From NCBI RefSeq assembly GCF_007713735.2, contig NZ_VMNW02000013.1:62001-126000 (forward strand): a stretch of 64,000 nt of DNA, in the 5' to 3' direction. How positions within the stretch are numbered: position 1 is the first letter of the stretch; every line of letters starts with the position of its first letter. Made by a program: the position numbers and the translations under genes. This stretch comes from Amycolatopsis acidicola (GTDB taxonomy: Bacteria > Actinomycetota > Actinomycetes > Mycobacteriales > Pseudonocardiaceae). Positions 1 through 64,000 of this stretch are shown here, piece by piece. Below the pieces are notes generated by a model. The model saw only the letters and a list, made by a program, of their open reading frames with translations, made no database searches and was not told where the DNA came from.

Positions 1-1
1 C

Positions 2-2551
2 GACGAGGTCGGTCGCACCGTGCAGGGGCTGCTCGGGATGAGCGCCGACCAGTTCTTCCAGGTCGTCCTGTTGCCGCAGGGCGAGTTCGCGCGTTTCCTC
101 CGCGCGGACACCGACGAGCGCGAGCGGTTGCTGGAAAAGTTGTTCGGTACCAAGCGATTCGCCGATGTGGAGGCGTGGTTCCGCAACCTCCGCCTGGAGC
201 GCAGGCAGGAGCTGGACCGTCGGCGGCAGGGAGCGCGGGAATGGGTTGCCCGCTTCGCGCAAGTGGCGCGCGAAGAGGCGCCGGAGGAGGGCTTGCCCGA
301 CTGGGTGGCCGGTATCCGGGAGCGTGCGGCGGAGAGCGTTCGCGAAGCCGAAGCGGTGGAGGCGCGGGCGCGGTCCGTGCAGGAGAAGGCCGAGACGGTG
401 CTGGCCGAGCGCCGGACGGCGGCGGAGCGGTTGCACCGGGTCCGGGCCGCCCATCGCAAACTGGCGGCCCTGGAAGAGCAGCAGCCTGAGCTGAAGCGCT
501 GGTCGGCCGAGGTCGAGGCAGCTCACCGCGCGGCGACGGTCGCCGGTGTGGCCACGCAGGCCGAACGTTGTGCGCAGGAGTTGGAGCAGGCGCGGCAGGG
601 GGAGCAGCGCCAGGCTCACGAACTGGGCGAACACGGCCCGGCGGACGCGGAGGTCCCGGAGCTGCGGCGGTTGGCCGGGGAGCTGCGTGAAGAGGCGGGT
701 GCGCTTGCCGGACTGGTCGCGGAAGCCGAGCAGCAACGCCGTGACGAGCGAGAGTTGAAGCGGCTCGGCGAGGTGGCTTCGGAAGCACGCGAACGAACGG
801 CTGTGCTGTCCGCGAAACTGACCGGCCTGCCGGAGAAACTGGCGAAGCTCCGCGCGGGTCTCGAGGCGGCCAACGCGGCCGAGGTCCAGCTGGAAGCTTT
901 GCGCGCCAAGGAAACCGAGCTGGTTGCCGGGGTGCGCGACGCCACCGGGCTGCCGGCCGCCGAAGCAGCGTTGCGCCGCGCGGAGGACGAGGTCCGGGCT
1001 GCGACGGAGCATCACCTGGAAGCCAGGGAACATCGCCTCGAGTTGCGGGCGTTGCGCCTCGACGGCATGGCGGCGGAGCTCGCTGCCCGCCTCGTCGACG
1101 GTGCACCCTGCCCGGTCTGCGGTTCCGGTGATCACCCGGTGCTGGCGCAGGCCACGAAGGGATTGGTCGACCGCGAGCAGGAAGCCACCGCGGAGGCGGC
1201 CGAGCGCCGGGCGGAGCAGTCGCGGACAGCGGCGGAGAATGCGCGGCATCGGGCCGAAACAGCGCTGACCGCTTTGCGCGAACGTTTGCGTGGCCGCACC
1301 GAAGCCGAGCTGAGCACCGAACTGGACCAGGTTCGGGTCGAGCTGGCCAGGGCGTCGGCGCTGGCGAAGCGGAAGGCCGAACTGGTTGCCGGCACCAAGG
1401 AGGCGGAGGCCGAGTCGGCGTCGCTCCAAGAGAAGCGGCTGGCGGCCGAAAACGCCGTGACAGAAGCTGAAACCCAGCGCCGGACGCTCGCCGTGCACAT
1501 CGAGGAACGCGGCCGGCGGCTCGAAGCCGCTCGCGGTGAACACGCGGACGTGAGTTCCCGCCGCGCCCATCTGACCGGGGTGGTGCGTGCGTTGGACGCG
1601 CTCGCGGAGGCGAGGCTCCGGCGGGTGACGGCGGAGGATCAGCTCTCGCGGCGGCAGGCGGAGCTGCGGGAAGCCTTGGAGCGGGCGGGTTTCTCGTCGG
1701 TCGATGAGCTGCGGGACGCCGTTCGGCCCGAGAAAACCGTGTCGAGGCTGGAAAAGAAGCTGTCCGACGCCGCGAAGGAGGAAGCCGCCGCGCGGAGCGT
1801 GCTGGCCGAACCGGAGCTCGCCGGAATCTCCCCGCGTGACGAAGTGGACCTCGAATCGGCGGCCACAGCGGCGAAGGCGGCTCGAACGGAGGCCGAGACG
1901 GCGGTCGCGGCAACGCGTGCGGCGGCGAGCCGGGCGAAGGACCTGGATTCGATCGCCGAACGGCTCGAAGCCGAGGAGCGGGCGATCCGTCCGCTCGAAG
2001 CCGAGTTCGCCGAGCTGGACGCGCTCACCGACGTGGTCAACGGCCGCGGTCAGAACGCGCGCAGGATGTCGCTGCGTTCGTACGTGCTGGCGGCCCGGCT
2101 GGAAGAGGTCGCCGTCGCCGCGACAGCCCGGCTGCGGACGATGAGCCAAGGCCGGTATTCGTTCGTGCACTCCGACGCGAAGGGCGCGCGCGGCACGAAA
2201 GGCGGCCTCGGCCTCGACGTGCTGGACGACTACTCCGGCACGATCCGCCCGGCCAAAACCCTGTCCGGCGGCGAGTCCTTCCTGGCCTCGCTTTCGCTCG
2301 CGCTCGGCCTGGCGGATGTCGTCGCCGCCGAGACCGGTGGCGCGCTGCTGGACACACTCTTCGTCGACGAGGGTTTCGGCACGCTCGATGCCGAAACCCT
2401 CGACGTCGTGATGGACATCCTCGACGAGCTCCGTGCCGGTGGGCGAGTGGTCGGACTCGTCTCGCACGTCGAGGAACTGCGCCAGCGCATCCCTACCCGG
2501 TTGCGGGTGCGCAAGGCGCGGACCGGTTCGACATTGGAGGTCCAGATGTGA
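2..2551 (+). CDS. sbcC: Exonuclease SbcC, SMC-like ATPase subunit (5' truncated by window edge)
   Basis: ATPase subunit of the SbcCD (Mre11/Rad50-like) nuclease, which processes DNA ends and hairpins at the nucleoid. The reading frame is open from base 2, so the N-terminal Walker A lies outside the window. Visible parts are the conserved segment around LPQGEFARFLRA, two very long Ala/Glu/Arg-rich coiled coils, a central zinc hook CPVC (about residue 365 of the visible part), the ABC signature LSGGES and a Walker B ending in DEGFGTLD near the C terminus. About 850 residues are present of the roughly 1000 usual for actinobacterial SbcC. The nuclease partner sbcD would be expected just upstream. 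The stop lies 3 bp before that of the convergent ogt gene. Confidence 0.95.
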   Translation, partial: DEVGRTVQGLLGMSADQFFQVVLLPQGEFARFLRADTDERERLLEKLFGTKRFADVEAWFRNLRLERRQELDRRRQGAREWVARFAQVAREEAPEEGLPDWVAGIRERAAESVREAEAVEARARSVQEKAETVLAERRTAAERLHRVRAAHRKLAALEEQQPELKRWSAEVEAAHRAATVAGVATQAERCAQELEQARQGEQRQAHELGEHGPADAEVPELRRLAGELREEAGALAGLVAEAEQQRRDERELKRLGEVASEARERTAVLSAKLTGLPEKLAKLRAGLEAANAAEVQLEALRAKETELVAGVRDATGLPAAEAALRRAEDEVRAATEHHLEAREHRLELRALRLDGMAAELAARLVDGAPCPVCGSGDHPVLAQATKGLVDREQEATAEAAERRAEQSRTAAENARHRAETALTALRERLRGRTEAELSTELDQVRVELARASALAKRKAELVAGTKEAEAESASLQEKRLAAENAVTEAETQRRTLAVHIEERGRRLEAARGEHADVSSRRAHLTGVVRALDALAEARLRRVTAEDQLSRRQAELREALERAGFSSVDELRDAVRPEKTVSRLEKKLSDAAKEEAAARSVLAEPELAGISPRDEVDLESAATAAKAARTEAETAVAATRAAASRAKDLDSIAERLEAEERAIRPLEAEFAELDALTDVVNGRGQNARRMSLRSYVLAARLEEVAVAATARLRTMSQGRYSFVHSDAKGARGTKGGLGLDVLDDYSGTIRPAKTLSGGESFLASLSLALGLADVVAAETGGALLDTLFVDEGFGTLDAETLDVVMDILDELRAGGRVVGLVSHVEELRQRIPTRLRVRKARTGSTLEVQM

Positions 2552-2554
2552 CCT

Positions 2555-3076
2555 TCAGCCGAGCCCGGCGACCCGCTCCGGGGATTCGTGCGTGAGCAGC
2601 CAGCGCTTCACGTCGAGCCCCCAGCGGAAGCCGCCCATGGCGCCGCCGGTGCGCAGCACCCGGTGACAGGGTACGAACAACGCCGTCGGGTTGCGTGAAC
2701 ACGCGGACGCGGCCGCCCGGATGGCCGTGGGCCTGCCGGCGAGCGCGGCGTACTCGCCGTAGCTGACCGGTTTTCCGGCGGGCACCGTGCGCAGCACGTC
2801 CCACGCGTGTTGGCGGAACTCGCCGGAACGCTGCCGGACGGGCACGTCGTTGATCACGTCCAGCTCGCCTGCGTGGTAGCCGCGGATCGCGGCCGTGACC
2901 TTGCCGAGGTCCCGTTTCTCCCGCAGCTCGCTCGGCGCGAGCGAAGGGGCGATGAGCGGGGTCAGCTCGGTGACGTCGGCGGTCCAGCCCGAGGCCAGGA
3001 CGGCCCCGTCCGAGGCGACGACGGCCGTGAAGGGGCCGATGGGTGTGTCCATTGTGGACCAGTGGGCGATGCTCAT
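2555..3076 (-). CDS. ogt: Methylated-DNA--protein-cysteine methyltransferase
   Basis: Suicide repair protein that moves the methyl group from O6-methylguanine (and O4-methylthymine) in DNA to its own cysteine. The 173-residue length fits the Ogt family. The acceptor motif PCHRV is intact near residue 138, followed by the usual Gly-rich stretch and a K-RWLL-E tail. The start is the ATG giving MSIAHWSTMDTPIGP, typical of the family's N terminus. It lies 36 bp downstream of the Ada-AlkA gene on the same strand, so the two probably form one alkylation-repair operon in which Ogt supplies the O6-methylguanine activity that the fusion protein lacks. Confidence 0.95.
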   Translation of the reverse strand: MSIAHWSTMDTPIGPFTAVVASDGAVLASGWTADVTELTPLIAPSLAPSELREKRDLGKVTAAIRGYHAGELDVINDVPVRQRSGEFRQHAWDVLRTVPAGKPVSYGEYAALAGRPTAIRAAASACSRNPTALFVPCHRVLRTGGAMGGFRWGLDVKRWLLTHESPERVAGLG

Positions 3077-3112
3077 GGCGGTCTCCTTGGATGTGGTTGT
3101 CGTGTCGGCGGG

Positions 3113-4612
3113 TCAGGCGGCGGTGGGGTGTGCGCTGCGCCAGAGGTACATGCCGGCGTAGGAGCGCCAGGGCCGCCAAGCCTGGGCGTGTCCGGTGAGG
3201 TCGTCGAGGCCGAGGGCTGCCGCGCTCTTGCGCAGCACCAGGTCGTCCGTGAGCAGGACGTCGGGGCTGCCGAGTACGCGCATCAGCACGTAGTCGGCTG
3301 TCCACGGGCCTACGCCGGGCAGGGTGAGCAGCTCGGCACGGAGCTCGTCGGCGTCGCGGCCGACGTGCACGTCGATGGTGCCGGAGGCGAGTGCTTCGGC
3401 GACCGCGCGGATCGCGGTGGTCCGGCGCTCGGGTCCGCGAAGGACCTCCTGGCCGCGTTCGGCGATGGCATCGGGCCTCGGGAACAGCGTGCCGCCGGGC
3501 CACGGCATCGGTTCGCCGAGCGCTTCGGCGAGCGTGCCCGCGGCCGTGCGTGCCGCCGCGACCGAGACCTGCTGGCCGAGCATGGTGCGCAGCAGCAGCT
3601 CAGGTCCGTCGACGGCGCCGGGTACCCGGATGCCCGGTGCTTCCTCGACGACGGGCGCGAGCGCGGGGTCGGCTCGCAGTACGCGCAGCACGGCTTCCGG
3701 GTCCGCGTCGAGGTCGAGCAGGCGGCGGGCGCGGGCCACGGCGCTGCCGAGGTCGCGCACGTCGGCGAGCTGGAGCTCGCAGCGGACGTGGCCGTCCTGC
3801 GGCCCGAGCCAAATGGTCGCCGGGCCGTGGGGCAGTCGGAGCGTGCGTCCGTAGCCGCCGTCGGTTGCCCATTCGACGCCGGTGACGGTCCTGGCCGCCA
3901 GGAAGCCGAAGACGCCGGCGGCGTCGAAAGGCTTCCGGTAGGGCAGGCGGAGGCTGAGCTTCGTGCCGGTGGCGGGCGCGGGCTCTTGCCGCGCGCCGTT
4001 CGCCTTCCGGCGTGCGGTGGTGGCGGAAGCCCTCAGCTGCGACGGCGTGCGCGCGAAGACCTCGCGGATGGTGTCGTTGAACTGGCGCACGCTGGAAAAC
4101 CCGGACGCGAAGGCGACGTCGGCGAGCGGCAGCTCGGACAGCTCTATGAGCAGCCGCGCGGAGTGCGCGCGGTGGGCGCGGGCCAGCGCGAGCGGCCCGG
4201 CGCCGAGCTCCGTCGTGAGCACCCGGCCGAGCTGGCGCTCCGAATACCCGAGGCGCCGGGCCAGGCCGGGCACGCCGTCGCGCTCGACGACGCCGTCGGC
4301 GATGAGCCGCATCGCCCTGGAGGCGAGGTCGGCGCGCAGGTTCCACTCCGGCGAACCGGGCACCGCGTCGGGCAGGCACCGGCGGCAGGCGCGGAAGCCG
4401 CTGGCCTGCGCGGCCGCCGAAGTCGGGTAGAAGCGCACGTTGACTGCCTTCGGCGTGAGCGCCGGGCAGGACGGCCGGCAGTAGATGCCCGTGGTCTTCA
4501 CGGCCACGATGAACTGGCCGTCGAAGCGGGCGTCCCGGGACGCGACGGCGCGGTAGCAACGCTCCGCGTCGCGCCAAACCGCCTGCTCGGCGGGGGTGGC
4601 TACGGCTGTCAT
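3113..4612 (-). CDS. Ada-type regulator fused to AlkA 3-methyladenine DNA glycosylase
   Basis: Bifunctional alkylation-response protein of 499 residues. Residues 1-85 form an Ada N-terminal domain with the four zinc cysteines C45, C49, C76 and C79. One of these accepts methyl groups from phosphotriesters and turns the protein into an activator. Residues about 90-190 form an AraC-type helix-turn-helix. The rest is AlkA: an N-terminal domain, then a helix-hairpin-helix (LPGVGPWTADYV) with the catalytic aspartate in TDDLVL. The C-terminal O6-methylguanine methyltransferase of E. coli Ada is absent and is supplied by the ogt gene 36 bp downstream. The Ada domain probably controls this small operon itself; this is inferred from the family. 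Confidence 0.93.
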   Translation of the reverse strand: MTAVATPAEQAVWRDAERCYRAVASRDARFDGQFIVAVKTTGIYCRPSCPALTPKAVNVRFYPTSAAAQASGFRACRRCLPDAVPGSPEWNLRADLASRAMRLIADGVVERDGVPGLARRLGYSERQLGRVLTTELGAGPLALARAHRAHSARLLIELSELPLADVAFASGFSSVRQFNDTIREVFARTPSQLRASATTARRKANGARQEPAPATGTKLSLRLPYRKPFDAAGVFGFLAARTVTGVEWATDGGYGRTLRLPHGPATIWLGPQDGHVRCELQLADVRDLGSAVARARRLLDLDADPEAVLRVLRADPALAPVVEEAPGIRVPGAVDGPELLLRTMLGQQVSVAAARTAAGTLAEALGEPMPWPGGTLFPRPDAIAERGQEVLRGPERRTTAIRAVAEALASGTIDVHVGRDADELRAELLTLPGVGPWTADYVLMRVLGSPDVLLTDDLVLRKSAAALGLDDLTGHAQAWRPWRSYAGMYLWRSAHPTAA

Positions 4613-4731
4613 ACCTCGATCCTGCCAGCAGGTCAGCGAGTTGACTGGCGGGAATCCGACACGAGGATGGGCGGCCAGGGCGGCGGGGTGGCAGGCGGCC
4701 GCGCGCGGGGCCGCACGTAGACTCGACGCCC

Positions 4732-5814
4732 GTGAGTCTCACCCTCGGCATCGTCGGGCTGCCCAACGTCGGCAAGTCCACCCTCTTCAACGCGCTGACC
4801 CGCAACGACGTGCTCGCCGCGAACTACCCGTTCGCCACGATCGAGCCGAACGTCGGCGTCGTGCCGCTGCCGGACCCGCGGCTGGACAAGCTCGCCGAGC
4901 TGTTCCACTCGGAGAAGGTCGTCCCGGCGACGGTGTCCTTTGTGGACATCGCGGGCATCGTGAAGGGCGCGTCCGAGGGGGCGGGGCTCGGCAACAAGTT
5001 CCTGGCCAACATCCGTGAGGCCAACGCGATCTGCCAGGTCATCCGCGTGTTCGACGACCCCGACGTGGTGCACGTCGACGGCCGGATCGACCCGTCGTCC
5101 GACATCGAGACGATCAACACGGAGCTGATCCTCGCCGACCTGCAGACGCTCGAGAAGGCGTTGCCGCGGCTGGAAAAAGAGGCGCGCACCAAGAAGGAGA
5201 ACCGGCCGGCGCTGGAAGCGGCGCAGCAGGCCAAGGAGATCCTCGACAGCGGCCGGACGCTTTTCTCCGCCCAGAAAGAGGTCGACGGTGCGTTGCTGCG
5301 GGAGCTGAGCCTGCTCACGACGAAGCCGTTCCTCTACGTGTTCAACGCCGACGAAGGCATCCTGACCGACGAGGCGAAGCGCGAAGAGCTGAGCAAGCTC
5401 GTCGCGCCCGCCGACGCGGTGTTCCTGGACGCCAAGATCGAGGCGGAGCTGCTCGAGCTGGACGACGAAGAGTCCGTCCGCGAGCTGCTGGAGTCGGTCG
5501 GCCAGCCCGAGCCAGGGCTGAACGCCTTGGCTCGCGCGGGTTTCCACACGCTGGGTCTGCAGACCTACCTGACCGCGGGGCCGAAGGAATCGCGCGCCTG
5601 GACCATCCCCAAGGGGGCGACGGCGCCGCAGGCCGCTGGCGTGATCCATACCGACTTCGAGCGCGGGTTCATCAAGGCGGAGATCGTCTCCTACGACGAC
5701 CTGATGGAGGCCGGCTCGATGGCGGCCGCGCGGTCCGCGGGCAAGGTGCGGATGGAAGGCAAGGACTACGTCATGGCGGACGGCGACGTGGTCGAGTTCC
5801 GCTTCAACGTCTGA
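4732..5814 (+). CDS. ychF: Redox-regulated ATPase YchF (Obg-family P-loop protein)
   Basis: Universally conserved cytosolic ATPase of the Obg/YchF group, linked to ribosomes and to oxidative stress. The 360-residue length is standard. Visible motifs are the P-loop GLPNVGKST at residues 8-16, the switch region ANYPFATIEPNVG, the DIAG G3 element, and FNADE near residue 203. This NxxE form replaces the usual NKxD and goes with ATP rather than GTP use. A C-terminal TGS domain ends in the conserved DGDVVEFRFNV. The start is GTG, chosen because the family begins directly with the strand leading into the P-loop. It is a single gene divergent from the Ada-AlkA gene, with about 120 bp between them. 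Confidence 0.97.
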   Translation: MSLTLGIVGLPNVGKSTLFNALTRNDVLAANYPFATIEPNVGVVPLPDPRLDKLAELFHSEKVVPATVSFVDIAGIVKGASEGAGLGNKFLANIREANAICQVIRVFDDPDVVHVDGRIDPSSDIETINTELILADLQTLEKALPRLEKEARTKKENRPALEAAQQAKEILDSGRTLFSAQKEVDGALLRELSLLTTKPFLYVFNADEGILTDEAKREELSKLVAPADAVFLDAKIEAELLELDDEESVRELLESVGQPEPGLNALARAGFHTLGLQTYLTAGPKESRAWTIPKGATAPQAAGVIHTDFERGFIKAEIVSYDDLMEAGSMAAARSAGKVRMEGKDYVMADGDVVEFRFNV

Positions 5815-5964
5815 GCCCAGCCCACGGCGACGGCAGACGGGCTGGCAAGGTCTGGCGCGGGCCGGTGGCTGTCGGGGCTTGCACGTGCCCCGGGTTGGCG
5901 GCCGCGGCGGGCGGCAGGGTCGATGCCGGTCCCGAGCCCACGGCGACGCAGACGGCTGCGGACT

Positions 5965-6256
5965 GTCTGGATCCCAGCCGATAGTTGATGTTCTTGTGTG
6001 GCGTCGGCACCCGGCCGGGAAAACGTCTGATCCCAGCCGATAGCTGATGTCCTTGTGCGGCTATGGCACCCAGGCGGCCAAATGTCTGGATCTCAGCCGA
6101 TAGCTGATGTCCTTGTGCGGCTATGGCACCCAGGCGGCCAAATGTCTGGATCTCAGCCGATAGCCGATGTCCTTGTGCGGCTACGGCACCCAGGCGGCCA
6201 AATGTCTGGATCTCAGCCGATAGCCGATGTCCTGTGCGGCTACGGCACCCGGCCGG
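5965..6256. repeat. Tandem array of a 60-bp repeat, five copies
   Basis: Units begin at 5965, 6025, 6084, 6144 and 6204 with GTCTGGATCTCAGCCGATAG or close variants. The period is 60 bp (59 in the second unit). The first copy is the most diverged and the third and fourth are nearly identical. The array fills the gap between ychF and the next gene and reaches its stop codon at 6240-6242. There are no variable spacers, so it is not a CRISPR. Because 60 is divisible by three, several frames stay open and give artificial 20-residue repeats; I found no convincing start or ribosome site for any of them. The stretch 5815-5964 shows nothing else recognisable. Confidence 0.9.
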
Positions 6257-6794
6257 TGATGGCCACGATGCGGGCCAGCAAGGGTGCGTCCGGTGCGACG
6301 TCCACCGGGGGAGCCCACAAACTCGGCAGCGGAGCCTGGGGCACGAACTCCGCCACGTGCGCCAGACACGCCTGCAAGGTGCGCTCCGGCAGGTCGAACG
6401 GCAGCCCGGTCGCCCGGGCGATGTCCCAGCCATGCACGACCAGCTCGGTGAGCGAGATTTTTCCCCACCGCTCGTTGGGCAACTCCAGGCCGGCAACATC
6501 CGTGCTGCCTTGCCAGGCGGCGGGCTCGTCCCAGGCCTTGCCCTGGGTGCGCAGATGCTGGGCCATCTCGTCTCGCCAGCCGGGCGTCGTCGCGTTCGGT
6601 TCCACGGCGGAGGCGGAAACCGAGCCCGTGTCTTGCTGGGCTAGCGCGGTGAACCGCAGACACCCGTCGTCGACGTGGTGGATCAGGGCCGCCACGTCGT
6701 ACTCGGTGCACGGAGTGGGGTTGGTGAGCTGATCATCGGTCAGCCCCATCAGCAGCTCGCTCATCCGGTCGCAGGCCGGTTTCAGGTCGATCAA
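6240..6794 (-). CDS. TIGR03086-like, DinB/mycothiol-dependent-type metal-binding protein
   Basis: Member of the actinobacterial TIGR03086 group of the DinB/maleylpyruvate-isomerase superfamily: four-helix metalloproteins often linked to mycothiol, with individual functions mostly unknown. The 184-residue protein starts with IDLKPACDRMSELL and shows TPCTEYDVAALIHHV (metal His region), then a later H in LVVHGWDIARATG. The start is TTG at 6794, preceded at 5 bp by GGAGGAG. The open frame continues upstream to 7031, but that part is low-complexity Arg/Gly sequence over a repeat and is unlikely to be translated. The stop lies inside the last copy of the 60-bp array. No specific substrate can be assigned. 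Confidence 0.85.
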   Translation of the reverse strand: MIDLKPACDRMSELLMGLTDDQLTNPTPCTEYDVAALIHHVDDGCLRFTALAQQDTGSVSASAVEPNATTPGWRDEMAQHLRTQGKAWDEPAAWQGSTDVAGLELPNERWGKISLTELVVHGWDIARATGLPFDLPERTLQACLAHVAEFVPQAPLPSLWAPPVDVAPDAPLLARIVAITGRVP

Positions 6795-6971
6795 CGGATC
6801 TCCTCCACGGATCGCGGACACGTCTCCAGGACATACAGACCGCGAGCGGCGGCGAAAATCATCGGCCGAGAGAAGCGAACACCGAAGACCCGGCGGCCGG
6901 ATCCGGAGACCCGGCCGCCGGGACGGCACCCGGAAAGGTGATCTTCGGGCGAGGAACCCGAAGCGAAACGG

Positions 6972-7067
6972 CGAGCCCCGGGCGAAACCCCGAAGCAATG
7001 GGCCGAGCCCCGGGCGAAAACCCGGGAGCAAAGGGCGAGCCCCGGGCGAAAACCCGGAGCTACAACC
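6972..7067. repeat. Three tandem copies of a 32-bp G/C-rich repeat
   Basis: The motif CGAGCCCCGGGCGAAA recurs at 6972, 7004 and 7036, an exact 32-bp spacing. Weaker related fragments (GGCGAGGAACCCGAAGCG) lie just upstream from about 6948. The array occupies the 290-bp gap upstream of the TIGR03086-like gene. No gene is visible in this gap. Confidence 0.8.
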
Positions 7068-7085
7068 CGGCCGGCGGCCGAAAAC

Positions 7086-7193
7086 TCAGCCGGCGGCGCC
7101 GAGCACGATCACGGCCAGCAGCGTGATCGTGGTGGCGATAGCGGAGACCCAGGCGCGCTGGGCGGCGGACAGGACAGGGGCGGTGCTGTTCAT
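7086..7193 (-). CDS. Small 35-residue putative membrane peptide
   Basis: Short ORF from ATG at 7193 to TGA at 7086. The translation begins MNSTAPVLSAAQRAWVSAIA and continues as one hydrophobic segment rich in Thr, Leu, Val and Ile, ending LGAAG. A short polar N terminus with a single membrane helix is typical of small actinobacterial membrane peptides. There is only a weak ribosome site (CGGGAC). It stands alone, with about 120 bp separating it from the next minus-strand gene upstream. I do not recognise a family. It could be a chance ORF, although the clean hydrophobic profile argues against that. Confidence 0.4.
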   Translation of the reverse strand: MNSTAPVLSAAQRAWVSAIATTITLLAVIVLGAAG

Positions 7194-7310
7194 GACTGGT
7201 CCCGAGGGGCTAGTACGACTCTTCCTCGGGTGACAGCGCGTGGATCACGGTGAGTGTTACCACTGTCCGCCGTGTGTGAGCTAATTCACCCCGCCCTGCT
7301 CCGGTGCTGG

Positions 7311-7583
7311 TCAATCGGTTGATTTACGGGTTCGTGCGGTGTGCCACAGCACGGCACCGGCCGCACCGACCATCAACACGAAAGCCAGCCCGCCGACCAC
7401 TACCGCGCGCGTCTCGCCGGTGGACGACGCGGCGTCCGTCTCCGGCGTCTTGGCCGTCGCGCCCCCGGCCGCGGCGCTCGGCGTCACCGCGCTACTCGGC
7501 GCCGTGGCCGCTTCGGCGACCCCGGCGAACAACAACATGAACACGGCCACGAACCCCGCGACCCGGGTGATGATTTTCGACAT
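7311..7583 (-). CDS. Small Ala/Thr-rich membrane protein with signal peptide
   Basis: Hypothetical protein of 90 residues. It begins MSKIITRVAGFVAVFMLLFAGVAEAA, a clear Sec signal sequence. Next comes a low-complexity Ala/Ser/Thr linker, then one membrane helix (VVVGGLAFVLMVGAAGAVLW) and a short positively charged tail HTARTRKS. This layout suggests a small protein anchored at the C terminus with its linker outside the cell. The ATG at 7583 is preferred over the in-frame GTG at 7598 because GGAGGG lies 7-8 bp upstream of it. It is 62 bp downstream of the pterin dehydratase gene on the same strand. No family is recognised. Confidence 0.7.
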   Translation of the reverse strand: MSKIITRVAGFVAVFMLLFAGVAEAATAPSSAVTPSAAAGGATAKTPETDAASSTGETRAVVVGGLAFVLMVGAAGAVLWHTARTRKSTD

Positions 7584-7645
7584 GGTGCGTCCCTCCACTG
7601 GAGCAACGCACCGGCACCCGGTTCATGTTGCCGGGGCGAGGCAGA

Positions 7646-7936
7646 TCACACCGCGTCGATCACGCCGTCGATCTGCTCCGCCAACGAGAAGTCCTTCTCC
7701 GTCAGCCCGCCGGCCGAATGGGTGCTGAGCCGGAAAGTCAGTTTGCGCCAACGGATGTCGATGTCCGGGTGGTGGTTGACGCTCTCCGCGATCTCGGCCA
7801 CCCGGTTCACCACCTGGATCGCCGTCGGGAAGTTCGCCAGCTCGGCCGTCCGCTCGATCGACTCACCGCTGCGCGCCCAGCCCGCGAGCTTGCCGAGGCC
7901 GGCTGCAATCTGTTCGTCCGTCCACAGGTCTGCCAT
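7646..7936 (-). CDS. 4a-hydroxytetrahydrobiopterin dehydratase (PCD/DCoH family)
   Basis: Small dehydratase of 96 residues that recycles 4a-hydroxytetrahydrobiopterin, or a related pterin, after aromatic hydroxylation. The family's active-site block is clear as NHHPDIDIRWRKLTFRLSTH near residues 55-75, with the two adjacent histidines and the later His. The C-terminal LTEKDFSLAEQID is also typical. The start MADLWTDEQI fits the family; an upstream in-frame ATG at 7945 adds three residues. It is divergent from the TPP-riboswitch thiamine operon. No aromatic amino acid hydroxylase is seen in the window, so its substrate here is unknown. Confidence 0.9.
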   Translation of the reverse strand: MADLWTDEQIAAGLGKLAGWARSGESIERTAELANFPTAIQVVNRVAEIAESVNHHPDIDIRWRKLTFRLSTHSAGGLTEKDFSLAEQIDGVIDAV

Positions 7937-7976
7937 GTGTCCCATGGTGGTACGCGGACGGGTACGCTGCACGGTT

Positions 7977-8072
7977 GCCACGGGAGTCCGGTACCTGACC
8001 GGGCTGAGAGGCGGGCCGAAGAGCCCGCGACCGTTCGCACCTGATCCGGATAATGCCGGCGCAGGGAGGCCA
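7977..8072 (+). promoter_or_regulatory. TPP riboswitch (THI element) upstream of thiB
   Basis: Both signature parts of the thiamine pyrophosphate aptamer are present: GGGCTGAGAGG (8004-8014) and, after a GC hairpin (GCGGGC...GCCCGC), the block ACCTGATCCGGATAATGCC ending in the GCAGGGAGG closing strand near 8070. It lies about 40 bp before the thiB start. The expression platform is probably translational: CCTCT at 8079-8083 can pair with the GGAGG of the ribosome site at 8103-8107. Binding of TPP would then reduce synthesis of the transporter. Confidence 0.95.
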
Positions 8073-8110
8073 CTCGATCCTCTCCTGCCCGGTGCGCGGC
8101 GAGGAGGGCC

Positions 8111-9157
8111 ATGAAAGGCAAGTGGGGCGCGGGCCTGGTGCTCGGGCTGGTCGGGGTCCTGACCGCGGGCTGCAGCCTGATCGGCGGCAACGACGAGAAC
8201 GACGAATCCACGGTCACCCTCGTCACGCACGATTCGTGGGCCGCGCCGCAGCAGGTGATCGACGCCTTCCAGCAACAAACGGGCATCAAGCTGGACATCC
8301 TGAAGAAGGGTGACGCCGGCGCGCTGACCAACTCGCTCGTGCTGACGAAGGCCAACCCGCTCGGCGACGTCGCGTACGGCGTGGACTCCACCTTCGCCTC
8401 GCGCGCGCTCAGTGAAGGCGTCTTCGACTCCTACACGAGCCCGGAGGCGGATCGCGGGCCTCAGCGTTACGCGGTCGACAGCGAGCACCGGATGTCGGCG
8501 GTGGACCTCGGCGACGTGTGCCTGAACGTCGACACGAACTGGTTCGCCGCGAACGGTGTCCCGGCGCCCACGAGCTACGACGACCTGACCGACCCGCGCT
8601 ACAAGAACCTTCTCGTCGTCGAGAACCCCGCGACGTCTTCGCCCGGGCTGGCCTTCCTGCTCGGCACAGTCGCGCATTACGGCGAGCAGGGCTGGCAGGC
8701 GTACTGGACGAAGCTCAAGGACAACGGCGTGCAGACCGTGAGCGGCTGGGAAGAGGCGTACAGCCAGGACTTCTCCGGCTCGTCGGGCAAGGGCCCGCGC
8801 CCGATCGTCGTCTCCTACGCCTCGTCGCCTGCCGCCGAGATCGGCGACGACGGCAAGCCGCGCACGAAGGCGCTGCTCGACACCTGTTACCGCCAGGTCG
8901 AGTACGCGGGCGTGCTGGCTGGGACGAAGCAGCCGGAGAAGGCGCGGAAGGTCGTGGACTTCCTGCTGTCCCAACAGTTCCAGACCACGGTCGCGGACAA
9001 CATGTACGTGTACCCGACGCGCCAGGGCGTCGAGCTGCCGAAGGCCTGGACCACGGCCGCGCCGTTGCCGACGAACCCGGCGAGCCTGCCCGGCGACCAG
9101 GTGCAGGCAGGCCGTGAACAGTGGATCGGGCAATGGCGTTCGCTGCTCGGCCAGTGA
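8111..9157 (+). CDS. thiB: Thiamine ABC transporter substrate-binding lipoprotein
   Basis: Extracytoplasmic binding protein of 348 residues for thiamine, or thiamine phosphates, in a ThiBPQ-type importer. A signal peptide with lipobox (VGVLTAGCS, acylated Cys near residue 21) anchors it to the membrane. The body has the ThiB/iron-type solute-binding fold, with landmarks VTLVTHDSW and YGVDSTFASRA, and LLVVENPATSSPGLAFLL in the middle. The ATG at 8111 has a GAGGAGGG ribosome site. It is the first gene of a thiB-thiP-thiQ operon behind a TPP riboswitch, which fixes the substrate class with good confidence. Its stop overlaps the proposed thiP start. Confidence 0.95.
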   Translation: MKGKWGAGLVLGLVGVLTAGCSLIGGNDENDESTVTLVTHDSWAAPQQVIDAFQQQTGIKLDILKKGDAGALTNSLVLTKANPLGDVAYGVDSTFASRALSEGVFDSYTSPEADRGPQRYAVDSEHRMSAVDLGDVCLNVDTNWFAANGVPAPTSYDDLTDPRYKNLLVVENPATSSPGLAFLLGTVAHYGEQGWQAYWTKLKDNGVQTVSGWEEAYSQDFSGSSGKGPRPIVVSYASSPAAEIGDDGKPRTKALLDTCYRQVEYAGVLAGTKQPEKARKVVDFLLSQQFQTTVADNMYVYPTRQGVELPKAWTTAAPLPTNPASLPGDQVQAGREQWIGQWRSLLGQ

Positions 9158-10749
9158 GCCGCGCGGGGCTGGGGCTGCTCGCCCTGGTCCCGCTCGCGTT
9201 CCTCGTCGTCTTCTTCGCGTGGCCGGTCGTCGCGATCCTCAAGCGCGGCTTCGTCGGGGACGACGTGCTCACCGCGCTCGCCGAGGGCGAGACGTGGCGG
9301 CTTCTCGCGTTCACCGTGGCTCAGGCCGCCGGTTCGACAGTCCTCGCCGTGCTGGGCGGGATGCCGTTGGCGTTCGTGCTCGCCAGGGTGCGGCTGCCGG
9401 GCGTGGCTTTGATCCGCACCCTCGTGCTGATCCCGTTCGTGCTGCCGACCGTCGTCGTCGGGCTGGCGTTCCGGGCGTTGTGGCCGGACGGCGGGGTGCT
9501 GTCGATCGTGCTGGCCAACGCGTTCTTCAACGTCGCGGTCATCGCGCGCACTGTCGCCGGGTTGTGGGGGCATCTGGACTCGCGGGCGGAGGACGCCGCG
9601 CGTGCGCTGGGCGCTTCGCGGTGGCGGGCCTTCCGCTCGGTCACGCTGCCCGCGTTGCTCCCCGCCGTCTTGTCGGCGGCAGCAGTGGTCTTTTTGTTCT
9701 GCGCCACCAGTTTCGGCGTGGTGCTGGTACTCGGCGGCGCCCGGTTCCGCACTCTGGAAACCGAGATCTACCTCCGCACCGAGAACCTGCTCGACCTCAG
9801 CGGGGCCGCCGCGCTGTCCCTGGTGCAGATCGCCGCCGTGCTCGCCGTGTTGTTCCTGGGCGCGGCCGCACGGCGTCGGCGGGAAACCGCGCTGCGCCTG
9901 CGGTCACGCCGGGAGATCGCGCGACGGCCGGTGCGGGGCGAGTGGTGGGTGGTCGCCGCCGCGGTCGCCGTGCTGGGCCTCCTGCTCACGCCGATCGTCG
10001 CGCTGCTCGCCCGGTCGGTGTCCACTGAGGACGGTTGGAGTCTCGCCGGTTACCGTGCGCTCTCCAGCACCGGCAACGATGGCACGCTGCAGGTCTCCGG
10101 CTGGGAGGCGGCGCTGACCTCGCTGCGCACCGCCACCGACGCGACGATGCTGGCGCTGATCATCGGCGTCTCCGCAGCCGTCCTCGTGGTGACGCTGCGG
10201 CGCACGCCGGGCCGGATTTCCCACGGCCTGGCCGAAAGCATGGACGCGGCGCTGATGCTGCCGCTCGGCGTCTCCGCCGTCACGGTCGGCTTCGGGTACC
10301 TGATCACGCTCGACGCACTGCCCGGGGACCTGCGGCGCTCGCCGCTGCTCGTGCCGCTCGCGCAGGCGCTGGTGATCATCCCGCTCATCGTGCGCACCGT
10401 GCTCCCGGTGCTGCGTTCGGTCGACGACCGGTTGCGGCAGGCCGCCGCGACGCTCGGCGCCGGGCCGCTGCGGGTGTGGCGGGAGATCGACGTGCCGTTG
10501 ACCATCCGGTCCGTGGTGGCCGCCGCCGGGTTCGGGTACGTGGTGGCGCTCGGCGAGTTCGGCGCGACGAGTTTCCTTGCCCGCCCGCAGGAACCCACGC
10601 TGCCGGTGGCGATCGCCGCGCTCATCGGGCGGCCCGGCCAGCTGAACAACCAGATGGCCTACGCGGCGTGCGCGCTGCTGATGCTGGTGACCGTCGCCGC
10701 CGTGATCGTGATCGACCGGCTGGCGGCCGGCCGGGTGGGAGAGTTCTGA
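9154..10749 (+). CDS. thiP: Thiamine ABC transporter permease, fused double-permease form
   Basis: Integral membrane permease of about 531 residues containing two binding-protein-dependent transport domains in one chain, as in ThiP. Each half ends with an EAA-type coupling loop: ALGASRWRAFRSVTLPALLP near residue 160 and TLGAGPLRVWREIDVPLTIR near residue 440. About twelve hydrophobic segments are visible. The start is placed at GTG 9154, whose GTGA overlaps the thiB stop and suggests translational coupling. ATG 9133 and GTG 9121 are in-frame alternatives that would lengthen the N terminus by 7 to 11 residues. It works with ThiB outside and ThiQ inside the membrane. Confidence 0.93.
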   Translation: MSRAGLGLLALVPLAFLVVFFAWPVVAILKRGFVGDDVLTALAEGETWRLLAFTVAQAAGSTVLAVLGGMPLAFVLARVRLPGVALIRTLVLIPFVLPTVVVGLAFRALWPDGGVLSIVLANAFFNVAVIARTVAGLWGHLDSRAEDAARALGASRWRAFRSVTLPALLPAVLSAAAVVFLFCATSFGVVLVLGGARFRTLETEIYLRTENLLDLSGAAALSLVQIAAVLAVLFLGAAARRRRETALRLRSRREIARRPVRGEWWVVAAAVAVLGLLLTPIVALLARSVSTEDGWSLAGYRALSSTGNDGTLQVSGWEAALTSLRTATDATMLALIIGVSAAVLVVTLRRTPGRISHGLAESMDAALMLPLGVSAVTVGFGYLITLDALPGDLRRSPLLVPLAQALVIIPLIVRTVLPVLRSVDDRLRQAAATLGAGPLRVWREIDVPLTIRSVVAAAGFGYVVALGEFGATSFLARPQEPTLPVAIAALIGRPGQLNNQMAYAACALLMLVTVAAVIVIDRLAAGRVGEF

Positions 10750-10750
10750 G

Positions 10751-11767
10751 ATGTCCCTTTCCGTGCAGGACCTGACCGTCCGATACGGCTCGTTCACCGC
10801 CGTTCGCGAGGCGGCGCTGGACATCGCCGACGGTGAGGTGCTCGCGTTGCTGGGCCCGTCCGGCTCGGGGAAGTCGACCCTCCTGCGCGCGATCACCGGG
10901 CTCGAGCCGCTGGCCGCGGGCACGGTCCGCTGGGACGGGGACGACCTCGCGCGCGTTCCCGTGCACGAACGCGAGTTCGGCCTGGTGTTCCAGGACGGTC
11001 AGCTGTTCCCGCACCGCGACGTCGCCGGCAACATCGCCTTCGGGCTGCGGATGCGGAGAATGCCCGCGCGCGAACGGGAACGCCGCGTGGAGCAGTTGCT
11101 GGAACTGGTGGGCCTGGCCGGTTACGGGTCGCGCCGGGTCACCGAGCTGTCCGGTGGCGAGGCCCAGCGGGTCGCGCTCGCGCGGGCGCTCGCCCCGGAA
11201 CCGCGCCTGCTGTTGCTGGACGAGCCACTGTCCGGTTTGGACGCCGGACTCCGGGAGCAGCTGGCTGTCGACCTCGCCGAAGTGTTGCGCAGCGCGAAGA
11301 TCACCGCGCTGCTGGTCACGCACGACCAGGAGGAAGCTTTCACGCTGGCCGACCGAGTCGCCGTGCTGCGGGCCGGGGAGGTCCGGCAGATCGGTGACGT
11401 GCGTGAAGTCTGGCGCCGTCCCGCCGATGACGACGTCGCCACTTTCCTTGGCGTGACAAGCTTTTTCGACGGGACCGCGCAGGACGGCATCGCCCGCTTC
11501 GCGCTCGGTGAGGTCGCCTTGCCCGAAGCGGACGGCCCGGTTCGGCTCGGGCTCCGGCCCAACGCGCTGCACGTCGCGGACGAGGGCGTCACCGGCGAGG
11601 TGCTGAGCAAGGTACACAGGCGCGAGCATGCACGGCTTCGCGTGCGCGTCGATCAGTACACGGTGGACGCCACAACGCCCGTGGACGCCGACGTCAAACC
11701 CGGTGACGAGGTCGCGCTCGCCGTCGACGCCGAGGGCGTTGTGGTGGTCAGCCGTCCTTCGTCGTGA
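10751..11767 (+). CDS. thiQ: Thiamine ABC transporter ATP-binding subunit
   Basis: ATPase of 338 residues that powers the ThiBP importer. It shows Walker A GPSGSGKST at residues 36-44, Q-loop VFQDGQLFPH, signature LSGGEAQRVALARAL, Walker B LLLLDEPLSGLD and the switch His in LLVTHDQEEAF. A C-terminal TOBE-like domain (GLRPNALHV) follows from about residue 245, making it longer than E. coli ThiQ. It starts one base after the thiP stop. Its 3' end overlaps the convergent ABC exporter permease by 20 bp, which leaves no space for an ordinary terminator. Confidence 0.93.
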   Translation: MSLSVQDLTVRYGSFTAVREAALDIADGEVLALLGPSGSGKSTLLRAITGLEPLAAGTVRWDGDDLARVPVHEREFGLVFQDGQLFPHRDVAGNIAFGLRMRRMPARERERRVEQLLELVGLAGYGSRRVTELSGGEAQRVALARALAPEPRLLLLDEPLSGLDAGLREQLAVDLAEVLRSAKITALLVTHDQEEAFTLADRVAVLRAGEVRQIGDVREVWRRPADDDVATFLGVTSFFDGTAQDGIARFALGEVALPEADGPVRLGLRPNALHVADEGVTGEVLSKVHRREHARLRVRVDQYTVDATTPVDADVKPGDEVALAVDAEGVVVVSRPSS

Positions 11768-12632
11768 TACGCGCGTACGCCAGGGAAAGCCCGATCACGA
11801 CATAGCAAGCGGCGCGGAGCGCGCCCTCGGCCAGGCCGGTGGTGGGCATCGGATCCCGCAGTATGTCGGTGATCGAATCCCAGGACCGCGGGAGCAGGAA
11901 CGGGTGCAGCCAGTCCACCGCGGACAGCAGGAGCAGCACGGCCGAGACGATCGTCCCTGCCAGCACCGAAACCACGACCAGCATCGGGTGTTCGGTGCAG
12001 GCCGAGATCGCCAGCGCGACCGCGCCGACCGCCCACAGCTGCAGCGTCACCCACGCCGCCGCCACCGCGATCTTGCCCAGCGCCTCGCCGAACGACAGCG
12101 TGGTGCCGGTCAGCGTGAACAGCGACCCGGTGCCGTTGATGATCAGCCCGGTGATCACCCCGACCACCGCCATCAGCACCGTGGCGGCGAGCGTGAACGT
12201 GGCCACGCCGAGCGACTTCACCAGCAGCAGACGGCCACGGCTGACCGGCGCGAGCAGCCAGCCGCGCAGCGTGCCGTTCGCCGATTCGCCCGCGAGCGCG
12301 TCTCCGGCGGACATCGCCGTTGTCAACGGCAGCAACAGGTTCAGCGTCACCGCGAGCGCGGCGATCGGCAGTACCAGCGCGTTGCCCGCGGCGGACGAGA
12401 GCAGGCCGTTGCCGCCGTCGCCCGCCTGTGTGCCGTCGCTCGGCCCGAAGCCGGAGGAGTTCGCCACGGCCAGCCCGATCCCGATCACCGCCGGGACGAG
12501 CGCCAGCAGCCCGAGCACGACCAGCGTGCGCGGGCGGCGGAAGATCCAGCGCAGCTCGGCGCGGTAGAGCCGGGCCAGCCCGACGCGTTCCGGGCCGGCC
12601 GCGACACCCGCGGTGATGGTCGCCGCTGTCAT
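11748..12632 (-). CDS. ABC-2 type exporter permease
   Basis: Membrane subunit of 294 residues with about six hydrophobic segments, separated by a loop and typical ABC-2 phrases such as LAGESANGTLRGWLLAPVSR, where the permease meets its ATPase. The start ATG at 12632 overlaps the ATPase stop (ATGA) and has GGAGGAG just upstream. It forms an exporter with the next gene. The substrate is unknown; linkage to a LolA/RseB-like protein and a divergent two-component system suggests an envelope-stress or peptide/antibiotic-response exporter, which is inference. Its 3' end overlaps thiQ. Confidence 0.88.
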   Translation of the reverse strand: MTAATITAGVAAGPERVGLARLYRAELRWIFRRPRTLVVLGLLALVPAVIGIGLAVANSSGFGPSDGTQAGDGGNGLLSSAAGNALVLPIAALAVTLNLLLPLTTAMSAGDALAGESANGTLRGWLLAPVSRGRLLLVKSLGVATFTLAATVLMAVVGVITGLIINGTGSLFTLTGTTLSFGEALGKIAVAAAWVTLQLWAVGAVALAISACTEHPMLVVVSVLAGTIVSAVLLLLSAVDWLHPFLLPRSWDSITDILRDPMPTTGLAEGALRAACYVVIGLSLAYARITTKDG

Positions 12633-13645
12633 GCCGCTCCTCCAGCGTCTACTGAGGACAGTCCGTCCGGTTCGCTCTCGCCCTGGGTCAGCCGGGCGAA
12701 CAGGTCTTCGAGGTCGGTGCGCTCGCGGCGGACCTCGTGCACCTCCACCCCGGCGTGCACGAGCGTCTCCACCACCTTCGGCGCCAGCGCCGTTGTGAGG
12801 TCCGCGCGGACTCCTTCCGGCGTCAGCCGGGCCGGGATCCGGTTTTCCCGCAACGCATCCAGCGCCTTGTCACCGTCCGGAGTGGACACCAGAAGGCCAG
12901 GACTTCCGGACTCCAGCAGCTCGTTCAGCCCGCCCTGCGCGACCACTGTCCCGTCGTGCAGCACCGCCACGTGCGTGCAGGTGGCCTCCACCTCGGCCAG
13001 CAGGTGCGAGGACACCACCACGGTCACGCCGTCCGCGTGCAGCTCGGCGATGATCTTGCGGATTTCCCTGGTGCCGGAGGGATCCAGCCCGTTCGTCGGC
13101 TCGTCCAGCACCACCATCCGCCGCGGCACCAGCAGCGCGCCGGCCAGGCCGAGACGCTGCTTCATGCCCAGCGAGTACGCCCGGTACCGGCGATGCGCCG
13201 CCGCCGACAGGCCGACGCGCTCCAGCGCGTCCTCGACGGCCTGCTCGATCGCGGACGCGCGCAGCCGGGGCTCGGCCGCCGCCATCCGGTGCAGGTTGTC
13301 CCGGCCCGACAGGAACGGGTGGAAGCCCGGCCCCTCGACCAGCGCGCCGACATCGGGCAGCGCGTGCCGCGCGCCGTCCGGCATGGCGTGGCCGAGGAGC
13401 TCGACTTCGCCTTCGGTCGGGCGGACCAGGCCGAGCAGCATCCGGATCGTGGTGGTCTTGCCGGAACCGTTGGGGCCCAGCATGCCCAGCACCGCGCCCT
13501 CGGGCACGTCCAGATCGACCTGGTCCACCGCGACGGTGCTCCGGTACACCTTGCGCAGCCCCCTGGTCCGCGCCGCGAGCGCCGGAGCCGGGGTGGCCGA
13601 CGACTCGTCCGCCACCCCGTCCCGCACCTCGAAGGAGGTCGTCAC
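12629..13645 (-). CDS. ABC exporter ATP-binding protein
   Basis: Nucleotide-binding subunit of 338 residues for the adjacent ABC-2 permease. It shows Walker A GPNGSGKTT near residue 55, the shortened signature YSLGMKQRLGLAGAL typical of drug- and peptide-type exporters, Walker B MVVLDEPTNGLDP and the switch His in VVSSHLLAE. The N terminus carries about 25 extra residues before the ATPase core. The start is GTG 13645, which overlaps the stop of the LolA-like gene (GTGA). The frame is open further upstream, but that part only mirrors the LolA-like gene. All three genes are probably translated in coupled fashion from one transcript. Confidence 0.9.
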   Translation of the reverse strand: MTTSFEVRDGVADESSATPAPALAARTRGLRKVYRSTVAVDQVDLDVPEGAVLGMLGPNGSGKTTTIRMLLGLVRPTEGEVELLGHAMPDGARHALPDVGALVEGPGFHPFLSGRDNLHRMAAAEPRLRASAIEQAVEDALERVGLSAAAHRRYRAYSLGMKQRLGLAGALLVPRRMVVLDEPTNGLDPSGTREIRKIIAELHADGVTVVVSSHLLAEVEATCTHVAVLHDGTVVAQGGLNELLESGSPGLLVSTPDGDKALDALRENRIPARLTPEGVRADLTTALAPKVVETLVHAGVEVHEVRRERTDLEDLFARLTQGESEPDGLSSVDAGGAA

Positions 13646-14697
13646 TTCGTCCCCAGCGCGTCGACCAGCACCTGCTCGGGCACCGCGCCCGCGGCGAAGC
13701 GGCCGTCGTCGGTGATCAGCGCCGTGCCGACCTTCGTGGTGATCACGTAGCCGGAGCCGAACGCACCGCTGACCGGCTTGCCGAACTGGCTGAGCAGCTT
13801 CTTCGGGTCCACGGACTGGCCGTCCTCGCCCGTCCGCTGCTTGAGCGCGTCCGCCGGGACGGTGCCGACCACGACGCTGTCCCAGCCCTCGCCGACGACC
13901 TTGGTGTCCTTCTCCTGCGTCGTCATGTCCGGCACCTTCGCCTGCTCCTCGGTCACCTTCGCGCCCTGCGGCGGGGTGAACTGGAACTCGCTGGCGGGCT
14001 GCGCGGTGAATTCGACGTCGCTGAACGCGATCTGCAGCGCGGGGTCGGCGGTGCCGTAGGTCATCACCGCGAGCCGCAGCGGCGTCCGCGTCTCGGAATC
14101 CACCGCCACGCGGACTTCGCGCAGCAGCGTGCGCTCGGTCGATTTCGGCGTCAGCACCAGCTCGTACGCGGCGCGCCCGGCTACGCGCGCGGTGCCTTCG
14201 ACGCTGACCGTGCTGCTCTCGCGCACCTTCGCCAGCAGCTGCGTGGCCGCGGCCGCGGGGTCGGACACCTGGCCGTCGCCCGTCTGGCCGCGGGCGACGT
14301 CGGCGGGCACCGTCACCTTCTTCGCGGTGTTGTCCTTCGAGGTGTATGTCCAGACCGTGTTTCCGTTGTGCACCACGGTGGTGTCCGACTGGCCCTGCTC
14401 GATGGACAGCTTGCTGTTGCCGTTGCCGTCGTTGTAGACGCGTGCCGCGTCGAGGCTCAGGCTCGTCCCGCCGGGCAGCACGCTCGTCGGCAGGCCGAGG
14501 TTGTTGTCCACCTTCACCGTCCCGTCCAGCGCGGGCGTCTTGGTGGACAGCACGGACTGCACCAGTTCCTCGGCGCTGATCGACGGCAGCTGCGGAGCTT
14601 CGCCCGCGGTCGCGGGCATCGCCAGCCACGCCAGGCCGGCGACCCCGAGCGCCGACCCGGTGACCGCGGCGGTGATGGCCTTCGTCTTCGGTTGCAT
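13642..14697 (-). CDS. Secreted LolA/RseB-like protein (outer-membrane lipoprotein carrier fold)
   Basis: Exported protein of 351 residues beginning MQPKTKAITAAVTGSALGVA, a signal sequence ending near MPATAGEA with no lipobox. The body has the features of the actinobacterial LolA/RseB-fold group: ELVQSVLSTKTPALDGTVKV, RVAGRAAYELVLTPKS, a PLRLAVMTYGTADPALQIAFSDVEF segment and a FTPPQGAKV block. Such proteins in monoderm bacteria are thought to bind lipid or lipoprotein ligands outside the membrane. The ATG at 14697 is preferred because GGGAG lies 9 bp upstream; ATG 14706 and an ORF start at 14769 are alternatives. It heads an operon with the ABC exporter and faces the two-component system across 147 bp. 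Confidence 0.8.
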   Translation of the reverse strand: MQPKTKAITAAVTGSALGVAGLAWLAMPATAGEAPQLPSISAEELVQSVLSTKTPALDGTVKVDNNLGLPTSVLPGGTSLSLDAARVYNDGNGNSKLSIEQGQSDTTVVHNGNTVWTYTSKDNTAKKVTVPADVARGQTGDGQVSDPAAAATQLLAKVRESSTVSVEGTARVAGRAAYELVLTPKSTERTLLREVRVAVDSETRTPLRLAVMTYGTADPALQIAFSDVEFTAQPASEFQFTPPQGAKVTEEQAKVPDMTTQEKDTKVVGEGWDSVVVGTVPADALKQRTGEDGQSVDPKKLLSQFGKPVSGAFGSGYVITTKVGTALITDDGRFAAGAVPEQVLVDALGTK

Positions 14698-14768
14698 CGA
14701 ACTCATCTCCCTGTCCGTGGCGAGCACCAGTGTGCTCCGTCCCCGCCGAAGACGCTCCCGCTTCGGCA

Positions 14769-14804
14769 CTGAGATGGGCCTGAGACGCTGAGAGGTCGCT
14801 GAGA
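14769..14804. promoter_or_regulatory. Four CTGAGA direct repeats, probable response-regulator binding site
   Basis: CTGAGA occurs at 14769, 14780, 14788 and 14799, giving spacings of 11, 8 and 11 bp. Direct repeats 11 bp apart are the usual layout for OmpR/PhoB-type winged-helix regulators, with one dimer per pair. The array lies between the divergent LolA-like gene and the response regulator gene, about 40 bp before the latter's GTG. Binding here would let the regulator control itself and the exporter operon. Confidence 0.6.
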
Positions 14805-14844
14805 ACGGGGGCGAGGCCAGCGAAAACCGTGCATTCTAGGCAGC

Positions 14845-15549
14845 GTGAAGCCTCGGGTGCTGGTGGTCGACGACGAGCCGGGTGTGCGCAAGGCGCTGCA
14901 CCGCGGGCTGCGCGCGGAGGGCATGGACGTGGTCACGGCGGCGGACGGGCCGAGCGGCCTGCGGCTGGCGCAGACCGGGTCGTTCGACGTGCTGCTGCTG
15001 GACATCATGCTGCCCGGGCTGTCGGGCTACCGGGTGTTGCAGCAGCTGCGCGGGCAAGGGATCTCCACGCCGGTACTGATGATCTCCGCGAAGGACGGCG
15101 AGGTGGACCAGGCCGACGGGCTCGATCTCGGCGCCGACGGCTACCTCGTGAAGCCGTTCTCGTTCGTCGTGCTCGTAGCGCAGGTGCGCGCGGTGCTTCG
15201 CCGCGCGTCGTCGGAGGGCGCGCGCGGGCCGTTGCGGATCGGCGGGCTCGTGGTCGACCGCGCCACGCGCGAAGTGCGCTGGCACGACGACCCGGTGGCG
15301 TTGAGCCCGCGCGAGTTCGGCCTGCTGGAAGTACTTGTCGGGCGCGCGGGCACGGTCGTCACGAAGGACGAGCTGCTGCGCGCGGTCTGGGGCGACGAGC
15401 AGGCGGCCACGCGCAACGTCGTCGAGGTGTACGTCGGGTACGTGCGGCGCAAGCTCGACGCGGTGGGCGCGGGCGCGCTGGTGCGCACCGTGCGCGGGCA
15501 CGGGTACCTGGCCTCCGACGCGGCGCTGGACGAGGTACTGCCCGGGTGA
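14845..15549 (+). CDS. OmpR-family two-component response regulator
   Basis: DNA-binding response regulator of 234 residues. The receiver domain (1-120) has the acidic pair D9-D10, phospho-acceptor D53 in LLLDIMLPG, and the conserved Lys in LVKPF. The C-terminal winged helix (about 135-230) ends with the typical VRTVRGHGYLAS. The start is GTG 14845 without a clear ribosome site. A possible -10 (CATTCT) sits 8-9 bp upstream, so the mRNA may be nearly leaderless. Its stop overlaps the sensor kinase start. The upstream CTGAGA repeats suggest autoregulation and control of the divergent exporter. Confidence 0.93.
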   Translation: MKPRVLVVDDEPGVRKALHRGLRAEGMDVVTAADGPSGLRLAQTGSFDVLLLDIMLPGLSGYRVLQQLRGQGISTPVLMISAKDGEVDQADGLDLGADGYLVKPFSFVVLVAQVRAVLRRASSEGARGPLRIGGLVVDRATREVRWHDDPVALSPREFGLLEVLVGRAGTVVTKDELLRAVWGDEQAATRNVVEVYVGYVRRKLDAVGAGALVRTVRGHGYLASDAALDEVLPG

Positions 15550-16871
15550 TCTCACGCTGGCCGATGTGGCTGCGGATCACCGTGCCCGCGGCCGTAGTCA
15601 CCCTGGCCGTCCTGCTCGGTCTCGCGGTGATCGCCGGGCGCGGGCTGGGGCCGTTGCGGTTACACGCGGTCGACACCGAACTGGGGCACGCGCTCGGGCC
15701 CGCTTCCGCCGCGGTGTCGGCGGGGCAGCTGCCGGCGCCGGTCGACGGCCTCACGGTGCGGGTGCTGGACACCACGGGCGCGCCGGTCGACGGTGCCCCG
15801 CCGATCGCGGATCTCACGCCCGGCGTGGTGCGCGCCCTGAAAGCCGGGGAATCGATCAACACGGGCGACCCGGCCTCGCAACGCTGGCGCGCCGCGGTGG
15901 TGACGGCGCCGGACGGGCAGATGCGGCTCGTGGTGGCGGGCACCGGGCTCGTCGGGCTGACCGCGTCGGCGCGCACGGGCTCGCACTGGCTGCTGGCGGC
16001 CGCGTCGATCGGCGTGATCGTGGCCGCTGCCGCGACGTGGCTCGTGGTGCGGCTCGCCCTGCGCCCGGTCGGCCGGATGCGGCGTTCGGTGCGCGCGCTG
16101 CCGCCGGGACAACGCCTGCCGATTCCCGAGGCACACGACGAACTTCGCGCGCTGGCCGAGGATTTCAACGCACTGCTGGCCAGACAGGAGGAGGCGAGCC
16201 TGCGGTTGCGCCGGTTCACCGGCGATGCCGCGCACGAGCTCCGCTCACCGGTCGCGTCCATCCGGGTGCAGGCCGAGGTCGCCGTGGCGAATCCGGATCC
16301 GGAGCTGGCACAGGAAACTCTCGCCGACGTCCTCGCGGAGTCCGAGCGCCTGTCCACGTTGCTGGACAGCCTGCTCGCGCTCGCCCGGTCCGATGCGGGC
16401 GAACTGCCCCCGGCCGAGCCCGTCGAACTGGTCACCGAAGCGCGCGCCGCGGTGCACCGGCTCCCGGCCGGTTCGCCGACGGCGCGGGTGAGCGGATCCG
16501 GCGGCCAGGTCTGGGCGCACGCCGCGCATTCCGAAGTCGAACTGGTGCTGAACAACCTGCTGCGCAACGCCTGCCGGTACGCGCGCTCGCAGATCGTGGT
16601 GTCCGTGCTGGCCGGGCGCGCGATGGTCCGGCTGGTCGTGGACGACGACGGGCCCGGGGTCCCGCCGGAGCACCGCGAGCGCGTCTTCGACCGGTTCTAC
16701 CGGGTCGCCGACGACCGGTCACGCTCCTCCGGCGGCACCGGGCTCGGGCTCGCGATGGTCGCCGAAGCCGTGCGGCGGCGCGGGGGCCGGGTCACCGTCG
16801 GAGAGTCACCCGAAGGCGGTGCCCGCTTCCAGGTGACCTGGCGCCGGGCCGGTAACGTCTCCGCTTCGTGA
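15546..16871 (+). CDS. Two-component sensor histidine kinase
   Basis: Membrane sensor kinase of 441 residues paired with the preceding regulator. A first membrane helix lies at about residues 9-30 and a second at about 150-172, enclosing an extracellular sensor region of some 115 residues. A HAMP linker follows, then the HisKA motif FTGDAAHELRSPVASIRVQAE with the phospho-accepting His, and an ATPase domain with the N box (LVLNNLLRNACRYA), DDDGPGVP and GGTGLGLAMV. The start is GTG 15546, overlapping the regulator stop (GTGA). Its own stop overlaps the Nudix gene in the same way. The signal sensed is unknown. Confidence 0.92.
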   Translation: MISRWPMWLRITVPAAVVTLAVLLGLAVIAGRGLGPLRLHAVDTELGHALGPASAAVSAGQLPAPVDGLTVRVLDTTGAPVDGAPPIADLTPGVVRALKAGESINTGDPASQRWRAAVVTAPDGQMRLVVAGTGLVGLTASARTGSHWLLAAASIGVIVAAAATWLVVRLALRPVGRMRRSVRALPPGQRLPIPEAHDELRALAEDFNALLARQEEASLRLRRFTGDAAHELRSPVASIRVQAEVAVANPDPELAQETLADVLAESERLSTLLDSLLALARSDAGELPPAEPVELVTEARAAVHRLPAGSPTARVSGSGGQVWAHAAHSEVELVLNNLLRNACRYARSQIVVSVLAGRAMVRLVVDDDGPGVPPEHRERVFDRFYRVADDRSRSSGGTGLGLAMVAEAVRRRGGRVTVGESPEGGARFQVTWRRAGNVSAS

Positions 16872-17272
16872 GAGTGATCGTCGGAGCTGCCATCGTGCGG
16901 GGTGGCGCCCTGCTCGCCCAGCAACGGGCCTACCCCGCCGAGGTCGCGGGGCGGTGGGAGCTGCCGGGCGGTCGCGTGGAAGCCGGCGAATCCGAGCCCG
17001 AGGCGTTGCGCCGGGAATGCGTCGAGGAGCTGGGCGTCGAGGTGCACGTCGGCGCCAGGGTCGGCGCCGACGTGCAGTTGCGGCCCGGCCTCGTGCTCCG
17101 TGCCTACGCCGCCACGCTGGCGGATCTCGCCGCGGAGCCGAAAGCCTTGGAACACAAGGGGCTCCGCTGGATCGATCCGTCCACTTTGGATGATCTGCCG
17201 TGGCTGCCCGCCGATCTCGAACTGCTGCCCGCGCTGCGCGAGCTGCTGGAAGGCGTCACGAAGCCCCGATGA
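16868..17272 (+). CDS. Nudix hydrolase, MutT-like
   Basis: 134-residue Nudix protein probably acting on oxidised (8-oxo) or damaged nucleoside triphosphates. The Nudix box is complete at about residues 37-59: GGRVEAGESEPEALRRECVEELG. The short length and simple one-domain layout match MutT-type 8-oxo-dGTP diphosphatases, although other substrates are possible. The GTG start overlaps the histidine kinase stop, so it is translationally coupled to the two-component genes despite having no obvious functional tie. Its 3' end overlaps the convergent trpS gene by 17 bp. Confidence 0.88.
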   Translation: MRVIVGAAIVRGGALLAQQRAYPAEVAGRWELPGGRVEAGESEPEALRRECVEELGVEVHVGARVGADVQLRPGLVLRAYAATLADLAAEPKALEHKGLRWIDPSTLDDLPWLPADLELLPALRELLEGVTKPR

Positions 17273-18218
17273 GCCGCAGCGCCGACGAAAGCCGGTGCTC
17301 GCCTCGTTCGGCCGCTCGCGCCGCGCCCGCTTTGCGGATGCGTGCGAGCTCCCCGGGATCGGAGAGCAGCTCGATCGTGCGCTCCCGGATCGGCCGCAGC
17401 GTCTCGATCACCGCGTCCGCCGTGGCGTCCTTCAGCCGTCCATACGATGAATACCGGGTGGCCACTTCCTTCGGCGTGGTCCCGGTGCAGGCGGCCAGGA
17501 TCTCCAGCAGGTTCGACACCCCTGGCCGTGTTTCCGGCTCGTAGGCCGGCACCGTTTCGCCGTCGGTGACCGCCTTGCGGAACTTGCGGCGGATCAGGTC
17601 CGGCTCGTCGAGCACGAACACCACCCCGGCGGAGTCCCGTGTGGACTTCGACATCTTGCGGGTGGGGTCCGCGAGGTCGCGCACCCGCGCACCGGTGAGC
17701 GGCAGCACGGCCTCGGGCACGGTGAACACCTCGCCGTAGGTGGCGTTGAACCGCCGCGCGAGCGCCCTGGCCAGTTCGACGTGCTGGCGCTGGTCTTCCC
17801 CGACCGGTACCTCGGAAGCGCCCTGCAACAGGATGTCCGCCGCCATCAGCACCGGGTACGTCAGCAGGCTCAGCCGCACGCCTGCCTGGCCGTCCGCCTT
17901 CTCCTTGAACTGGATCATCCGCGCGGCCTCGCCGTAGGAGCAGGTGCATTCGAGGATCCAGGTCAGTGCCCCGAGCTCGCGGGCGAGGTCGGACTGCACG
18001 AAGACCCGCTCGGGCGGGATCCCGGCGGCGACGAGCACGGCCAGCATCTCGGCTGCGCGGCCGCGCAGGCCGGCCGGGTTGTGCGTGGTGGTCATCGCGT
18101 GCAGGTCGGCGATGAAGTACAGGTCCTCCTCGCCACCGTCGGCGACCCAGCGGCTGACCGCGCCGAGGTGGTTGCCGAGCTGGGTGTGGCCGGACGGGGT
18201 GATTCCGGAGAACTTCAT
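17256..18218 (-). CDS. trpS: Tryptophan--tRNA ligase
   Basis: Class I synthetase of 320 residues that charges tRNA-Trp. It shows the HIGH-equivalent block PSGHTQLGNHLGA near residue 8, the substrate-site segment YFIADLHAMTTTH, RMIQFKEK, the adenylate region VPVGEDQRQHVELAR and KMSKS in RKMSKSTRD near residue 193. The ATG at 18218 has GAGGGA about 6 bp upstream; the frame is open to 18335 but that part is leader. A 19-residue leader ORF with two adjacent Trp codons and an attenuator-like terminator precede it. In Streptomyces coelicolor an auxiliary, indolmycin-resistant TrpRS is controlled this way; whether this copy is auxiliary or the only one cannot be told from the window. Confidence 0.96.
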   Translation of the reverse strand: MKFSGITPSGHTQLGNHLGAVSRWVADGGEEDLYFIADLHAMTTTHNPAGLRGRAAEMLAVLVAAGIPPERVFVQSDLARELGALTWILECTCSYGEAARMIQFKEKADGQAGVRLSLLTYPVLMAADILLQGASEVPVGEDQRQHVELARALARRFNATYGEVFTVPEAVLPLTGARVRDLADPTRKMSKSTRDSAGVVFVLDEPDLIRRKFRKAVTDGETVPAYEPETRPGVSNLLEILAACTGTTPKEVATRYSSYGRLKDATADAVIETLRPIRERTIELLSDPGELARIRKAGAARAAERGEHRLSSALRLIGAS

Positions 18219-18258
18219 GATCTTTCCCTCGGGGTTCTCGCCACCCGCGGGAAACGAC

Positions 18259-18330
18259 GAAGGCCGCCACGCGGGCGGCCTTCGGACACTGGAATTCAGC
18301 GCACGGGAACGACGGCCGCCGGGGGCGGCC
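18259..18330 (-). promoter_or_regulatory. Probable tryptophan attenuator of trpS (alternative hairpins)
   Basis: Read on the minus strand, arm 1 (18330-18324, GGCCGCC) pairs with arm 2 (18320-18314, GGCGGCC) across a 3-nt loop. Arm 3 (18283-18274, GAAGGCCGCC) pairs with arm 4 (18268-18259, GGCGGCCTTC) as a 10-bp terminator stem followed by a weak T-rich tail. Arm 2 is also exactly complementary to the GGCCGCC within arm 3, forming an antiterminator. The Trp codons of the leader overlap arm 1, so a ribosome stalled for lack of Trp-tRNA would free arm 2 and prevent termination. Confidence 0.75.
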
Positions 18331-18355
18331 ACCACAGTCCCGCGAAGCTGCGCAT
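18296..18355 (-). CDS. Trp-rich leader peptide of trpS
   Basis: A 19-residue ORF reading MRSFAGLWWPPPAAVVPVR, with ATG at 18355 and stop at 18296, 77 bp upstream of the trpS start. It has a good ribosome site, AAGGTGG, 4 bp before the ATG. The two adjacent Trp codons (18334-18329) are the expected sensor of charged tRNA-Trp. Trp is the rarest amino acid, so two in a row by chance in a 19-residue ORF directly before trpS is unlikely. It fits a ribosome-mediated attenuation leader rather than a T-box, which would lack such a peptide. Confidence 0.8.
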   Translation of the reverse strand: MRSFAGLWWPPPAAVVPVR

Positions 18356-18486
18356 GGGTCCACCTTAGCCGGAGCGAGAACCTCGCCGCACCCCTCTTTA
18401 CCTGGGCTTTGCCGAGGTGACGAACCAGCTACGGCACGCCGCGGTTAACAGCTGTCACGGGCGCCGCGCGGGGTTACCGTCGAGGT

Positions 18487-18792
18487 ATGTACGTCGTCCT
18501 GCTCACTTACACCGCGCCATTGGAAGAAGTCGATCTCGCGCTGCCGGACCACGCGAAGTGGCTCGAAAAGCATTTCCAGGCGGGGGAGTTCCTCGCCGCC
18601 GGACGCCGGAACCCGCGGAACGGGGGCGTGATCATCACGCGCCCGATGGCGCGCGGGAAGCTGGACGCCATCCTCGCCACCGATCCGTTCTCGGTCGGGC
18701 ACCTCGCTTCCTACGAGGTGGTCGAGTTCGCCGCGACGCGGACCGCGCCGGAGGTGCGTCTGCTCAACGAGGCGATCGCGCAGAGCGCCTGA
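18487..18792 (+). CDS. YciI family protein
   Basis: Small cytosolic protein of 101 residues with the YCII ferredoxin-like fold. It starts MYVVLLTYTAPLEEVD, has DHAKWLEKHFQAGEFLAAGRRNP with the conserved His and Asp of the family, and the later segment LATDPFSVGHLASYEVVEF. Some relatives are dehalogenase- or lactonase-like enzymes, but for most the activity is unknown. The ATG at 18487 follows a ribosome site GTCGAGGT. It stands alone, divergent from trpS. Confidence 0.85.
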   Translation: MYVVLLTYTAPLEEVDLALPDHAKWLEKHFQAGEFLAAGRRNPRNGGVIITRPMARGKLDAILATDPFSVGHLASYEVVEFAATRTAPEVRLLNEAIAQSA

Positions 18793-18837
18793 GCGTCAGC
18801 AGGGGATGTTCGCTCCAGCCGGGGTGAACATCCCGCC

Positions 18838-18993
18838 TCAGGCTGCCTTCTTCACACCCGTCTTCGCCTGCTGCAGCGCGAGCACGGGACACTTGCGGCA
18901 GCGGGGCTTCGACCGGCAGCACTTCTTCTTGACCTTGCCGGATTTCATCAGTTTGCGGACTACAGCCTTGGGGTCCGCGTCCTTCTTGCCCAC
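18838..18993 (-). CDS. Small basic Cys-rich protein, probably iron-regulated
   Basis: A 51-residue protein when started at GTG 18993 (GKKDADPKAVVRKLMKSGKV...). It is strongly basic and carries four Cys in the cluster CCRSKPRCRKC, a likely metal or iron-sulfur ligand set or a zinc knuckle. The frame is open upstream to 19044, but that extension crosses a near-perfect iron box at 18999-19017, so the downstream GTG is preferred. It would be leaderless, since no ribosome site is seen. I do not recognise a named family; it looks like the short conserved proteins found beside typA in other actinobacteria, which is from memory only. Confidence 0.65.
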   Translation of the reverse strand: MGKKDADPKAVVRKLMKSGKVKKKCCRSKPRCRKCPVLALQQAKTGVKKAA

Positions 18994-18998
18994 GAGGG

Positions 18999-19017
18999 TT
19001 AGGGTAGGTGAACCTAA
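18999..19017. promoter_or_regulatory. Iron box (DtxR/IdeR-type operator)
   Basis: The 19-bp sequence TTAGGGTAGGTGAACCTAA matches the DtxR/IdeR consensus TTAGGTTAGGCTAACCTAA at 16 of 19 positions, with both outer half-sites TTAGG and CCTAA intact. It lies 6 bp before the GTG of the Cys-rich gene on the minus strand, so it would overlap that gene's promoter. It is about 120 bp upstream of typA on the other strand. Confidence 0.75.
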
Positions 19018-19139
19018 CCTTGATCGCGGCGTGGCGATGGTCACAGCAGGCCGCAGGGTATCCTGAGGGGCGACCGCCTATGGCCAAAGCCGGCCGGGGC
19101 GTTCTCCACCTTCACCCCTTTTAGTACAGGAGCCCTCGC

Positions 19140-21041
19140 GTGCCCGCAGCAACCGCCGAGAAGGTCCGCACCGACCTCCGCAATGTGGCCATCGTGGCGC
19201 ACGTCGACCACGGCAAGACCACCCTGGTCGACGCCATGCTCAGGCAGTCCGGCGCGTTCGCCGAGCGGGCCGAGCTCGTCGACCGCGTGATGGACTCCGG
19301 CGAGCTGGAGCGGGAAAAGGGCATCACGATCCTGGCCAAGAACACGGCCATCCACCGCAAGACCCCGGACGGCGCGGTCACCATCAACGTGATCGACACC
19401 CCCGGCCACGCCGACTTCGGTGGCGAGGTCGAGCGCGGGCTCGCGATGGTCGACGGAGTGGTGCTGCTGGTGGACGCCAGCGAGGGCCCGCTGCCGCAGA
19501 CGCGGTTCGTGCTCCGCAAGACCCTTGAGGCCGGCCTGCCGGTCGTGCTGGTGGTCAACAAGGTCGACCGCCCCGACGCCCGGATCGCCGAGGTCGTCGA
19601 GGAAACCCACGACCTCCTGCTCGATCTGGCCGGCGACATCGAGGACGCCGACCTGGACGCGGTGCTCGACCTGCCGGTCGTCTACGCCTCCGCGCGCGCC
19701 GGCAAGGCCAGCCTGGAGCGGCCCGCCGACGGCGCACTGCCGGACAGTGAAAACCTCGACCCGCTCTTCGAGACCCTGCTGCGCCACGTGCCGCCGCCGC
19801 AGGCGGACGTCGACGGCCCGCTGCGCGCGCTGGTCACCAACCTCGACGCGTCGAACTTCCTCGGCCGCATCGCGCTGATCCGCATCCACTCCGGCAAGCT
19901 CCGCAAGGGCCAGACCGTGGCGTGGCTGCGCGCCGACGGCTCGGTGCACAACGTGCGCATCTCCGAGCTGCTGGTCACCGAGGCGCTCGAGCGCGTCCCC
20001 GCGCAGGAGGCCGAAGCGGGCGATCTCGTTGCCATCGCGGGAATCCCGGACATCACGATCGGCGACACCCTCGCCGACGTGGAGGACCCGGAGGCGCTGC
20101 CGCGGATCACCGTGGACGAGCCTGCCATCTCGATGACCATCGGCGTGAACACCTCGCCGCTGGCCGGGCGCAACGGCGGCGACAAGGTCACCGCCCGCCT
20201 GGTGAAGGCGCGGCTGGACCAGGAACTGGTCGGCAACGTGAGCATCAAGGTGCTGCCCACCGAGCGTCCGGACACCTGGGAGGTGCAGGGCCGCGGTGAG
20301 CTGGCGCTGGCCATCCTCGTCGAGCAGATGCGCCGCGAGGGCTTCGAGCTGACCGTCGGCAAGCCGCAGGTGGTCACCCGCACCATCGACGGCAAGCTGC
20401 ACGAGCCGTTCGAGCGGCTGACGATCGACTCGCCGGAGGAGCACCTCGGCTCGATCACGCAGCTGATGGCCGCGCGCAAGGGCCGCATGGAACACATGGG
20501 CGGCAACGGCACCGGCCGGATCCGGATGGAGTACGTGCTGCCCGCACGCGGGCTGATCGGCTTCCGCACCGACTTCCTCACCGAGACCCGCGGCACCGGC
20601 ATCGCGAACCACGTGTTCGAGGGCTACTTCCCGTGGGCGGGCGAGATCCGCACCCGGCACAGCGGTTCGCTGGTCGCCGACCGGTCCGGCCCGATCACCG
20701 CGTACGCGATGATCCAGCTCGCCGACCGCGGCACGTTCTTCGTCGAGCCCGGCGCCGAGGTGTACGAGGGCATGGTCGTCGGCGAGAACCCGCGCGCCGA
20801 GGACCTCGACATCAACATCACCAAGGAGAAGAAGCTCACCAACATGCGCTCGTCCACCGGTGACGAGCTCGAGCGCCTCGCCCGCCCGCGCAAGCTGGGC
20901 CTGGAGGAAGCGCTGGAGTTCTGCGCCGTCGACGAATGCGTCGAGGTGGCGCCGGACGTCGTGCGCGTGCGCAAGGTGACGCTCGACATCTCCCAGCGCG
21001 CCAAGGAGCGCTCCCGCGCGAAGAGCCGCGACCAGGGTTGA
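19140..21041 (+). CDS. typA: Translational GTPase TypA/BipA
   Basis: Ribosome-associated GTPase of 633 residues, active in 50S assembly and stress or low-temperature growth. The N-terminal GTPase domain shows AHVDHGKTTL (P-loop near residue 19), the switch block REKGITI, DTPGHADFGGE and NKVDRPDAR. Domain II, EF-G-like domains and a C-terminal BipA domain with GMVVGENPRAEDLDINITKEKKLTNMRSS follow in the normal order. The start is GTG 19140. A terminator follows, then lpqW, the same pair of neighbours as in Mycobacterium tuberculosis. Confidence 0.97.
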   Translation: MPAATAEKVRTDLRNVAIVAHVDHGKTTLVDAMLRQSGAFAERAELVDRVMDSGELEREKGITILAKNTAIHRKTPDGAVTINVIDTPGHADFGGEVERGLAMVDGVVLLVDASEGPLPQTRFVLRKTLEAGLPVVLVVNKVDRPDARIAEVVEETHDLLLDLAGDIEDADLDAVLDLPVVYASARAGKASLERPADGALPDSENLDPLFETLLRHVPPPQADVDGPLRALVTNLDASNFLGRIALIRIHSGKLRKGQTVAWLRADGSVHNVRISELLVTEALERVPAQEAEAGDLVAIAGIPDITIGDTLADVEDPEALPRITVDEPAISMTIGVNTSPLAGRNGGDKVTARLVKARLDQELVGNVSIKVLPTERPDTWEVQGRGELALAILVEQMRREGFELTVGKPQVVTRTIDGKLHEPFERLTIDSPEEHLGSITQLMAARKGRMEHMGGNGTGRIRMEYVLPARGLIGFRTDFLTETRGTGIANHVFEGYFPWAGEIRTRHSGSLVADRSGPITAYAMIQLADRGTFFVEPGAEVYEGMVVGENPRAEDLDINITKEKKLTNMRSSTGDELERLARPRKLGLEEALEFCAVDECVEVAPDVVRVRKVTLDISQRAKERSRAKSRDQG

Positions 21042-21049
21042 TCCTTCTT

Positions 21050-21076
21050 TACGGCCCGGCCACACGCCGGGCCGTA
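21050..21076 (+). terminator. Hairpin terminator after typA
   Basis: An 11-bp perfect stem, TACGGCCCGGC / GCCGGGCCGTA, with loop CACAC, starting 8 bp after the typA stop. The T tract is poor, as is common in high-GC actinomycetes. Confidence 0.7.
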
Positions 21077-21292
21077 CTGTACCCACGGTTTGCCGATCCG
21101 ACCGTCAGTCACGGTTGTCCAGCCTGGTAGGCCGGGTTCCGGCAAGTGGGGGGAACCCCGGGCAGGCCGCGAACGTCCACCTTTTGGCGGTACCTGATCC
21201 GGTGCGGAGCACCGGACAGCTGTCTGGCAATCTCGGTACCACGCCAACAGGGCTTGTGGCACCATCGTGGGCTCAGCGCCAGGGGAGGCAGT

Positions 21293-23017
21293 GTGCGGAA
21301 AGGCAAAGCGGCAGCGTTGATCCTGCTGCTGGCTGCCGTGCTCGCCGCTTGCACGAACACCCCGCCGGCGCCGATCGTCACTTCGCCGGTCGCGCAGTCC
21401 ACCACATCCACCACACCCAGCCCGTCACAGATCGTGATCGGCATGGACGACATCGCGGGCGGCTACAACCCGCACAACCTCGCGGACCAGTCCACGATCA
21501 CCACGGCGCTCTCGCAGCTGCTGCTGCCTTCGGTGTTCCGCCAGTCCGACGACGGCCAGTATCAGCTCGACACCACGCTGATGCGCTCGGCCGAGGTCAC
21601 CTCGCAGGAGCCGTTCACGGTCACCTACGAGATCCGCCAGGACGCGTCCTGGTCGGACGGCGCCCCGATCGCGGTGGAGGACTTCGTCTACCTCGCCGAC
21701 GCGATGCGCGACCAGCCCGGCGTGGTCGAGCCCGCCGGCTACCGGCTCATCTCGAACATCCAGCCCGGCGAGGGCGGCAAGAAGGTCCAGGTCACGTTCT
21801 CACAGGCCTATCCCGGCTGGCGGACGCTGTTCTCGAACCTCCTGCCCCAGCATCTGCTGAAAGACGCTCCAGGTGGCTGGCAGGGGGCTCTGCAGGGCAG
21901 TTTTCCGGCCTATGGCGGACCGTTCTCCATCAAGCAGCTGGACAACGCGCGCGGCGAGATCATCCTGGAACGCAACGAGCGCTACTGGGACAAGCCGGCG
22001 GCGGTGGACCAGATCGTGCTGCGCCGGTCCGACCAGGCCGGGCTCGCCACGGCGCTGCGCAGCGGTAACGACCAGTTCGTGATGTCCCGTACCGACAGCG
22101 TCGGCCTCCAGCAGCTGCAGGCGTTGGGCAGCTCGGTCCAGCTGAGCACCGTCGCGAGCCCGCGCGTCGCGAGCGTGCTGCTGCGCCCGGCCAACGGACC
22201 GTTGGTGGACAACGACGTGCGTGCCGGCGTGGCCGCGCTCATCGACCGCAACAAGCTGATCGACGAAGGCACCAACGGGGGCCCCTCGGCCGGTCTCCGC
22301 GCCGACGCCCAGGTGCTCCCGCCGTCCGAATCCGGTTACACCGCAACGATTCCGGCCAACGCGTCGGCGCCGGACCCGGCCGCGGCGGAGGCGCTGCTGA
22401 AGAGCGCGGGCTACACCAAGGAAGCCGGCACCTGGCGCAAGGACGGCAAACCGCTGACGCTCGTCATCGCCTCGCCCGGCACGCAGGAGCCGTACGCGAG
22501 CATCGCGAAGGAGCTGTCCACCGAGCTGACCGCGGCCGGGGTGCAGGTCAGCGTGATCAACCCGCAGCCGCGCGACCTCTTCTCGAACCTGCTGGCCATG
22601 CCGGTCACCAAGAACGGGCAGACCACCACCGACGGCTCCGGCACGGTCGGTGTCGACATCGCGGTGGTCCCGACGGCGGTCGGCGGCGACCCGGCGACGG
22701 TGCTGGCCTCGGAGTTCGGCTGCCGTCCCGGGCAGGACACCACTTCCTCCACGGCGACGGTGACCCCGGCGAACCCGGCCGCGGTGTGCGACGCCGAACT
22801 TCAGCCGACCATCGACGCCGCGCTCGCCGGTACCAAGACGATGGCCGAGGCACTGTCCGAAGTGGAACCGAAGCTGTGGGCGCAGCACACGGTGCTCCCG
22901 CTCTTCCAGCTCGCCGACACGCTGGCGATTGGTTCAGGCATTTCCGGCGTGACGCCGGGACCGGCGATGGTTGGGCCGTTCGGGTCAGCCGTGAATTGGA
23001 CACGTGGCGGCAAGTAA
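21293..23017 (+). CDS. lpqW: LpqW-like lipoprotein, peptide-type solute-binding fold
   Basis: Secreted lipoprotein of 574 residues with a DppA/OppA-type solute-binding fold. A short signal sequence ends in a lipobox (AAVLAACTN, Cys near residue 18). A Thr/Ser/Pro linker and the binding domain follow, with WSDGAPIAVEDFVYLADAM and GGPFSIKQLDNARGEIILERNERYW. The GTG at 21293 has GGGGAGG upstream. In mycobacteria LpqW also follows typA and steers phosphatidylinositol mannoside and lipomannan synthesis, rather than acting in transport. By position and fold the same role is likely here, but as a peptide-binding-like protein it could instead serve the dpp genes downstream. Confidence 0.8.
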   Translation: MRKGKAAALILLLAAVLAACTNTPPAPIVTSPVAQSTTSTTPSPSQIVIGMDDIAGGYNPHNLADQSTITTALSQLLLPSVFRQSDDGQYQLDTTLMRSAEVTSQEPFTVTYEIRQDASWSDGAPIAVEDFVYLADAMRDQPGVVEPAGYRLISNIQPGEGGKKVQVTFSQAYPGWRTLFSNLLPQHLLKDAPGGWQGALQGSFPAYGGPFSIKQLDNARGEIILERNERYWDKPAAVDQIVLRRSDQAGLATALRSGNDQFVMSRTDSVGLQQLQALGSSVQLSTVASPRVASVLLRPANGPLVDNDVRAGVAALIDRNKLIDEGTNGGPSAGLRADAQVLPPSESGYTATIPANASAPDPAAAEALLKSAGYTKEAGTWRKDGKPLTLVIASPGTQEPYASIAKELSTELTAAGVQVSVINPQPRDLFSNLLAMPVTKNGQTTTDGSGTVGVDIAVVPTAVGGDPATVLASEFGCRPGQDTTSSTATVTPANPAAVCDAELQPTIDAALAGTKTMAEALSEVEPKLWAQHTVLPLFQLADTLAIGSGISGVTPGPAMVGPFGSAVNWTRGGK

Positions 23018-23107
23018 CCAACGTATGTCCTCATGTTATCTGGAAGTCACCCTTTGGTCACAATCACTCTGAGAGTGGTGACTCGGTGTGCACATCTTTC
23101 TAGCGTT

Positions 23108-23187
23108 CTCCGGCAGTGCGCCGGACGCGTGCATCCGGTGTGACATAAGCTCCGGCCTAACGCCGGAGTGGTGTGGACCATGGGTCC
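23108..23187 (+). promoter_or_regulatory. Three short hairpins in the dppA leader
   Basis: Perfect inverted repeats occur in succession: TCCGGC/GCCGGA (23108-23124), CTCCGGC/GCCGGAG (23150-23168) and TGGACC/GGTCCA (23173-23187). The last ends about 10 bp before the AGGAGGG ribosome site of dppA. They may terminate lpqW transcription or structure the dppA leader; no known riboswitch was recognised. Confidence 0.4.
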
Positions 23188-23209
23188 AGTGCTAGGAGGG
23201 CACACGTAA

Positions 23210-24994
23210 ATGAGCAGATGGAAAGCAGCCTCGGCCTTAACGATGGCCGTGACTGCAGCGCTCGTGCTGAGCGCTTGCGGCGGAGGCGGCGACAACGGGA
23301 GCACGGACCAGAACGGTTCGAGCACCGACGTCAAGAGCATGGCTGTCGGCAAGGCGGAAAACGCCCAAGCCGGCACGTTCAAACTGGGCGACGCTCCCTC
23401 GTGGGACGGCCCTGTCACGGTCGGGATCGATGACGCCTACTCGGCGTACAACAACCAGACTCCGGACACCAACACCTCGTACAACTACTACGTGATCGTT
23501 GCTGTCCTTGCCGGTTCGAACATGCTCGACGGCAACAACAAGCCCCTGCTCAACACCGACGTGCTGGACTCGTGGGACGTGACCTCCACCAGCCCGTACA
23601 CCGTCACCTACAAGATCAAGCCGGGTGTCAAGTGGTCCGACGGCGCGCCGTGGAACTGCAAGGACTACTACCTCGCGTACCTGGCGAACCGGGGCACCAC
23701 CGGGTTCAACGCGGCGGCGACGGCGGGCTATGACCTGATCGACAGCGCCAAGTGCACCGACGACCAGACCTTCGTCACCACGTACAAGCAGCCCTACATC
23801 GACTACAAGGGCCTGTTCGACGGCGCGGCCATGCTGCCGGCGCACGTCCTCGAGGCGAAGACCGGCATCCCGGACATCACTCAGCTGAACCCGAACAGCG
23901 ACCCGGCACTGCTCAAGAAGGCCGGCGACTTCTGGACCAATGAGTGGAAGGGCTTCAACAAGGACATCATGCCGGCCTCCGGGCCGTACATGATCACCGC
24001 TTTCGACCAGAACCAGGGCGCGGTGACCTTGGAGAAGAACCCGAACTGGATCGGCGCCAAGGGCGGCCCGAACAAGATCATCGTCAAGTCGTTCTCCGAC
24101 ACCAAGGCGATGGCCACCGCGCTGCAGAACGGTGAGATCCAGGTCGTCGCTTCGACGCAGCCCGACGCGACCGCGGCCGACACCCTCAAGGGCCTCTCGG
24201 CGCAGGGCGTCACCTACGGTTCGGCGCCGCAGCTGTCGTACGAGCACCTGGACATGCAGTACAAGAACCCGATCCTGAAGGACGAGGCCGCACGCAAGGC
24301 CCTGTTCCAGGTGATCGACCGGTCGGCGATCACGGACAAGCTGCTCAAGGAAGTCCAGTCGGACATCACCCCGATGAACAGCCTGATCTACCTGCCGACG
24401 GACCAGGGGTACCAGGACGTCTACAGCGACAAGGCGGGCAAGGGCGCGGCCGAGGCCAAGAAGACCCTCGAGGCCGACGGCTGGACGCTCGGCGCGGACG
24501 GCATCTACCAGAAGAACGGGCAGCGGTTCTCGGTCACGATCTCGCACAACAACAACGCGCGTCGTGACCAGACGGTCGAGCTGATCCAGTCCCAGGCCAA
24601 GGCCGCGGGCATCGAGGTCAAGAACGACAACGACCCGAACTTCCTCTCCGGTGGCCGGGTCAGCACGGGTAACTACGACATCGCGCTCTTCGCGTGGTCG
24701 CAGCCGCCGTTCAAGTCGCAGTCGCAGCCGCTCTACTCCACGGGCGGTAACCAGAACTGGCAGAACTTCAGCGACCCGAAGGTGGACGACACCTTCAAGC
24801 AGGCCGTGGTCGCCACGGACGAAGCCACCGCGACGAAGCTGTACCAGCAGGCCGACTCGCAGATCGCCCAGGACTACGCGTCGCTGCCGCTCTACGCGGT
24901 GCCGTCGATGTGGGCCTTCCAGGGCATCGACAGGGTGTACATGCAGTCGTACCTCGGTGCGCTGTGGAACGCCGGTGAGTGGGCGCAGAAGTAA
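23210..24994 (+). CDS. Peptide/nickel-type ABC transporter substrate-binding lipoprotein
   Basis: Binding protein of 594 residues of the DppA/OppA family. The signal peptide ends in the lipobox ALVLSACGG (Cys near residue 24) and is followed by a Gly/Asn/Ser linker. The body shows KWSDGAPWNCKDYYLAYLANRG (the family's conserved WSDG block) and GPYMITAFDQNQGAVTLEKNPNW, ending in the GALWNAGEW tail. The ATG at 23210 has a strong AGGAGGG ribosome site. Two permease genes follow after a hairpin. The ligand, probably an oligopeptide, cannot be read from sequence. It is about as long as lpqW and of the same fold, so the neighbours may share a distant ancestor. Confidence 0.9.
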   Translation: MSRWKAASALTMAVTAALVLSACGGGGDNGSTDQNGSSTDVKSMAVGKAENAQAGTFKLGDAPSWDGPVTVGIDDAYSAYNNQTPDTNTSYNYYVIVAVLAGSNMLDGNNKPLLNTDVLDSWDVTSTSPYTVTYKIKPGVKWSDGAPWNCKDYYLAYLANRGTTGFNAAATAGYDLIDSAKCTDDQTFVTTYKQPYIDYKGLFDGAAMLPAHVLEAKTGIPDITQLNPNSDPALLKKAGDFWTNEWKGFNKDIMPASGPYMITAFDQNQGAVTLEKNPNWIGAKGGPNKIIVKSFSDTKAMATALQNGEIQVVASTQPDATAADTLKGLSAQGVTYGSAPQLSYEHLDMQYKNPILKDEAARKALFQVIDRSAITDKLLKEVQSDITPMNSLIYLPTDQGYQDVYSDKAGKGAAEAKKTLEADGWTLGADGIYQKNGQRFSVTISHNNNARRDQTVELIQSQAKAAGIEVKNDNDPNFLSGGRVSTGNYDIALFAWSQPPFKSQSQPLYSTGGNQNWQNFSDPKVDDTFKQAVVATDEATATKLYQQADSQIAQDYASLPLYAVPSMWAFQGIDRVYMQSYLGALWNAGEWAQK

Positions 24995-25023
24995 GCTGCG
25001 GCTCTAGGCAGAACCCTGGTGGA

Positions 25024-25058
25024 GTCCGGGGGCCGGGTCACGAACCCGGCCCCCGGAC
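25024..25058 (+). terminator. Strong intra-operon hairpin between binding protein and permease genes
   Basis: A perfect 15-bp stem (GTCCGGGGGCCGGGT / ACCCGGCCCCCGGAC, loop CACGA) starts 30 bp after the binding-protein stop. It probably stops part of the transcription or protects the upstream mRNA, giving more binding protein than permease, a common arrangement in such operons. Confidence 0.7.
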
Positions 25059-25159
25059 TTCCTCCGGAAGTAGCTGTCGACCGTTGGGCAACCCCCGCTA
25101 CGGTGGACACCGGGCGCGGCTGCATACTTCCGGCCAGGCCCGGATGAGGAGCATTCTCG

Positions 25160-26176
25160 TTGAACCTGGTTATCTATATTCTTCGCCGTCTGGCGATATC
25201 GATCCCCGTCCTGCTGGTGGGGACCTTTCTGGTGTTCATGATGGTCGCGGCAGCCGGGGACCCGCTGGCGGAGCTCCGGGGCAGGCCGAACATCAACCCG
25301 GAAGCCATCGCGGAAACGGCCCGCCAGCTTGGTCTGGACAAGCCGATCATCGAACGCTACTTCTACTGGCTCGGGCACTTCCTGACCGGTGACTGGGGCG
25401 TTTCGGTCGCGCAGGGCAATGCCATGCAGCCGGTGTTCCCGAAGGTCATGGGCGCCTTCGACGTCACGATCAAACTGGTGGTCGGCGCCGAGATCCTGGC
25501 GCTCATCGTCGGGGTGGCCGTCGGGGTGCTGGCGGCGGTCAAGCAGTACTCGATCGTCGACTACGTCGCGACCACGCTGGCGTTCTTCCTGTTCTCGATG
25601 CCGATCTTCTGCGTCGCGATCGTGCTCAAGACCTACGCCATCCAGATCAACGTCTGGATTCGTGACCTCGGGCTGACCGATCTGCTCGGTAATCCATGGT
25701 TGCGCACGACGAGTCCGGAAACGCTGAGTTCCACCGGATTCGGCGATTTCCTGGCGAAATACACGGGCGCGTATCTTTTGCCGACTTTGTCCATCATGGC
25801 GATCAGTTTCGCCGCGTACAGCCGTTTCCAGCGTGCTTCGATGCTGGAAACGCTCAACATGGATTATGTGCGGACAGCGCGGGCAAAGGGGCTTTCCGGC
25901 TCCCGTGTCGTGTTCCGGCACGCATTCCGTAACGCGCTGATTCCGGTGGCCACGCTCTTCTCGGTGAACTTCGGCCAGGTGCTGACCGGCGCGATCATCA
26001 CCGAGACCGTGTTCAACTGGCACGGGATGGGCACGCTGCTCGTCCAATCGGTGTCGCACAACGACCCGAACACGTTGATGGGCTGGCTGGTGGTCGTCGC
26101 CGTGATGGTGGTGGCCGCGAACCTGATCGCAGATCTGCTGTACGGCATCATGGACCCGAGGATTCGCGTTGGCTGA
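25160..26176 (+). CDS. Peptide-type ABC transporter permease, DppB-like
   Basis: Membrane permease of 338 residues with about six helices. It has the first-helix pattern of DppB/OppB (IYILRRLAISIPVLLVGTFLVFMM), a periplasmic-type loop with RQLGLDKPIIERYFYWLGHFLTGDWG, and the coupling loop DYVRTARAKGLSGSRVVFRHAFRNALIPV. The start is TTG 25160 with GAGGAG 8 bp upstream. It partners the overlapping DppC-like permease and the binding protein upstream. No ATPase genes accompany these three genes. Confidence 0.92.
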   Translation: MNLVIYILRRLAISIPVLLVGTFLVFMMVAAAGDPLAELRGRPNINPEAIAETARQLGLDKPIIERYFYWLGHFLTGDWGVSVAQGNAMQPVFPKVMGAFDVTIKLVVGAEILALIVGVAVGVLAAVKQYSIVDYVATTLAFFLFSMPIFCVAIVLKTYAIQINVWIRDLGLTDLLGNPWLRTTSPETLSSTGFGDFLAKYTGAYLLPTLSIMAISFAAYSRFQRASMLETLNMDYVRTARAKGLSGSRVVFRHAFRNALIPVATLFSVNFGQVLTGAIITETVFNWHGMGTLLVQSVSHNDPNTLMGWLVVVAVMVVAANLIADLLYGIMDPRIRVG

Positions 26177-27107
26177 CATGAACTCTTTGGTTGCCGGCGA
26201 GGCGGCCTCGGCCGCCCAGCGCGAAGGCACCCTGCCTCCCGAGGCACTTCCGGAACCGGTCAGCCAGGGCAAACTGGTCCTGCGCAAGTTCCTGCGGCAC
26301 AAGCTGGCCATGGTCAGCACGGTGGTGCTCCTGCTCATCGTGCTGATCGCGCTGCTGATGCCGATATTCTGGAAGCACAATTACGAGGACGCGAGCTTCC
26401 CGTCGTTCGCGTCGCCGAGCGGGGACTTCCCGCTGGGCACCACCCAGGTCGGCAAGGACATGGTGTCGCAGGTGTTGCGCGGCACCCAGTTCTCGTTGCT
26501 GATCGCGGTCATCGTGTCGATCGTGGCCACCTTCATCGGCGTGATTTTCGGTGCGCTGGCCGGATATCTGCGCGGGTTCACCGACTCGTCGCTGTCCCGG
26601 CTGACCGACCTGTTCCTGATCATCCCGCAGATCGCGGCCGCGGCCATCATGGCGAAGGTCTTCGGCCACGGCAGCTGGTTCGTCGTCGCGATGGTGCTGG
26701 CGCTGTTCGCGTGGATGCCGATCGCGCGGATCACCCGGGCCGAGGCGATGGCCTTGTCCCAGCGCGAGTTCGTCGAAGCCGCGCGGGCGGCGGGCGCGGG
26801 TACCGGGCGGATCATCTTCCGCCACCTGGTGCCCAACATGGTCGGCAGCATCACGGTGAACGCCACCCTGGCCGTGGCGCAGGCGGTGCTGGTCGAGGCC
26901 GCGCTGAGCTTCATCGGCCTCGGTGTGCAACCACCGGACACCTCGCTCGGCCGGATCATCCTGGAGAACTACGCGCAGGTGCAGAACCGGCCGTGGCTGT
27001 TCTTCGGGCCGTTCGTGGTGCTGGTGCTGATTTCCTTGTCGATCAACTTCATCGGTGACGGTCTGCGGGACGCCTTCGACCCGCGCCAGCGCCGAATGAA
27101 GGCCTGA
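26169..27107 (+). CDS. Peptide-type ABC transporter permease, DppC-like
   Basis: Second permease of 312 residues, with a cytosolic N terminus of about 40 residues (the OppC-N type) and six helices. The coupling loop reads REFVEAARAAGAGTGRIIFRHLVPN, and the C-terminal end GDGLRDAFDPRQRRMKA is the usual DppC tail. The TTG at 26169 overlaps the DppB stop by 8 bp and has GAGG 7 bp upstream; the in-frame ATG at 26178 is an alternative. A clear terminator follows, so DppD/DppF ATPases are not in this transcript and must come from elsewhere. Confidence 0.92.
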   Translation: MADMNSLVAGEAASAAQREGTLPPEALPEPVSQGKLVLRKFLRHKLAMVSTVVLLLIVLIALLMPIFWKHNYEDASFPSFASPSGDFPLGTTQVGKDMVSQVLRGTQFSLLIAVIVSIVATFIGVIFGALAGYLRGFTDSSLSRLTDLFLIIPQIAAAAIMAKVFGHGSWFVVAMVLALFAWMPIARITRAEAMALSQREFVEAARAAGAGTGRIIFRHLVPNMVGSITVNATLAVAQAVLVEAALSFIGLGVQPPDTSLGRIILENYAQVQNRPWLFFGPFVVLVLISLSINFIGDGLRDAFDPRQRRMKA

Positions 27108-27119
27108 CGACCCCACCAG

Positions 27120-27160
27120 AAAAAGCCCTTCCCCGAACATTCAGGGAAGGGCTTTTTCTT
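27120..27160 (+). terminator. Rho-independent terminator of the peptide transporter operon
   Basis: AAAAAGCCCTTCCC pairs with GGGAAGGGCTTTTT across a 10-nt loop. The stem begins 13 bp after the stop and ends in a T tract, an unusually classical terminator for this genome. Confidence 0.92.
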
Positions 27161-27537
27161 TTACGCACCCCCTCCGCTTCGCTCCGGGACCCGGCAACGC
27201 GAAGCGAGCCGCCCCACGACCACACCCCACCATCGTTCCGATCCCCAGCGCTCTTCAGCGGTCGGTGTGCCGGGTCAAGGCATCTTTCCCGCCTTGACGC
27301 GGTGCGGCGACCGTTGAACACTGCGCGATCGGGGCGGGGGTGGGGTGCACACAGCGCGCGCTACGCGCGTCCGTTGCTGTCTCAAGTCGAGGACGCAAAA
27401 AGCCGAGGGGAAAAGATTAAGAGATTGTCCTCGCCGGACGGGCAAGCTCAAGGATGGACAGGGGTTTCGTAGCTCGGGCGGCGGTTTTCGGCGTGGCTGG
27501 GGAGAAGGGGCGGTCCGCTGGCGCGGCCCGCCCCCTC
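27161..27537. other. Intergenic region without recognised gene; one hairpin
   Basis: Between two terminators. The ORFs here are Arg/Gly/Pro-rich and look like chance frames. The only clear structure is the inverted repeat GTCAAGGC/GCCTTGAC at 27274-27298 with a 9-nt loop (ATCTTTCCC). Nothing else was recognised. Confidence 0.55.
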
Positions 27538-27580
27538 AAAAAACACCGCGGCCCGTCCGCGCATGCGCACGGACGGGCCA
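27538..27580 (-). terminator. Terminator of the subtilisin-like protease gene
   Basis: On the minus strand GGCCCGTCC pairs with GGACGGGCC (27579-27550). It is followed after a few bases by six T residues (27543-27538). Confidence 0.85.
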
Positions 27581-27593
27581 CAGGTCTCCCCCC

Positions 27594-28781
27594 TTAACTC
27601 CCGGTGTAGAGCAGCACGTTCGGCGAACCCGAGCCGGCGCTGGTCACCTTGCCCGTGGTTCCGGCTGCCACCAGCGCGTTCCGGACCGTCGCCGGCGTCG
27701 CGGTGGTGTGCGTAGCTAGATAGAGCGCCGCCGCGCCCGTCACATGCGGCGTCGCCATGGACGTGCCGCTGATCGTGTTCGTGGCGGTGGTGCTGCCGAT
27801 CCAGTCCGACTTGATGCTGCTGCCCGGCGCGAAGATGTCCAGGCAGCTCCCGTAGTTGGAGTAGCTGGCCCTGGCATCGGTACTCGTGGTGGCGCCCACG
27901 GTGATCGCTTCGGCCGTACGTGCCGGGGAACTGTTGCACGCGCTGGTGCTTTCGTTGCCACCCGCGACGGCGAAGGTGACGCCCGCGGCGATGGCGCTCT
28001 TCACCGCGTTGTCCACCGACGTCGAGGCGCTGCCGCCGAGCGACATGTTCGCGACGGCCGGTTTGACGGCGTTCTGCGCCACCCAGTCGATCCCGGCGAT
28101 GACCCCGGCGTACGAGCCCGAGCCGGAGCAGTCGAGCACGCGCACCGCGGTCAGCTGCACGCCCTTCGCGAGGCCGTAAGTACTGCCGCCGACGGTCCCG
28201 GCGACGTGCGTGCCGTGGCCGTTGCAGTCGGTGGCGTTGCTGTCGTTGTCGACGAAGTCATAACCCGACTTCGCCCGCCCACCGAAATCGGTGTGGGTCA
28301 GGTTGATCCCGGTGTCGATGATGTAAGCGTGCACGTTGGAAGCCGTCGTCGAGTACGTGTACGAGCTGTCCAGCGGGAGTGAACGCTGGTCCACCCGGTC
28401 CAGCCCCCACGACGGCGGGTTGGTCTGGGTGGCGGCGATGCTGAACACGTGGTCCTGCTCGACGTAGGCCACCGCAGGGTCTGCCGCGGCGCGTTTGGCC
28501 TGCGCCTCGGACATCGTGGCCGAGTATCCGTGCAGTGCCGTGGAAAACTTCTGGTGCACCACGCCGCCGAGCTTCCCGGCGAGCGCGTCGACGGCCGAGG
28601 AGCCGTCCTTGAACACCACGATGTAGCTGTCCTTGATCGCGCCGATGCCGTCGGCACCGACGATGGAACCTTCCTTCGCCATCGCGGGCGCGCTCGTGGC
28701 GACGGCCGCGACCACGGCCACGGCGGACGCCAGGCCGAACGTGGCGAGGGATCTGCGCTTGCTGCGAGTGGGTTTGCGCAC
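27594..28781 (-). CDS. Secreted subtilisin-like serine protease (S8 family)
   Basis: Extracellular protease of 395 residues. The layout is a basic N terminus and Sec signal ending at SAPAMAKEG, an inhibitor-I9 propeptide (SYIVVFKDGSSAV...ADPAVAYVEQDHVF), then the catalytic domain with Asp in IIDTGINLTHTDF, His in DCNGHGTHVAGTVGG and Ser in ISGTSMATPHVTGAAAL. It resembles the aqualysin/proteinase K group. There is no extra C-terminal domain. The GTG at 28781 is chosen because AAGGAGG lies 8 bp upstream; the frame is open to 28847. An inverted repeat lies about 60 bp upstream of the start. Confidence 0.94.
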   Translation of the reverse strand: MRKPTRSKRRSLATFGLASAVAVVAAVATSAPAMAKEGSIVGADGIGAIKDSYIVVFKDGSSAVDALAGKLGGVVHQKFSTALHGYSATMSEAQAKRAAADPAVAYVEQDHVFSIAATQTNPPSWGLDRVDQRSLPLDSSYTYSTTASNVHAYIIDTGINLTHTDFGGRAKSGYDFVDNDSNATDCNGHGTHVAGTVGGSTYGLAKGVQLTAVRVLDCSGSGSYAGVIAGIDWVAQNAVKPAVANMSLGGSASTSVDNAVKSAIAAGVTFAVAGGNESTSACNSSPARTAEAITVGATTSTDARASYSNYGSCLDIFAPGSSIKSDWIGSTTATNTISGTSMATPHVTGAAALYLATHTTATPATVRNALVAAGTTGKVTSAGSGSPNVLLYTGS

Positions 28782-28843
28782 GGTCCGTTCCTCCTTGGCA
28801 GGGCCGGCCCGGCAGAGGCATACCGGACCGCAAGGGGTGAAAA

Positions 28844-28862
28844 GCATTCATGTGGTGAATGC
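28844..28862. promoter_or_regulatory. Operator-like inverted repeat upstream of the protease gene
   Basis: GCATTCATGTGGTGAATGC is a perfect 7-bp inverted repeat around a 5-bp centre, 63 bp before the protease GTG. The size and symmetry suit a dimeric repressor or activator; the protein is unknown. Confidence 0.45.
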
Positions 28863-28941
28863 GAAGCCGAGCGTAAAAGCGACATTCCCGCCCCGGAAGG
28901 GGCAGCACTCGAACAGCCCCACCCGAAAGTAGGGCGAAGGA

Positions 28942-30021
28942 TCAGGGGCGGGTTTCCAGCACGTCGAGGATCTGCCGTGCCGTCACCGCGCCAACAACAC
29001 GGCCGTCGTCGTCCACGACCACGCCCAGCCCGGCGGGCGACGAGAGTGCGGCGTCCAGCGCGCCGCGGATCGCCGTGCCCTGCTGGTACAGCGAACCGCC
29101 CGCGACGAGATCGGCCTCGGCGAGCTCACCCTCCACAGTGGACTCCGGGGCGAGCCAGCCACGCGGCTGGCGCTCGGCGTTGACGGCGAGCAGCCAGTCC
29201 TGCACCGGCCCGGAGACCTGCTCCCCGAGCTCCACGGTGGCGAGGTCCTTCACCTCGACCCCGGTGGAATCCACAAAGGACAGACCACGGTAGCCCCGGT
29301 CCCTGCCGACGAACGAGGCCACGAAGTCGTCCACCGGATGCCGCAGCACGTCCGCGGGCGTGCCGTACTGCGCGAGCTTGCCGCCCACCCGCATCACGGC
29401 CACCTTGTCACCCAGCCGCACGGCCTCGTCGATGTCGTGCGTGACGAACACGATCGTCTTGCCCAGCTGCGACTGCACGCGCAGCAGCTCGTCCTGCAGG
29501 CCCTCCCGGACGATCGGGTCGACGGCCGAGAACGGCTCGTCCATCAGCAGCACCGGCGAGTCCGCGGCGAGCGCGCGGGCCACCCCGACGCGCTGCTGCT
29601 GGCCGCCGGAAAGCTGTGCGGGATAACGCTTTGCGAGCTCGGCGGGCAGGCCGACGGTGTCCAGCAGCTCGGCCGCCCGTTCGCGCGCCTTGCGCTTGCC
29701 CCAGCCCGACAGCAGCGGCACGGTGGCCACGTTGTCGAGCACCGTGCGGTGCGGGAAGAGACCGGCGTTCTGGATCACGTAACCGATACCGCGCCGCAGC
29801 ACCGGCGGGTCGGACTCCCGCACGTCCTTGCCGTCAAGCAGCACCGAGCCGCCGGTCGGCTCGACCATCCGGTTGATCATCCGCAGCGACGTGGTCTTGC
29901 CGCAGCCGGAAGGGCCGACGAACACCGTGATCGTGCCGTCCTCGACGGTCAGGCTCAGGTCGTCGACCGCGACGGTGCCGCCGGGGTACTGCTTGGTGAC
30001 GCCCCGGAACTCGATCCCCAC
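28942..30021 (-). CDS. Osmoprotectant-type ABC transporter ATP-binding protein (ProV/OpuCA-like)
   Basis: ATPase of 359 residues related to glycine betaine/proline/choline importers. It shows Walker A GPSGCGKTT, the family phrase GIGYVIQNAGLFPHRTVLDNVATVP, signature LSGGQQQRVGVARAL, Walker B LLMDEPFSAVDP and switch THDIDEAVRLGDKVAVM. The C-terminal 110 residues include a CBS-like domain, often an osmosensor in OpuCA, here possibly reduced to one good CBS half. The GTG at 30021 has GGAGG 5 bp upstream. No permease or binding-protein gene lies beside it, so it is an orphan in this window. A terminator separates it from the malic enzyme gene upstream. Confidence 0.85.
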   Translation of the reverse strand: MGIEFRGVTKQYPGGTVAVDDLSLTVEDGTITVFVGPSGCGKTTSLRMINRMVEPTGGSVLLDGKDVRESDPPVLRRGIGYVIQNAGLFPHRTVLDNVATVPLLSGWGKRKARERAAELLDTVGLPAELAKRYPAQLSGGQQQRVGVARALAADSPVLLMDEPFSAVDPIVREGLQDELLRVQSQLGKTIVFVTHDIDEAVRLGDKVAVMRVGGKLAQYGTPADVLRHPVDDFVASFVGRDRGYRGLSFVDSTGVEVKDLATVELGEQVSGPVQDWLLAVNAERQPRGWLAPESTVEGELAEADLVAGGSLYQQGTAIRGALDAALSSPAGLGVVVDDDGRVVGAVTARQILDVLETRP

Positions 30022-30040
30022 GCCAGCCTCCTGTTTGCGG

Positions 30041-30072
30041 AAAACGGCCGGTCTCCCGAGGGAGACCGGCCG
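30041..30072 (-). terminator. Terminator after the malic enzyme gene
   Basis: CGGCCGGTCTCCC on the minus strand pairs with its complement across a tight loop and is followed by TTTT. It lies 25 bp after the malic enzyme stop and just before the orphan ATPase start. Confidence 0.8.
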
Positions 30073-30096
30073 TTCATCACAGCCATCGGCTTCACA

Positions 30097-31296
30097 CTAG
30101 CCTGCTACTCCATCCTCCACAGCGGCCTTCGCCACCGCGGCCGCGACCTCGGGGGCCACCCGCGGGTCCAGCGGGCTGGGCACGATCCGGTCCGGGCCGA
30201 GATCATCCTGCGCGACGGCGACGATCGCCTCCGCGGCGGCGAGCTTCATGCCCTCGGTGATCGCGCGCGCCCCGGCGTCCAGCGCGCCGCGGAAAACCCC
30301 GGGGAACGCCAGCACGTTGTTGATCTGGTTGGGGAAGTCGCTGCGCCCGGTGGCCACGATCGCCGCGTGCTTGGCCGCGTCGTCCGGGTGCACCTCGGGA
30401 TCCGGGTTCGACAGCGCGAAGACGATCGGGTCCTCCGCCATCTCGCCCAGCAGCTCGGCCTCGATGGTGGAACCGGACAGCCCGAGGAACACGTCGGCAC
30501 CACGCAGCGCCTCGGCGAGACCGCCCTGCAGCCCGGCCGCGTTCGTGCTCGCCGCCAGCTGCTCCTTGATCGGGTTCAGCCCCGCGCGGCCGCGGTGGAT
30601 GATGCCCTTCGAGTCCAGCAGCGTGACGTCCCCGATGCCGGCCTCCTGCAGGATCCGCGCGCAGGCGACGCCGGCCGCGCCCGCACCGGAGATCACCACG
30701 CGCTGATCCGCGATGTCGCGCCCCAGCACCAGGTTCGCGCCGCGCAGCGCGGCGAGCGTGACGATCGCCGTGCCGTGCTGGTCGTCGTGCATGACCGGGC
30801 AGTCCAGCACCTGCTTGAGCTTGTCCTCCAGCTCGAAGCAGCGCGGGGCGGAGATGTCCTCGAGGTTCACCGCGCCGTACGACGGGCGCAGCCGCACCAG
30901 CGTCTCGACGATCTCGTCCACGTCGGTGGTGTCCAGCACCAGCGGGATCGAGTCGAGCCCGCCGAACGTCTTGAACAGCACCGACTTGCCCTCCATGACG
31001 GGCAGCGACGCGCTCGCGCCGATGTCGCCGAGGCCCAGCACGGCGGTGCCGTCACTGACCACGACCACCAGCCTGTCCGCCCACGTGTAGCGCTGGGCGA
31101 GCGAGGCCTGCTCGGCGATGGCGCGGCTGACCTTGGCCACGCCGGGCGTGTAGGCGATGGACAGGTCGCGCGGTCGCGAGATCGGCCTGGCGGCGGCCAC
31201 GGAGAGCTTGCCGCCCTCGTGCCCGCCGAAGATCTCGTCGTCGGTGACCGGCGACGTGTCCTGGTCCTGCATCACTTTCCCTGTCGTCGAAGTCAT
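30097..31296 (-). CDS. NAD(P)-dependent malic enzyme (short bacterial form)
   Basis: Converts malate to pyruvate and CO2 with reduction of NAD(P). The 399-residue length fits the short form without a phosphotransacetylase domain. It shows DLSIAYTPGVAKVSRAI (malate-binding region with the catalytic Tyr), DIGASASLPVMEGKSVLFKTFGG, metal-binding EDISAPRCFELE, PVMHDDQHGTAIV and the nucleotide-binding GAGAAGVACARILQEAG. Cofactor preference is not obvious from sequence. The ATG at 31296 has GGGAGGG upstream. It is a single gene with its own terminator, and the 290 bp before it, shared with the divergent epimerase gene, show no recognised elements. Confidence 0.95.
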   Translation of the reverse strand: MTSTTGKVMQDQDTSPVTDDEIFGGHEGGKLSVAAARPISRPRDLSIAYTPGVAKVSRAIAEQASLAQRYTWADRLVVVVSDGTAVLGLGDIGASASLPVMEGKSVLFKTFGGLDSIPLVLDTTDVDEIVETLVRLRPSYGAVNLEDISAPRCFELEDKLKQVLDCPVMHDDQHGTAIVTLAALRGANLVLGRDIADQRVVISGAGAAGVACARILQEAGIGDVTLLDSKGIIHRGRAGLNPIKEQLAASTNAAGLQGGLAEALRGADVFLGLSGSTIEAELLGEMAEDPIVFALSNPDPEVHPDDAAKHAAIVATGRSDFPNQINNVLAFPGVFRGALDAGARAITEGMKLAAAEAIVAVAQDDLGPDRIVPSPLDPRVAPEVAAAVAKAAVEDGVAG

Positions 31297-31588
31297 GAAA
31301 AATCCCTCCCGGGACTGCGAGCGGGGACCTCCCCGATCCCCGTGAAAAGCTCTTGCTCCTGCTGCTCGGCAGCCCGGCGCGGTGGCGCCGCCTACCGGCC
31401 AGGCGTCCGGCTCGGCCGTCCCAGCCCTTGGTGAGGCGACGGCCGCGGACGCGGCGGTCCCACCAGTGTGGCAGGCCCGCCATGGGTTGTGATCCTCAGG
31501 TGCGGCTCACATCACAAAAAAGGGCAGGTCAGGCGCCTGTTAGCAAGACGTCCGTCCGGCTTGGTTGTCCATGGATAAGGTGAACCGC

Positions 31589-33845
<2,257 letters not shown>

Positions 33846-33937
33846 TTAGCGATCCGACCCGAAAGGAGGCGGATACGGTCCGCAGCCGCCCCACCCGCCG
33901 ACACCCGTCTCCGCCGTGGCTGTGGTCGGATCGCTAA
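33846..33937. repeat. 92-bp element bounded by 14-bp perfect inverted repeats
   Basis: TTAGCGATCCGACC at 33846-33859 is repeated in exact inverse at 33924-33937. The 64 bp between them are themselves able to fold (GGCGG...CCGCC). A further small palindrome, TAAACGGCGTTTA, overlaps the left end (33836-33848). The element could be a non-autonomous mobile repeat, a structured RNA or a terminator. No target-site duplication is evident. Confidence 0.6.
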
Positions 33938-33986
33938 CAATCGGCGCCGTCCTAGTGTTTCGTGACCCTGTCCGGTTTACGTTGCC

Positions 33987-34139
33987 GTGTTTGCCCCTGC
34001 GGTCGGTGAGTTTGCCCGCTGCGTCACTGATTTTGCCGGTCCGGTCGCTGAGTTTGCCCACGGCGGCAGCGGTCGGCCAACTCGGCCACGCCCCGAGCCA
34101 ACTCGGCGACGCCAGGGGCCAACTCGGCGCCCTGGCGGG
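33987..34139. repeat. 21-bp periodic repeats in two opposing orientations
   Basis: TTTGCC recurs at 33990, 34011, 34032 and 34053, and CCAACTC at 34077, 34098 and 34119, every spacing within each set being exactly 21 bp. The second set reads as GAGTTGG on the other strand, so the array is a head-to-head pair of related repeats. A similar 21-bp array lies at 38218. The gap 33804-34217 contains no credible gene. Confidence 0.75.
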
Positions 34140-34217
34140 CAAACACACCCGCGCGTAAGGACCACAAGATCACGAGACACTACTTCTTTCCGGTAGTCAT
34201 GCGTCTTTCCGGTGGTC

Positions 34218-34682
34218 CTATTTCTTTGCGGTAATCCAGATCGTGATCACGGCGGTCACGACCGGTTGCCCCACGTTGTCCGTGATCGTCACCGGTACGT
34301 CGAGATCGAAACCCTCGTCCCCGAACTCCGGGATCTCCGGAAGGTCGGCGACGGCACGTAAACCGGTCTTCGCCTTGGCGACGTAGGAGACCGTCATCCC
34401 CTTCGGCAGCCAGCGATGCGTGTTCGGCACCGTCGCCTCGGCCAGCATCCCCATCGCGATCTCCGCGAGGTTGCATGCCGCGATCGCGTGAAAAGTGCCT
34501 ATGTGGTTGCGCACACCCCACCACAGCGGCGCGGTCACCTCGCAGTGCCCGGCCCGCAGTTCGCGCACACTCGGCAGCACAGTGCGGAAATACGGCACAC
34601 GCAGGCACATTGCCGTCGAGAAAAGCTGCCTGCCGCCCGGCACCTTCGCCAGTCCACGCCACATGGTGAACGTTCGAGACAT
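34218..34682 (-). CDS. Hotdog-fold DUF4442-like protein
   Basis: 154-residue protein of the hotdog thioesterase-like DUF4442 group. It shows VRELRAGHCEVTAPLWWGVRNHIGTFHAIAACNLAEIAMG, with the N-H-x-T-x-H-x-x-A pattern typical of these proteins, and a later LPKGMTVSYVAKAKTGLRA strand. Relatives are annotated as possible acyl-CoA thioesterases without proof. The ATG at 34682 has only a weak GTGAG site. It diverges from the phosphatase gene, with 58 bp between the starts. Confidence 0.8.
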   Translation of the reverse strand: MSRTFTMWRGLAKVPGGRQLFSTAMCLRVPYFRTVLPSVRELRAGHCEVTAPLWWGVRNHIGTFHAIAACNLAEIAMGMLAEATVPNTHRWLPKGMTVSYVAKAKTGLRAVADLPEIPEFGDEGFDLDVPVTITDNVGQPVVTAVITIWITAKK

Positions 34683-34727
34683 CTCACACCGCCTTGTTAC
34701 TCGTCGGTAGCAAAGCAGACCTGTGGC

Positions 34728-34733
34728 TATATT
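34728..34733 (+). promoter_or_regulatory. Likely -10 element of the histidine phosphatase gene
   Basis: TATATT lies 7 bp before the GTG at 34741, in otherwise GC-rich DNA. That spacing implies that transcription starts at or next to the start codon, so the mRNA would be leaderless, as is frequent in actinobacteria. No clear -35 is seen. Confidence 0.5.
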
Positions 34734-34740
34734 CGCAAGC

Positions 34741-35322
34741 GTGGACCACGAGCTCTTCCTCCTCCGCCATGGCCAGACCGAGTGGTCCGTCAACGGACGG
34801 CACACCGGTCGCACCGACGTTCCGCTGACCGCGGCAGGCGAAAGCCAGGCCCGGTCGGCCGGGCTGACGCTGAACGGGTTGCGCAGCGGTGACGCGCTGG
34901 TGCTTTCGAGCCCGCGCCAACGCGCGGTACGCACGGCGGAGCTCGCCGGGCTGGTGGTGAACGAGACCACCGAGGACCTCGCCGAATGGGACTACGGCGA
35001 CTACGAGGGCATCACCACGGCCAAGATCCGGGAAACGGTCCCGGACTGGACGGTCTGGACCGGCACGATGCCGGGCGGAGAAACCAGTGACGAAGTGAGC
35101 GCCCGTGCCGATAAGCTCCTCGCGCGGGTGCGCGCCGCTCTCGCCGAGACAGAGGTGATCCTGATCGGGCACGGACATTTCAGCCGGGTGCTGGTCGCCC
35201 GCTGGATCGGCCTGCCAGCCACCGCGGGTGTCCACTTCGGACTGGACCCGGCCGGGGTCACGGTACTCGGCGACGAACGGGGCGAACCCAAGATCGAGAA
35301 CCTGAACATCCCCCCGTCCTAG
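34741..35322 (+). CDS. Histidine phosphatase family protein (phosphoglycerate-mutase-like)
   Basis: Cytosolic phosphatase of 193 residues. The catalytic motif is LLRHGQTEWSVNGRHTGRTDVPLT near residue 8, the second Arg block SSPRQRAVRTAELAG, the proton-donor Glu in EWDYGDYEG, and the second catalytic His in ILIGHGHFSRVLVAR. The mycobacterial relative at this position (Rv3214, once gpm2) acts as a broad acid phosphatase rather than as a glycolytic mutase, so the same is likely here. GTG 34741 is chosen because a -10 (TATATT) lies directly upstream; GTG 34723 would overlap that promoter. The acetyltransferase gene follows after 11 bp. Confidence 0.9.
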   Translation: MDHELFLLRHGQTEWSVNGRHTGRTDVPLTAAGESQARSAGLTLNGLRSGDALVLSSPRQRAVRTAELAGLVVNETTEDLAEWDYGDYEGITTAKIRETVPDWTVWTGTMPGGETSDEVSARADKLLARVRAALAETEVILIGHGHFSRVLVARWIGLPATAGVHFGLDPAGVTVLGDERGEPKIENLNIPPS

Positions 35323-35333
35323 GTAGGTCCCCC

Positions 35334-35810
35334 TTGGTCCAGATCCGCCGCGTCGAAGAGTCCGATGTAGACACTGTCGTGCAGCTGGTGCACGATCTGG
35401 CCACCTACGAGAAGGCCCCGGCGGAATGCCGCCTCGACGCCGAAAAACTGCGCGTCGCGCTGTTCGGCGAGCGCCCCGCGGTGTTCGGGCACGTCGCCGA
35501 GTCCGATGGCGAGATCGTCGGATTCATGTTGTGGTTCCTGAACTTCTCCACGTGGCGCGGGGTGCACGGCATCTACCTGGAGGACCTGTACGTGCGCCCG
35601 GAGATGCGCGGGACCGGGCTCGGCAAGAAACTACTGGCCACACTCGCCGACGAGTGCGTGCGGAACGGCTACCAGCGGCTCGAATGGTCGGTGCTGGACT
35701 GGAACCCGGCCACCGGCTTCTACAAATCGCTCGGCGCGATCCCGATGGACGAGTGGACCGTGTACCGGCTCACCGACACGTCGCTGGAGAAGCTCGCCAA
35801 ATCGGCCTGA
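35334..35810 (+). CDS. GNAT family N-acetyltransferase, diamine-acetyltransferase-like
   Basis: 158-residue acetyltransferase using acetyl-CoA. The pyrophosphate-binding loop is VRPEMRGTGLGKKLL near residue 90. The preceding GIYLEDLYV and the following RLEWSVLDWNPATGFYKSLGA are characteristic of the spermidine/thialysine acetyltransferase-like group, suggesting a polyamine or amino-acid amine substrate. The start is TTG 35334 with a weak AGGT site. It is the second gene after the phosphatase, matching the mycobacterial order apart from the absence of entC between them. Its stop is 4 bp from that of the convergent membrane protein gene. Confidence 0.88.
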   Translation: MVQIRRVEESDVDTVVQLVHDLATYEKAPAECRLDAEKLRVALFGERPAVFGHVAESDGEIVGFMLWFLNFSTWRGVHGIYLEDLYVRPEMRGTGLGKKLLATLADECVRNGYQRLEWSVLDWNPATGFYKSLGAIPMDEWTVYRLTDTSLEKLAKSA

Positions 35811-35814
35811 AGCC

Positions 35815-36297
35815 CTACGGCTTGTCCTGCTCCTTCTCCCGCCTGGCGGCGCGGCCTTCGAGGCCGCCCCGCTCGGCGGCCTCCTCCTCGGTCTCGCCCT
35901 CCTGCTGCCCCAGCGCCCACGCGCGCGAAGGCTGACGGAACAGCAACACCAGGATCAGCAGGCCGACGAGGATGATCGGCACCCCCGGCCCCGGGTGTCC
36001 CGAAGGCGCGGCCATGTACCAGCCGATGCCCACGGTGATCAGCGCCATCACGACGCCCGGCGAGCGCGCCCAGGTGTGCCCGAGCCCCAGTCCCACGGCG
36101 CACCCCAGCACCGCCAGCGCGAAGAGGATGTAGAACGCGCCCTCGGCCCACACGTTGTTCTTCGGCGTGCCGGCGCTGCCCGACGCGGCGAGCACCACGA
36201 TGCCGAACACCAGCAGCCCCAGCCCCGGCAGCGCGGTGACCAGCCCGGCCAGCCGGACCTCACGGGGCGCCGGACGGATCTTGTCTGAGATCGACAC
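35815..36297 (-). CDS. Conserved integral membrane protein
   Basis: 160-residue protein with four hydrophobic segments in pairs (LVTALPGLGLLVFGIVVLA, AFYILFALAVLGCAVGLGLG, GVVMALITVGIGWYMAA, IILVGLLILVLLF). A charged cytosolic tail rich in Glu, Arg and Lys (EGETEEEAAERGGLE...) follows. GTG 36297 is chosen with GGAAGG 9 bp upstream. By position it corresponds to mycobacterial Rv3217c. Function is unknown. Confidence 0.82.
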   Translation of the reverse strand: MSISDKIRPAPREVRLAGLVTALPGLGLLVFGIVVLAASGSAGTPKNNVWAEGAFYILFALAVLGCAVGLGLGHTWARSPGVVMALITVGIGWYMAAPSGHPGPGVPIILVGLLILVLLFRQPSRAWALGQQEGETEEEAAERGGLEGRAARREKEQDKP

Positions 36298-36602
36298 GGA
36301 AACGGGCCTTCCACCTGCGGCTGTGACCTTGCGTAAGCGCTTTCGATGGTATGCCACCCGGTCGGCCGTTTTCGAACCGCCGCCGCCCGGGCGAAGATCG
36401 GGGTGTCGTCGACGAGCGGGCGGTCGGTCCGGGTGCACTTGTCACGACGAGCGGTTCGGCACCGGCGATCGGAGGTCCTCCCGGCACTCGCAACGGTTAC
36501 CGTGACTTCGCCGCCACCGGGCCGCTCGCGTGCCCGTGGCTCCGCAGTGACTTCGCACTCCGGGGCCCGCCCGCGGACCGGTTCTTGACCTACCCTGCGG
36601 TG

Positions 36603-37511
36603 GTGCGCGCGATTCTCGTCGTCAATCCTCAGGCCACCTCGACCACCGCCGGCGGGCGGGACGTGCTCGCGCACGCCCTCGCCAGCCAGGTGAAGCTCGA
36701 GGTGGTCGAGACGGACTACCGCGGCCACGCGCTGGCGGTGGCACGCGGCGCCGCGCGGGAGGGCATCGACCTCGTCGTGGCGCACGGCGGGGACGGCACG
36801 GTGAACGAGGTGGTCAACGGGCTCCTCACGGACGGGCCCGGTGACGTGCCGGCGCTCGGCGTCGTGCCGGGCGGCTCGGCCAACGTGTTCGCGCGTGCGC
36901 TGGGCATTTCGCGGGATCCGATGGAGGCCACCCACCAGCTGCTGCGCGCCATCGAGGGCGGCCAGAGCCGGACGGTGGGGCTGGGCCTCGCGGACAAGCA
37001 GTGGTTCACCTTCAACGCCGGCCTCGGCTGGGACGCGGACGTGGTCGCCACCGTCGCCGACCGCCGCGGCAAGCAGACCAACGCGCTGTTGTACATGCGC
37101 GCCGCCGTCAGCTGCTACTTCCACCCGCCCCGCGGCAAAACGCCGCTCACCGTGCACATCCCCGGCGAAGAGCCGGTCGAGGTGCGCACGGCCTTCGTCT
37201 CCAACACCGACCCGTGGAGCTACCTCGGCCCGCGCCCGGTGCACCTCAACACCGGCACCTCGTTCGACGGCGGACTCGGCCTGTTCGCGCCGCGCACGCT
37301 GGGCCTGCCGACCGTTTACCGGCACGTGCGGCAGGCGCTGCGCACGGAGGCCAAGCATCGCGGCCGCCGCCTGGTCCGCCACGACGACCTCGCGAAACTC
37401 CGCGTCGAGGCCGAGGAGCCGGTGAACTTCCAGGTGGACGGGGACCCGGTGGGCCCGCGGACCAGGGTCGAGTTCACCAGCGTGCCCGGCGCGCTGACCG
37501 TGCTGGTATGA
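36603..37511 (+). CDS. Diacylglycerol kinase family lipid kinase
   Basis: 302-residue protein of the DAGK/YegS catalytic family, which phosphorylates diacylglycerol or related lipids at the inner membrane face. It starts RAILVVNPQATSTT, has the nucleotide-binding motif VVAHGGDGTVNEVVNG near residue 60, GVVPGGSANVFARALG, and the C-terminal lobe ending PVNFQVDGDPVGPRTRVEF. The length is standard. The start is taken as GTG 36603, with adjacent GTG 36600 also possible; the open frame further upstream does not resemble the family. It precedes whiB1, as in mycobacteria (Rv3218-Rv3219). Confidence 0.9.
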   Translation: MRAILVVNPQATSTTAGGRDVLAHALASQVKLEVVETDYRGHALAVARGAAREGIDLVVAHGGDGTVNEVVNGLLTDGPGDVPALGVVPGGSANVFARALGISRDPMEATHQLLRAIEGGQSRTVGLGLADKQWFTFNAGLGWDADVVATVADRRGKQTNALLYMRAAVSCYFHPPRGKTPLTVHIPGEEPVEVRTAFVSNTDPWSYLGPRPVHLNTGTSFDGGLGLFAPRTLGLPTVYRHVRQALRTEAKHRGRRLVRHDDLAKLRVEAEEPVNFQVDGDPVGPRTRVEFTSVPGALTVLV

Positions 37512-37799
37512 CCGGCGCCCGCCACCGAGCCGTTTCCGGTGATCAGGGGCGGCAAAGTGCAACTTGCCGCTCGTCGACTCCAGGCCCCCGTTCACCGCAC
37601 GCCTCTTCCCCCCGGAACACCGTTTCGGAGAGAAACCGCAGGTCAGCGAGTCGCTCGACCAGGTGAGCTGACTCACCGATCTGCAAAAAACCCTTGTCGA
37701 ACGCGGTGCTTCGTGAAAGCATTCACAAGCACCCCAAAAAACGACCGCCATGACGACTGTGGCGCAACACGCTTGCGCCCTTAGAAGGAGCTCACAGAA

Positions 37800-38054
37800 A
37801 TGGACTGGCGCCACGACGCGGCCTGCCGAGACGAGGACCCGGAACTGTTCTTCCCCGTGGGAAACAGCGGTCCCGCCCTCTCGCAGATCGCCGAGGCGAA
37901 GACCGTATGCCACCGCTGCACCGTCGCCTCCGACTGCCTGGCCTGGGCTCTGGCCAGCGGACAGGACGCCGGTGTGTGGGGCGGTATGAGCGAGGACGAG
38001 CGGCGCGCCCTCAAGCGCCGTCGCGCTCACATCGGCATGCGCAGCAACGCCTGA
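37800..38054 (+). CDS. whiB1: WhiB-type iron-sulfur transcription factor, WhiB1 class
   Basis: 84-residue Wbl protein holding a 4Fe-4S cluster that reacts with nitric oxide. In mycobacteria WhiB1 is essential and binds the C-terminal region of the principal sigma factor. The four ligand cysteines are C9, C37, C40 and C46, followed by the turn GVWGG at 58-62 and a basic C-terminal tail (KRRRAHIGMR) for DNA contact. The ATG at 37800 follows an AAGGAG ribosome site. The 288-bp upstream gap probably holds its promoter; a 7-bp inverted repeat GCGGCAA/TTGCCGC lies at 37549-37570. A terminator follows at 38167. Confidence 0.96.
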   Translation: MDWRHDAACRDEDPELFFPVGNSGPALSQIAEAKTVCHRCTVASDCLAWALASGQDAGVWGGMSEDERRALKRRRAHIGMRSNA

Positions 38055-38166
38055 ACACAACGATACGGCGCGGCACGACGCGGCCTTGCACCGGCCCGTC
38101 CGAAGCCCGCAAACCGGACCGCTCGAGGTCCGGAACCCGGACTGACTGAAAGTCCGGACACAGCTC

Positions 38167-38200
38167 AAAGGGCTGGTACCTAGGTGGGTACCAGCCCTTT
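38167..38200 (+). terminator. Terminator after whiB1
   Basis: AAAGGGCTGGTACC pairs with GGTACCAGCCCTTT across a 6-nt loop, a perfect 14-bp stem 112 bp after the whiB1 stop. Confidence 0.8.
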
Positions 38201-38217
38201 CGGCGTTGTGGGGTTTT

Positions 38218-38354
38218 GTTGGCCGCTCACGCTGGCGTGTTGGCCCCCGGCGCTGGCGTGTTGGCCCCCGGCGCTGGCGTGTTGGCCCGCGGCGCTGGCG
38301 TGTTGGCACCCGGCGCGTGTGTGTTGGCGACTGACCGAGCGCGCGTGAGTTGGC
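38218..38354. repeat. Array of 21-bp repeats
   Basis: Five consecutive 21-bp units beginning GTTGGCC start at 38218, 38239, 38260, 38281 and 38302, followed by a decayed sixth at 38323 and a related GTGAGTTGGCCG near 38345. Units two and three are identical (GTTGGCCCCCGGCGCTGGCG plus T). The array is in the noncoding gap between the whiB1 terminator and the end of pdtaS. It resembles the array at 33987. Confidence 0.88.
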
Positions 38355-38437
38355 CGTCGGCCGTCCGCGGCTCGGTGGGGGCGGTCAGCGGGTCAGCGCC
38401 CTGGGCCGCGCGAGCGGTCGAGCCACCGGACGGCCGG

Positions 38438-39955
38438 CTAGAGGCGTCGGCTTAGGGGGATCCGTAGGGCGGCTTCGGTGCCTTTGGTGTCGGCGTCGCG
38501 CAGTTTGCGGATCGAGAGGGAGCCACGCAGTTCCGACTCGATGAGGGTGCGCACGATCTGCAGCCCGAGCCCATCGGCCCGCTCCAGGGAGAAGCCCGCG
38601 GGCAGGCCACGGCCGTTGTCCCGGATGAGCACGTCCAGCCACCGCGCCGAACGCGTCACCGCGATCTCGACCGTGCCGGGACGGCCATCGGGGAAGGCGT
38701 GTTCCACGGCGTTCTGCACCAGCTCCGCCAGCACCATCACGAGCGGCGTCGCGATCTCCGCGACGACCACCCCGAACGAGCCAGACCTCCGGATGCTCAC
38801 ACGCGACTCGGCGGTGGCCACCTCGCCGACCATCGGCAGCACCTTGTCCAGCAACTCATCCAGCTCGACCCGCTCGTCCACCGACACCGAAAGGGCCTCG
38901 TGCACCATCGCGATGGACGCGACGCGGCGGACGGACTCCGTCAATGCCTGCTTCGCCTCCGCGCTCGCCGTGCGCCGGGATTGCAGGCGCAGCAAGGCAG
39001 CCACCGTCTGCAGGTTGTTCTTCACCCGGTGATGGATCTCCCGGATGGTCGCGTCCTTGGACAGTAGCGCCCTGTCCCGCCGCTTGACCTCCGTGACATC
39101 GCGCACCAGCACGAGCGCGCCCGCCGGCTGGCCGTGCGGGCGCAGCGGCAGCGCCCGGAAGAGCACGACGGCGCCACGACGCGAGTCGGCCTCCGTGCGG
39201 CTGCCCGGTTTGCCGTCGAGCGCGTCCAGGATCCGGTGCGCGACCTCCGTCGCGTCGAACGGGTCGCGGATCAATGACCGCGTGACCGGGGCCAGCCGCG
39301 TGCCCACCAGATCCGACTCGTGGCCCATCCGGTGGTACGCCGAGAGCCCGTTGGGGCTCACGAACACCACGTTGCCGGTCGCATCCAAGCGGATCAGCCC
39401 GTCCCCGACGCGGGGGCTCGTGTGCACGTCGCTCTGCGAATCCGGGCTGGGGAAGGTGCCGTCGACGATCATCTGGCACAGGTCGCCCGCGCTACCCAGG
39501 TACGCCACTTCGAGCGGGCTCGGCACGCGTGGCGCCGCGAGGTTCGTCTCGCGGCTGAGCACCGCGATCACGTTCCCGCCGAACACCACCGGGATCGCCT
39601 CCCGCCGCATCGGCAGGTCCCGGTACCAGTGCGGATCCTCCTCGCGGCAGATCCGCACCTCTCGCATCGCCCGCGCCAGCTGCGGATGCTCCTCGACGGT
39701 GAAGCGGGTGCCGACCACGTCCTCGGGGTGCGCGGTGGGCGCGGTGGTGGGCCTGGCCTGCGCGACGCACACGAAGTCGCCGCCCTGTGCGTTGAGCTCC
39801 GGCGAGACCGGCACCCACATCAGGAAATCGGCGAAGGACAGGTCCGCGAGCAGCTGCCATTCGGCGACCACGGCCTGCAGGTGGTCGGCTGCCTCACCTG
39901 GCAGGCCCGTGTTCTCGGCCAGCAGGTCGGAAAGGGTGGACAAGAAAGTCTCCAC
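38438..39955 (-). CDS. pdtaS: PdtaS-like sensor histidine kinase (HWE/HisKA_2 type)
   Basis: Cytosolic sensor kinase of 505 residues. The N-terminal GAF-like domain covers about 1-150, a PAS domain about 175-290, then the HisKA_2 motif EIHHRVKNNLQTVAALLRLQSRR with the phospho-His near residue 305, and an HATPase domain (LVQNAVEHAF, DNGRGLP). In mycobacteria PdtaS phosphorylates PdtaR, an ANTAR antitermination regulator encoded elsewhere; the same partner is expected. No membrane helix is present. The start is GTG 39955. It diverges from the bL37 gene with about 105 bp between them. Confidence 0.93.
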   Translation of the reverse strand: METFLSTLSDLLAENTGLPGEAADHLQAVVAEWQLLADLSFADFLMWVPVSPELNAQGGDFVCVAQARPTTAPTAHPEDVVGTRFTVEEHPQLARAMREVRICREEDPHWYRDLPMRREAIPVVFGGNVIAVLSRETNLAAPRVPSPLEVAYLGSAGDLCQMIVDGTFPSPDSQSDVHTSPRVGDGLIRLDATGNVVFVSPNGLSAYHRMGHESDLVGTRLAPVTRSLIRDPFDATEVAHRILDALDGKPGSRTEADSRRGAVVLFRALPLRPHGQPAGALVLVRDVTEVKRRDRALLSKDATIREIHHRVKNNLQTVAALLRLQSRRTASAEAKQALTESVRRVASIAMVHEALSVSVDERVELDELLDKVLPMVGEVATAESRVSIRRSGSFGVVVAEIATPLVMVLAELVQNAVEHAFPDGRPGTVEIAVTRSARWLDVLIRDNGRGLPAGFSLERADGLGLQIVRTLIESELRGSLSIRKLRDADTKGTEAALRIPLSRRL

Positions 39956-40061
39956 TACGGCGAGGGATGTCGCCCCAATTTAACCAGTGGGCCGACCACC
40001 CGGGCACTCGCCGGGCGCCGCCTGCCACACTGGACGGTGCAAGTCAGACCGAGGAGTGCTC

Positions 40062-40136
40062 ATGTCGAAGCGTGCCCGTAAGCGTCGCGACCGCAAGAAG
40101 AACGGCGCGAACCACGGCAAGAAGCCCAACGCCTGA
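40062..40136 (+). CDS. Ribosomal protein bL37 (24 residues)
   Basis: Tiny, very basic protein beginning MSKRARKRRDRKKNG and ending in NHGKKPNA. It closely matches the 24-residue actinobacterial protein bL37 identified in mycobacterial 50S ribosome structures, as I recall its sequence. The ATG at 40062 has a strong GAGGAG ribosome site 5 bp upstream, and a terminator follows 18 bp after the stop. Its position between pdtaS and the anti-sigma gene agrees with other actinobacteria. Genes this short are commonly left out of automatic annotation. Confidence 0.88.
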   Translation: MSKRARKRRDRKKNGANHGKKPNA

Positions 40137-40154
40137 GGCGTTCCGGGCAAGAAG

Positions 40155-40182
40155 AAGGCCCCGGCGATCCCGCCGGGGCCTT
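40155..40182. terminator. Bidirectional terminator between bL37 and the anti-sigma gene
   Basis: AAGGCCCCGGCG pairs with CGCCGGGGCCTT around a 4-nt loop, a perfect 12-bp stem between the two convergent genes. Confidence 0.85.
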
Positions 40183-40196
40183 TCTCGTCGAAGCCC

Positions 40197-40511
40197 TCAG
40201 TCCTGCCGCTCGACCCGCACCTCGGTGCGCTCGACGGTGACCCCACCGCGGCGCTCCACCGTCTGCCTGATCGACGCGCGCAGCTTGTGCTTCAGCTCGG
40301 CCGGGGCGTGCTCGCCCCCGCACTTACGCGCCAGCAGCTGCTTGAGCTGCTCGTCGATGCCGTACTCCTCGAGGCACGGCGGGCAGTCGTCGATGTGCCT
40401 GCGCAGCTCCGCGTCCCGCTCCGGGCTGCATTCACGATCCAGGAGCAGGTAGATCTCCGCGAGCGCTTCCTCGCAGTGGACCGTGTCCTTCGCGGGCTCC
40501 GGGGCGTTCAT
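40197..40511 (-). CDS. rsrA: Zinc-binding redox-sensitive anti-sigma factor (RsrA/RshA)
   Basis: 104-residue anti-sigma factor of the ZAS family. It holds SigR inactive under reducing conditions; oxidation forms a disulfide, expels zinc and frees the sigma factor. The zinc motif is complete: C13, H39, C43 and C46 (HIDDCPPC), equivalent to C11, H37, C41 and C44 of Streptomyces RsrA. A further C28 and a C64 in the C-terminal half (RKCGGEH) match other RsrA proteins. The start overlaps the sigR stop (ATGA), so partner synthesis is coupled. Confidence 0.94.
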
Positions 40512-41137
40512 CGCGCCACCTCCTGCTGCTGACCACGGATGAAGCCACGCTCCCGCGCGACGTCAGCGAGCAGGTTGCGCAGCTGGGCGCGGCCGCGGTG
40601 CAGCCGCGACATCACGGTGCCGATCGGTGTGTCCATGATCTCGGCGATTTCCTTGTAGGCGAATCCCTCGACGTCGGCAAGGTACACCGCCAGCCGGAAC
40701 TCTTCGGGCAGCTGTTGCAAAGCCGCCTTGACGTCGCTGTCCGGGAGACGGTCCATCGCCTCCACCTCGGCCGACCGGAGCCCGCTCGAGGTGTGGCTCT
40801 CCGCCTGGGCGATCTGCCAGTCGGAAATCTCCTCGGTGGGCTGCTGCACCGGCTGGCGCTGGCGCTTCCGGTAGCCGTTGATGTAGGTGTTGGTCAGGAT
40901 GCGGTACATCCAGGCCTTGAGGTTCGTCCCCTCCTTGAAGGAGTTGAACGCCCCATAGGCCTTGAGGTAGGTCTCCTGCACCAGGTCCTCGGCGTCGGCG
41001 GGGTTGCGTGTCATCCGCATGGCGGCCGAGTACAACTGGTCCAGCAACGGCATCGCGTCCCGCTCGAAACGCTCGGCGCGCTCCTCGGGGCGCTCCTGGT
41101 CGGAGCCCGATGTCTCGTCGTTCGGCGTGCTCGGCAA
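40508..41137 (-). CDS. sigR: RNA polymerase sigma factor SigR/SigH (thiol-oxidative stress)
   Basis: ECF sigma factor controlling thiol-redox homeostasis, thioredoxin and mycothiol genes. Region 2 contains [21 protein letters not shown] and [20 protein letters not shown]; region 4 contains [41 protein letters not shown]. The TTG at 41137, with AAGG 7 bp upstream, gives the usual 209-residue form. The same frame is open to ATG 41269 and ATG 41281, which would give a form extended by 44-48 residues. An exact GGAAT-N18-GTT promoter lies immediately upstream of ATG 41281. Streptomyces makes an unstable N-terminally extended SigR' from its autoregulated promoter, and the same device is likely here. 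Confidence 0.93.
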
Positions 41138-41281
41138 ACCTTTCCCTTCCCCGTGCGCGTAGGACGCCTCCGAGGATACGCGGGACCGTTTGACCTGGCC
41201 GGGCACGGCAGGCCGACCGGTGAGGGGAAACACCCCGAGCCGGTCGCTGGGATGAGCCAGTTTCGTCATCACGATCTCCAT

Positions 41282-41307
41282 AACGAAGACACGGCCGGGT
41301 GCATTCC
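41282..41307 (-). promoter_or_regulatory. SigR-dependent autoregulatory promoter
   Basis: Reading the minus strand, GGAAT (41307-41303) is followed after exactly 18 bp by GTT (41284-41282), the known SigR/SigH consensus. It directly adjoins the first ATG of the extended sigR frame. A start point a few bases further would place ATG 41269 almost at the 5' end of the mRNA. Confidence 0.85.
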
Positions 41308-41343
41308 CCTCACCGGCGACGTCCCGGCATATGGTCGGCTCCC

Positions 41344-41823
41344 ATGGCAGGCAAGGGAACTCCGGCGACGGCGGCGCTCGCGAAGCGGAAGATCGCGCAC
41401 ACGCTGCACACCTACGACCACGACCCGAAGCACGAGTCCTACGGGCTCGAAGCCGCGGAGGCGCTGGGCGTCGAACCCGCGAGGGTGTTCAAGACCCTGG
41501 TCGCGGACGTCGACGGCAGGCTGACCGTCGGGGTGGTCCCGGTCACCGGCTCGCTCGACCTCAAGGCGCTGGCCGCCGCGGCCGGCGGGAAACGCGCGAA
41601 GATGGCCGAAGCGGCCGCGGCCCAGCGCGCCACCGGCTATGTGCTCGGCGGGATTTCCCCGCTCGGCCAGCGCACCCGGCTGCCCGTCGTGATCGACGAG
41701 TCCGCGAAGGACTTCGAAACGATCTTCTGTTCGGGCGGGCGGCGCGGCCTGGAAATCGAGCTCGCGCCGACAGACCTGATCGACCTGGCCTCGGCGACCG
41801 TCGCGTCGATCGCGGTCAGCTGA
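41344..41823 (+). CDS. ybaK: YbaK-type aminoacyl-tRNA deacylase (Cys-tRNA-Pro deacylase)
   Basis: 159-residue editing protein that hydrolyses Cys-tRNA-Pro made in error by prolyl-tRNA synthetase. It shows [17 protein letters not shown] at the start, the conserved catalytic Lys in [12 protein letters not shown], and the [22 protein letters not shown] block that marks YbaK rather than ProX. The ATG at 41344 lies 37 bp from the SigR-type promoter, in the opposite direction. Its 3' end overlaps the convergent hydrolase gene by 8 bp. Confidence 0.92.
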
Positions 41824-42424
41824 GCGGGCGCAACACCCGCGAGAGCCACTCCGAGACGGTCCGCGAAAGCCCGTCGAGATCCTTGTCCAGCGCGTGCGTG
41901 CCGGGGATGACCACGACTTCGTGGTGTGGCCCCGCTTCCGGGCGCCCGAACGGATCCGTCTCCCCCTGCACGACGAGCGTCGGCACGGTCACCGCGTCCA
42001 GCTCGGGCTGACGCGACTTCTCCGGCTTGCCCGGCGGATGTTCCGGGAACGCCAGGCACAGCACCGCCGCCGCCTGGCCGTCGCCCGCCGTCCGGCAGGC
42101 AACACGGGCGCCCGACGAGCGCCCGCCGAACACCTGCGGGAGCCCGTCGAACCGCTTCGCCAGGTCCTCGGCCACCGCGAGCCACGCCGCGTCGAGCTGC
42201 TTCGCGGGCGCCGGCGCGCGCCTGCCCGCGACGCGATACGGCTGCTCCACCAGCGCGACGTGCGCGCCGGCCGCCTGCGCGGCACGCGTGACAGCGACCA
42301 GGTCCTTGGCTTCGATCCCGCCGCCGGCACCGTGTCCGAGCATCAGCACCGCCGCGCCTTCTTCCGCGCAGTGCAGTTCGGCGCGGGCGGGCCCGTGCGG
42401 CGTCTCGATGTCGATCCGGGTCAT
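41816..42424 (-). CDS. Alpha/beta hydrolase, KANL3/Tex30-like
   Basis: 202-residue hydrolase of the dienelactone-hydrolase-like/Tex30 group. It shows the oxyanion-type segment LMLGHGAGGG, the nucleophile elbow GGRSSGARVA with Ser near residue 104, the acid in VQGETDPFG and the C-terminal His in PGTHALDKD. The substrate is unknown. The ATG at 42424 overlaps the stop of the upstream SRAP gene (ATGA), so the two form an operon. Its 3' end overlaps ybaK. Confidence 0.85.
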   Translation of the reverse strand: MTRIDIETPHGPARAELHCAEEGAAVLMLGHGAGGGIEAKDLVAVTRAAQAAGAHVALVEQPYRVAGRRAPAPAKQLDAAWLAVAEDLAKRFDGLPQVFGGRSSGARVACRTAGDGQAAAVLCLAFPEHPPGKPEKSRQPELDAVTVPTLVVQGETDPFGRPEAGPHHEVVVIPGTHALDKDLDGLSRTVSEWLSRVLRPLS

Positions 42425-43176
42425 TTCGGCAGATCGAACAGGGGCGCGTCGAGGTCGGCCTGCCCGGCTTCGACCCGCTCGACGAGCTCGGGGCCGTTGT
42501 TGCGCACGTTGTTCACCCTGTCCGAGACCGGCCGCAGCTCGAGCTTGTCCACCAAGTCGGCGGGCGGGGTGAGCAGCTCGCCGACGTCGTCGCGGTCGGG
42601 GTCGAGCCAGGTGCTCCAGCGGTCCTTGGTCATCAGCAGCGGCATCCGGTCGTGGATGTCGGTGAGCCTGCCGATCGCGTCGGTGGTGATGATCGAGAAC
42701 GTGATCAGCGGCTCGGCGTCGGCGTCCTTCTTGTCGCGCCAGCTCTCCCAGATCCCGGCGAAGGCGAGGTCCTCGCCCGTCATGAAGAACGGTTCCTTCT
42801 GCTTGCCGGCCCGGCGCCATTCGTACCAGCCGTCGGCGGGCACCAGGCACCGCCGCTTGGCGAGCGCGCGTTTGAACGCCGGTTTCTCCGTCGCCGTCTC
42901 GGCCCGGGTGTTGATCATCCGGTTGCCGACCGACGGGTCCTTCGCCCAGAACGGCACCAGGCCCCAGCGCATCACCCGCAGGCTGCGGACCGCGGGCTCC
43001 TCGTCCAGCACGTTGCCCTCGGCGTCACGCGGGTGGCGCTGCACCACGGTGACCACGTTCTTGGTAGGGGCGACGTTGTAGTCCTCGTCGCGCGCCTTCC
43101 CGCCGGTCTCGTCCACCGCGTCGAACTCCTGGACCAGGGCCGCGGGATTCTTCGTCGCCGAATAGCGACCGCACAT
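42421..43176 (-). CDS. SRAP domain protein (HMCES/YedK-like abasic-site protector)
   Basis: 251-residue protein that crosslinks to abasic sites in single-stranded DNA through its N-terminal Cys, shielding them during replication. The key residues are present: Cys2 in MCGRYS, Asn in MINTRAET, Glu in PADGWYEW and His in DIHDRMPLL. A frame open beyond the ATG (to 43482) is ignored, because Cys2 must directly follow the processed Met. It forms an operon with the hydrolase gene and is divergent from rsgA. Confidence 0.95.
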   Translation of the reverse strand: MCGRYSATKNPAALVQEFDAVDETGGKARDEDYNVAPTKNVVTVVQRHPRDAEGNVLDEEPAVRSLRVMRWGLVPFWAKDPSVGNRMINTRAETATEKPAFKRALAKRRCLVPADGWYEWRRAGKQKEPFFMTGEDLAFAGIWESWRDKKDADAEPLITFSIITTDAIGRLTDIHDRMPLLMTKDRWSTWLDPDRDDVGELLTPPADLVDKLELRPVSDRVNNVRNNGPELVERVEAGQADLDAPLFDLPK

Positions 43177-43270
43177 CCGCCCATCTCCTTCTCGCAGGTG
43201 CTCGGAAAACCATCGTGACACAGATGCGGGATCATCGTTGCGGACATACTCGCCGGGAAGAGGTGACGGT

Positions 43271-44260
43271 TTGGGCGGCAGGGACTGGCGCAAGCTCGAC
43301 GAAAGCGACGTCCGGGTGCGCCCCGGGCGCGGCACGCGGCCGAGGAGCAAGCGCCGTCCGGAGCACGCCGACGCCGTCCGCGCCCTGGTCACCGCGGTCG
43401 ACCGCGGCCGATGGACGTGCGCGGTCGAGGACGATCCCGGCCGGATCGTGACGGCGATGCGAGCCCGCGAGCTGGGCCGCACCCCGGTCGTCGTGGGCGA
43501 TCAGGTGGGCCTGGTCGGCGACGTGAGCGGCAAGCCGGACACGCTGGCCCGCATCGTCCGCGTCGAGGAGCGCACCAGCGTGCTGCGCCGCACGGCCGAC
43601 GACACCGACCCGTATGAGCGGATCGTGGTGGCGAACGCCGAGCAGCTGCTGATCGTCACCGCGCTCGCCGATCCGCCGCCGCGCACGGGGTTCATCGACC
43701 GCTGCCTGGTCGCCTGCTACGCCGGTGGCCTGCGCCCCGTGCTGTGCCTGACCAAGGCCGATCTCGCCTCGCCGGACGAGCTGCTCGAGCTGTACGCCGA
43801 TCTCGACGTGCCGACGCTGGTCACCCGGTTCGACGAGGATTCCTTGCCACTGACCGAAACCGTGCGGGACCGGGTGTCGGCGCTGGTCGGTCATTCCGGG
43901 GTGGGCAAATCGACGTTGGTGAACCGCCTCGTGCCGGACGCGGAACTGGCGACGGGGGAAGTCAGCGCGGTCGGCAAGGGGCGGCACACCTCGGTCGCGG
44001 CCGTCGCGCTGCCGCTGCCCGGCGGCGGCTGGGTGGTCGACACCCCCGGCGTGCGCAGTTTCGGGCTGGCCCACATCACGGCCGACGACATCGTCTCCGC
44101 GTTTCCGGAATTCGCCGAAGCCGCCGAGGAATGCCCGCCGGGTTGTGGCCATCTGGGTGCGCCGGAGGACCCTGACTGCATGCTCGACGAGGTCGGGGAA
44201 AACAAACGGCTGCGATCTTTGCGGAGATTGCTTGCGTCGCGGGCCGGTCTGGAAACATGA
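43271..44260 (+). CDS. rsgA: Small-ribosomal-subunit GTPase RsgA
   Basis: Circularly permuted GTPase of 329 residues that finishes 30S subunit maturation. An OB-fold N-terminal part is followed by the permuted G motifs: G4 LTKAD near residue 162, then G1 GHSGVGKST near 211 and G3 DTPGVRSFG, and last a zinc knuckle (CPPGCGHLGAPEDPDC). The start is TTG 43271 with GAGG 8 bp upstream; TTG 43238 is also in frame. In mycobacteria aroA sits beside rsgA next to the SRAP gene; here aroA is missing from this place. Confidence 0.94.
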   Translation: MGGRDWRKLDESDVRVRPGRGTRPRSKRRPEHADAVRALVTAVDRGRWTCAVEDDPGRIVTAMRARELGRTPVVVGDQVGLVGDVSGKPDTLARIVRVEERTSVLRRTADDTDPYERIVVANAEQLLIVTALADPPPRTGFIDRCLVACYAGGLRPVLCLTKADLASPDELLELYADLDVPTLVTRFDEDSLPLTETVRDRVSALVGHSGVGKSTLVNRLVPDAELATGEVSAVGKGRHTSVAAVALPLPGGGWVVDTPGVRSFGLAHITADDIVSAFPEFAEAAEECPPGCGHLGAPEDPDCMLDEVGENKRLRSLRRLLASRAGLET

Positions 44261-44294
44261 TCCTCTGTCACATTCAGTAGACAGGGGCTGCAGG

Positions 44295-45107
44295 ATGAAG
44301 AAAACGGCTCTCGCCACGGGCGCGGCCGCATTGGTGATCTCGCTCAGCGGCTGCGGCGCGCACGCCATCAACGGCACGGCGAGCACGGACCCGCAGTTGT
44401 TCGGCAATGCGCAGGAGCTGGTCCGCGCCGCCACGAACGGCACCGAGAAGGCGAAGTCCGCGAAGTTCTCGATGGAGTCCTCGATCGCGGGCTTGGACAT
44501 GAACGGCCAGGGCGCGGGCCGGTTCGACGGCGAGAACACGGCGATGCGGATGACCATGCACGTGGCCACGGTCGACGAAGAGATCCGGTACGTGGACAAG
44601 ACCATGTACATCCAGCTCCCGGAGCAGACCCGGGCGCGGATGACCGGGGGCAAGCCCTGGGGCAAGGTCGACCCGGACAGCGCGCTGGGCAAGGAGATGG
44701 GCGCGGCGCAGGCGCAGCAGAACGACCCGAGCCAGACGCTCCAGCAGATCCAGGAAGCGGGCACCATCAAGCGCAGCGAGGAGACCACCCTCGACGGGCA
44801 GCAGGCCACGCACTACTGGATCGACATGGACCTCGCGAAGGTCGCGGACAAGCTGGCCGAGGGCAGCCTGTCGCAGGCGGCGATCGCGCAGCTGAAGGGC
44901 AAGGTCAGCACGATCCCGGTCGAGGTGTGGCTGGACAAGGACCAGCTGCCGATGCAGTTCACCGAGAACCTGACCGAGGTCATGAAGGCGGCGGGCGGCG
45001 GCACCGGGCCTGCCACGCTGACCATGAAGTACAGCGACTGGGGCACCCCGGTCGACGTGCAGGCTCCGCCCGCGGACCAGGTCGGCGAGCTCAAGCTCCC
45101 CGGCTGA
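44295..45107 (+). CDS. LppX/LprG-type lipoprotein
   Basis: Secreted lipoprotein of 270 residues. The signal sequence MKKTALATGAAALVISLSGC ends in a lipobox with Cys20. The mature part resembles the LppX/LprAFG fold used by actinobacteria to carry lipids outside the membrane: SAKFSMESSIAGLDMNGQGAGRFDGENTAMRMTM, YVDKTMYIQLPE, and later TIPVEVWLDKDQLPMQFTENL. The ATG at 44295 has CAGG just upstream. It is 34 bp after rsgA on the same strand, with a small hairpin terminator after it. Confidence 0.82.
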   Translation: MKKTALATGAAALVISLSGCGAHAINGTASTDPQLFGNAQELVRAATNGTEKAKSAKFSMESSIAGLDMNGQGAGRFDGENTAMRMTMHVATVDEEIRYVDKTMYIQLPEQTRARMTGGKPWGKVDPDSALGKEMGAAQAQQNDPSQTLQQIQEAGTIKRSEETTLDGQQATHYWIDMDLAKVADKLAEGSLSQAAIAQLKGKVSTIPVEVWLDKDQLPMQFTENLTEVMKAAGGGTGPATLTMKYSDWGTPVDVQAPPADQVGELKLPG

Positions 45108-45116
45108 GCACTCCCA

Positions 45117-45143
45117 GCCGGGCGTCCCGCGCGGGCGCCCGGC
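45117..45143. terminator. Hairpin between the lipoprotein gene and pruA
   Basis: GCCGGGCG pairs with CGCCCGGC across an 11-nt GC-rich loop, 10 bp after the lipoprotein stop and 3 bp before the end of the convergent pruA gene. Confidence 0.6.
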
Positions 45144-45146
45144 GGC

Positions 45147-46775
<1,629 letters not shown>

Positions 46776-46820
46776 CGGGCTACCTCCCTGAGCGACGGGC
46801 TTGTGGCCTGTCTACCCAAG

Positions 46821-47312
46821 TTAGAGCAGCTCAAGCAGGAACGGCAGCTCCTGCGGGGCGTACCAGGCGAGTTCGTGGTCCTCGGCCTCCCCGAGGGTGA
46901 ACTCGGCGTCCAGATCGCCGAGATCGGCGGCGTCGATGATCTCCGCGGCCGCGCGGACGGCGTCCTCGGCCTCCTCGGCGTCGACGTGCACCGCCGCGAT
47001 GTCGTCCAGCAGGATCGGGCCGGACACCTTCACCGCGGCCGCGTCGAGGTCCGGCCGGACCGTGGCGTGCTCGGTGTCCACCGAGATGACGACCCGGCGC
47101 GGGCGCTCCTTCTCGTCCGCGCCCAGCAGCCGCAGTGACGCCCGCGCGGCGTCGAGCAGCGCGGCGTACTCCAGCTCCTCGGTGTCCCCGCTGACGTAGG
47201 ACTCCCGCAGCGCGGGGGTGAGCGCGAACCCCGTGCCACCGATCGGCTGCAGCTTGCCATCGGAGACCAGCTTGCGCAGCATGTCGATCGTCGCAGGCAG
47301 ATAAACCCTCAC
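46821..47312 (-). CDS. Conserved actinobacterial protein (DUF6912-like)
   Basis: 163-residue acidic cytosolic protein starting RVYLPATIDMLRKLVSDG, with DTEELEYAALLDAARASLRLL, RRVVISVDTEHATV and a C-terminal DHELAWYAPQELPFLLEL. This start and end pattern recurs in actinobacteria, and I believe it is DUF6912. The GTG at 47312 overlaps the stop of the WS/DGAT gene (GTGA), so it is translationally coupled to it. Function is unknown; its constant pairing with the acyltransferase-like gene is the only hint. Confidence 0.8.
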   Translation of the reverse strand: MRVYLPATIDMLRKLVSDGKLQPIGGTGFALTPALRESYVSGDTEELEYAALLDAARASLRLLGADEKERPRRVVISVDTEHATVRPDLDAAAVKVSGPILLDDIAAVHVDAEEAEDAVRAAAEIIDAADLGDLDAEFTLGEAEDHELAWYAPQELPFLLELL

Positions 47313-48715
47313 CAGTGCGCACCCTTCAGTTCTTCCAGTGCTTCCTCGACCATGATGGCGAGGTTGCCGACGTCGGACACGGCCTTGCGGTCCCCGTTCA
47401 GTCCGAAGTAGACGTTCCCGTGGTACGACGTGACCCCGATGGCCAGCGCCTGGTTGCGAGCCAGCGGAATCACCGGGTACATCTCCGTCATCCTCGCCTG
47501 CCCCGCGTACAACGGCACCTGCGGCCCCGGCGAGTTCGTGATCACCAGGTTGAAGATGCGGCCGGAGAACGACCCGGCGGCCCGCGCCGCCAGCGAGTGC
47601 ATCGTGGCGGGCGCGAACCCTCCGACCTTCAGCATGGCACGGGCGGCGACCGAACGGTTCGGATCGGTGTGGGCGCGCATGCCGTGGCTGATGTGCTGGA
47701 GCCGCAGGGTCGGGTTGGGCTCGCCGACCGGCAACTCGACGAGATGGGCCTCGACCTGGTTGTTCACCAGGCCGGCAGTGGAGAACTCGAAGGTGTCGGG
47801 CTCCAGCACCGCCATCGGCACCAGCGCGCGCACGGTTTCGCCGGCGTGCATCGCGACGCCGCGCGAAAGCAGCCACTCCCGCAGCGCGCCGGTGATGGCC
47901 GCCAGCACGATGTCGTTGATCGTGCCGCCCTGTTCGGCCCGGATCTTGCGGTAGTCCTCCAGCTTCGTACGGACCACCGCGAACACCCGGCCGCCGGACA
48001 CGTGCGTGTTCAGCGGGCCCGCCGGGGCGGGTTTGACGATCGTGCGCAGGGCGGAAACCACCCCGCCCACCGCGTCCGCTACCTTGTCCGCCGTCGCGGC
48101 CGCGTCGCCCAGCACGGCGCGGACGTTTTCCACCAGCGCGCCGGGCTGCTGCACGGTTTCGCTGATCGCGTCGAGCACCAGCTGGCTCGTCGACGGGGCC
48201 CGCCGCGCGCTCCAGGTGTCCTCGTAGGGCTCGCAGATCTGCGGCGTCGCCTCGAGGATCAGCTGCCCCAGCTCGACGGTGCCGATCCCGTCGACCATGG
48301 CCTGGTGCGTCTTGGTCACCAGCGCCACCCGGCCGTGCTCCAGCCCCTCCACGAAGTACGCCTCCCACAGCGGGCGCTCGTGGTCCATCGGGCGGGCCAT
48401 CAGCCGCGCGACCAGGTCGAACAGCTGCTCGTCGGTGCCGGGGCCGGGCAGCGCGGAGCGGCGGACGTGGTAGTTCAGGTCGAAGTCGGCGTCGTCCACC
48501 CACACCGGCCTTGCCAGGTGTCCCGGCACGTTCAGCACGCGCTGGCGGTAGCGCGGGAGGTAGCCGAGACGCTGGGAAACCAGGTAGAGCAGCTGCTCGT
48601 AGTCGAAGCCGTCACGTGGTCTCTCGAAGACCGCCACCCCGCCGACGTGCATGGGCGTCACGGCGTCTTCCAGGTACAGGAAGGAGGCGTCCAGCGCGGA
48701 AAGGCGGTCGGGCAT
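47309..48715 (-). CDS. WS/DGAT-type acyltransferase, Tgs-like, with altered active site
   Basis: 468-residue protein of the wax ester synthase/diacylglycerol acyltransferase family, which makes storage triacylglycerol or wax esters from acyl-CoA. The fold signature is clear: LSALDASFLYLEDAVTPMHVGG at the N terminus, PLWEAYFVEGL, and NLVITNSPGPQVPLY in the C-terminal domain. The active-site motif HHxxxDG reads HQAMVDG here, so the second His is Gln. This may lower or change activity. By position it matches the mycobacterial tgs3 region (Rv3234c). The ATG at 48715 gives the normal N terminus. Confidence 0.88.
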   Translation of the reverse strand: MPDRLSALDASFLYLEDAVTPMHVGGVAVFERPRDGFDYEQLLYLVSQRLGYLPRYRQRVLNVPGHLARPVWVDDADFDLNYHVRRSALPGPGTDEQLFDLVARLMARPMDHERPLWEAYFVEGLEHGRVALVTKTHQAMVDGIGTVELGQLILEATPQICEPYEDTWSARRAPSTSQLVLDAISETVQQPGALVENVRAVLGDAAATADKVADAVGGVVSALRTIVKPAPAGPLNTHVSGGRVFAVVRTKLEDYRKIRAEQGGTINDIVLAAITGALREWLLSRGVAMHAGETVRALVPMAVLEPDTFEFSTAGLVNNQVEAHLVELPVGEPNPTLRLQHISHGMRAHTDPNRSVAARAMLKVGGFAPATMHSLAARAAGSFSGRIFNLVITNSPGPQVPLYAGQARMTEMYPVIPLARNQALAIGVTSYHGNVYFGLNGDRKAVSDVGNLAIMVEEALEELKGAHW

Positions 48716-48805
48716 ATGGGTCAATCTAGCGGCGCGAACGCGTCTCCGTTGAGGGTGGCGGTGGGGAAGCGGCCGGCCCGTTGCACACCCTGGTGTACTA
48801 AGCCC

Positions 48806-49576
48806 GTGCACGAAAGCAACACCACGGTGTCCCCCAAAGATCGTTTCCTGACCGTCTACGGCCGTAAGCCGGTACTGGAAGCGCTGGACGATCCGGAGCT
48901 GCGGGTCGACAAGGTGATCCTCGCCGACACCGCGCGCGGGCCGGGCGCGGCGGAGATCCAGCGTGCCGCGAAGGCCGCCGGAGTGCAGGTGCGGCGGGCG
49001 AGCGCGCATCGGGTGAAAGTGCTGGCGGGCAACGGAAAACAGGACCAGGGCGTACTGGCCGACGTGGTCGCGCCGAGGATGCGCCCGCTCACCGCGGCAC
49101 TGTCGTCGGCGCCGCTGCCGGAGCGCGTGCTGGTGCTGGACGGCATCACCACGCCGGCGAACGTGGGCATGATCCTGCGCAGCGCGACGGCCGCCGGGGT
49201 CGGCGGCATCGTGGTGCCGCGGCGGGGTGTGGCGGCCCTGGATCCCTTGGTGGTCAAGGCTTCCGCCGGGGTCGCGTTCCGCGCTCCCGTGCTGCGCTGC
49301 GCGACGGCCGCCGAGGCCGCCGGCCTGCTGAGCGATGCGGGCTACCGCCTCTACGGCCTCGGCGCGACCGGTGGCGAAGGGCTCTTCGACGCCGAGCTGC
49401 CGGAGCGGGCGGCTTTCGTGCTGGGCGGCGAGACGGCGGGGATCTCCCCGGACGTCGAGGAGTACCTGACCGGCTGGGTGTCCATCCCGATGCCCGGCGA
49501 CGTCGAATCGCTCAACGTTTCGGCCGCCGCGGCCGTGCTGTGCTTCGAGCTGGTCAGGCGGGGAACAAAGCGCTGA
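48806..49576 (+). CDS. TrmH/SpoU-family RNA 2'-O-methyltransferase
   Basis: 256-residue SPOUT methyltransferase acting on rRNA or tRNA. An N-terminal substrate-binding L30e-like domain (YGRKPVLEALDDPELRVDKVIL) is followed by the knotted SAM domain with VLDGITTPANVGMILRSATAAGV, AFVLGGETAGISPDV and SIPMPGDVESLNVSAAAAVLCFE, the three motifs of the family. The target nucleotide is not evident. The start is GTG 48806; TACTAA lies 4 bp upstream and could be a -10 for a leaderless mRNA. Its 3' end overlaps the HAD gene by 23 bp. Confidence 0.9.
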   Translation: MHESNTTVSPKDRFLTVYGRKPVLEALDDPELRVDKVILADTARGPGAAEIQRAAKAAGVQVRRASAHRVKVLAGNGKQDQGVLADVVAPRMRPLTAALSSAPLPERVLVLDGITTPANVGMILRSATAAGVGGIVVPRRGVAALDPLVVKASAGVAFRAPVLRCATAAEAAGLLSDAGYRLYGLGATGGEGLFDAELPERAAFVLGGETAGISPDVEEYLTGWVSIPMPGDVESLNVSAAAAVLCFELVRRGTKR

Positions 49577-49937
49577 GCTCCGCCAGCGTGGCCTCGACGG
49601 ACGTGTGGTGCACCCCCGTCATACCCGCCGCCACGGCGCCCGCGACGTTGCCGCGCGAGTCGTCCACGAAGACGCAGTTGTCGGCGGGCAGGCCGAGACG
49701 CTCGGCGGCGATCAGGTAGACCTCCTTCGAGGGCTTCGCGAAGCCGACTTCGCCGGAGAAGACGAGCGCGTCGAAGAAGGCCGAGAGCTTCGCCTTCGCG
49801 GTGCCTCCGCCCGGGGCGTTGGACAGCAGCGCCGTACGCACACCGCGGTCGCGCAACCCGTCGACGGCGGCGTACAGGTCGGCGGCGTCGGGGTCGGTCA
49901 GCACGCCCGCGTAGTCCACGATCAGCCCTCGGAACAT
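49554..49937 (-). CDS. HAD-superfamily protein, capless, with altered DxD motif
   Basis: Small HAD-fold protein of 127 residues without a cap domain. Motif I reads IVDYAGVLTDP: the nucleophile Asp is present but the general-acid Asp two residues on is Ala. Motif II is TALLSNAP, motif III Lys is in GFAKPSKEVY, and motif IV is FVDDSRGNVAGA. Related HADs often show D-Y-G-G at motif I, so this may be a binding protein or a slow phosphatase. The ATG at 49937 fits. It is convergent with the methyltransferase gene. Confidence 0.85.
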   Translation of the reverse strand: MFRGLIVDYAGVLTDPDAADLYAAVDGLRDRGVRTALLSNAPGGGTAKAKLSAFFDALVFSGEVGFAKPSKEVYLIAAERLGLPADNCVFVDDSRGNVAGAVAAGMTGVHHTSVEATLAELSALFPA

Positions 49938-50040
49938 CGGCCCGACGATACCGTTTCACCAGTTCGGGCGGCATTCACCCGAATCAGGCCGGATCGTCCC
50001 CCTTTGCCTCAGTAGTCCGAAAACACACTGGGGGAACGTC

Positions 50041-50508
50041 TTGCTGTCCACTGCCATGCTGAGACCGCTGCACACCTACGAACCGCTGCAGGGCCTGAGC
50101 CGCTTCACCGAACTCGACGGCCAGCTCGTGCTGGACCTGCTCCCGTTGCGGGACTCGCTGGCGCTGACCGCGCCCGGCCCCGGCGGCAAGCTCACGCCGG
50201 CGTACGTCCGTGCCGTGCTCACTGCGGTGCTCGAGGTGCGCACCGGCCTCCGGCCGCTCGTCCAGTTGCGGGGGTTGGTGCACCCGCGGCTGTTGCGGCA
50301 GCTCACGGTGTCGACCCGGATCAGGGGCGCCAGGTTCACGCTCAACCGCGTGCGCATCTCGCCGCTCGGCCCGTCCGCGTACGAGGCCTCCGGCATCGCC
50401 GTCGCCGAATCGCGCGGGTACGGCGTGATGGCGCGCTTCGAGCTGACCGAGCCTGGCTGGCGGTGCACCTACGTCGACCTGGTGCTCCCCTCGAAGAACC
50501 GGGCCTGA
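50041..50508 (+). CDS. Rv3235-like family protein (DUF6459-type)
   Basis: 155-residue protein of unknown function with a conserved middle: LTPAYVRAVLTAVLEVRTGLRPLVQLRGLVHPRLLRQL, then VRISPLGPSAYEASGIAVAESRGYGVMARFEL and a terminal CTYVDLVLPS. This layout matches the actinobacterial Rv3235 family, which lies near secA in mycobacteria too. The start is TTG 50041 with a GGGGG run 6 bp upstream; ATG 50056 is an alternative. No enzyme motif or membrane segment is seen. Confidence 0.8.
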   Translation: MLSTAMLRPLHTYEPLQGLSRFTELDGQLVLDLLPLRDSLALTAPGPGGKLTPAYVRAVLTAVLEVRTGLRPLVQLRGLVHPRLLRQLTVSTRIRGARFTLNRVRISPLGPSAYEASGIAVAESRGYGVMARFELTEPGWRCTYVDLVLPSKNRA

Positions 50509-50510
50509 AC

Positions 50511-50550
50511 AGCAGTGCGGGGCCTCGCCGTGGCGAAGCCCCGCACTGCT
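50511..50550. terminator. Bidirectional terminator before secA end
   Basis: AGCAGTGCGGGGC pairs with GCCCCGCACTGCT, a 13-bp perfect stem with a 14-nt loop, between the convergent Rv3235-like gene and secA. Confidence 0.88.
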
Positions 50551-50562
50551 GTCCCGGGATGC

Positions 50563-53391
<2,829 letters not shown>

Positions 53392-53514
53392 CCGGTCGAC
53401 CTCACTAGCTGTCTGGGAAATGCGCCCGGGCGTGCCCCGGGCGGACCGTGCGCCGCCTCCATCGTAGGGAAGGACGGTCCCGACGTGCACGCACGTCGGG
53501 AGATAGCACGCGGA

Positions 53515-53546
53515 ACGGCCCGCACGCTCGTGTGCGTGCGGGCCGT
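53515..53546 (-). terminator. Terminator after hpf
   Basis: ACGGCCCGCAC pairs with GTGCGGGCCGT, an 11-bp stem with a 10-nt loop, 21 bp after the hpf stop and upstream of secA. Confidence 0.8.
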
Positions 53547-53566
53547 CCGGCGGGTCGTGGCAGGCG

Positions 53567-54244
53567 TCAGCCGAGCCTGATCACGCCGTAGTCGAAGCCC
53601 TTCCTCCGGTAGACGACGCTGGGCAGTCCGGCCTCGGCGTCGTTGAAGAGATAGAAGTCGTGTCCGACCAGCTCCATCTGGTAGAGGGCCTGGTCGACCG
53701 TCATAGGTTCGGCTGAGTGGCGCTTCTCGCGCGCGACGCGGCCGGGCTGGTGGCCCATGGCCTCGTCTTCTTCCCAGCGCTGCATGGGGAGGTCGAGCTC
53801 GGCGCCTTCGGAGACCTCGGTCTCGATGGGGGCGGGCGCCTCGAGCACCGCGGTGCTCGCCGCGGCCATTCCACCTGCCGGCACCGCGGCCGACATCGGG
53901 GAGGTCGCCTCCGCGACCGATTCCGGGCAGCGCCGCCCATAGTGCACCCGGCGGCGGTCGGCCATGCGACGCAGCCGGTTTTCGAGCTTGCTCACCGCCG
54001 CGTCGAGCGCGGCGTAGAAGTCGCCGGCACAGGCTTCGGCACGCACAGCCGGGCCCTTGCCCTTGCCGGTGATCTCCACCCGCTGGCAGTTCTTGGACTG
54101 CCTGCGGTTGGGCTCATGGAAGAGCTCCACGTCGTAACGGAAGACTTTCCTGTCGTAGCGTTCCAGTCGTGCGAGCTTTTCGCTCACATGCTCCCGGTAG
54201 TGCTCGGGCACCTCCACGTTGCGACCTTTAACCACGATGTCCAT
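53567..54244 (-). CDS. hpf: Long-form ribosome hibernation promoting factor
   Basis: 225-residue protein that dimerises and silences 70S ribosomes in stationary phase. The N-terminal S30AE domain ([27 protein letters not shown]...[15 protein letters not shown]) occupies about residues 1-100. A flexible Ala/Pro linker leads to the C-terminal dimerisation domain from about 170 ([43 protein letters not shown]). The length is normal for the long form. The ATG at 54244 has GGGAGG upstream. Its 627-bp upstream gap suggests extended regulation. Gene order with secA and comF is as in mycobacteria. Confidence 0.95.
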
Positions 54245-54871
54245 ACACGACCTCCCTCACTCCTGGATGAGTTCGAGCTCTTCGGTATTCGCTGGGGAGC
54301 CGACGGGGAGAGTTCAGCTTTCCGCCGGCACCAGGGTCATCGGCTGTTCACCTCCCTGCCGTGCGGAACGGCTATAGCGGTGCACGTTAGCCGGGTAAGC
54401 CGCGTCACAAAACCCCCCGAGCCGGGGGATATCACAGAACGGGAAACCATCACCGAGCGCGTCCGCGAGTAGCCCGAGGCCGGCGCCGCGGTACTCGTTC
54501 GGACCATCGGCCGGAGGCGGTTTTCACCTTGACACGACAGCGTTTTCCGGCGTCCACGCCCCTGCGTGACAGCGGGCGCGGCGGCCGGCTTCATCCCGCC
54601 GGCCGCTTGCGCCGGTGCCCGAAGTCCCGCACACCGCTCCATGTCCCGACAACGGGTTCGGCGCCCCGCACGTTCCCGTCGTTTACACCTGTGTGGGTGA
54701 AACCCACAGCGCCGGTTTCCGGGCAGGACGAGACACCGGGCCGATGCGCTGCGGTTTCGCGTGGTGCCCGCGGTTCGGAAGGGGCGCTTGGGTTTTCGAA
54801 GAATTCGACCTCGCCGCGCCGCGCCGGGAGCCCGGGAAGGTGCCGCCCGCAAGCGGCGCCCCGCGAAACCC
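54245..54871. other. Long intergenic region upstream of hpf
   Basis: No convincing gene: the ORFs here are Arg/Pro-rich and lack family features. Two elements stand out. One is a possible 8-codon upstream ORF on the minus strand, with GGGAGG before it, near 54330-54355. The other is the palindrome described separately at 54692. The hpf promoter presumably lies here. Confidence 0.5.
54692..54708. promoter_or_regulatory. Palindromic operator-like site
   Basis: TGTGGGTGAAACCCACA is a perfect 7-bp inverted repeat with a 3-bp centre, in the gap about 450 bp upstream of hpf. Symmetry and length suit a dimeric transcription factor. It does not match the mycobacterial CRP consensus (even spacing). 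The regulated gene is uncertain. Confidence 0.45.
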
Positions 54872-55561
54872 TCAACGGGTGGCGGTCAACGTCAGCGCCG
54901 CGACGACCGGGAACCCTCCTTCCTTGAGCACGCGGGCGCACGCCGCGATGGTCGCGCCGGTGGTGATGACGTCGTCGAGCAGCACGACGGGCGACCCCGG
55001 CGGCGGGAGCCCGCGCGGATCGAGGCTCACCCGCCCGGCGAGGTTCGCGACGCGCTGCGAGTGGTCCAGACCAACCGCGTCACGCGCGCCTCGTGCCAGC
55101 CGCAGCGCGGGCGCGACGGCCACCGCACACCCCTCCGCCGACAAGCGCGCCGCACAAGCACGTGCGAGCCGCTGCAGATGCGGACCACCACGGACGCGCG
55201 AGGCCGCCCGCCGCGAAGGCGCGGGCACCAGCCACCACACGCCTTCGGCATCCGGCTGGGCCACCGGGACCTGCGGCAGCGTGGACCCGAGCACGCCGCC
55301 GAGCCCGGCGGCGAGGTCACGCCTGCCGCGCTCCTTGTAAGCCAGCACGAGCTTCCGCGCCGTGCCCTGGTACCTCGCGAGCGCGTACACCGCGACCGCG
55401 TCGGCAGTCGGGCCGCGGGCGACCGGGAACGGCCGCGCGAACTCCGTCAGGCACAACGAACAGCAGGCAGCACCGTGCGCGCCGCAGCCCGCGCAGGACG
55501 ACGGCAGTACGAGATCGAGAACTCGCTCCCCCAGGTTCACGATCCGTGAGTATGCCGCCAC
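54872..55561 (-). CDS. comF: ComF-family phosphoribosyltransferase-like protein
   Basis: About 229 residues. An N-terminal zinc-finger region (CAGCGAHGAACCSLC) precedes a type I phosphoribosyltransferase domain with the PRPP loop VVLLDDVITTGATI near residue 195. In naturally competent bacteria ComF helps DNA uptake; in actinobacteria its role is unclear. The start is uncertain: GTG 55561 gives the longest frame, GTG 55540 (NLGERVLDLVLPSSCAGC) fits the family equally well, and neither has a good ribosome site. It follows lpqB by about 30-50 bp, the same order as in mycobacteria. Confidence 0.85.
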   Translation of the reverse strand: MAAYSRIVNLGERVLDLVLPSSCAGCGAHGAACCSLCLTEFARPFPVARGPTADAVAVYALARYQGTARKLVLAYKERGRRDLAAGLGGVLGSTLPQVPVAQPDAEGVWWLVPAPSRRAASRVRGGPHLQRLARACAARLSAEGCAVAVAPALRLARGARDAVGLDHSQRVANLAGRVSLDPRGLPPPGSPVVLLDDVITTGATIAACARVLKEGGFPVVAALTLTATR

Positions 55562-55589
55562 CCACCGACAGTTTTCGCTCGTCCGCAGG

Positions 55590-57335
55590 TCAGCCCGGGT
55601 AGAACGGCGTGACGTGCGAGCTCACCGACGACGTGTGCGGCCGCCAGACCTCGCCGACGTCCGACGCCGTCCACAGGCCGCTCGTGTCGGCGACGACGAT
55701 CGGACGGCCCGGCGCCGCGGTGACCGCGTACACCGGCGGAGTCAGGTTCGAGCTGTTGAAGGTGTCCATCCGGAGCCCGTCGATCGGCACCTTCACCACC
55801 GGCTGCGATGGCATCGAGGTGACCGCCACGAGGCTGTCCTGGCTCAGCCAGTCGACGTCCACGACGCCGGTCAGCGAGCCCATCTGCAGGATCCGCGGCC
55901 CGCGCAGGGTCACCGAGTCCTGCGTCCGCACCACCGAAGCCACCAGCAACTGGCCGTTGACGACCATCGCCGCACGGGCTCCGTCCCGCGAAAGCCGCAG
56001 CGCGCTGATCGGCCCGACCGTGAGCACTTCCTCGGCGTTCACCGCCTGCCCGGTCCAGCCGCCATCGGACGTCCGCAGCACCCGTACGACCGCCTGCCCG
56101 TCGACGACTGTCCACACTTCGCCCGCCGTGCCGTCCGCTGTCGCCGTCGGCCGCCAGGTCGGTCTGGTCAGCGTGCCGCCGAACAGGTTCACCTGTTGCG
56201 GCGTGCCGCCGTACGCGCCGACGCGCAGTTGCTGCCTGCCATCGGCGTTCTCCACGATGGCCAGCTGCCTGCCGTCGATCGACTGCGCCGCGCTGACCAC
56301 CTGGTACACGCCTGCGCCCGCAGGCCCGGCGATCGCCGCCCCGTCCGCCAGTGAACGGATCCGGCCGTTCACCGTCATCAGCCCGGGCAAATCCGCGCCG
56401 GGCGAAGCCTGCGAAGAGTACGAAGGAACGTCGGTGTAGTACCAGTCCTCGTGCCCGTCCACGAGCGGCGCGCCATCGGAGAGCAGGCGCACTCTGTTCG
56501 TGGTCACCGCCTGCAGGGACAGCACTATCTGCGCCGCGATCAGCTTCTTGACCTCCGGCGTCTGGTCACCGACCCCGGTCAACGGGACGAGCAGCGCCCC
56601 GTCCGGCGTGGTGGTGACGTTGCCTTCGACGTTGGCGTCCTCCGGCAGCGGGTTGCGCACGGCGCCGACGAGCTGGTCAGACGGCCCGGACAGCAGCAGC
56701 GAGATCACCCGCGCGGGCAGGCCCGTCTGCGGTTTCGCTGCCACATAACGGAGATCGGGCACCGTGGTGTTGGAGTCCTGCGCGAAGAACTGCACCGGCA
56801 CCTGCACGTAGTTGGCGGTGAAATCGCTGTAGGGCATCACGATGTCGGCGGGCGGGTTGCTGATCCGCCACTGCCCGTCGGACTGTTTGCGCACCAGCAA
56901 CCGCAGCTCGTAAGGGCTGCGCGAAGGCAGGAACGAGCTGTCCGGGTTCAGCATCCCGATGTTGGTCCCCCGCACCACCACGACCACTTCGTTCGGGTTC
57001 GCCGGCACGTCCGCGCCCGCGGCGTACACGGTGTTGAACTGGTCGTCGATGACGTTCATGACCTTGCCGGGCTGCCAGGCCTTGGCCGCGTTGTCGTCGA
57101 GATAGGTGCGGGCGGCGGCGTTGTTGCTGATCGGCTGCGCGTTCGCGCGGACGAAGTCGCGCGCCACGGTCAGCGCGTCGAGGTCGCGGGCGGGCTGCTG
57201 GACGTCGGGATTGGAGGCCTGGCCCAGTTCCTGCTGCTGGACCGCGACCGGCTGCGACTCCTCCGGCACGGCCGCGCACCCGGCCACGAGCACCACCCCG
57301 GCCAGCGCCGCGAACAACCGCCGCGCGCCCTTCAT
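55590..57335 (-). CDS. lpqB: Lipoprotein LpqB, partner of the MtrAB system
   Basis: 581-residue lipoprotein that tunes the sensor kinase MtrB. The signal peptide ends in the lipobox VVLVAGCAAV (Cys20). A GerMN-type domain covers roughly residues 190-300 (VISLLLSGPSDQLVGAVRNPLPEDANVEG), followed by a beta-propeller-like C-terminal domain (residues 310-580) rich in repeated SxDGxQLA-type strands. The start overlaps the mtrB stop (ATGA). Location and length match LpqB of other actinobacteria. Confidence 0.95.
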   Translation of the reverse strand: MKGARRLFAALAGVVLVAGCAAVPEESQPVAVQQQELGQASNPDVQQPARDLDALTVARDFVRANAQPISNNAAARTYLDDNAAKAWQPGKVMNVIDDQFNTVYAAGADVPANPNEVVVVVRGTNIGMLNPDSSFLPSRSPYELRLLVRKQSDGQWRISNPPADIVMPYSDFTANYVQVPVQFFAQDSNTTVPDLRYVAAKPQTGLPARVISLLLSGPSDQLVGAVRNPLPEDANVEGNVTTTPDGALLVPLTGVGDQTPEVKKLIAAQIVLSLQAVTTNRVRLLSDGAPLVDGHEDWYYTDVPSYSSQASPGADLPGLMTVNGRIRSLADGAAIAGPAGAGVYQVVSAAQSIDGRQLAIVENADGRQQLRVGAYGGTPQQVNLFGGTLTRPTWRPTATADGTAGEVWTVVDGQAVVRVLRTSDGGWTGQAVNAEEVLTVGPISALRLSRDGARAAMVVNGQLLVASVVRTQDSVTLRGPRILQMGSLTGVVDVDWLSQDSLVAVTSMPSQPVVKVPIDGLRMDTFNSSNLTPPVYAVTAAPGRPIVVADTSGLWTASDVGEVWRPHTSSVSSHVTPFYPG

Positions 57336-59029
57336 CCGACATCCTCCCTACGCAGCTCGGACACGATGGCCCCGCTGTAGTCGACTCCCGAGCCGATACT
57401 GGCCTGCCCGTTCGCGGCCGCCCCGTCCGGCGGCGCCAGCGGCAGCGGGCTCTCGTCGAAAGGCTCGCCCTGCCGCCGCGGCAACGTAAGCCGGAAGCAG
57501 GCGCCGTAGCCGGGCGCGCCCCACGCATCGAGCTGACCGCCGTGCAGCCGCGCGTCCTCGTGGCTGATCGCGAGCCCGAGTCCGGTGCCGCCGGTGCGCC
57601 GGTTGCGCGACGGGTCCGCACGCCAGAACCTGTTGAACACCAAATCCGCTTCGCCCGGCCGCAGCCCGACGCCATAGTCCCGCACGGTGATCGCGACGGC
57701 GTGCTCGTCCGCGCGCATGGTCAGCCGCACGGGCCTGCCCTCGCTGTGGTCCACCGCGTTCGCCAGCAGGTTGCGCAGGATCCGCTCGACCCGGCGCGCG
57801 TCGATCTCCGCCGTGGTCTCCCCGTCCGGCAACTCCAGTTCGATGTCGCTGCCGGCGGTGTTCGCGATGACGCGCACCTGCTCGGCGGCCCGACGCGCGA
57901 TCGGGGCGACGTCGATCTGCTCGGCGGAGAGCTCCTCGACACCGGCGTCCAGCCTGCTGATCTCCAGCAGGTCACCGAGCAGCGCCTCGAACCGGTCGAG
58001 CTCGTCCACCAGCAGCTCGGTGGAGCGCGCGAGCCCGGCCGGGAACTGCTCGCGCGAAGCGTGCAGCACGTCGGCCGCCATCCGGACCGTGGTCAGCGGG
58101 GTGCGCAGCTCGTGCGAGACGTCGGAGGTGAACCGGCGCTGCAACGTGCCGAACTCCTCCAGCTGGCGGATCTGGCGCTGAATACTGGCCGCCATTTCGT
58201 TGTAGGACAAGGCAAGCCGGGACAGGTCGTCCTCGCCCGTCACCGGCAGCCGCTCGTCCAGCTCACCGCCGACGAACCGCGCGGCGGCCGCCGCGGCCGA
58301 GCGCACCGGCCGGACCACCTGGCGCGTCACGAGGTTGCTGATCCCGGCCAGCAGCACCAGCAGGACCAGACCACCGACGAGCAGCGTGTTCTGCACCGTC
58401 GACACGGTGTTCTGCTCCGCCGTCATCGGGAACAGCAGGTACAGCTGGATCGGGCGGCCGGTGCTGGTGACCGGTGCGCCGATGATCAGGTACGTCGTGC
58501 GGGTGCCGCCGTCGTCGACCGTATGCGTCTGGTAGGCGACCTCGTTGGCCTCGGTGAACCGCTGAAGTCCTTCCGGCACCTTGGAAATCGGGCCCGCGGA
58601 GTCCGTCGAGCTGGTCCCGCCCGCGGTCAGCACCGGCTCGAACGCGCCCGCCGCCGAAGCCCCCGAGCCCTGGTCGTCGGACGAGGAGCTGGTGATCTTC
58701 TTCAGCACGTTCTGCAGCCGGTCCGGCAGCGCGTCCTGGTCGCTGAGCCCGACCAGCTCGTTCTCCGCGGTGGACACCACCTGCAGGGTCTGCGAGATCG
58801 CCGCCTCGCGCTTGGTGTCGGTGAGCCGGGTGATGATCTGGTTCTGCAACACCATGCCCAGCACGAACGCGACCGCCGAGGACAGCGCCAGCGTGGACAC
58901 CGTCACCCGGAACTGCAGCGAACGGCGCCACAGCACGCCGAACGCCGTCACCCGCCCGCGACCGTAGGCGCCGACGCGGCCGGCGAGCCGCAGCACCCGG
59001 GTGGCGGAGGCGAGGATCTTCTGCTTCAT
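57332..59029 (-). CDS. mtrB: Sensor histidine kinase MtrB
   Basis: 565-residue membrane kinase coordinating cell division and cell-wall metabolism with MtrA. It has two membrane helices (about 43-63 and 210-232) around a long extracytoplasmic domain. A HAMP region follows, then the HisKA motif FTSDVSHELRTPLTTVRMAADVL with the phospho-His, and an ATPase domain with NLLANAVDHS, VRDYGVGL and GGTGLGLAIS. It is 7 bp downstream of mtrA and overlaps lpqB. The start is the ATG at 59029. Confidence 0.96.
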   Translation of the reverse strand: MKQKILASATRVLRLAGRVGAYGRGRVTAFGVLWRRSLQFRVTVSTLALSSAVAFVLGMVLQNQIITRLTDTKREAAISQTLQVVSTAENELVGLSDQDALPDRLQNVLKKITSSSSDDQGSGASAAGAFEPVLTAGGTSSTDSAGPISKVPEGLQRFTEANEVAYQTHTVDDGGTRTTYLIIGAPVTSTGRPIQLYLLFPMTAEQNTVSTVQNTLLVGGLVLLVLLAGISNLVTRQVVRPVRSAAAAAARFVGGELDERLPVTGEDDLSRLALSYNEMAASIQRQIRQLEEFGTLQRRFTSDVSHELRTPLTTVRMAADVLHASREQFPAGLARSTELLVDELDRFEALLGDLLEISRLDAGVEELSAEQIDVAPIARRAAEQVRVIANTAGSDIELELPDGETTAEIDARRVERILRNLLANAVDHSEGRPVRLTMRADEHAVAITVRDYGVGLRPGEADLVFNRFWRADPSRNRRTGGTGLGLAISHEDARLHGGQLDAWGAPGYGACFRLTLPRRQGEPFDESPLPLAPPDGAAANGQASIGSGVDYSGAIVSELRREDVG

Positions 59030-59036
59030 CGCGGTA

Positions 59037-59714
59037 TTACGGCGGTCCGGCCTTGTACCCCACGCCGCGGACGGTCAGCACGACCTCCGGGTGCTCCGGG
59101 TCCTTCTCGACCTTCGACCGCAGCCGCTGGACGTGCACGTTGACCAGCCGGGTGTCGGCCGCGTGCCGGTAGCCCCAGACCTGCTCCAAGAGCACCTCGC
59201 GGGTGAACACCTGGCGCGGTTTGCGGGCGAGCGCGACGAGCAGGTCGAACTCGAGCGGGGTGAGCGGGATGGCCTTGCCCTCCCTGGTCACCTCGTGCCC
59301 CGGCACGTCGATGGTGAGGTCGCCGATCGCCAGCGACTCCGCCGGCTCGGCCTCCGTCCGGCGCAGCCGCGCGCGGACCCGCGCGACGAGCTCCTTGGGC
59401 TTGAACGGTTTGACCACGTAGTCGTCCGCGCCCGACTCGAGGCCGAGCACGATGTCCACGGTGTCGCTCTTGGCCGTCAGCATGACGATGGGCACGCCGG
59501 ACTCGGCCCGGATCGCCTTGCAGACGTCGATCCCGTTCATCCCGGGCAGCATCAGGTCCAGCAGGACCAGATCCGGTTTCAGGTCCCGCAGCGCGGGCAG
59601 CGCACGGGAACCGTCCGGGACGACCGCCGTATCGAACCCCTCCCCGCGCAGCACGATGGTGAGCATCTCCGCGAGCGCGGGGTCGTCGTCGACCACCAAG
59701 ACACGTGCCTTCAT
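59037..59714 (-). CDS. mtrA: Response regulator MtrA
   Basis: 225-residue OmpR-type regulator, essential in mycobacteria. The receiver domain has acidic residues D9-D11, phospho-acceptor D53 (LLDLMLPG), the Lys in VVKPF and the linker RRTEAEPAE. The winged helix ends PEVVLTVRGVGYKAG. The ATG at 59714 gives the family's MKARVLVVDDDPALAEML. Open frame further upstream to 59870 is not used. It is the first gene of mtrA-mtrB-lpqB, with tmk about 80 bp upstream on the same strand. Confidence 0.97.
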   Translation of the reverse strand: MKARVLVVDDDPALAEMLTIVLRGEGFDTAVVPDGSRALPALRDLKPDLVLLDLMLPGMNGIDVCKAIRAESGVPIVMLTAKSDTVDIVLGLESGADDYVVKPFKPKELVARVRARLRRTEAEPAESLAIGDLTIDVPGHEVTREGKAIPLTPLEFDLLVALARKPRQVFTREVLLEQVWGYRHAADTRLVNVHVQRLRSKVEKDPEHPEVVLTVRGVGYKAGPP

Positions 59715-59791
59715 GACCACATATTCGCACTTGGGACACCGTTCGTGACTTCCGACCCGGGATCGGAGCACCAGACGTGGAAAGCTTAGCC

Positions 59792-60433
59792 CTAATGGAC
59801 CAGTGCGCGGGCCGTTCCGGTCGCGTCGAAGATCGTGGTCCCGTCCACCACTCGCCACTCCGACAGCCACGAGCCGGCGGCCAGCTGGTCGTAGACGGCG
59901 GCGCAGCGAACCTGCAGATCATCATCGGTTTCGAAGACGTCCCGAGCACGGTCCACTTCGGACTGAGCACGCCGCTCGGCCCGCTCCGCGGCGACCTCGG
60001 CGCTGACCCGGAGCAGGATCTGGGTGTCGGGGACCGGTAACCCGAACCGGGCGATCTCCAGCTCGCGAACCCACTTCACGAACTCGCCGTTCGCGTCCTG
60101 GCGCAGCCGGGCGGCGCCGTACGCGGCGTTGGAGGAGACATAGCGGTCGAGCAGGAGGACGTCGTTGTCGCGGAGGGCGGCGTTCAGCTCGTCGAGCGCG
60201 CCGCGCCTGTCGAGCGCGTAGAGCAGGCCCATGCCGTACACGGATTCGCCGAGGTCACCGTGCTCGCGATGCAGCGCTTCGCGGATGAAGTCGGCATGCA
60301 CGCTTCGCCCGTAGCGCGGGAAAGCCAGCGTCGCCACGCTCGCGCCTTCTTCGTGCAGCGCCGCTGTCAACGCGGCGGAGACCGTGCGCTTGCCCGCTCC
60401 GTCGAGACCTTCGATGACGACCAGTCGACCCAC
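59792..60433 (-). CDS. tmk: Thymidylate kinase
   Basis: dTMP kinase of 213 residues that makes dTDP for DNA synthesis. The P-loop [11 protein letters not shown] at residues 6-16 has the Lys-Arg form seen in the mycobacterial enzyme; [24 protein letters not shown] and [17 protein letters not shown] (DRY motif) are also present. The start is GTG 60433, which puts the P-loop at the usual distance; GTG 60457 is possible. It lies between sahH and mtrA. The 216 bp upstream to sahH show no convincing gene. Confidence 0.94.
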
Positions 60434-60649
60434 GGGCAGAACCGTACCCGCGGTCACCGGCCGCGATGCCTCGCCCTGGCCTTGCGTTTCGCCGCCGCTC
60501 GGCGTTGCCGGGCTCCGGGCCGAAGACGTGCCGGGCGGCGCGCACGGATCCGTTCTCGTGGATCTCGTACACGCCGACCCGGGACTGGCCGCCCGGACTA
60601 CCTACCGGGCCGTGAGGTTTGTCCAGCCAAGTACCACCGCACGGCTACC

Positions 60650-62122
<1,473 letters not shown>

Positions 62123-62208
62123 ATCGGCATTTCCTCCAAGATTCGGCGACACCTGAACAGTACCGTTGTCGGTTCACCGCCGAACACCCTCGAAAAGGAG
62201 GCGTCCAC

Positions 62209-64000
62209 GTGCCGATCCCCGGCCCGGAGACCAGGATCGTCGAACTGCGTGTGCCCGGGCTCACCGGTACGACCGGGGAGTCCCTGCTCGACGCGGTGAG
62301 CACGGTCGAGGTCGCCGGCGACGGGGTGGGGAAGGTGATCCGGCCCTCAGACCGGTTGCGCCGTCCCGCTCCGGGCCCGGTGCTGCAGGCGCTCGGCCGC
62401 TCGGTGCCGCGCACGCTCGAGGGCTACCTCTGGGGCGGGATGACCTCGGGCGGAGCCGCGAAGGCGACGTGGGCGCTGCTGTTCCCGTTCTCGCTGGCCA
62501 ACGTCGCGCACTGGATGTTGCCGCCCGTGCCGGACGGCAGCCGGGCTGCGGGCGCGCTCGGCGGGCTGTGCCGGAGTCTGCTGCGCGTCGGCGCGCTGCT
62601 GCTGACGATGCTGCTGGTCGGGCAGCTGTCGGTGATCGCGCTGGACCTGTTCGCGGCGCAGTGCCTCGCGCCGGGCGCCCGCTGCCTGACGGTGGTGCCG
62701 GACTCGTGGCGCGATCCGGTGTGGCTGCGCACAGCCGTCGGCCTGGTGCCGGTGGCGGTGGTGCTTCTCGTGCTGCACGGGGTGTCCGGCACGAACTGGA
62801 CAGTCCGGTCGAAGGACGTCAAACCCCGGCGCGGGGATCTGCCCGGCGACACGGTGCGCGGCGGCACGGACTCGCCGGTGTTGCGCCATCTGCACACGGT
62901 CGCGGCGCTCGGCACGGTGTCGGTGTTCGCGCTCGGCGGGCCCTTCCGCGCGCCGGACGCGCTGCCGCAGCTGATCATCTGGATCTGCGCGCTCGCGCTC
63001 GTGCTGGCGGCGCTGGTGACGGCGGGCGCGGGCGTCCGGGAGCTGCACCGGTGGGCCCAGCGCAGCGTGCTGGTGTTCGCGGTACTCGTGATGATCTCCG
63101 TGATCCCGTTCCGGGCGAACTCGCCCTCGGGGGCGAATTCCACCGTCGAAGCCCTCGCCGCCGCGCTGTTGATCGTGACAGTGCTGTTCGCGTTGTTGCT
63201 CATCCCGGCGGCGCTGCTGGCGCGGCGCACCTGGAGCTCGCTGCCGAAGCGGCTGCGCCCGTGGTTCGGCGGCTGGGCGGCCGCCCCCGTGCTGGTCTTG
63301 GCGAGCCTGCTCGGCGGCGGGTTCGGCGCCGGGCTGGCGATCGCGCTGCGCAAGCTGGCCGGGGCGAGCCAGCTGCAACTGCCGGACAGCTACACCCCGG
63401 TGACGATGCTGTGGGGCGCCGGGCTGGTGCTGGCCGCGGTACTCGGCCTGCTCGGGTTCGCGGTCGGCGTGCCGATGCGGCGGTTCCGTCGCGGGATCCC
63501 GGAAGTCGTGCGGCTGCTGCAGGAGAAGGACGAGAAGCTCGCCGCCGCCGCGTGGGCACGCTCGTCCTGGGAGCGCCGGCACCTGCACCACCTGGCTTTC
63601 GGCGTGGTGGCGGGCATGTCGGTCTGCGCGGCGGCGTTGCTGGTGGCACGCTTCGGTTTCCGCACGCTGCCAAGCTGGCTGGACCCGTTCTCGGCGCTCG
63701 GGGTCGTCGCGCTCGGCGCGCTCGCGCTCGGGCTGCTGCGGGTGGTCTACACAGCGGCGCGGAACCCGGGCCGCAACAGGCATCTCGGCGCGCTGGCCGA
63801 CCTCGTGTGCTTCTGGCCGCGCGCGGCGCATCCCGCGATTCCGCCGTGCTATGCGCTGAAGGTGGTGCCCGAGCTGGCCGCGCGCGCGAAGGAACACCTC
63901 GCGGAGCCGAACACGCGGGTGGTGCTCGCCGGGCACAACACCGGGAGCCTGCTGGCGGTGATCGCGACAGCGCGGTTGATGCACGGGCTGAACGAGGACC
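62209..64000 (+). CDS. Large integral membrane protein with hydrolase-like end (3' truncated by window edge)
   Basis: Open from GTG 62209 to the end of the window (597 codons visible) with a strong AAGGAGG 7 bp upstream. The translation begins MPIPGPETRIVELRVPGLTG and has about ten hydrophobic segments (for example LLRVGALLLTMLLVGQLSVIA near residue 125 and LQLIIWICALALVLAALVTAG-like sequence near 265). Between the membrane parts are Arg-rich cytosolic loops. The last visible residues include RVVLAGHNTGSLLAVIATARL, which looks like an alpha/beta-hydrolase elbow (GHSxGS) with Asn in place of the catalytic Ser. No named family is recognised. Confidence 0.85.
   Translation, partial: MPIPGPETRIVELRVPGLTGTTGESLLDAVSTVEVAGDGVGKVIRPSDRLRRPAPGPVLQALGRSVPRTLEGYLWGGMTSGGAAKATWALLFPFSLANVAHWMLPPVPDGSRAAGALGGLCRSLLRVGALLLTMLLVGQLSVIALDLFAAQCLAPGARCLTVVPDSWRDPVWLRTAVGLVPVAVVLLVLHGVSGTNWTVRSKDVKPRRGDLPGDTVRGGTDSPVLRHLHTVAALGTVSVFALGGPFRAPDALPQLIIWICALALVLAALVTAGAGVRELHRWAQRSVLVFAVLVMISVIPFRANSPSGANSTVEALAAALLIVTVLFALLLIPAALLARRTWSSLPKRLRPWFGGWAAAPVLVLASLLGGGFGAGLAIALRKLAGASQLQLPDSYTPVTMLWGAGLVLAAVLGLLGFAVGVPMRRFRRGIPEVVRLLQEKDEKLAAAAWARSSWERRHLHHLAFGVVAGMSVCAAALLVARFGFRTLPSWLDPFSALGVVALGALALGLLRVVYTAARNPGRNRHLGALADLVCFWPRAAHPAIPPCYALKVVPELAARAKEHLAEPNTRVVLAGHNTGSLLAVIATARLMHGLNED

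Follow-up and report, generated by a model that had tools for sequence, protein, structure and literature searches.

The attenuator of the Escherichia coli trp operon follows the 1:2, 2:3, 3:4 logic with tandem Trp codons. Trp attenuators in Actinobacteria are said to be the subject of a study by Korolev et al. in 2015, and TrpRS1 of Streptomyces coelicolor has reportedly been the object of attenuation experiments (Kitabatake 2002; Vecchione & Sello 2009). For trpS2 of Streptomyces avermitilis such an attenuator was predicted by Seliverstov et al. in 2005 (PMC1262725). The trpL2 leader of Streptomyces lividans was published as MMTRTCTQLWRAA and, together with trpL1 of the same organism, was reported to be leaderless (PMC8079986). 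Leaderless leader ORFs were also reported for ilvB of Corynebacterium diphtheriae (PMC5784534) and for trpL of Sinorhizobium meliloti (PMC7298713); leaderlessness of leader ORFs as such is already known.

The locus described here belongs to a stretch of 64,000 nucleotides (the window) from a genome of 9.47 Mb in 195 contigs, and the best named matches of its tryptophanyl-tRNA synthetase (TrpRS) are from Amycolatopsis. Judged from its sequence, the region before trpS is very probably a ribosome-mediated Trp-codon transcription attenuator that is carried on a leaderless transcript and controls an auxiliary TrpRS. The mechanism is already described for Streptomyces trpS and is not a new one. As in the Streptomyces trpS attenuators, a Trp-codon leader and hairpins precede an auxiliary trpS whose product falls in the same TrpRS clade; the S. 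lividans leader was reported leaderless (PMC8079986), and that of the window is predicted to be so. The leader peptides differ (MRSFAGLWWPPP... in the window versus MMTRTCTQLWRAA in S. lividans), and the Streptomyces leaders in our data, MTRTCTQLWWAA and similar, resemble the published trpL2 leader. At position 9 (Bacillus stearothermophilus, Bst, numbering) the window enzyme has Thr, whereas the Streptomyces copies of the tree have mostly Lys. S. lividans has Trp leaders on both trpE and trpS, whereas no leader on trpE was found in the genome of the window.

The actinobacterial trpE attenuators (S. lividans trpL1, the Corynebacterium trp operon) resemble the window element in having WW or WWW in the leader and a very similar RNA structure, and the model built on trpS leaders also retrieves leaders of anthranilate-synthase-like genes; however, they control biosynthesis, whereas the window element would control a synthetase. 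With the E. coli trp attenuator the 1:2, 2:3, 3:4 logic and the tandem Trp codons are common, but the window leader, being probably leaderless, has no room for a Shine-Dalgarno (SD) sequence, and an outer clamp that reaches from close to the start codon as far as the stop lengthens its helix 1:2. In S. meliloti the trpL ORF also begins at the first base of the transcript, which was measured there and is inferred here; trpL controls trpE(G) in that alphaproteobacterium, whereas the window leader precedes trpS (PMC7298713). The literature covered, from which subscription papers largely fell out of scope, contained no report of the system in Pseudonocardiales, Amycolatopsis included, and mentioned neither the clamp nor the SD hairpin.

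The leader region before trpS

The leader ORF, Trp codons, stems and trpS all lie on the minus strand. Reading in the direction of transcription, the following features were assigned:

18362..18367, minus strand: TAAGGT, probable -10 box of the promoter for the leader transcript, from its fixed spacing across leaders
18355-18296, minus strand: leader ORF of 19 codons and a stop, MRSFAGLWWPPPAAVVPVR, from orthologous leaders; probably the very 5' end of the transcript
18334-18329, minus strand: tandem regulatory Trp codons TGG TGG
18324..18334, minus strand: arm 1, core GGCCGCC (18330-18324), overlapping the Trp codons; helix 1:2 paired in 87.1% of cells of alignment A2 (see below)
18310..18320, minus strand: arm 2, core GGCGGCC (18320-18314); 2:3 pairing in 98.0% of cells
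18274..18284, minus strand: arm 3, 5' side of the terminator; its GGCCGCC (18280-18274) also pairs with arm 2
18258..18268, minus strand: arm 4, 3' side of the terminator; 3:4 of at least 6 bp in 120/120 leaders
18250..18257, minus strand: short, weakly U-rich tail UCGUUUCC after the terminator, from the sequence
18225..18230, minus strand: probable SD sequence of trpS, GAGGGA, from the sequence
17256..18218, minus strand: auxiliary trpS, tryptophan--tRNA ligase of 320 aa, start at 18218

The trpS product matched NCBIfam TIGR00233 with 246.4 bits (cut-off 176.75) and also Pfam PF00579. A preliminary description had proposed a 19-codon leader ORF with two adjacent Trp codons 77 bp before trpS; the coordinates were confirmed from the sequence, with 77 nt between the leader stop and the trpS start. 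The 3' end of trpS (17256-17272) overlaps a convergent NUDIX gene (16868-17272, plus strand) by 17 bases. A search of the whole window with Rfam families, including the proteobacterial Trp leader, returned at gathering score only a TPP riboswitch elsewhere (7970-8084, plus strand; 68.2 bits, gathering score 54.3).

Stem 1:2 has a 7-bp core, GGCCGCC/GGCGGCC (18330-18324 with 18320-18314), which extends to 10-11 bp, and, as in a classical Trp attenuator, the Trp codons of the short ORF overlap arm 1. Stem 3:4 comprises 11 bp (18284-18274 with 18268-18258; -22.6 kcal/mol, 0/200 shuffles as good), and the 7-bp antiterminator 2:3 is formed by GGCGGCC (18320-18314) and GGCCGCC (18280-18274). Since arm 2 is complementary to both arm 1 and arm 3, 2:3 and the terminator 3:4 are mutually exclusive, again as in the classical case. 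These are the three stems drawn earlier (7-bp 1:2, terminator 3:4 and a 7-bp 2:3 excluding the terminator), and folds and orthologue conservation agree with them. The leader ORF folds as a single long hairpin of -34.9 kcal/mol (1/200 shuffles as good), and the region 18375-18219 outfolds 196/200 dinucleotide shuffles. A mean of 4.7 T was counted in the 12 nt after the terminator (120 leaders); the window tail is a weak U-run, so the efficiency of termination is uncertain.

The start of the transcript was approached through the spacing of TANNNT, which ends 6-8 nt before an in-frame leader start codon in 112/112 distinct leaders (6 nt in 50, 7 nt in 58 and 8 nt in 4). Shuffled upstream stretches reached a mean of 5.9 and a maximum of 12 of 112, and shifted windows 1-19. 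This spacing is that expected for transcription from the start codon, which argues for the leaderless reading: the leader mRNA probably starts at its own start codon, as was reported for S. lividans trpL1 and trpL2. The AAGGTGG formerly taken for a good ribosome site overlaps TAAGGT (18367-18362), and in view of the 112/112 spacing the hexamer most likely serves a leaderless transcript as its -10 box and is not an SD site.

Conservation and covariation in orthologous leaders

A Trp leader was found in 120/169 trpS loci read (TGGTGG in 108, TGGCGG in 10 and TGGCAG in 2, so that the second Trp codon is absent in 12/120); the 120 leaders represent 112 distinct TrpRS and 112 distinct upstream stretches, and the 169 loci include same-genome repeats from two collections. 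No such leader was present in the 30 housekeeping-type trpS copies among these loci, nor in 19 other trpS loci, most of them not from close actinomycete relatives. One locus counted without a WW leader, L056 (Acidothermales), shows by eye a single-Trp leader, VRTTNGTCWFAR. Outside the Trp codons the peptide sequence differs widely between genera, and the conserved parts are the cis RNA arms.

Alignment A2 contained 50 of 51 chosen representatives; L125 was left out, its terminator having been mis-placed by the script. In stems 1:2 and 3:4 together 91.5% of cells are paired, against 29-64% when the arms are slid, and helix 3:4 is the better paired of the two (94.9%). Double-change cells number 30 versus 12.5 in shuffles (0/500), all at the base of 3:4 and none in helix 1:2; sliding by +2 and by +3 yields 23 and 24 of them, respectively, and the number of pairs with double changes shows no excess (3 vs 2.2 shuffled, 106/500). 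All four arms hardly vary. The 2:3 pairing, at 98.0% of cells against 19-58% when slid, is nearly invariant, so that shuffles score equally (97.8%); this is conservation and not proof by covariation. Near-invariance of this kind would be expected, because arm 2 has to stay complementary to both arm 1 and arm 3 and the former is coding as well. When perfect stems of at least 6 bp, the only ones accepted by the stem finder, were counted in the 120 leaders, 3:4 was found in 120, 1:2 in 103 and 2:3 in 96; a perfect 1:2 fell below 6 bp in 17/120 and an ungapped 2:3 match in 24/120.

The preliminary description had proposed to look in the orthologues for conserved WW codons and covarying stems. Codons and stems are conserved, and double changes occur at the base of 3:4, whereas covariation failed to appear in 1:2, which has no double change, and in 2:3, which equals its shuffles. 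The adverse case that it had named, orthologous leaders lacking both the tandem Trp codons and the stems, was not found in the orthologues examined.

Two covarying features lie beyond 1:2, 2:3 and 3:4:

18338..18350, minus strand: 5' side of the outer clamp (CAGC 18350-18347, CGCGGGA 18344-18338), near the predicted 5' end
18297..18308, minus strand: 3' side of the outer clamp (TCCCGTG 18308-18302, GCTG 18300-18297), overlapping the leader stop
18220..18258, minus strand: hairpin covering most of the trpS SD (UUUCCC 18254-18249 with GGGAAA 18228-18223), from the fold and a swap test

For the clamp, the segment between the predicted start and the Trp codons was paired with the 28 nt after arm 2, either its own or that of another leader. 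In 59 dissimilar leaders the native pairing averaged -15.6 kcal/mol versus -12.5 for swapped partners (0/10000 permutations, z -9.3), and z was -9.5 for 65 leaders with 30 nt of upstream sequence included. Clamp sequences vary by lineage, and the preference for the native partner therefore represents covariation. Because many leaders have similar clamps, the native partner ranked first in only 6 cases of the 65-leader test, and within the top tenth in 20. The partner-swap test took over from a weaker one, the longest single helix against simple shuffles, in which the 0.05 level was reached by 21/79 leaders.

The SD hairpin of the window has -17.6 kcal/mol, with 6/200 shuffles as good. In 82 representatives the segment from terminator to trpS start pairs with its own SD region at -20.0 kcal/mol versus -17.4 when swapped (0/10000, z -7.5), and of the first 70 of these, 67 have a recognisable SD, which is mostly paired in 58. 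The same swap test gave no SD-hairpin signal in 16 housekeeping trpS regions (z -0.1). A GGGYGGY motif precedes the trpS SD in 44/73 distinct sequences, compared with 4.2 in shuffled and 0/30 in housekeeping ones; in the window it reads GGGTGGC (18246-18240, minus strand).

The auxiliary synthetase and the distribution of the element

Two TrpRS genes were found in the genome. The second lies on another contig, is 45% identical to that of the window and of the GIQPTADSFHLGNYLGA type, and no Trp leader was found upstream; as with the attenuated auxiliary trpS of Streptomyces, an unattenuated TrpRS is thus present besides the attenuated one. The preliminary description had left the trpS copy number open, and the count of two in the full genome makes the window copy auxiliary. 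An attenuated sole trpS, sought in 200 family and 158 class genomes (this genome being in both), is ruled out here by the second copy. All 19 genomes searched in the genus, including this one, have two trpS copies, and in the family 110/200 genomes have a window-type copy (E up to 1.6e-93), 109 of these 110 with at least two TrpRS. In the exception (G157; C146, L148), a 94% complete assembly of 280 contigs, the housekeeping query found only the auxiliary attenuated trpS; the other genomes of its genus in the family search have two TrpRS each, and a gap in the assembly probably accounts for the lone trpS.

A quick tree of 114 TrpRS has a branch (SH-aLRT 93, short of the 95 mark) that sets 78 attenuated copies and L056 apart; these 79 rows form a clade only if the root lies outside, and as 8 of the 78 attenuated rows came via the leader model, the unselected association is 70/71. 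With the same rooting proviso the window enzyme falls together with the Streptomyces auxiliary enzymes. The members are from Pseudonocardiales, Streptomyces, Streptosporangiales and Micromonosporales, and a Trp leader precedes nearly every one sampled. Three further attenuated enzymes found via the leader model (L223, L235, L245) match TIGR00233 and represent a distant TrpRS type outside the clade. They have 34-38% identity to the window TrpRS, and the same RNA model finds before them leaders with WW or WWW, which places the switch on at least two TrpRS lineages. The motif GDRPTGPLHxGHY occurs in the TrpRS of L235 and L245.

The gene order typA - YCII - trpS - NUDIX was followed in 51 named loci (L003-L053) with at most 3 kb of flank per locus: typA was seen in 32, YCII in 27 and NUDIX in 31, all within L003-L035. 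Within this group the conserved locus favours vertical descent in a core position over recent acquisition as part of an antibiotic cluster. For many of the Streptomyces loci the contig ends close to the auxiliary trpS, suggestive of an rrn operon next to it; rRNA was seen in one of 12 Streptomyces loci scanned, L040, whose contig opens (1-381) in the 5' portion of a 16S rRNA gene that diverges from the auxiliary trpS about 0.9 kb away.

At Bst position 9 housekeeping TrpRS have Gln in 30/30, whereas attenuated TrpRS are non-Gln in 125/134 (Thr 94, Lys 25, Arg 5, Ala 1; Gln 9), these 134 comprising the 120 leaders (TGG followed by TGG, CGG or CAG) and 14 TrpRS from the leader model, with related sequences counted at full weight. 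The 19 other TrpRS without a WW leader have Gln in 13, Lys in 5 and Ala in 1. H43 is retained in 131/134 attenuated enzymes, and Q147 and D132 in all. The catalytic-domain His that had been noted as retained in the window enzyme is Bst His43, and it is indeed kept; the Thr in place of Gln9 had gone unmentioned. Lys9 is reportedly linked to the indolmycin resistance of auxiliary TrpRS. In a docking study of E. coli TrpRS, indolmycin contacts Gln11 through its oxazolinone N and His45 through its exocyclic N-H (PMC6450493), residues which, by their places, should correspond to Bst Gln9 and His43; H43N gives resistance (PMC4899734), and resistance to indolmycin is described for the auxiliary TrpRS of S. 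griseus and S. coelicolor (PMC6804068, PMC9437257, PMC3937824). The replacement of Gln9 fits an inhibitor-tolerant enzyme and does not show it; antibiotic resistance or a backup in Trp starvation are candidate roles of the spare TrpRS.

A covariance model of 50 leaders, the window's included, which raises its own score, gave 58.1 bits at the window element and at most 27.2 bits elsewhere in the genome, so that for a second attenuator only these weak matches were found. Of these, the two inspected (L171, L172) look like chance matches by their ORFs and unrelated surroundings. The single anthranilate-synthase match of the genome (PF04715) has no WW leader, and the longer ORF that runs upstream of it contains one Trp. 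In this genome the spare synthetase thus appears to be the only gene under Trp attenuation of this type.

The class search gave 87 matches in 65/158 genomes at E up to 1e-4, of which 69 were read as loci besides the window element. Among the matches classified, one precedes trpS in 22 genomes, some cases being placed by adjacency, and all 22 have at least two TrpRS. Many other matches precede anthranilate-synthase-like genes, judged by eye except for five proteins tested: two of them, L214 and L238, score above the curated cut-off for component I of anthranilate synthase, and L187, L200 and L204 match the superfamily below cut-offs. The L200 leader, MFAHSTQNWWWTAHPAAH, is one residue from the published S. 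lividans trpL1. In some class loci (L188, L194, L199, L206, L208, L209) the leader reading was anchored wrongly, and in one class genome with an auxiliary-like copy the upstream bases read N. Several of the weaker matches, among them L212, L221, L225, L230, L231, L243, L244 and L249, precede no recognised trpS or anthranilate-synthase-like gene and may be chance.

Proposed mechanism and alternative readings

The conserved Trp codons, terminator and 2:3 pairing support the earlier suggestion of classical attenuation logic on a synthetase gene. Transcription would begin at the leader start codon, and a ribosome would load on the 5'-terminal AUG. Where Trp-tRNA suffices, this ribosome would reach the stop codon and cover arm 2, the terminator 3:4 would form and trpS would not be transcribed. 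When charged tRNA-Trp is scarce, by Trp starvation or by inhibition of the housekeeping TrpRS, the ribosome would stall on the two Trp codons and cover arm 1, leaving arm 2 to pair with arm 3 and RNA polymerase to read into trpS. In the absence of ribosome loading, the 5' part of the leader would be closed by the extended 1:2 clamp, with termination as the default. The hairpin over the trpS SD probably holds basal translation low.

Control might instead be mainly translational, with the SD hairpin as the switch and the GC-rich 3:4 an inefficient terminator, or termination Rho-dependent. The covariation of this hairpin, missing from the housekeeping regions, its coverage of the SD in most representatives and the weak U-run of the window are in favour, and the published account of S. 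lividans trpL2 describes two hairpins and no U-rich stretch (PMC8079986). Yet 3:4 is better paired in the alignment than 1:2, 2:3 excludes it, and an unsystematic look noticed no partner that would free the SD in dependence on the leader ribosome, which makes this reading unlikely. Trans action of the leader peptide or of an attenuated small RNA, like S. meliloti peTrpL, with cis-control of trpS secondary, is very improbable: the small leader RNA is predicted to be leaderless, as in S. meliloti (PMC7298713), but it is the cis arms that are conserved and the peptide that varies between genera.

For a T-box or another riboswitch before trpS the enriched GGGYGGY motif could be adduced. Placed before the SD, it presumably resembles part of the T-box sequence, but it continues as GGNACC in only 3/73, no Rfam T-box was matched at gathering score, nor at E up to 10 in 18100-18500, and the leader ORF occupies the 5' end and leaves no room for a stem I; such control is scarcely credible. 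That the stems and a WW micro-ORF arose by accident in a GC-rich actinobacterial intergenic region is of negligible probability, for although GC-rich arms form easily, and 1:2, 3:4 and 2:3 of at least 6 bp occur at some offset in 4/28 housekeeping trpS upstreams when no Trp ORF is required, the element is conserved over the auxiliary clade with fixed promoter spacing, clamp covariation and a single outstanding match in its own genome.

Beyond the attenuator itself, it is tempting to speculate, as something quite possible if slightly short of probable, that an ancestral two-tier switch belongs to one actinobacterial auxiliary TrpRS clade. A clamped leaderless 5' end would be opened by ribosome loading on the terminal AUG, transcription would be gated by stalling on the Trp codons and translation of the read-through message by the SD hairpin, and the enzyme with altered active-site Gln9 would serve as a conserved backup whenever the housekeeping TrpRS is inhibited or Trp runs short.

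The data extend a mechanism described for a few Streptomyces to the whole auxiliary-synthetase clade, and the clamp and the SD hairpin are separately testable additions to the textbook attenuator. A simple rule follows for any actinobacterial genome, in which a leaderless Trp-codon leader marks the spare trpS and its absence the housekeeping one. The coupling of the switch to an altered Gln9 can be used in sequence data to mark enzymes that are candidates for tolerating tryptophan-analogue antibiotics.
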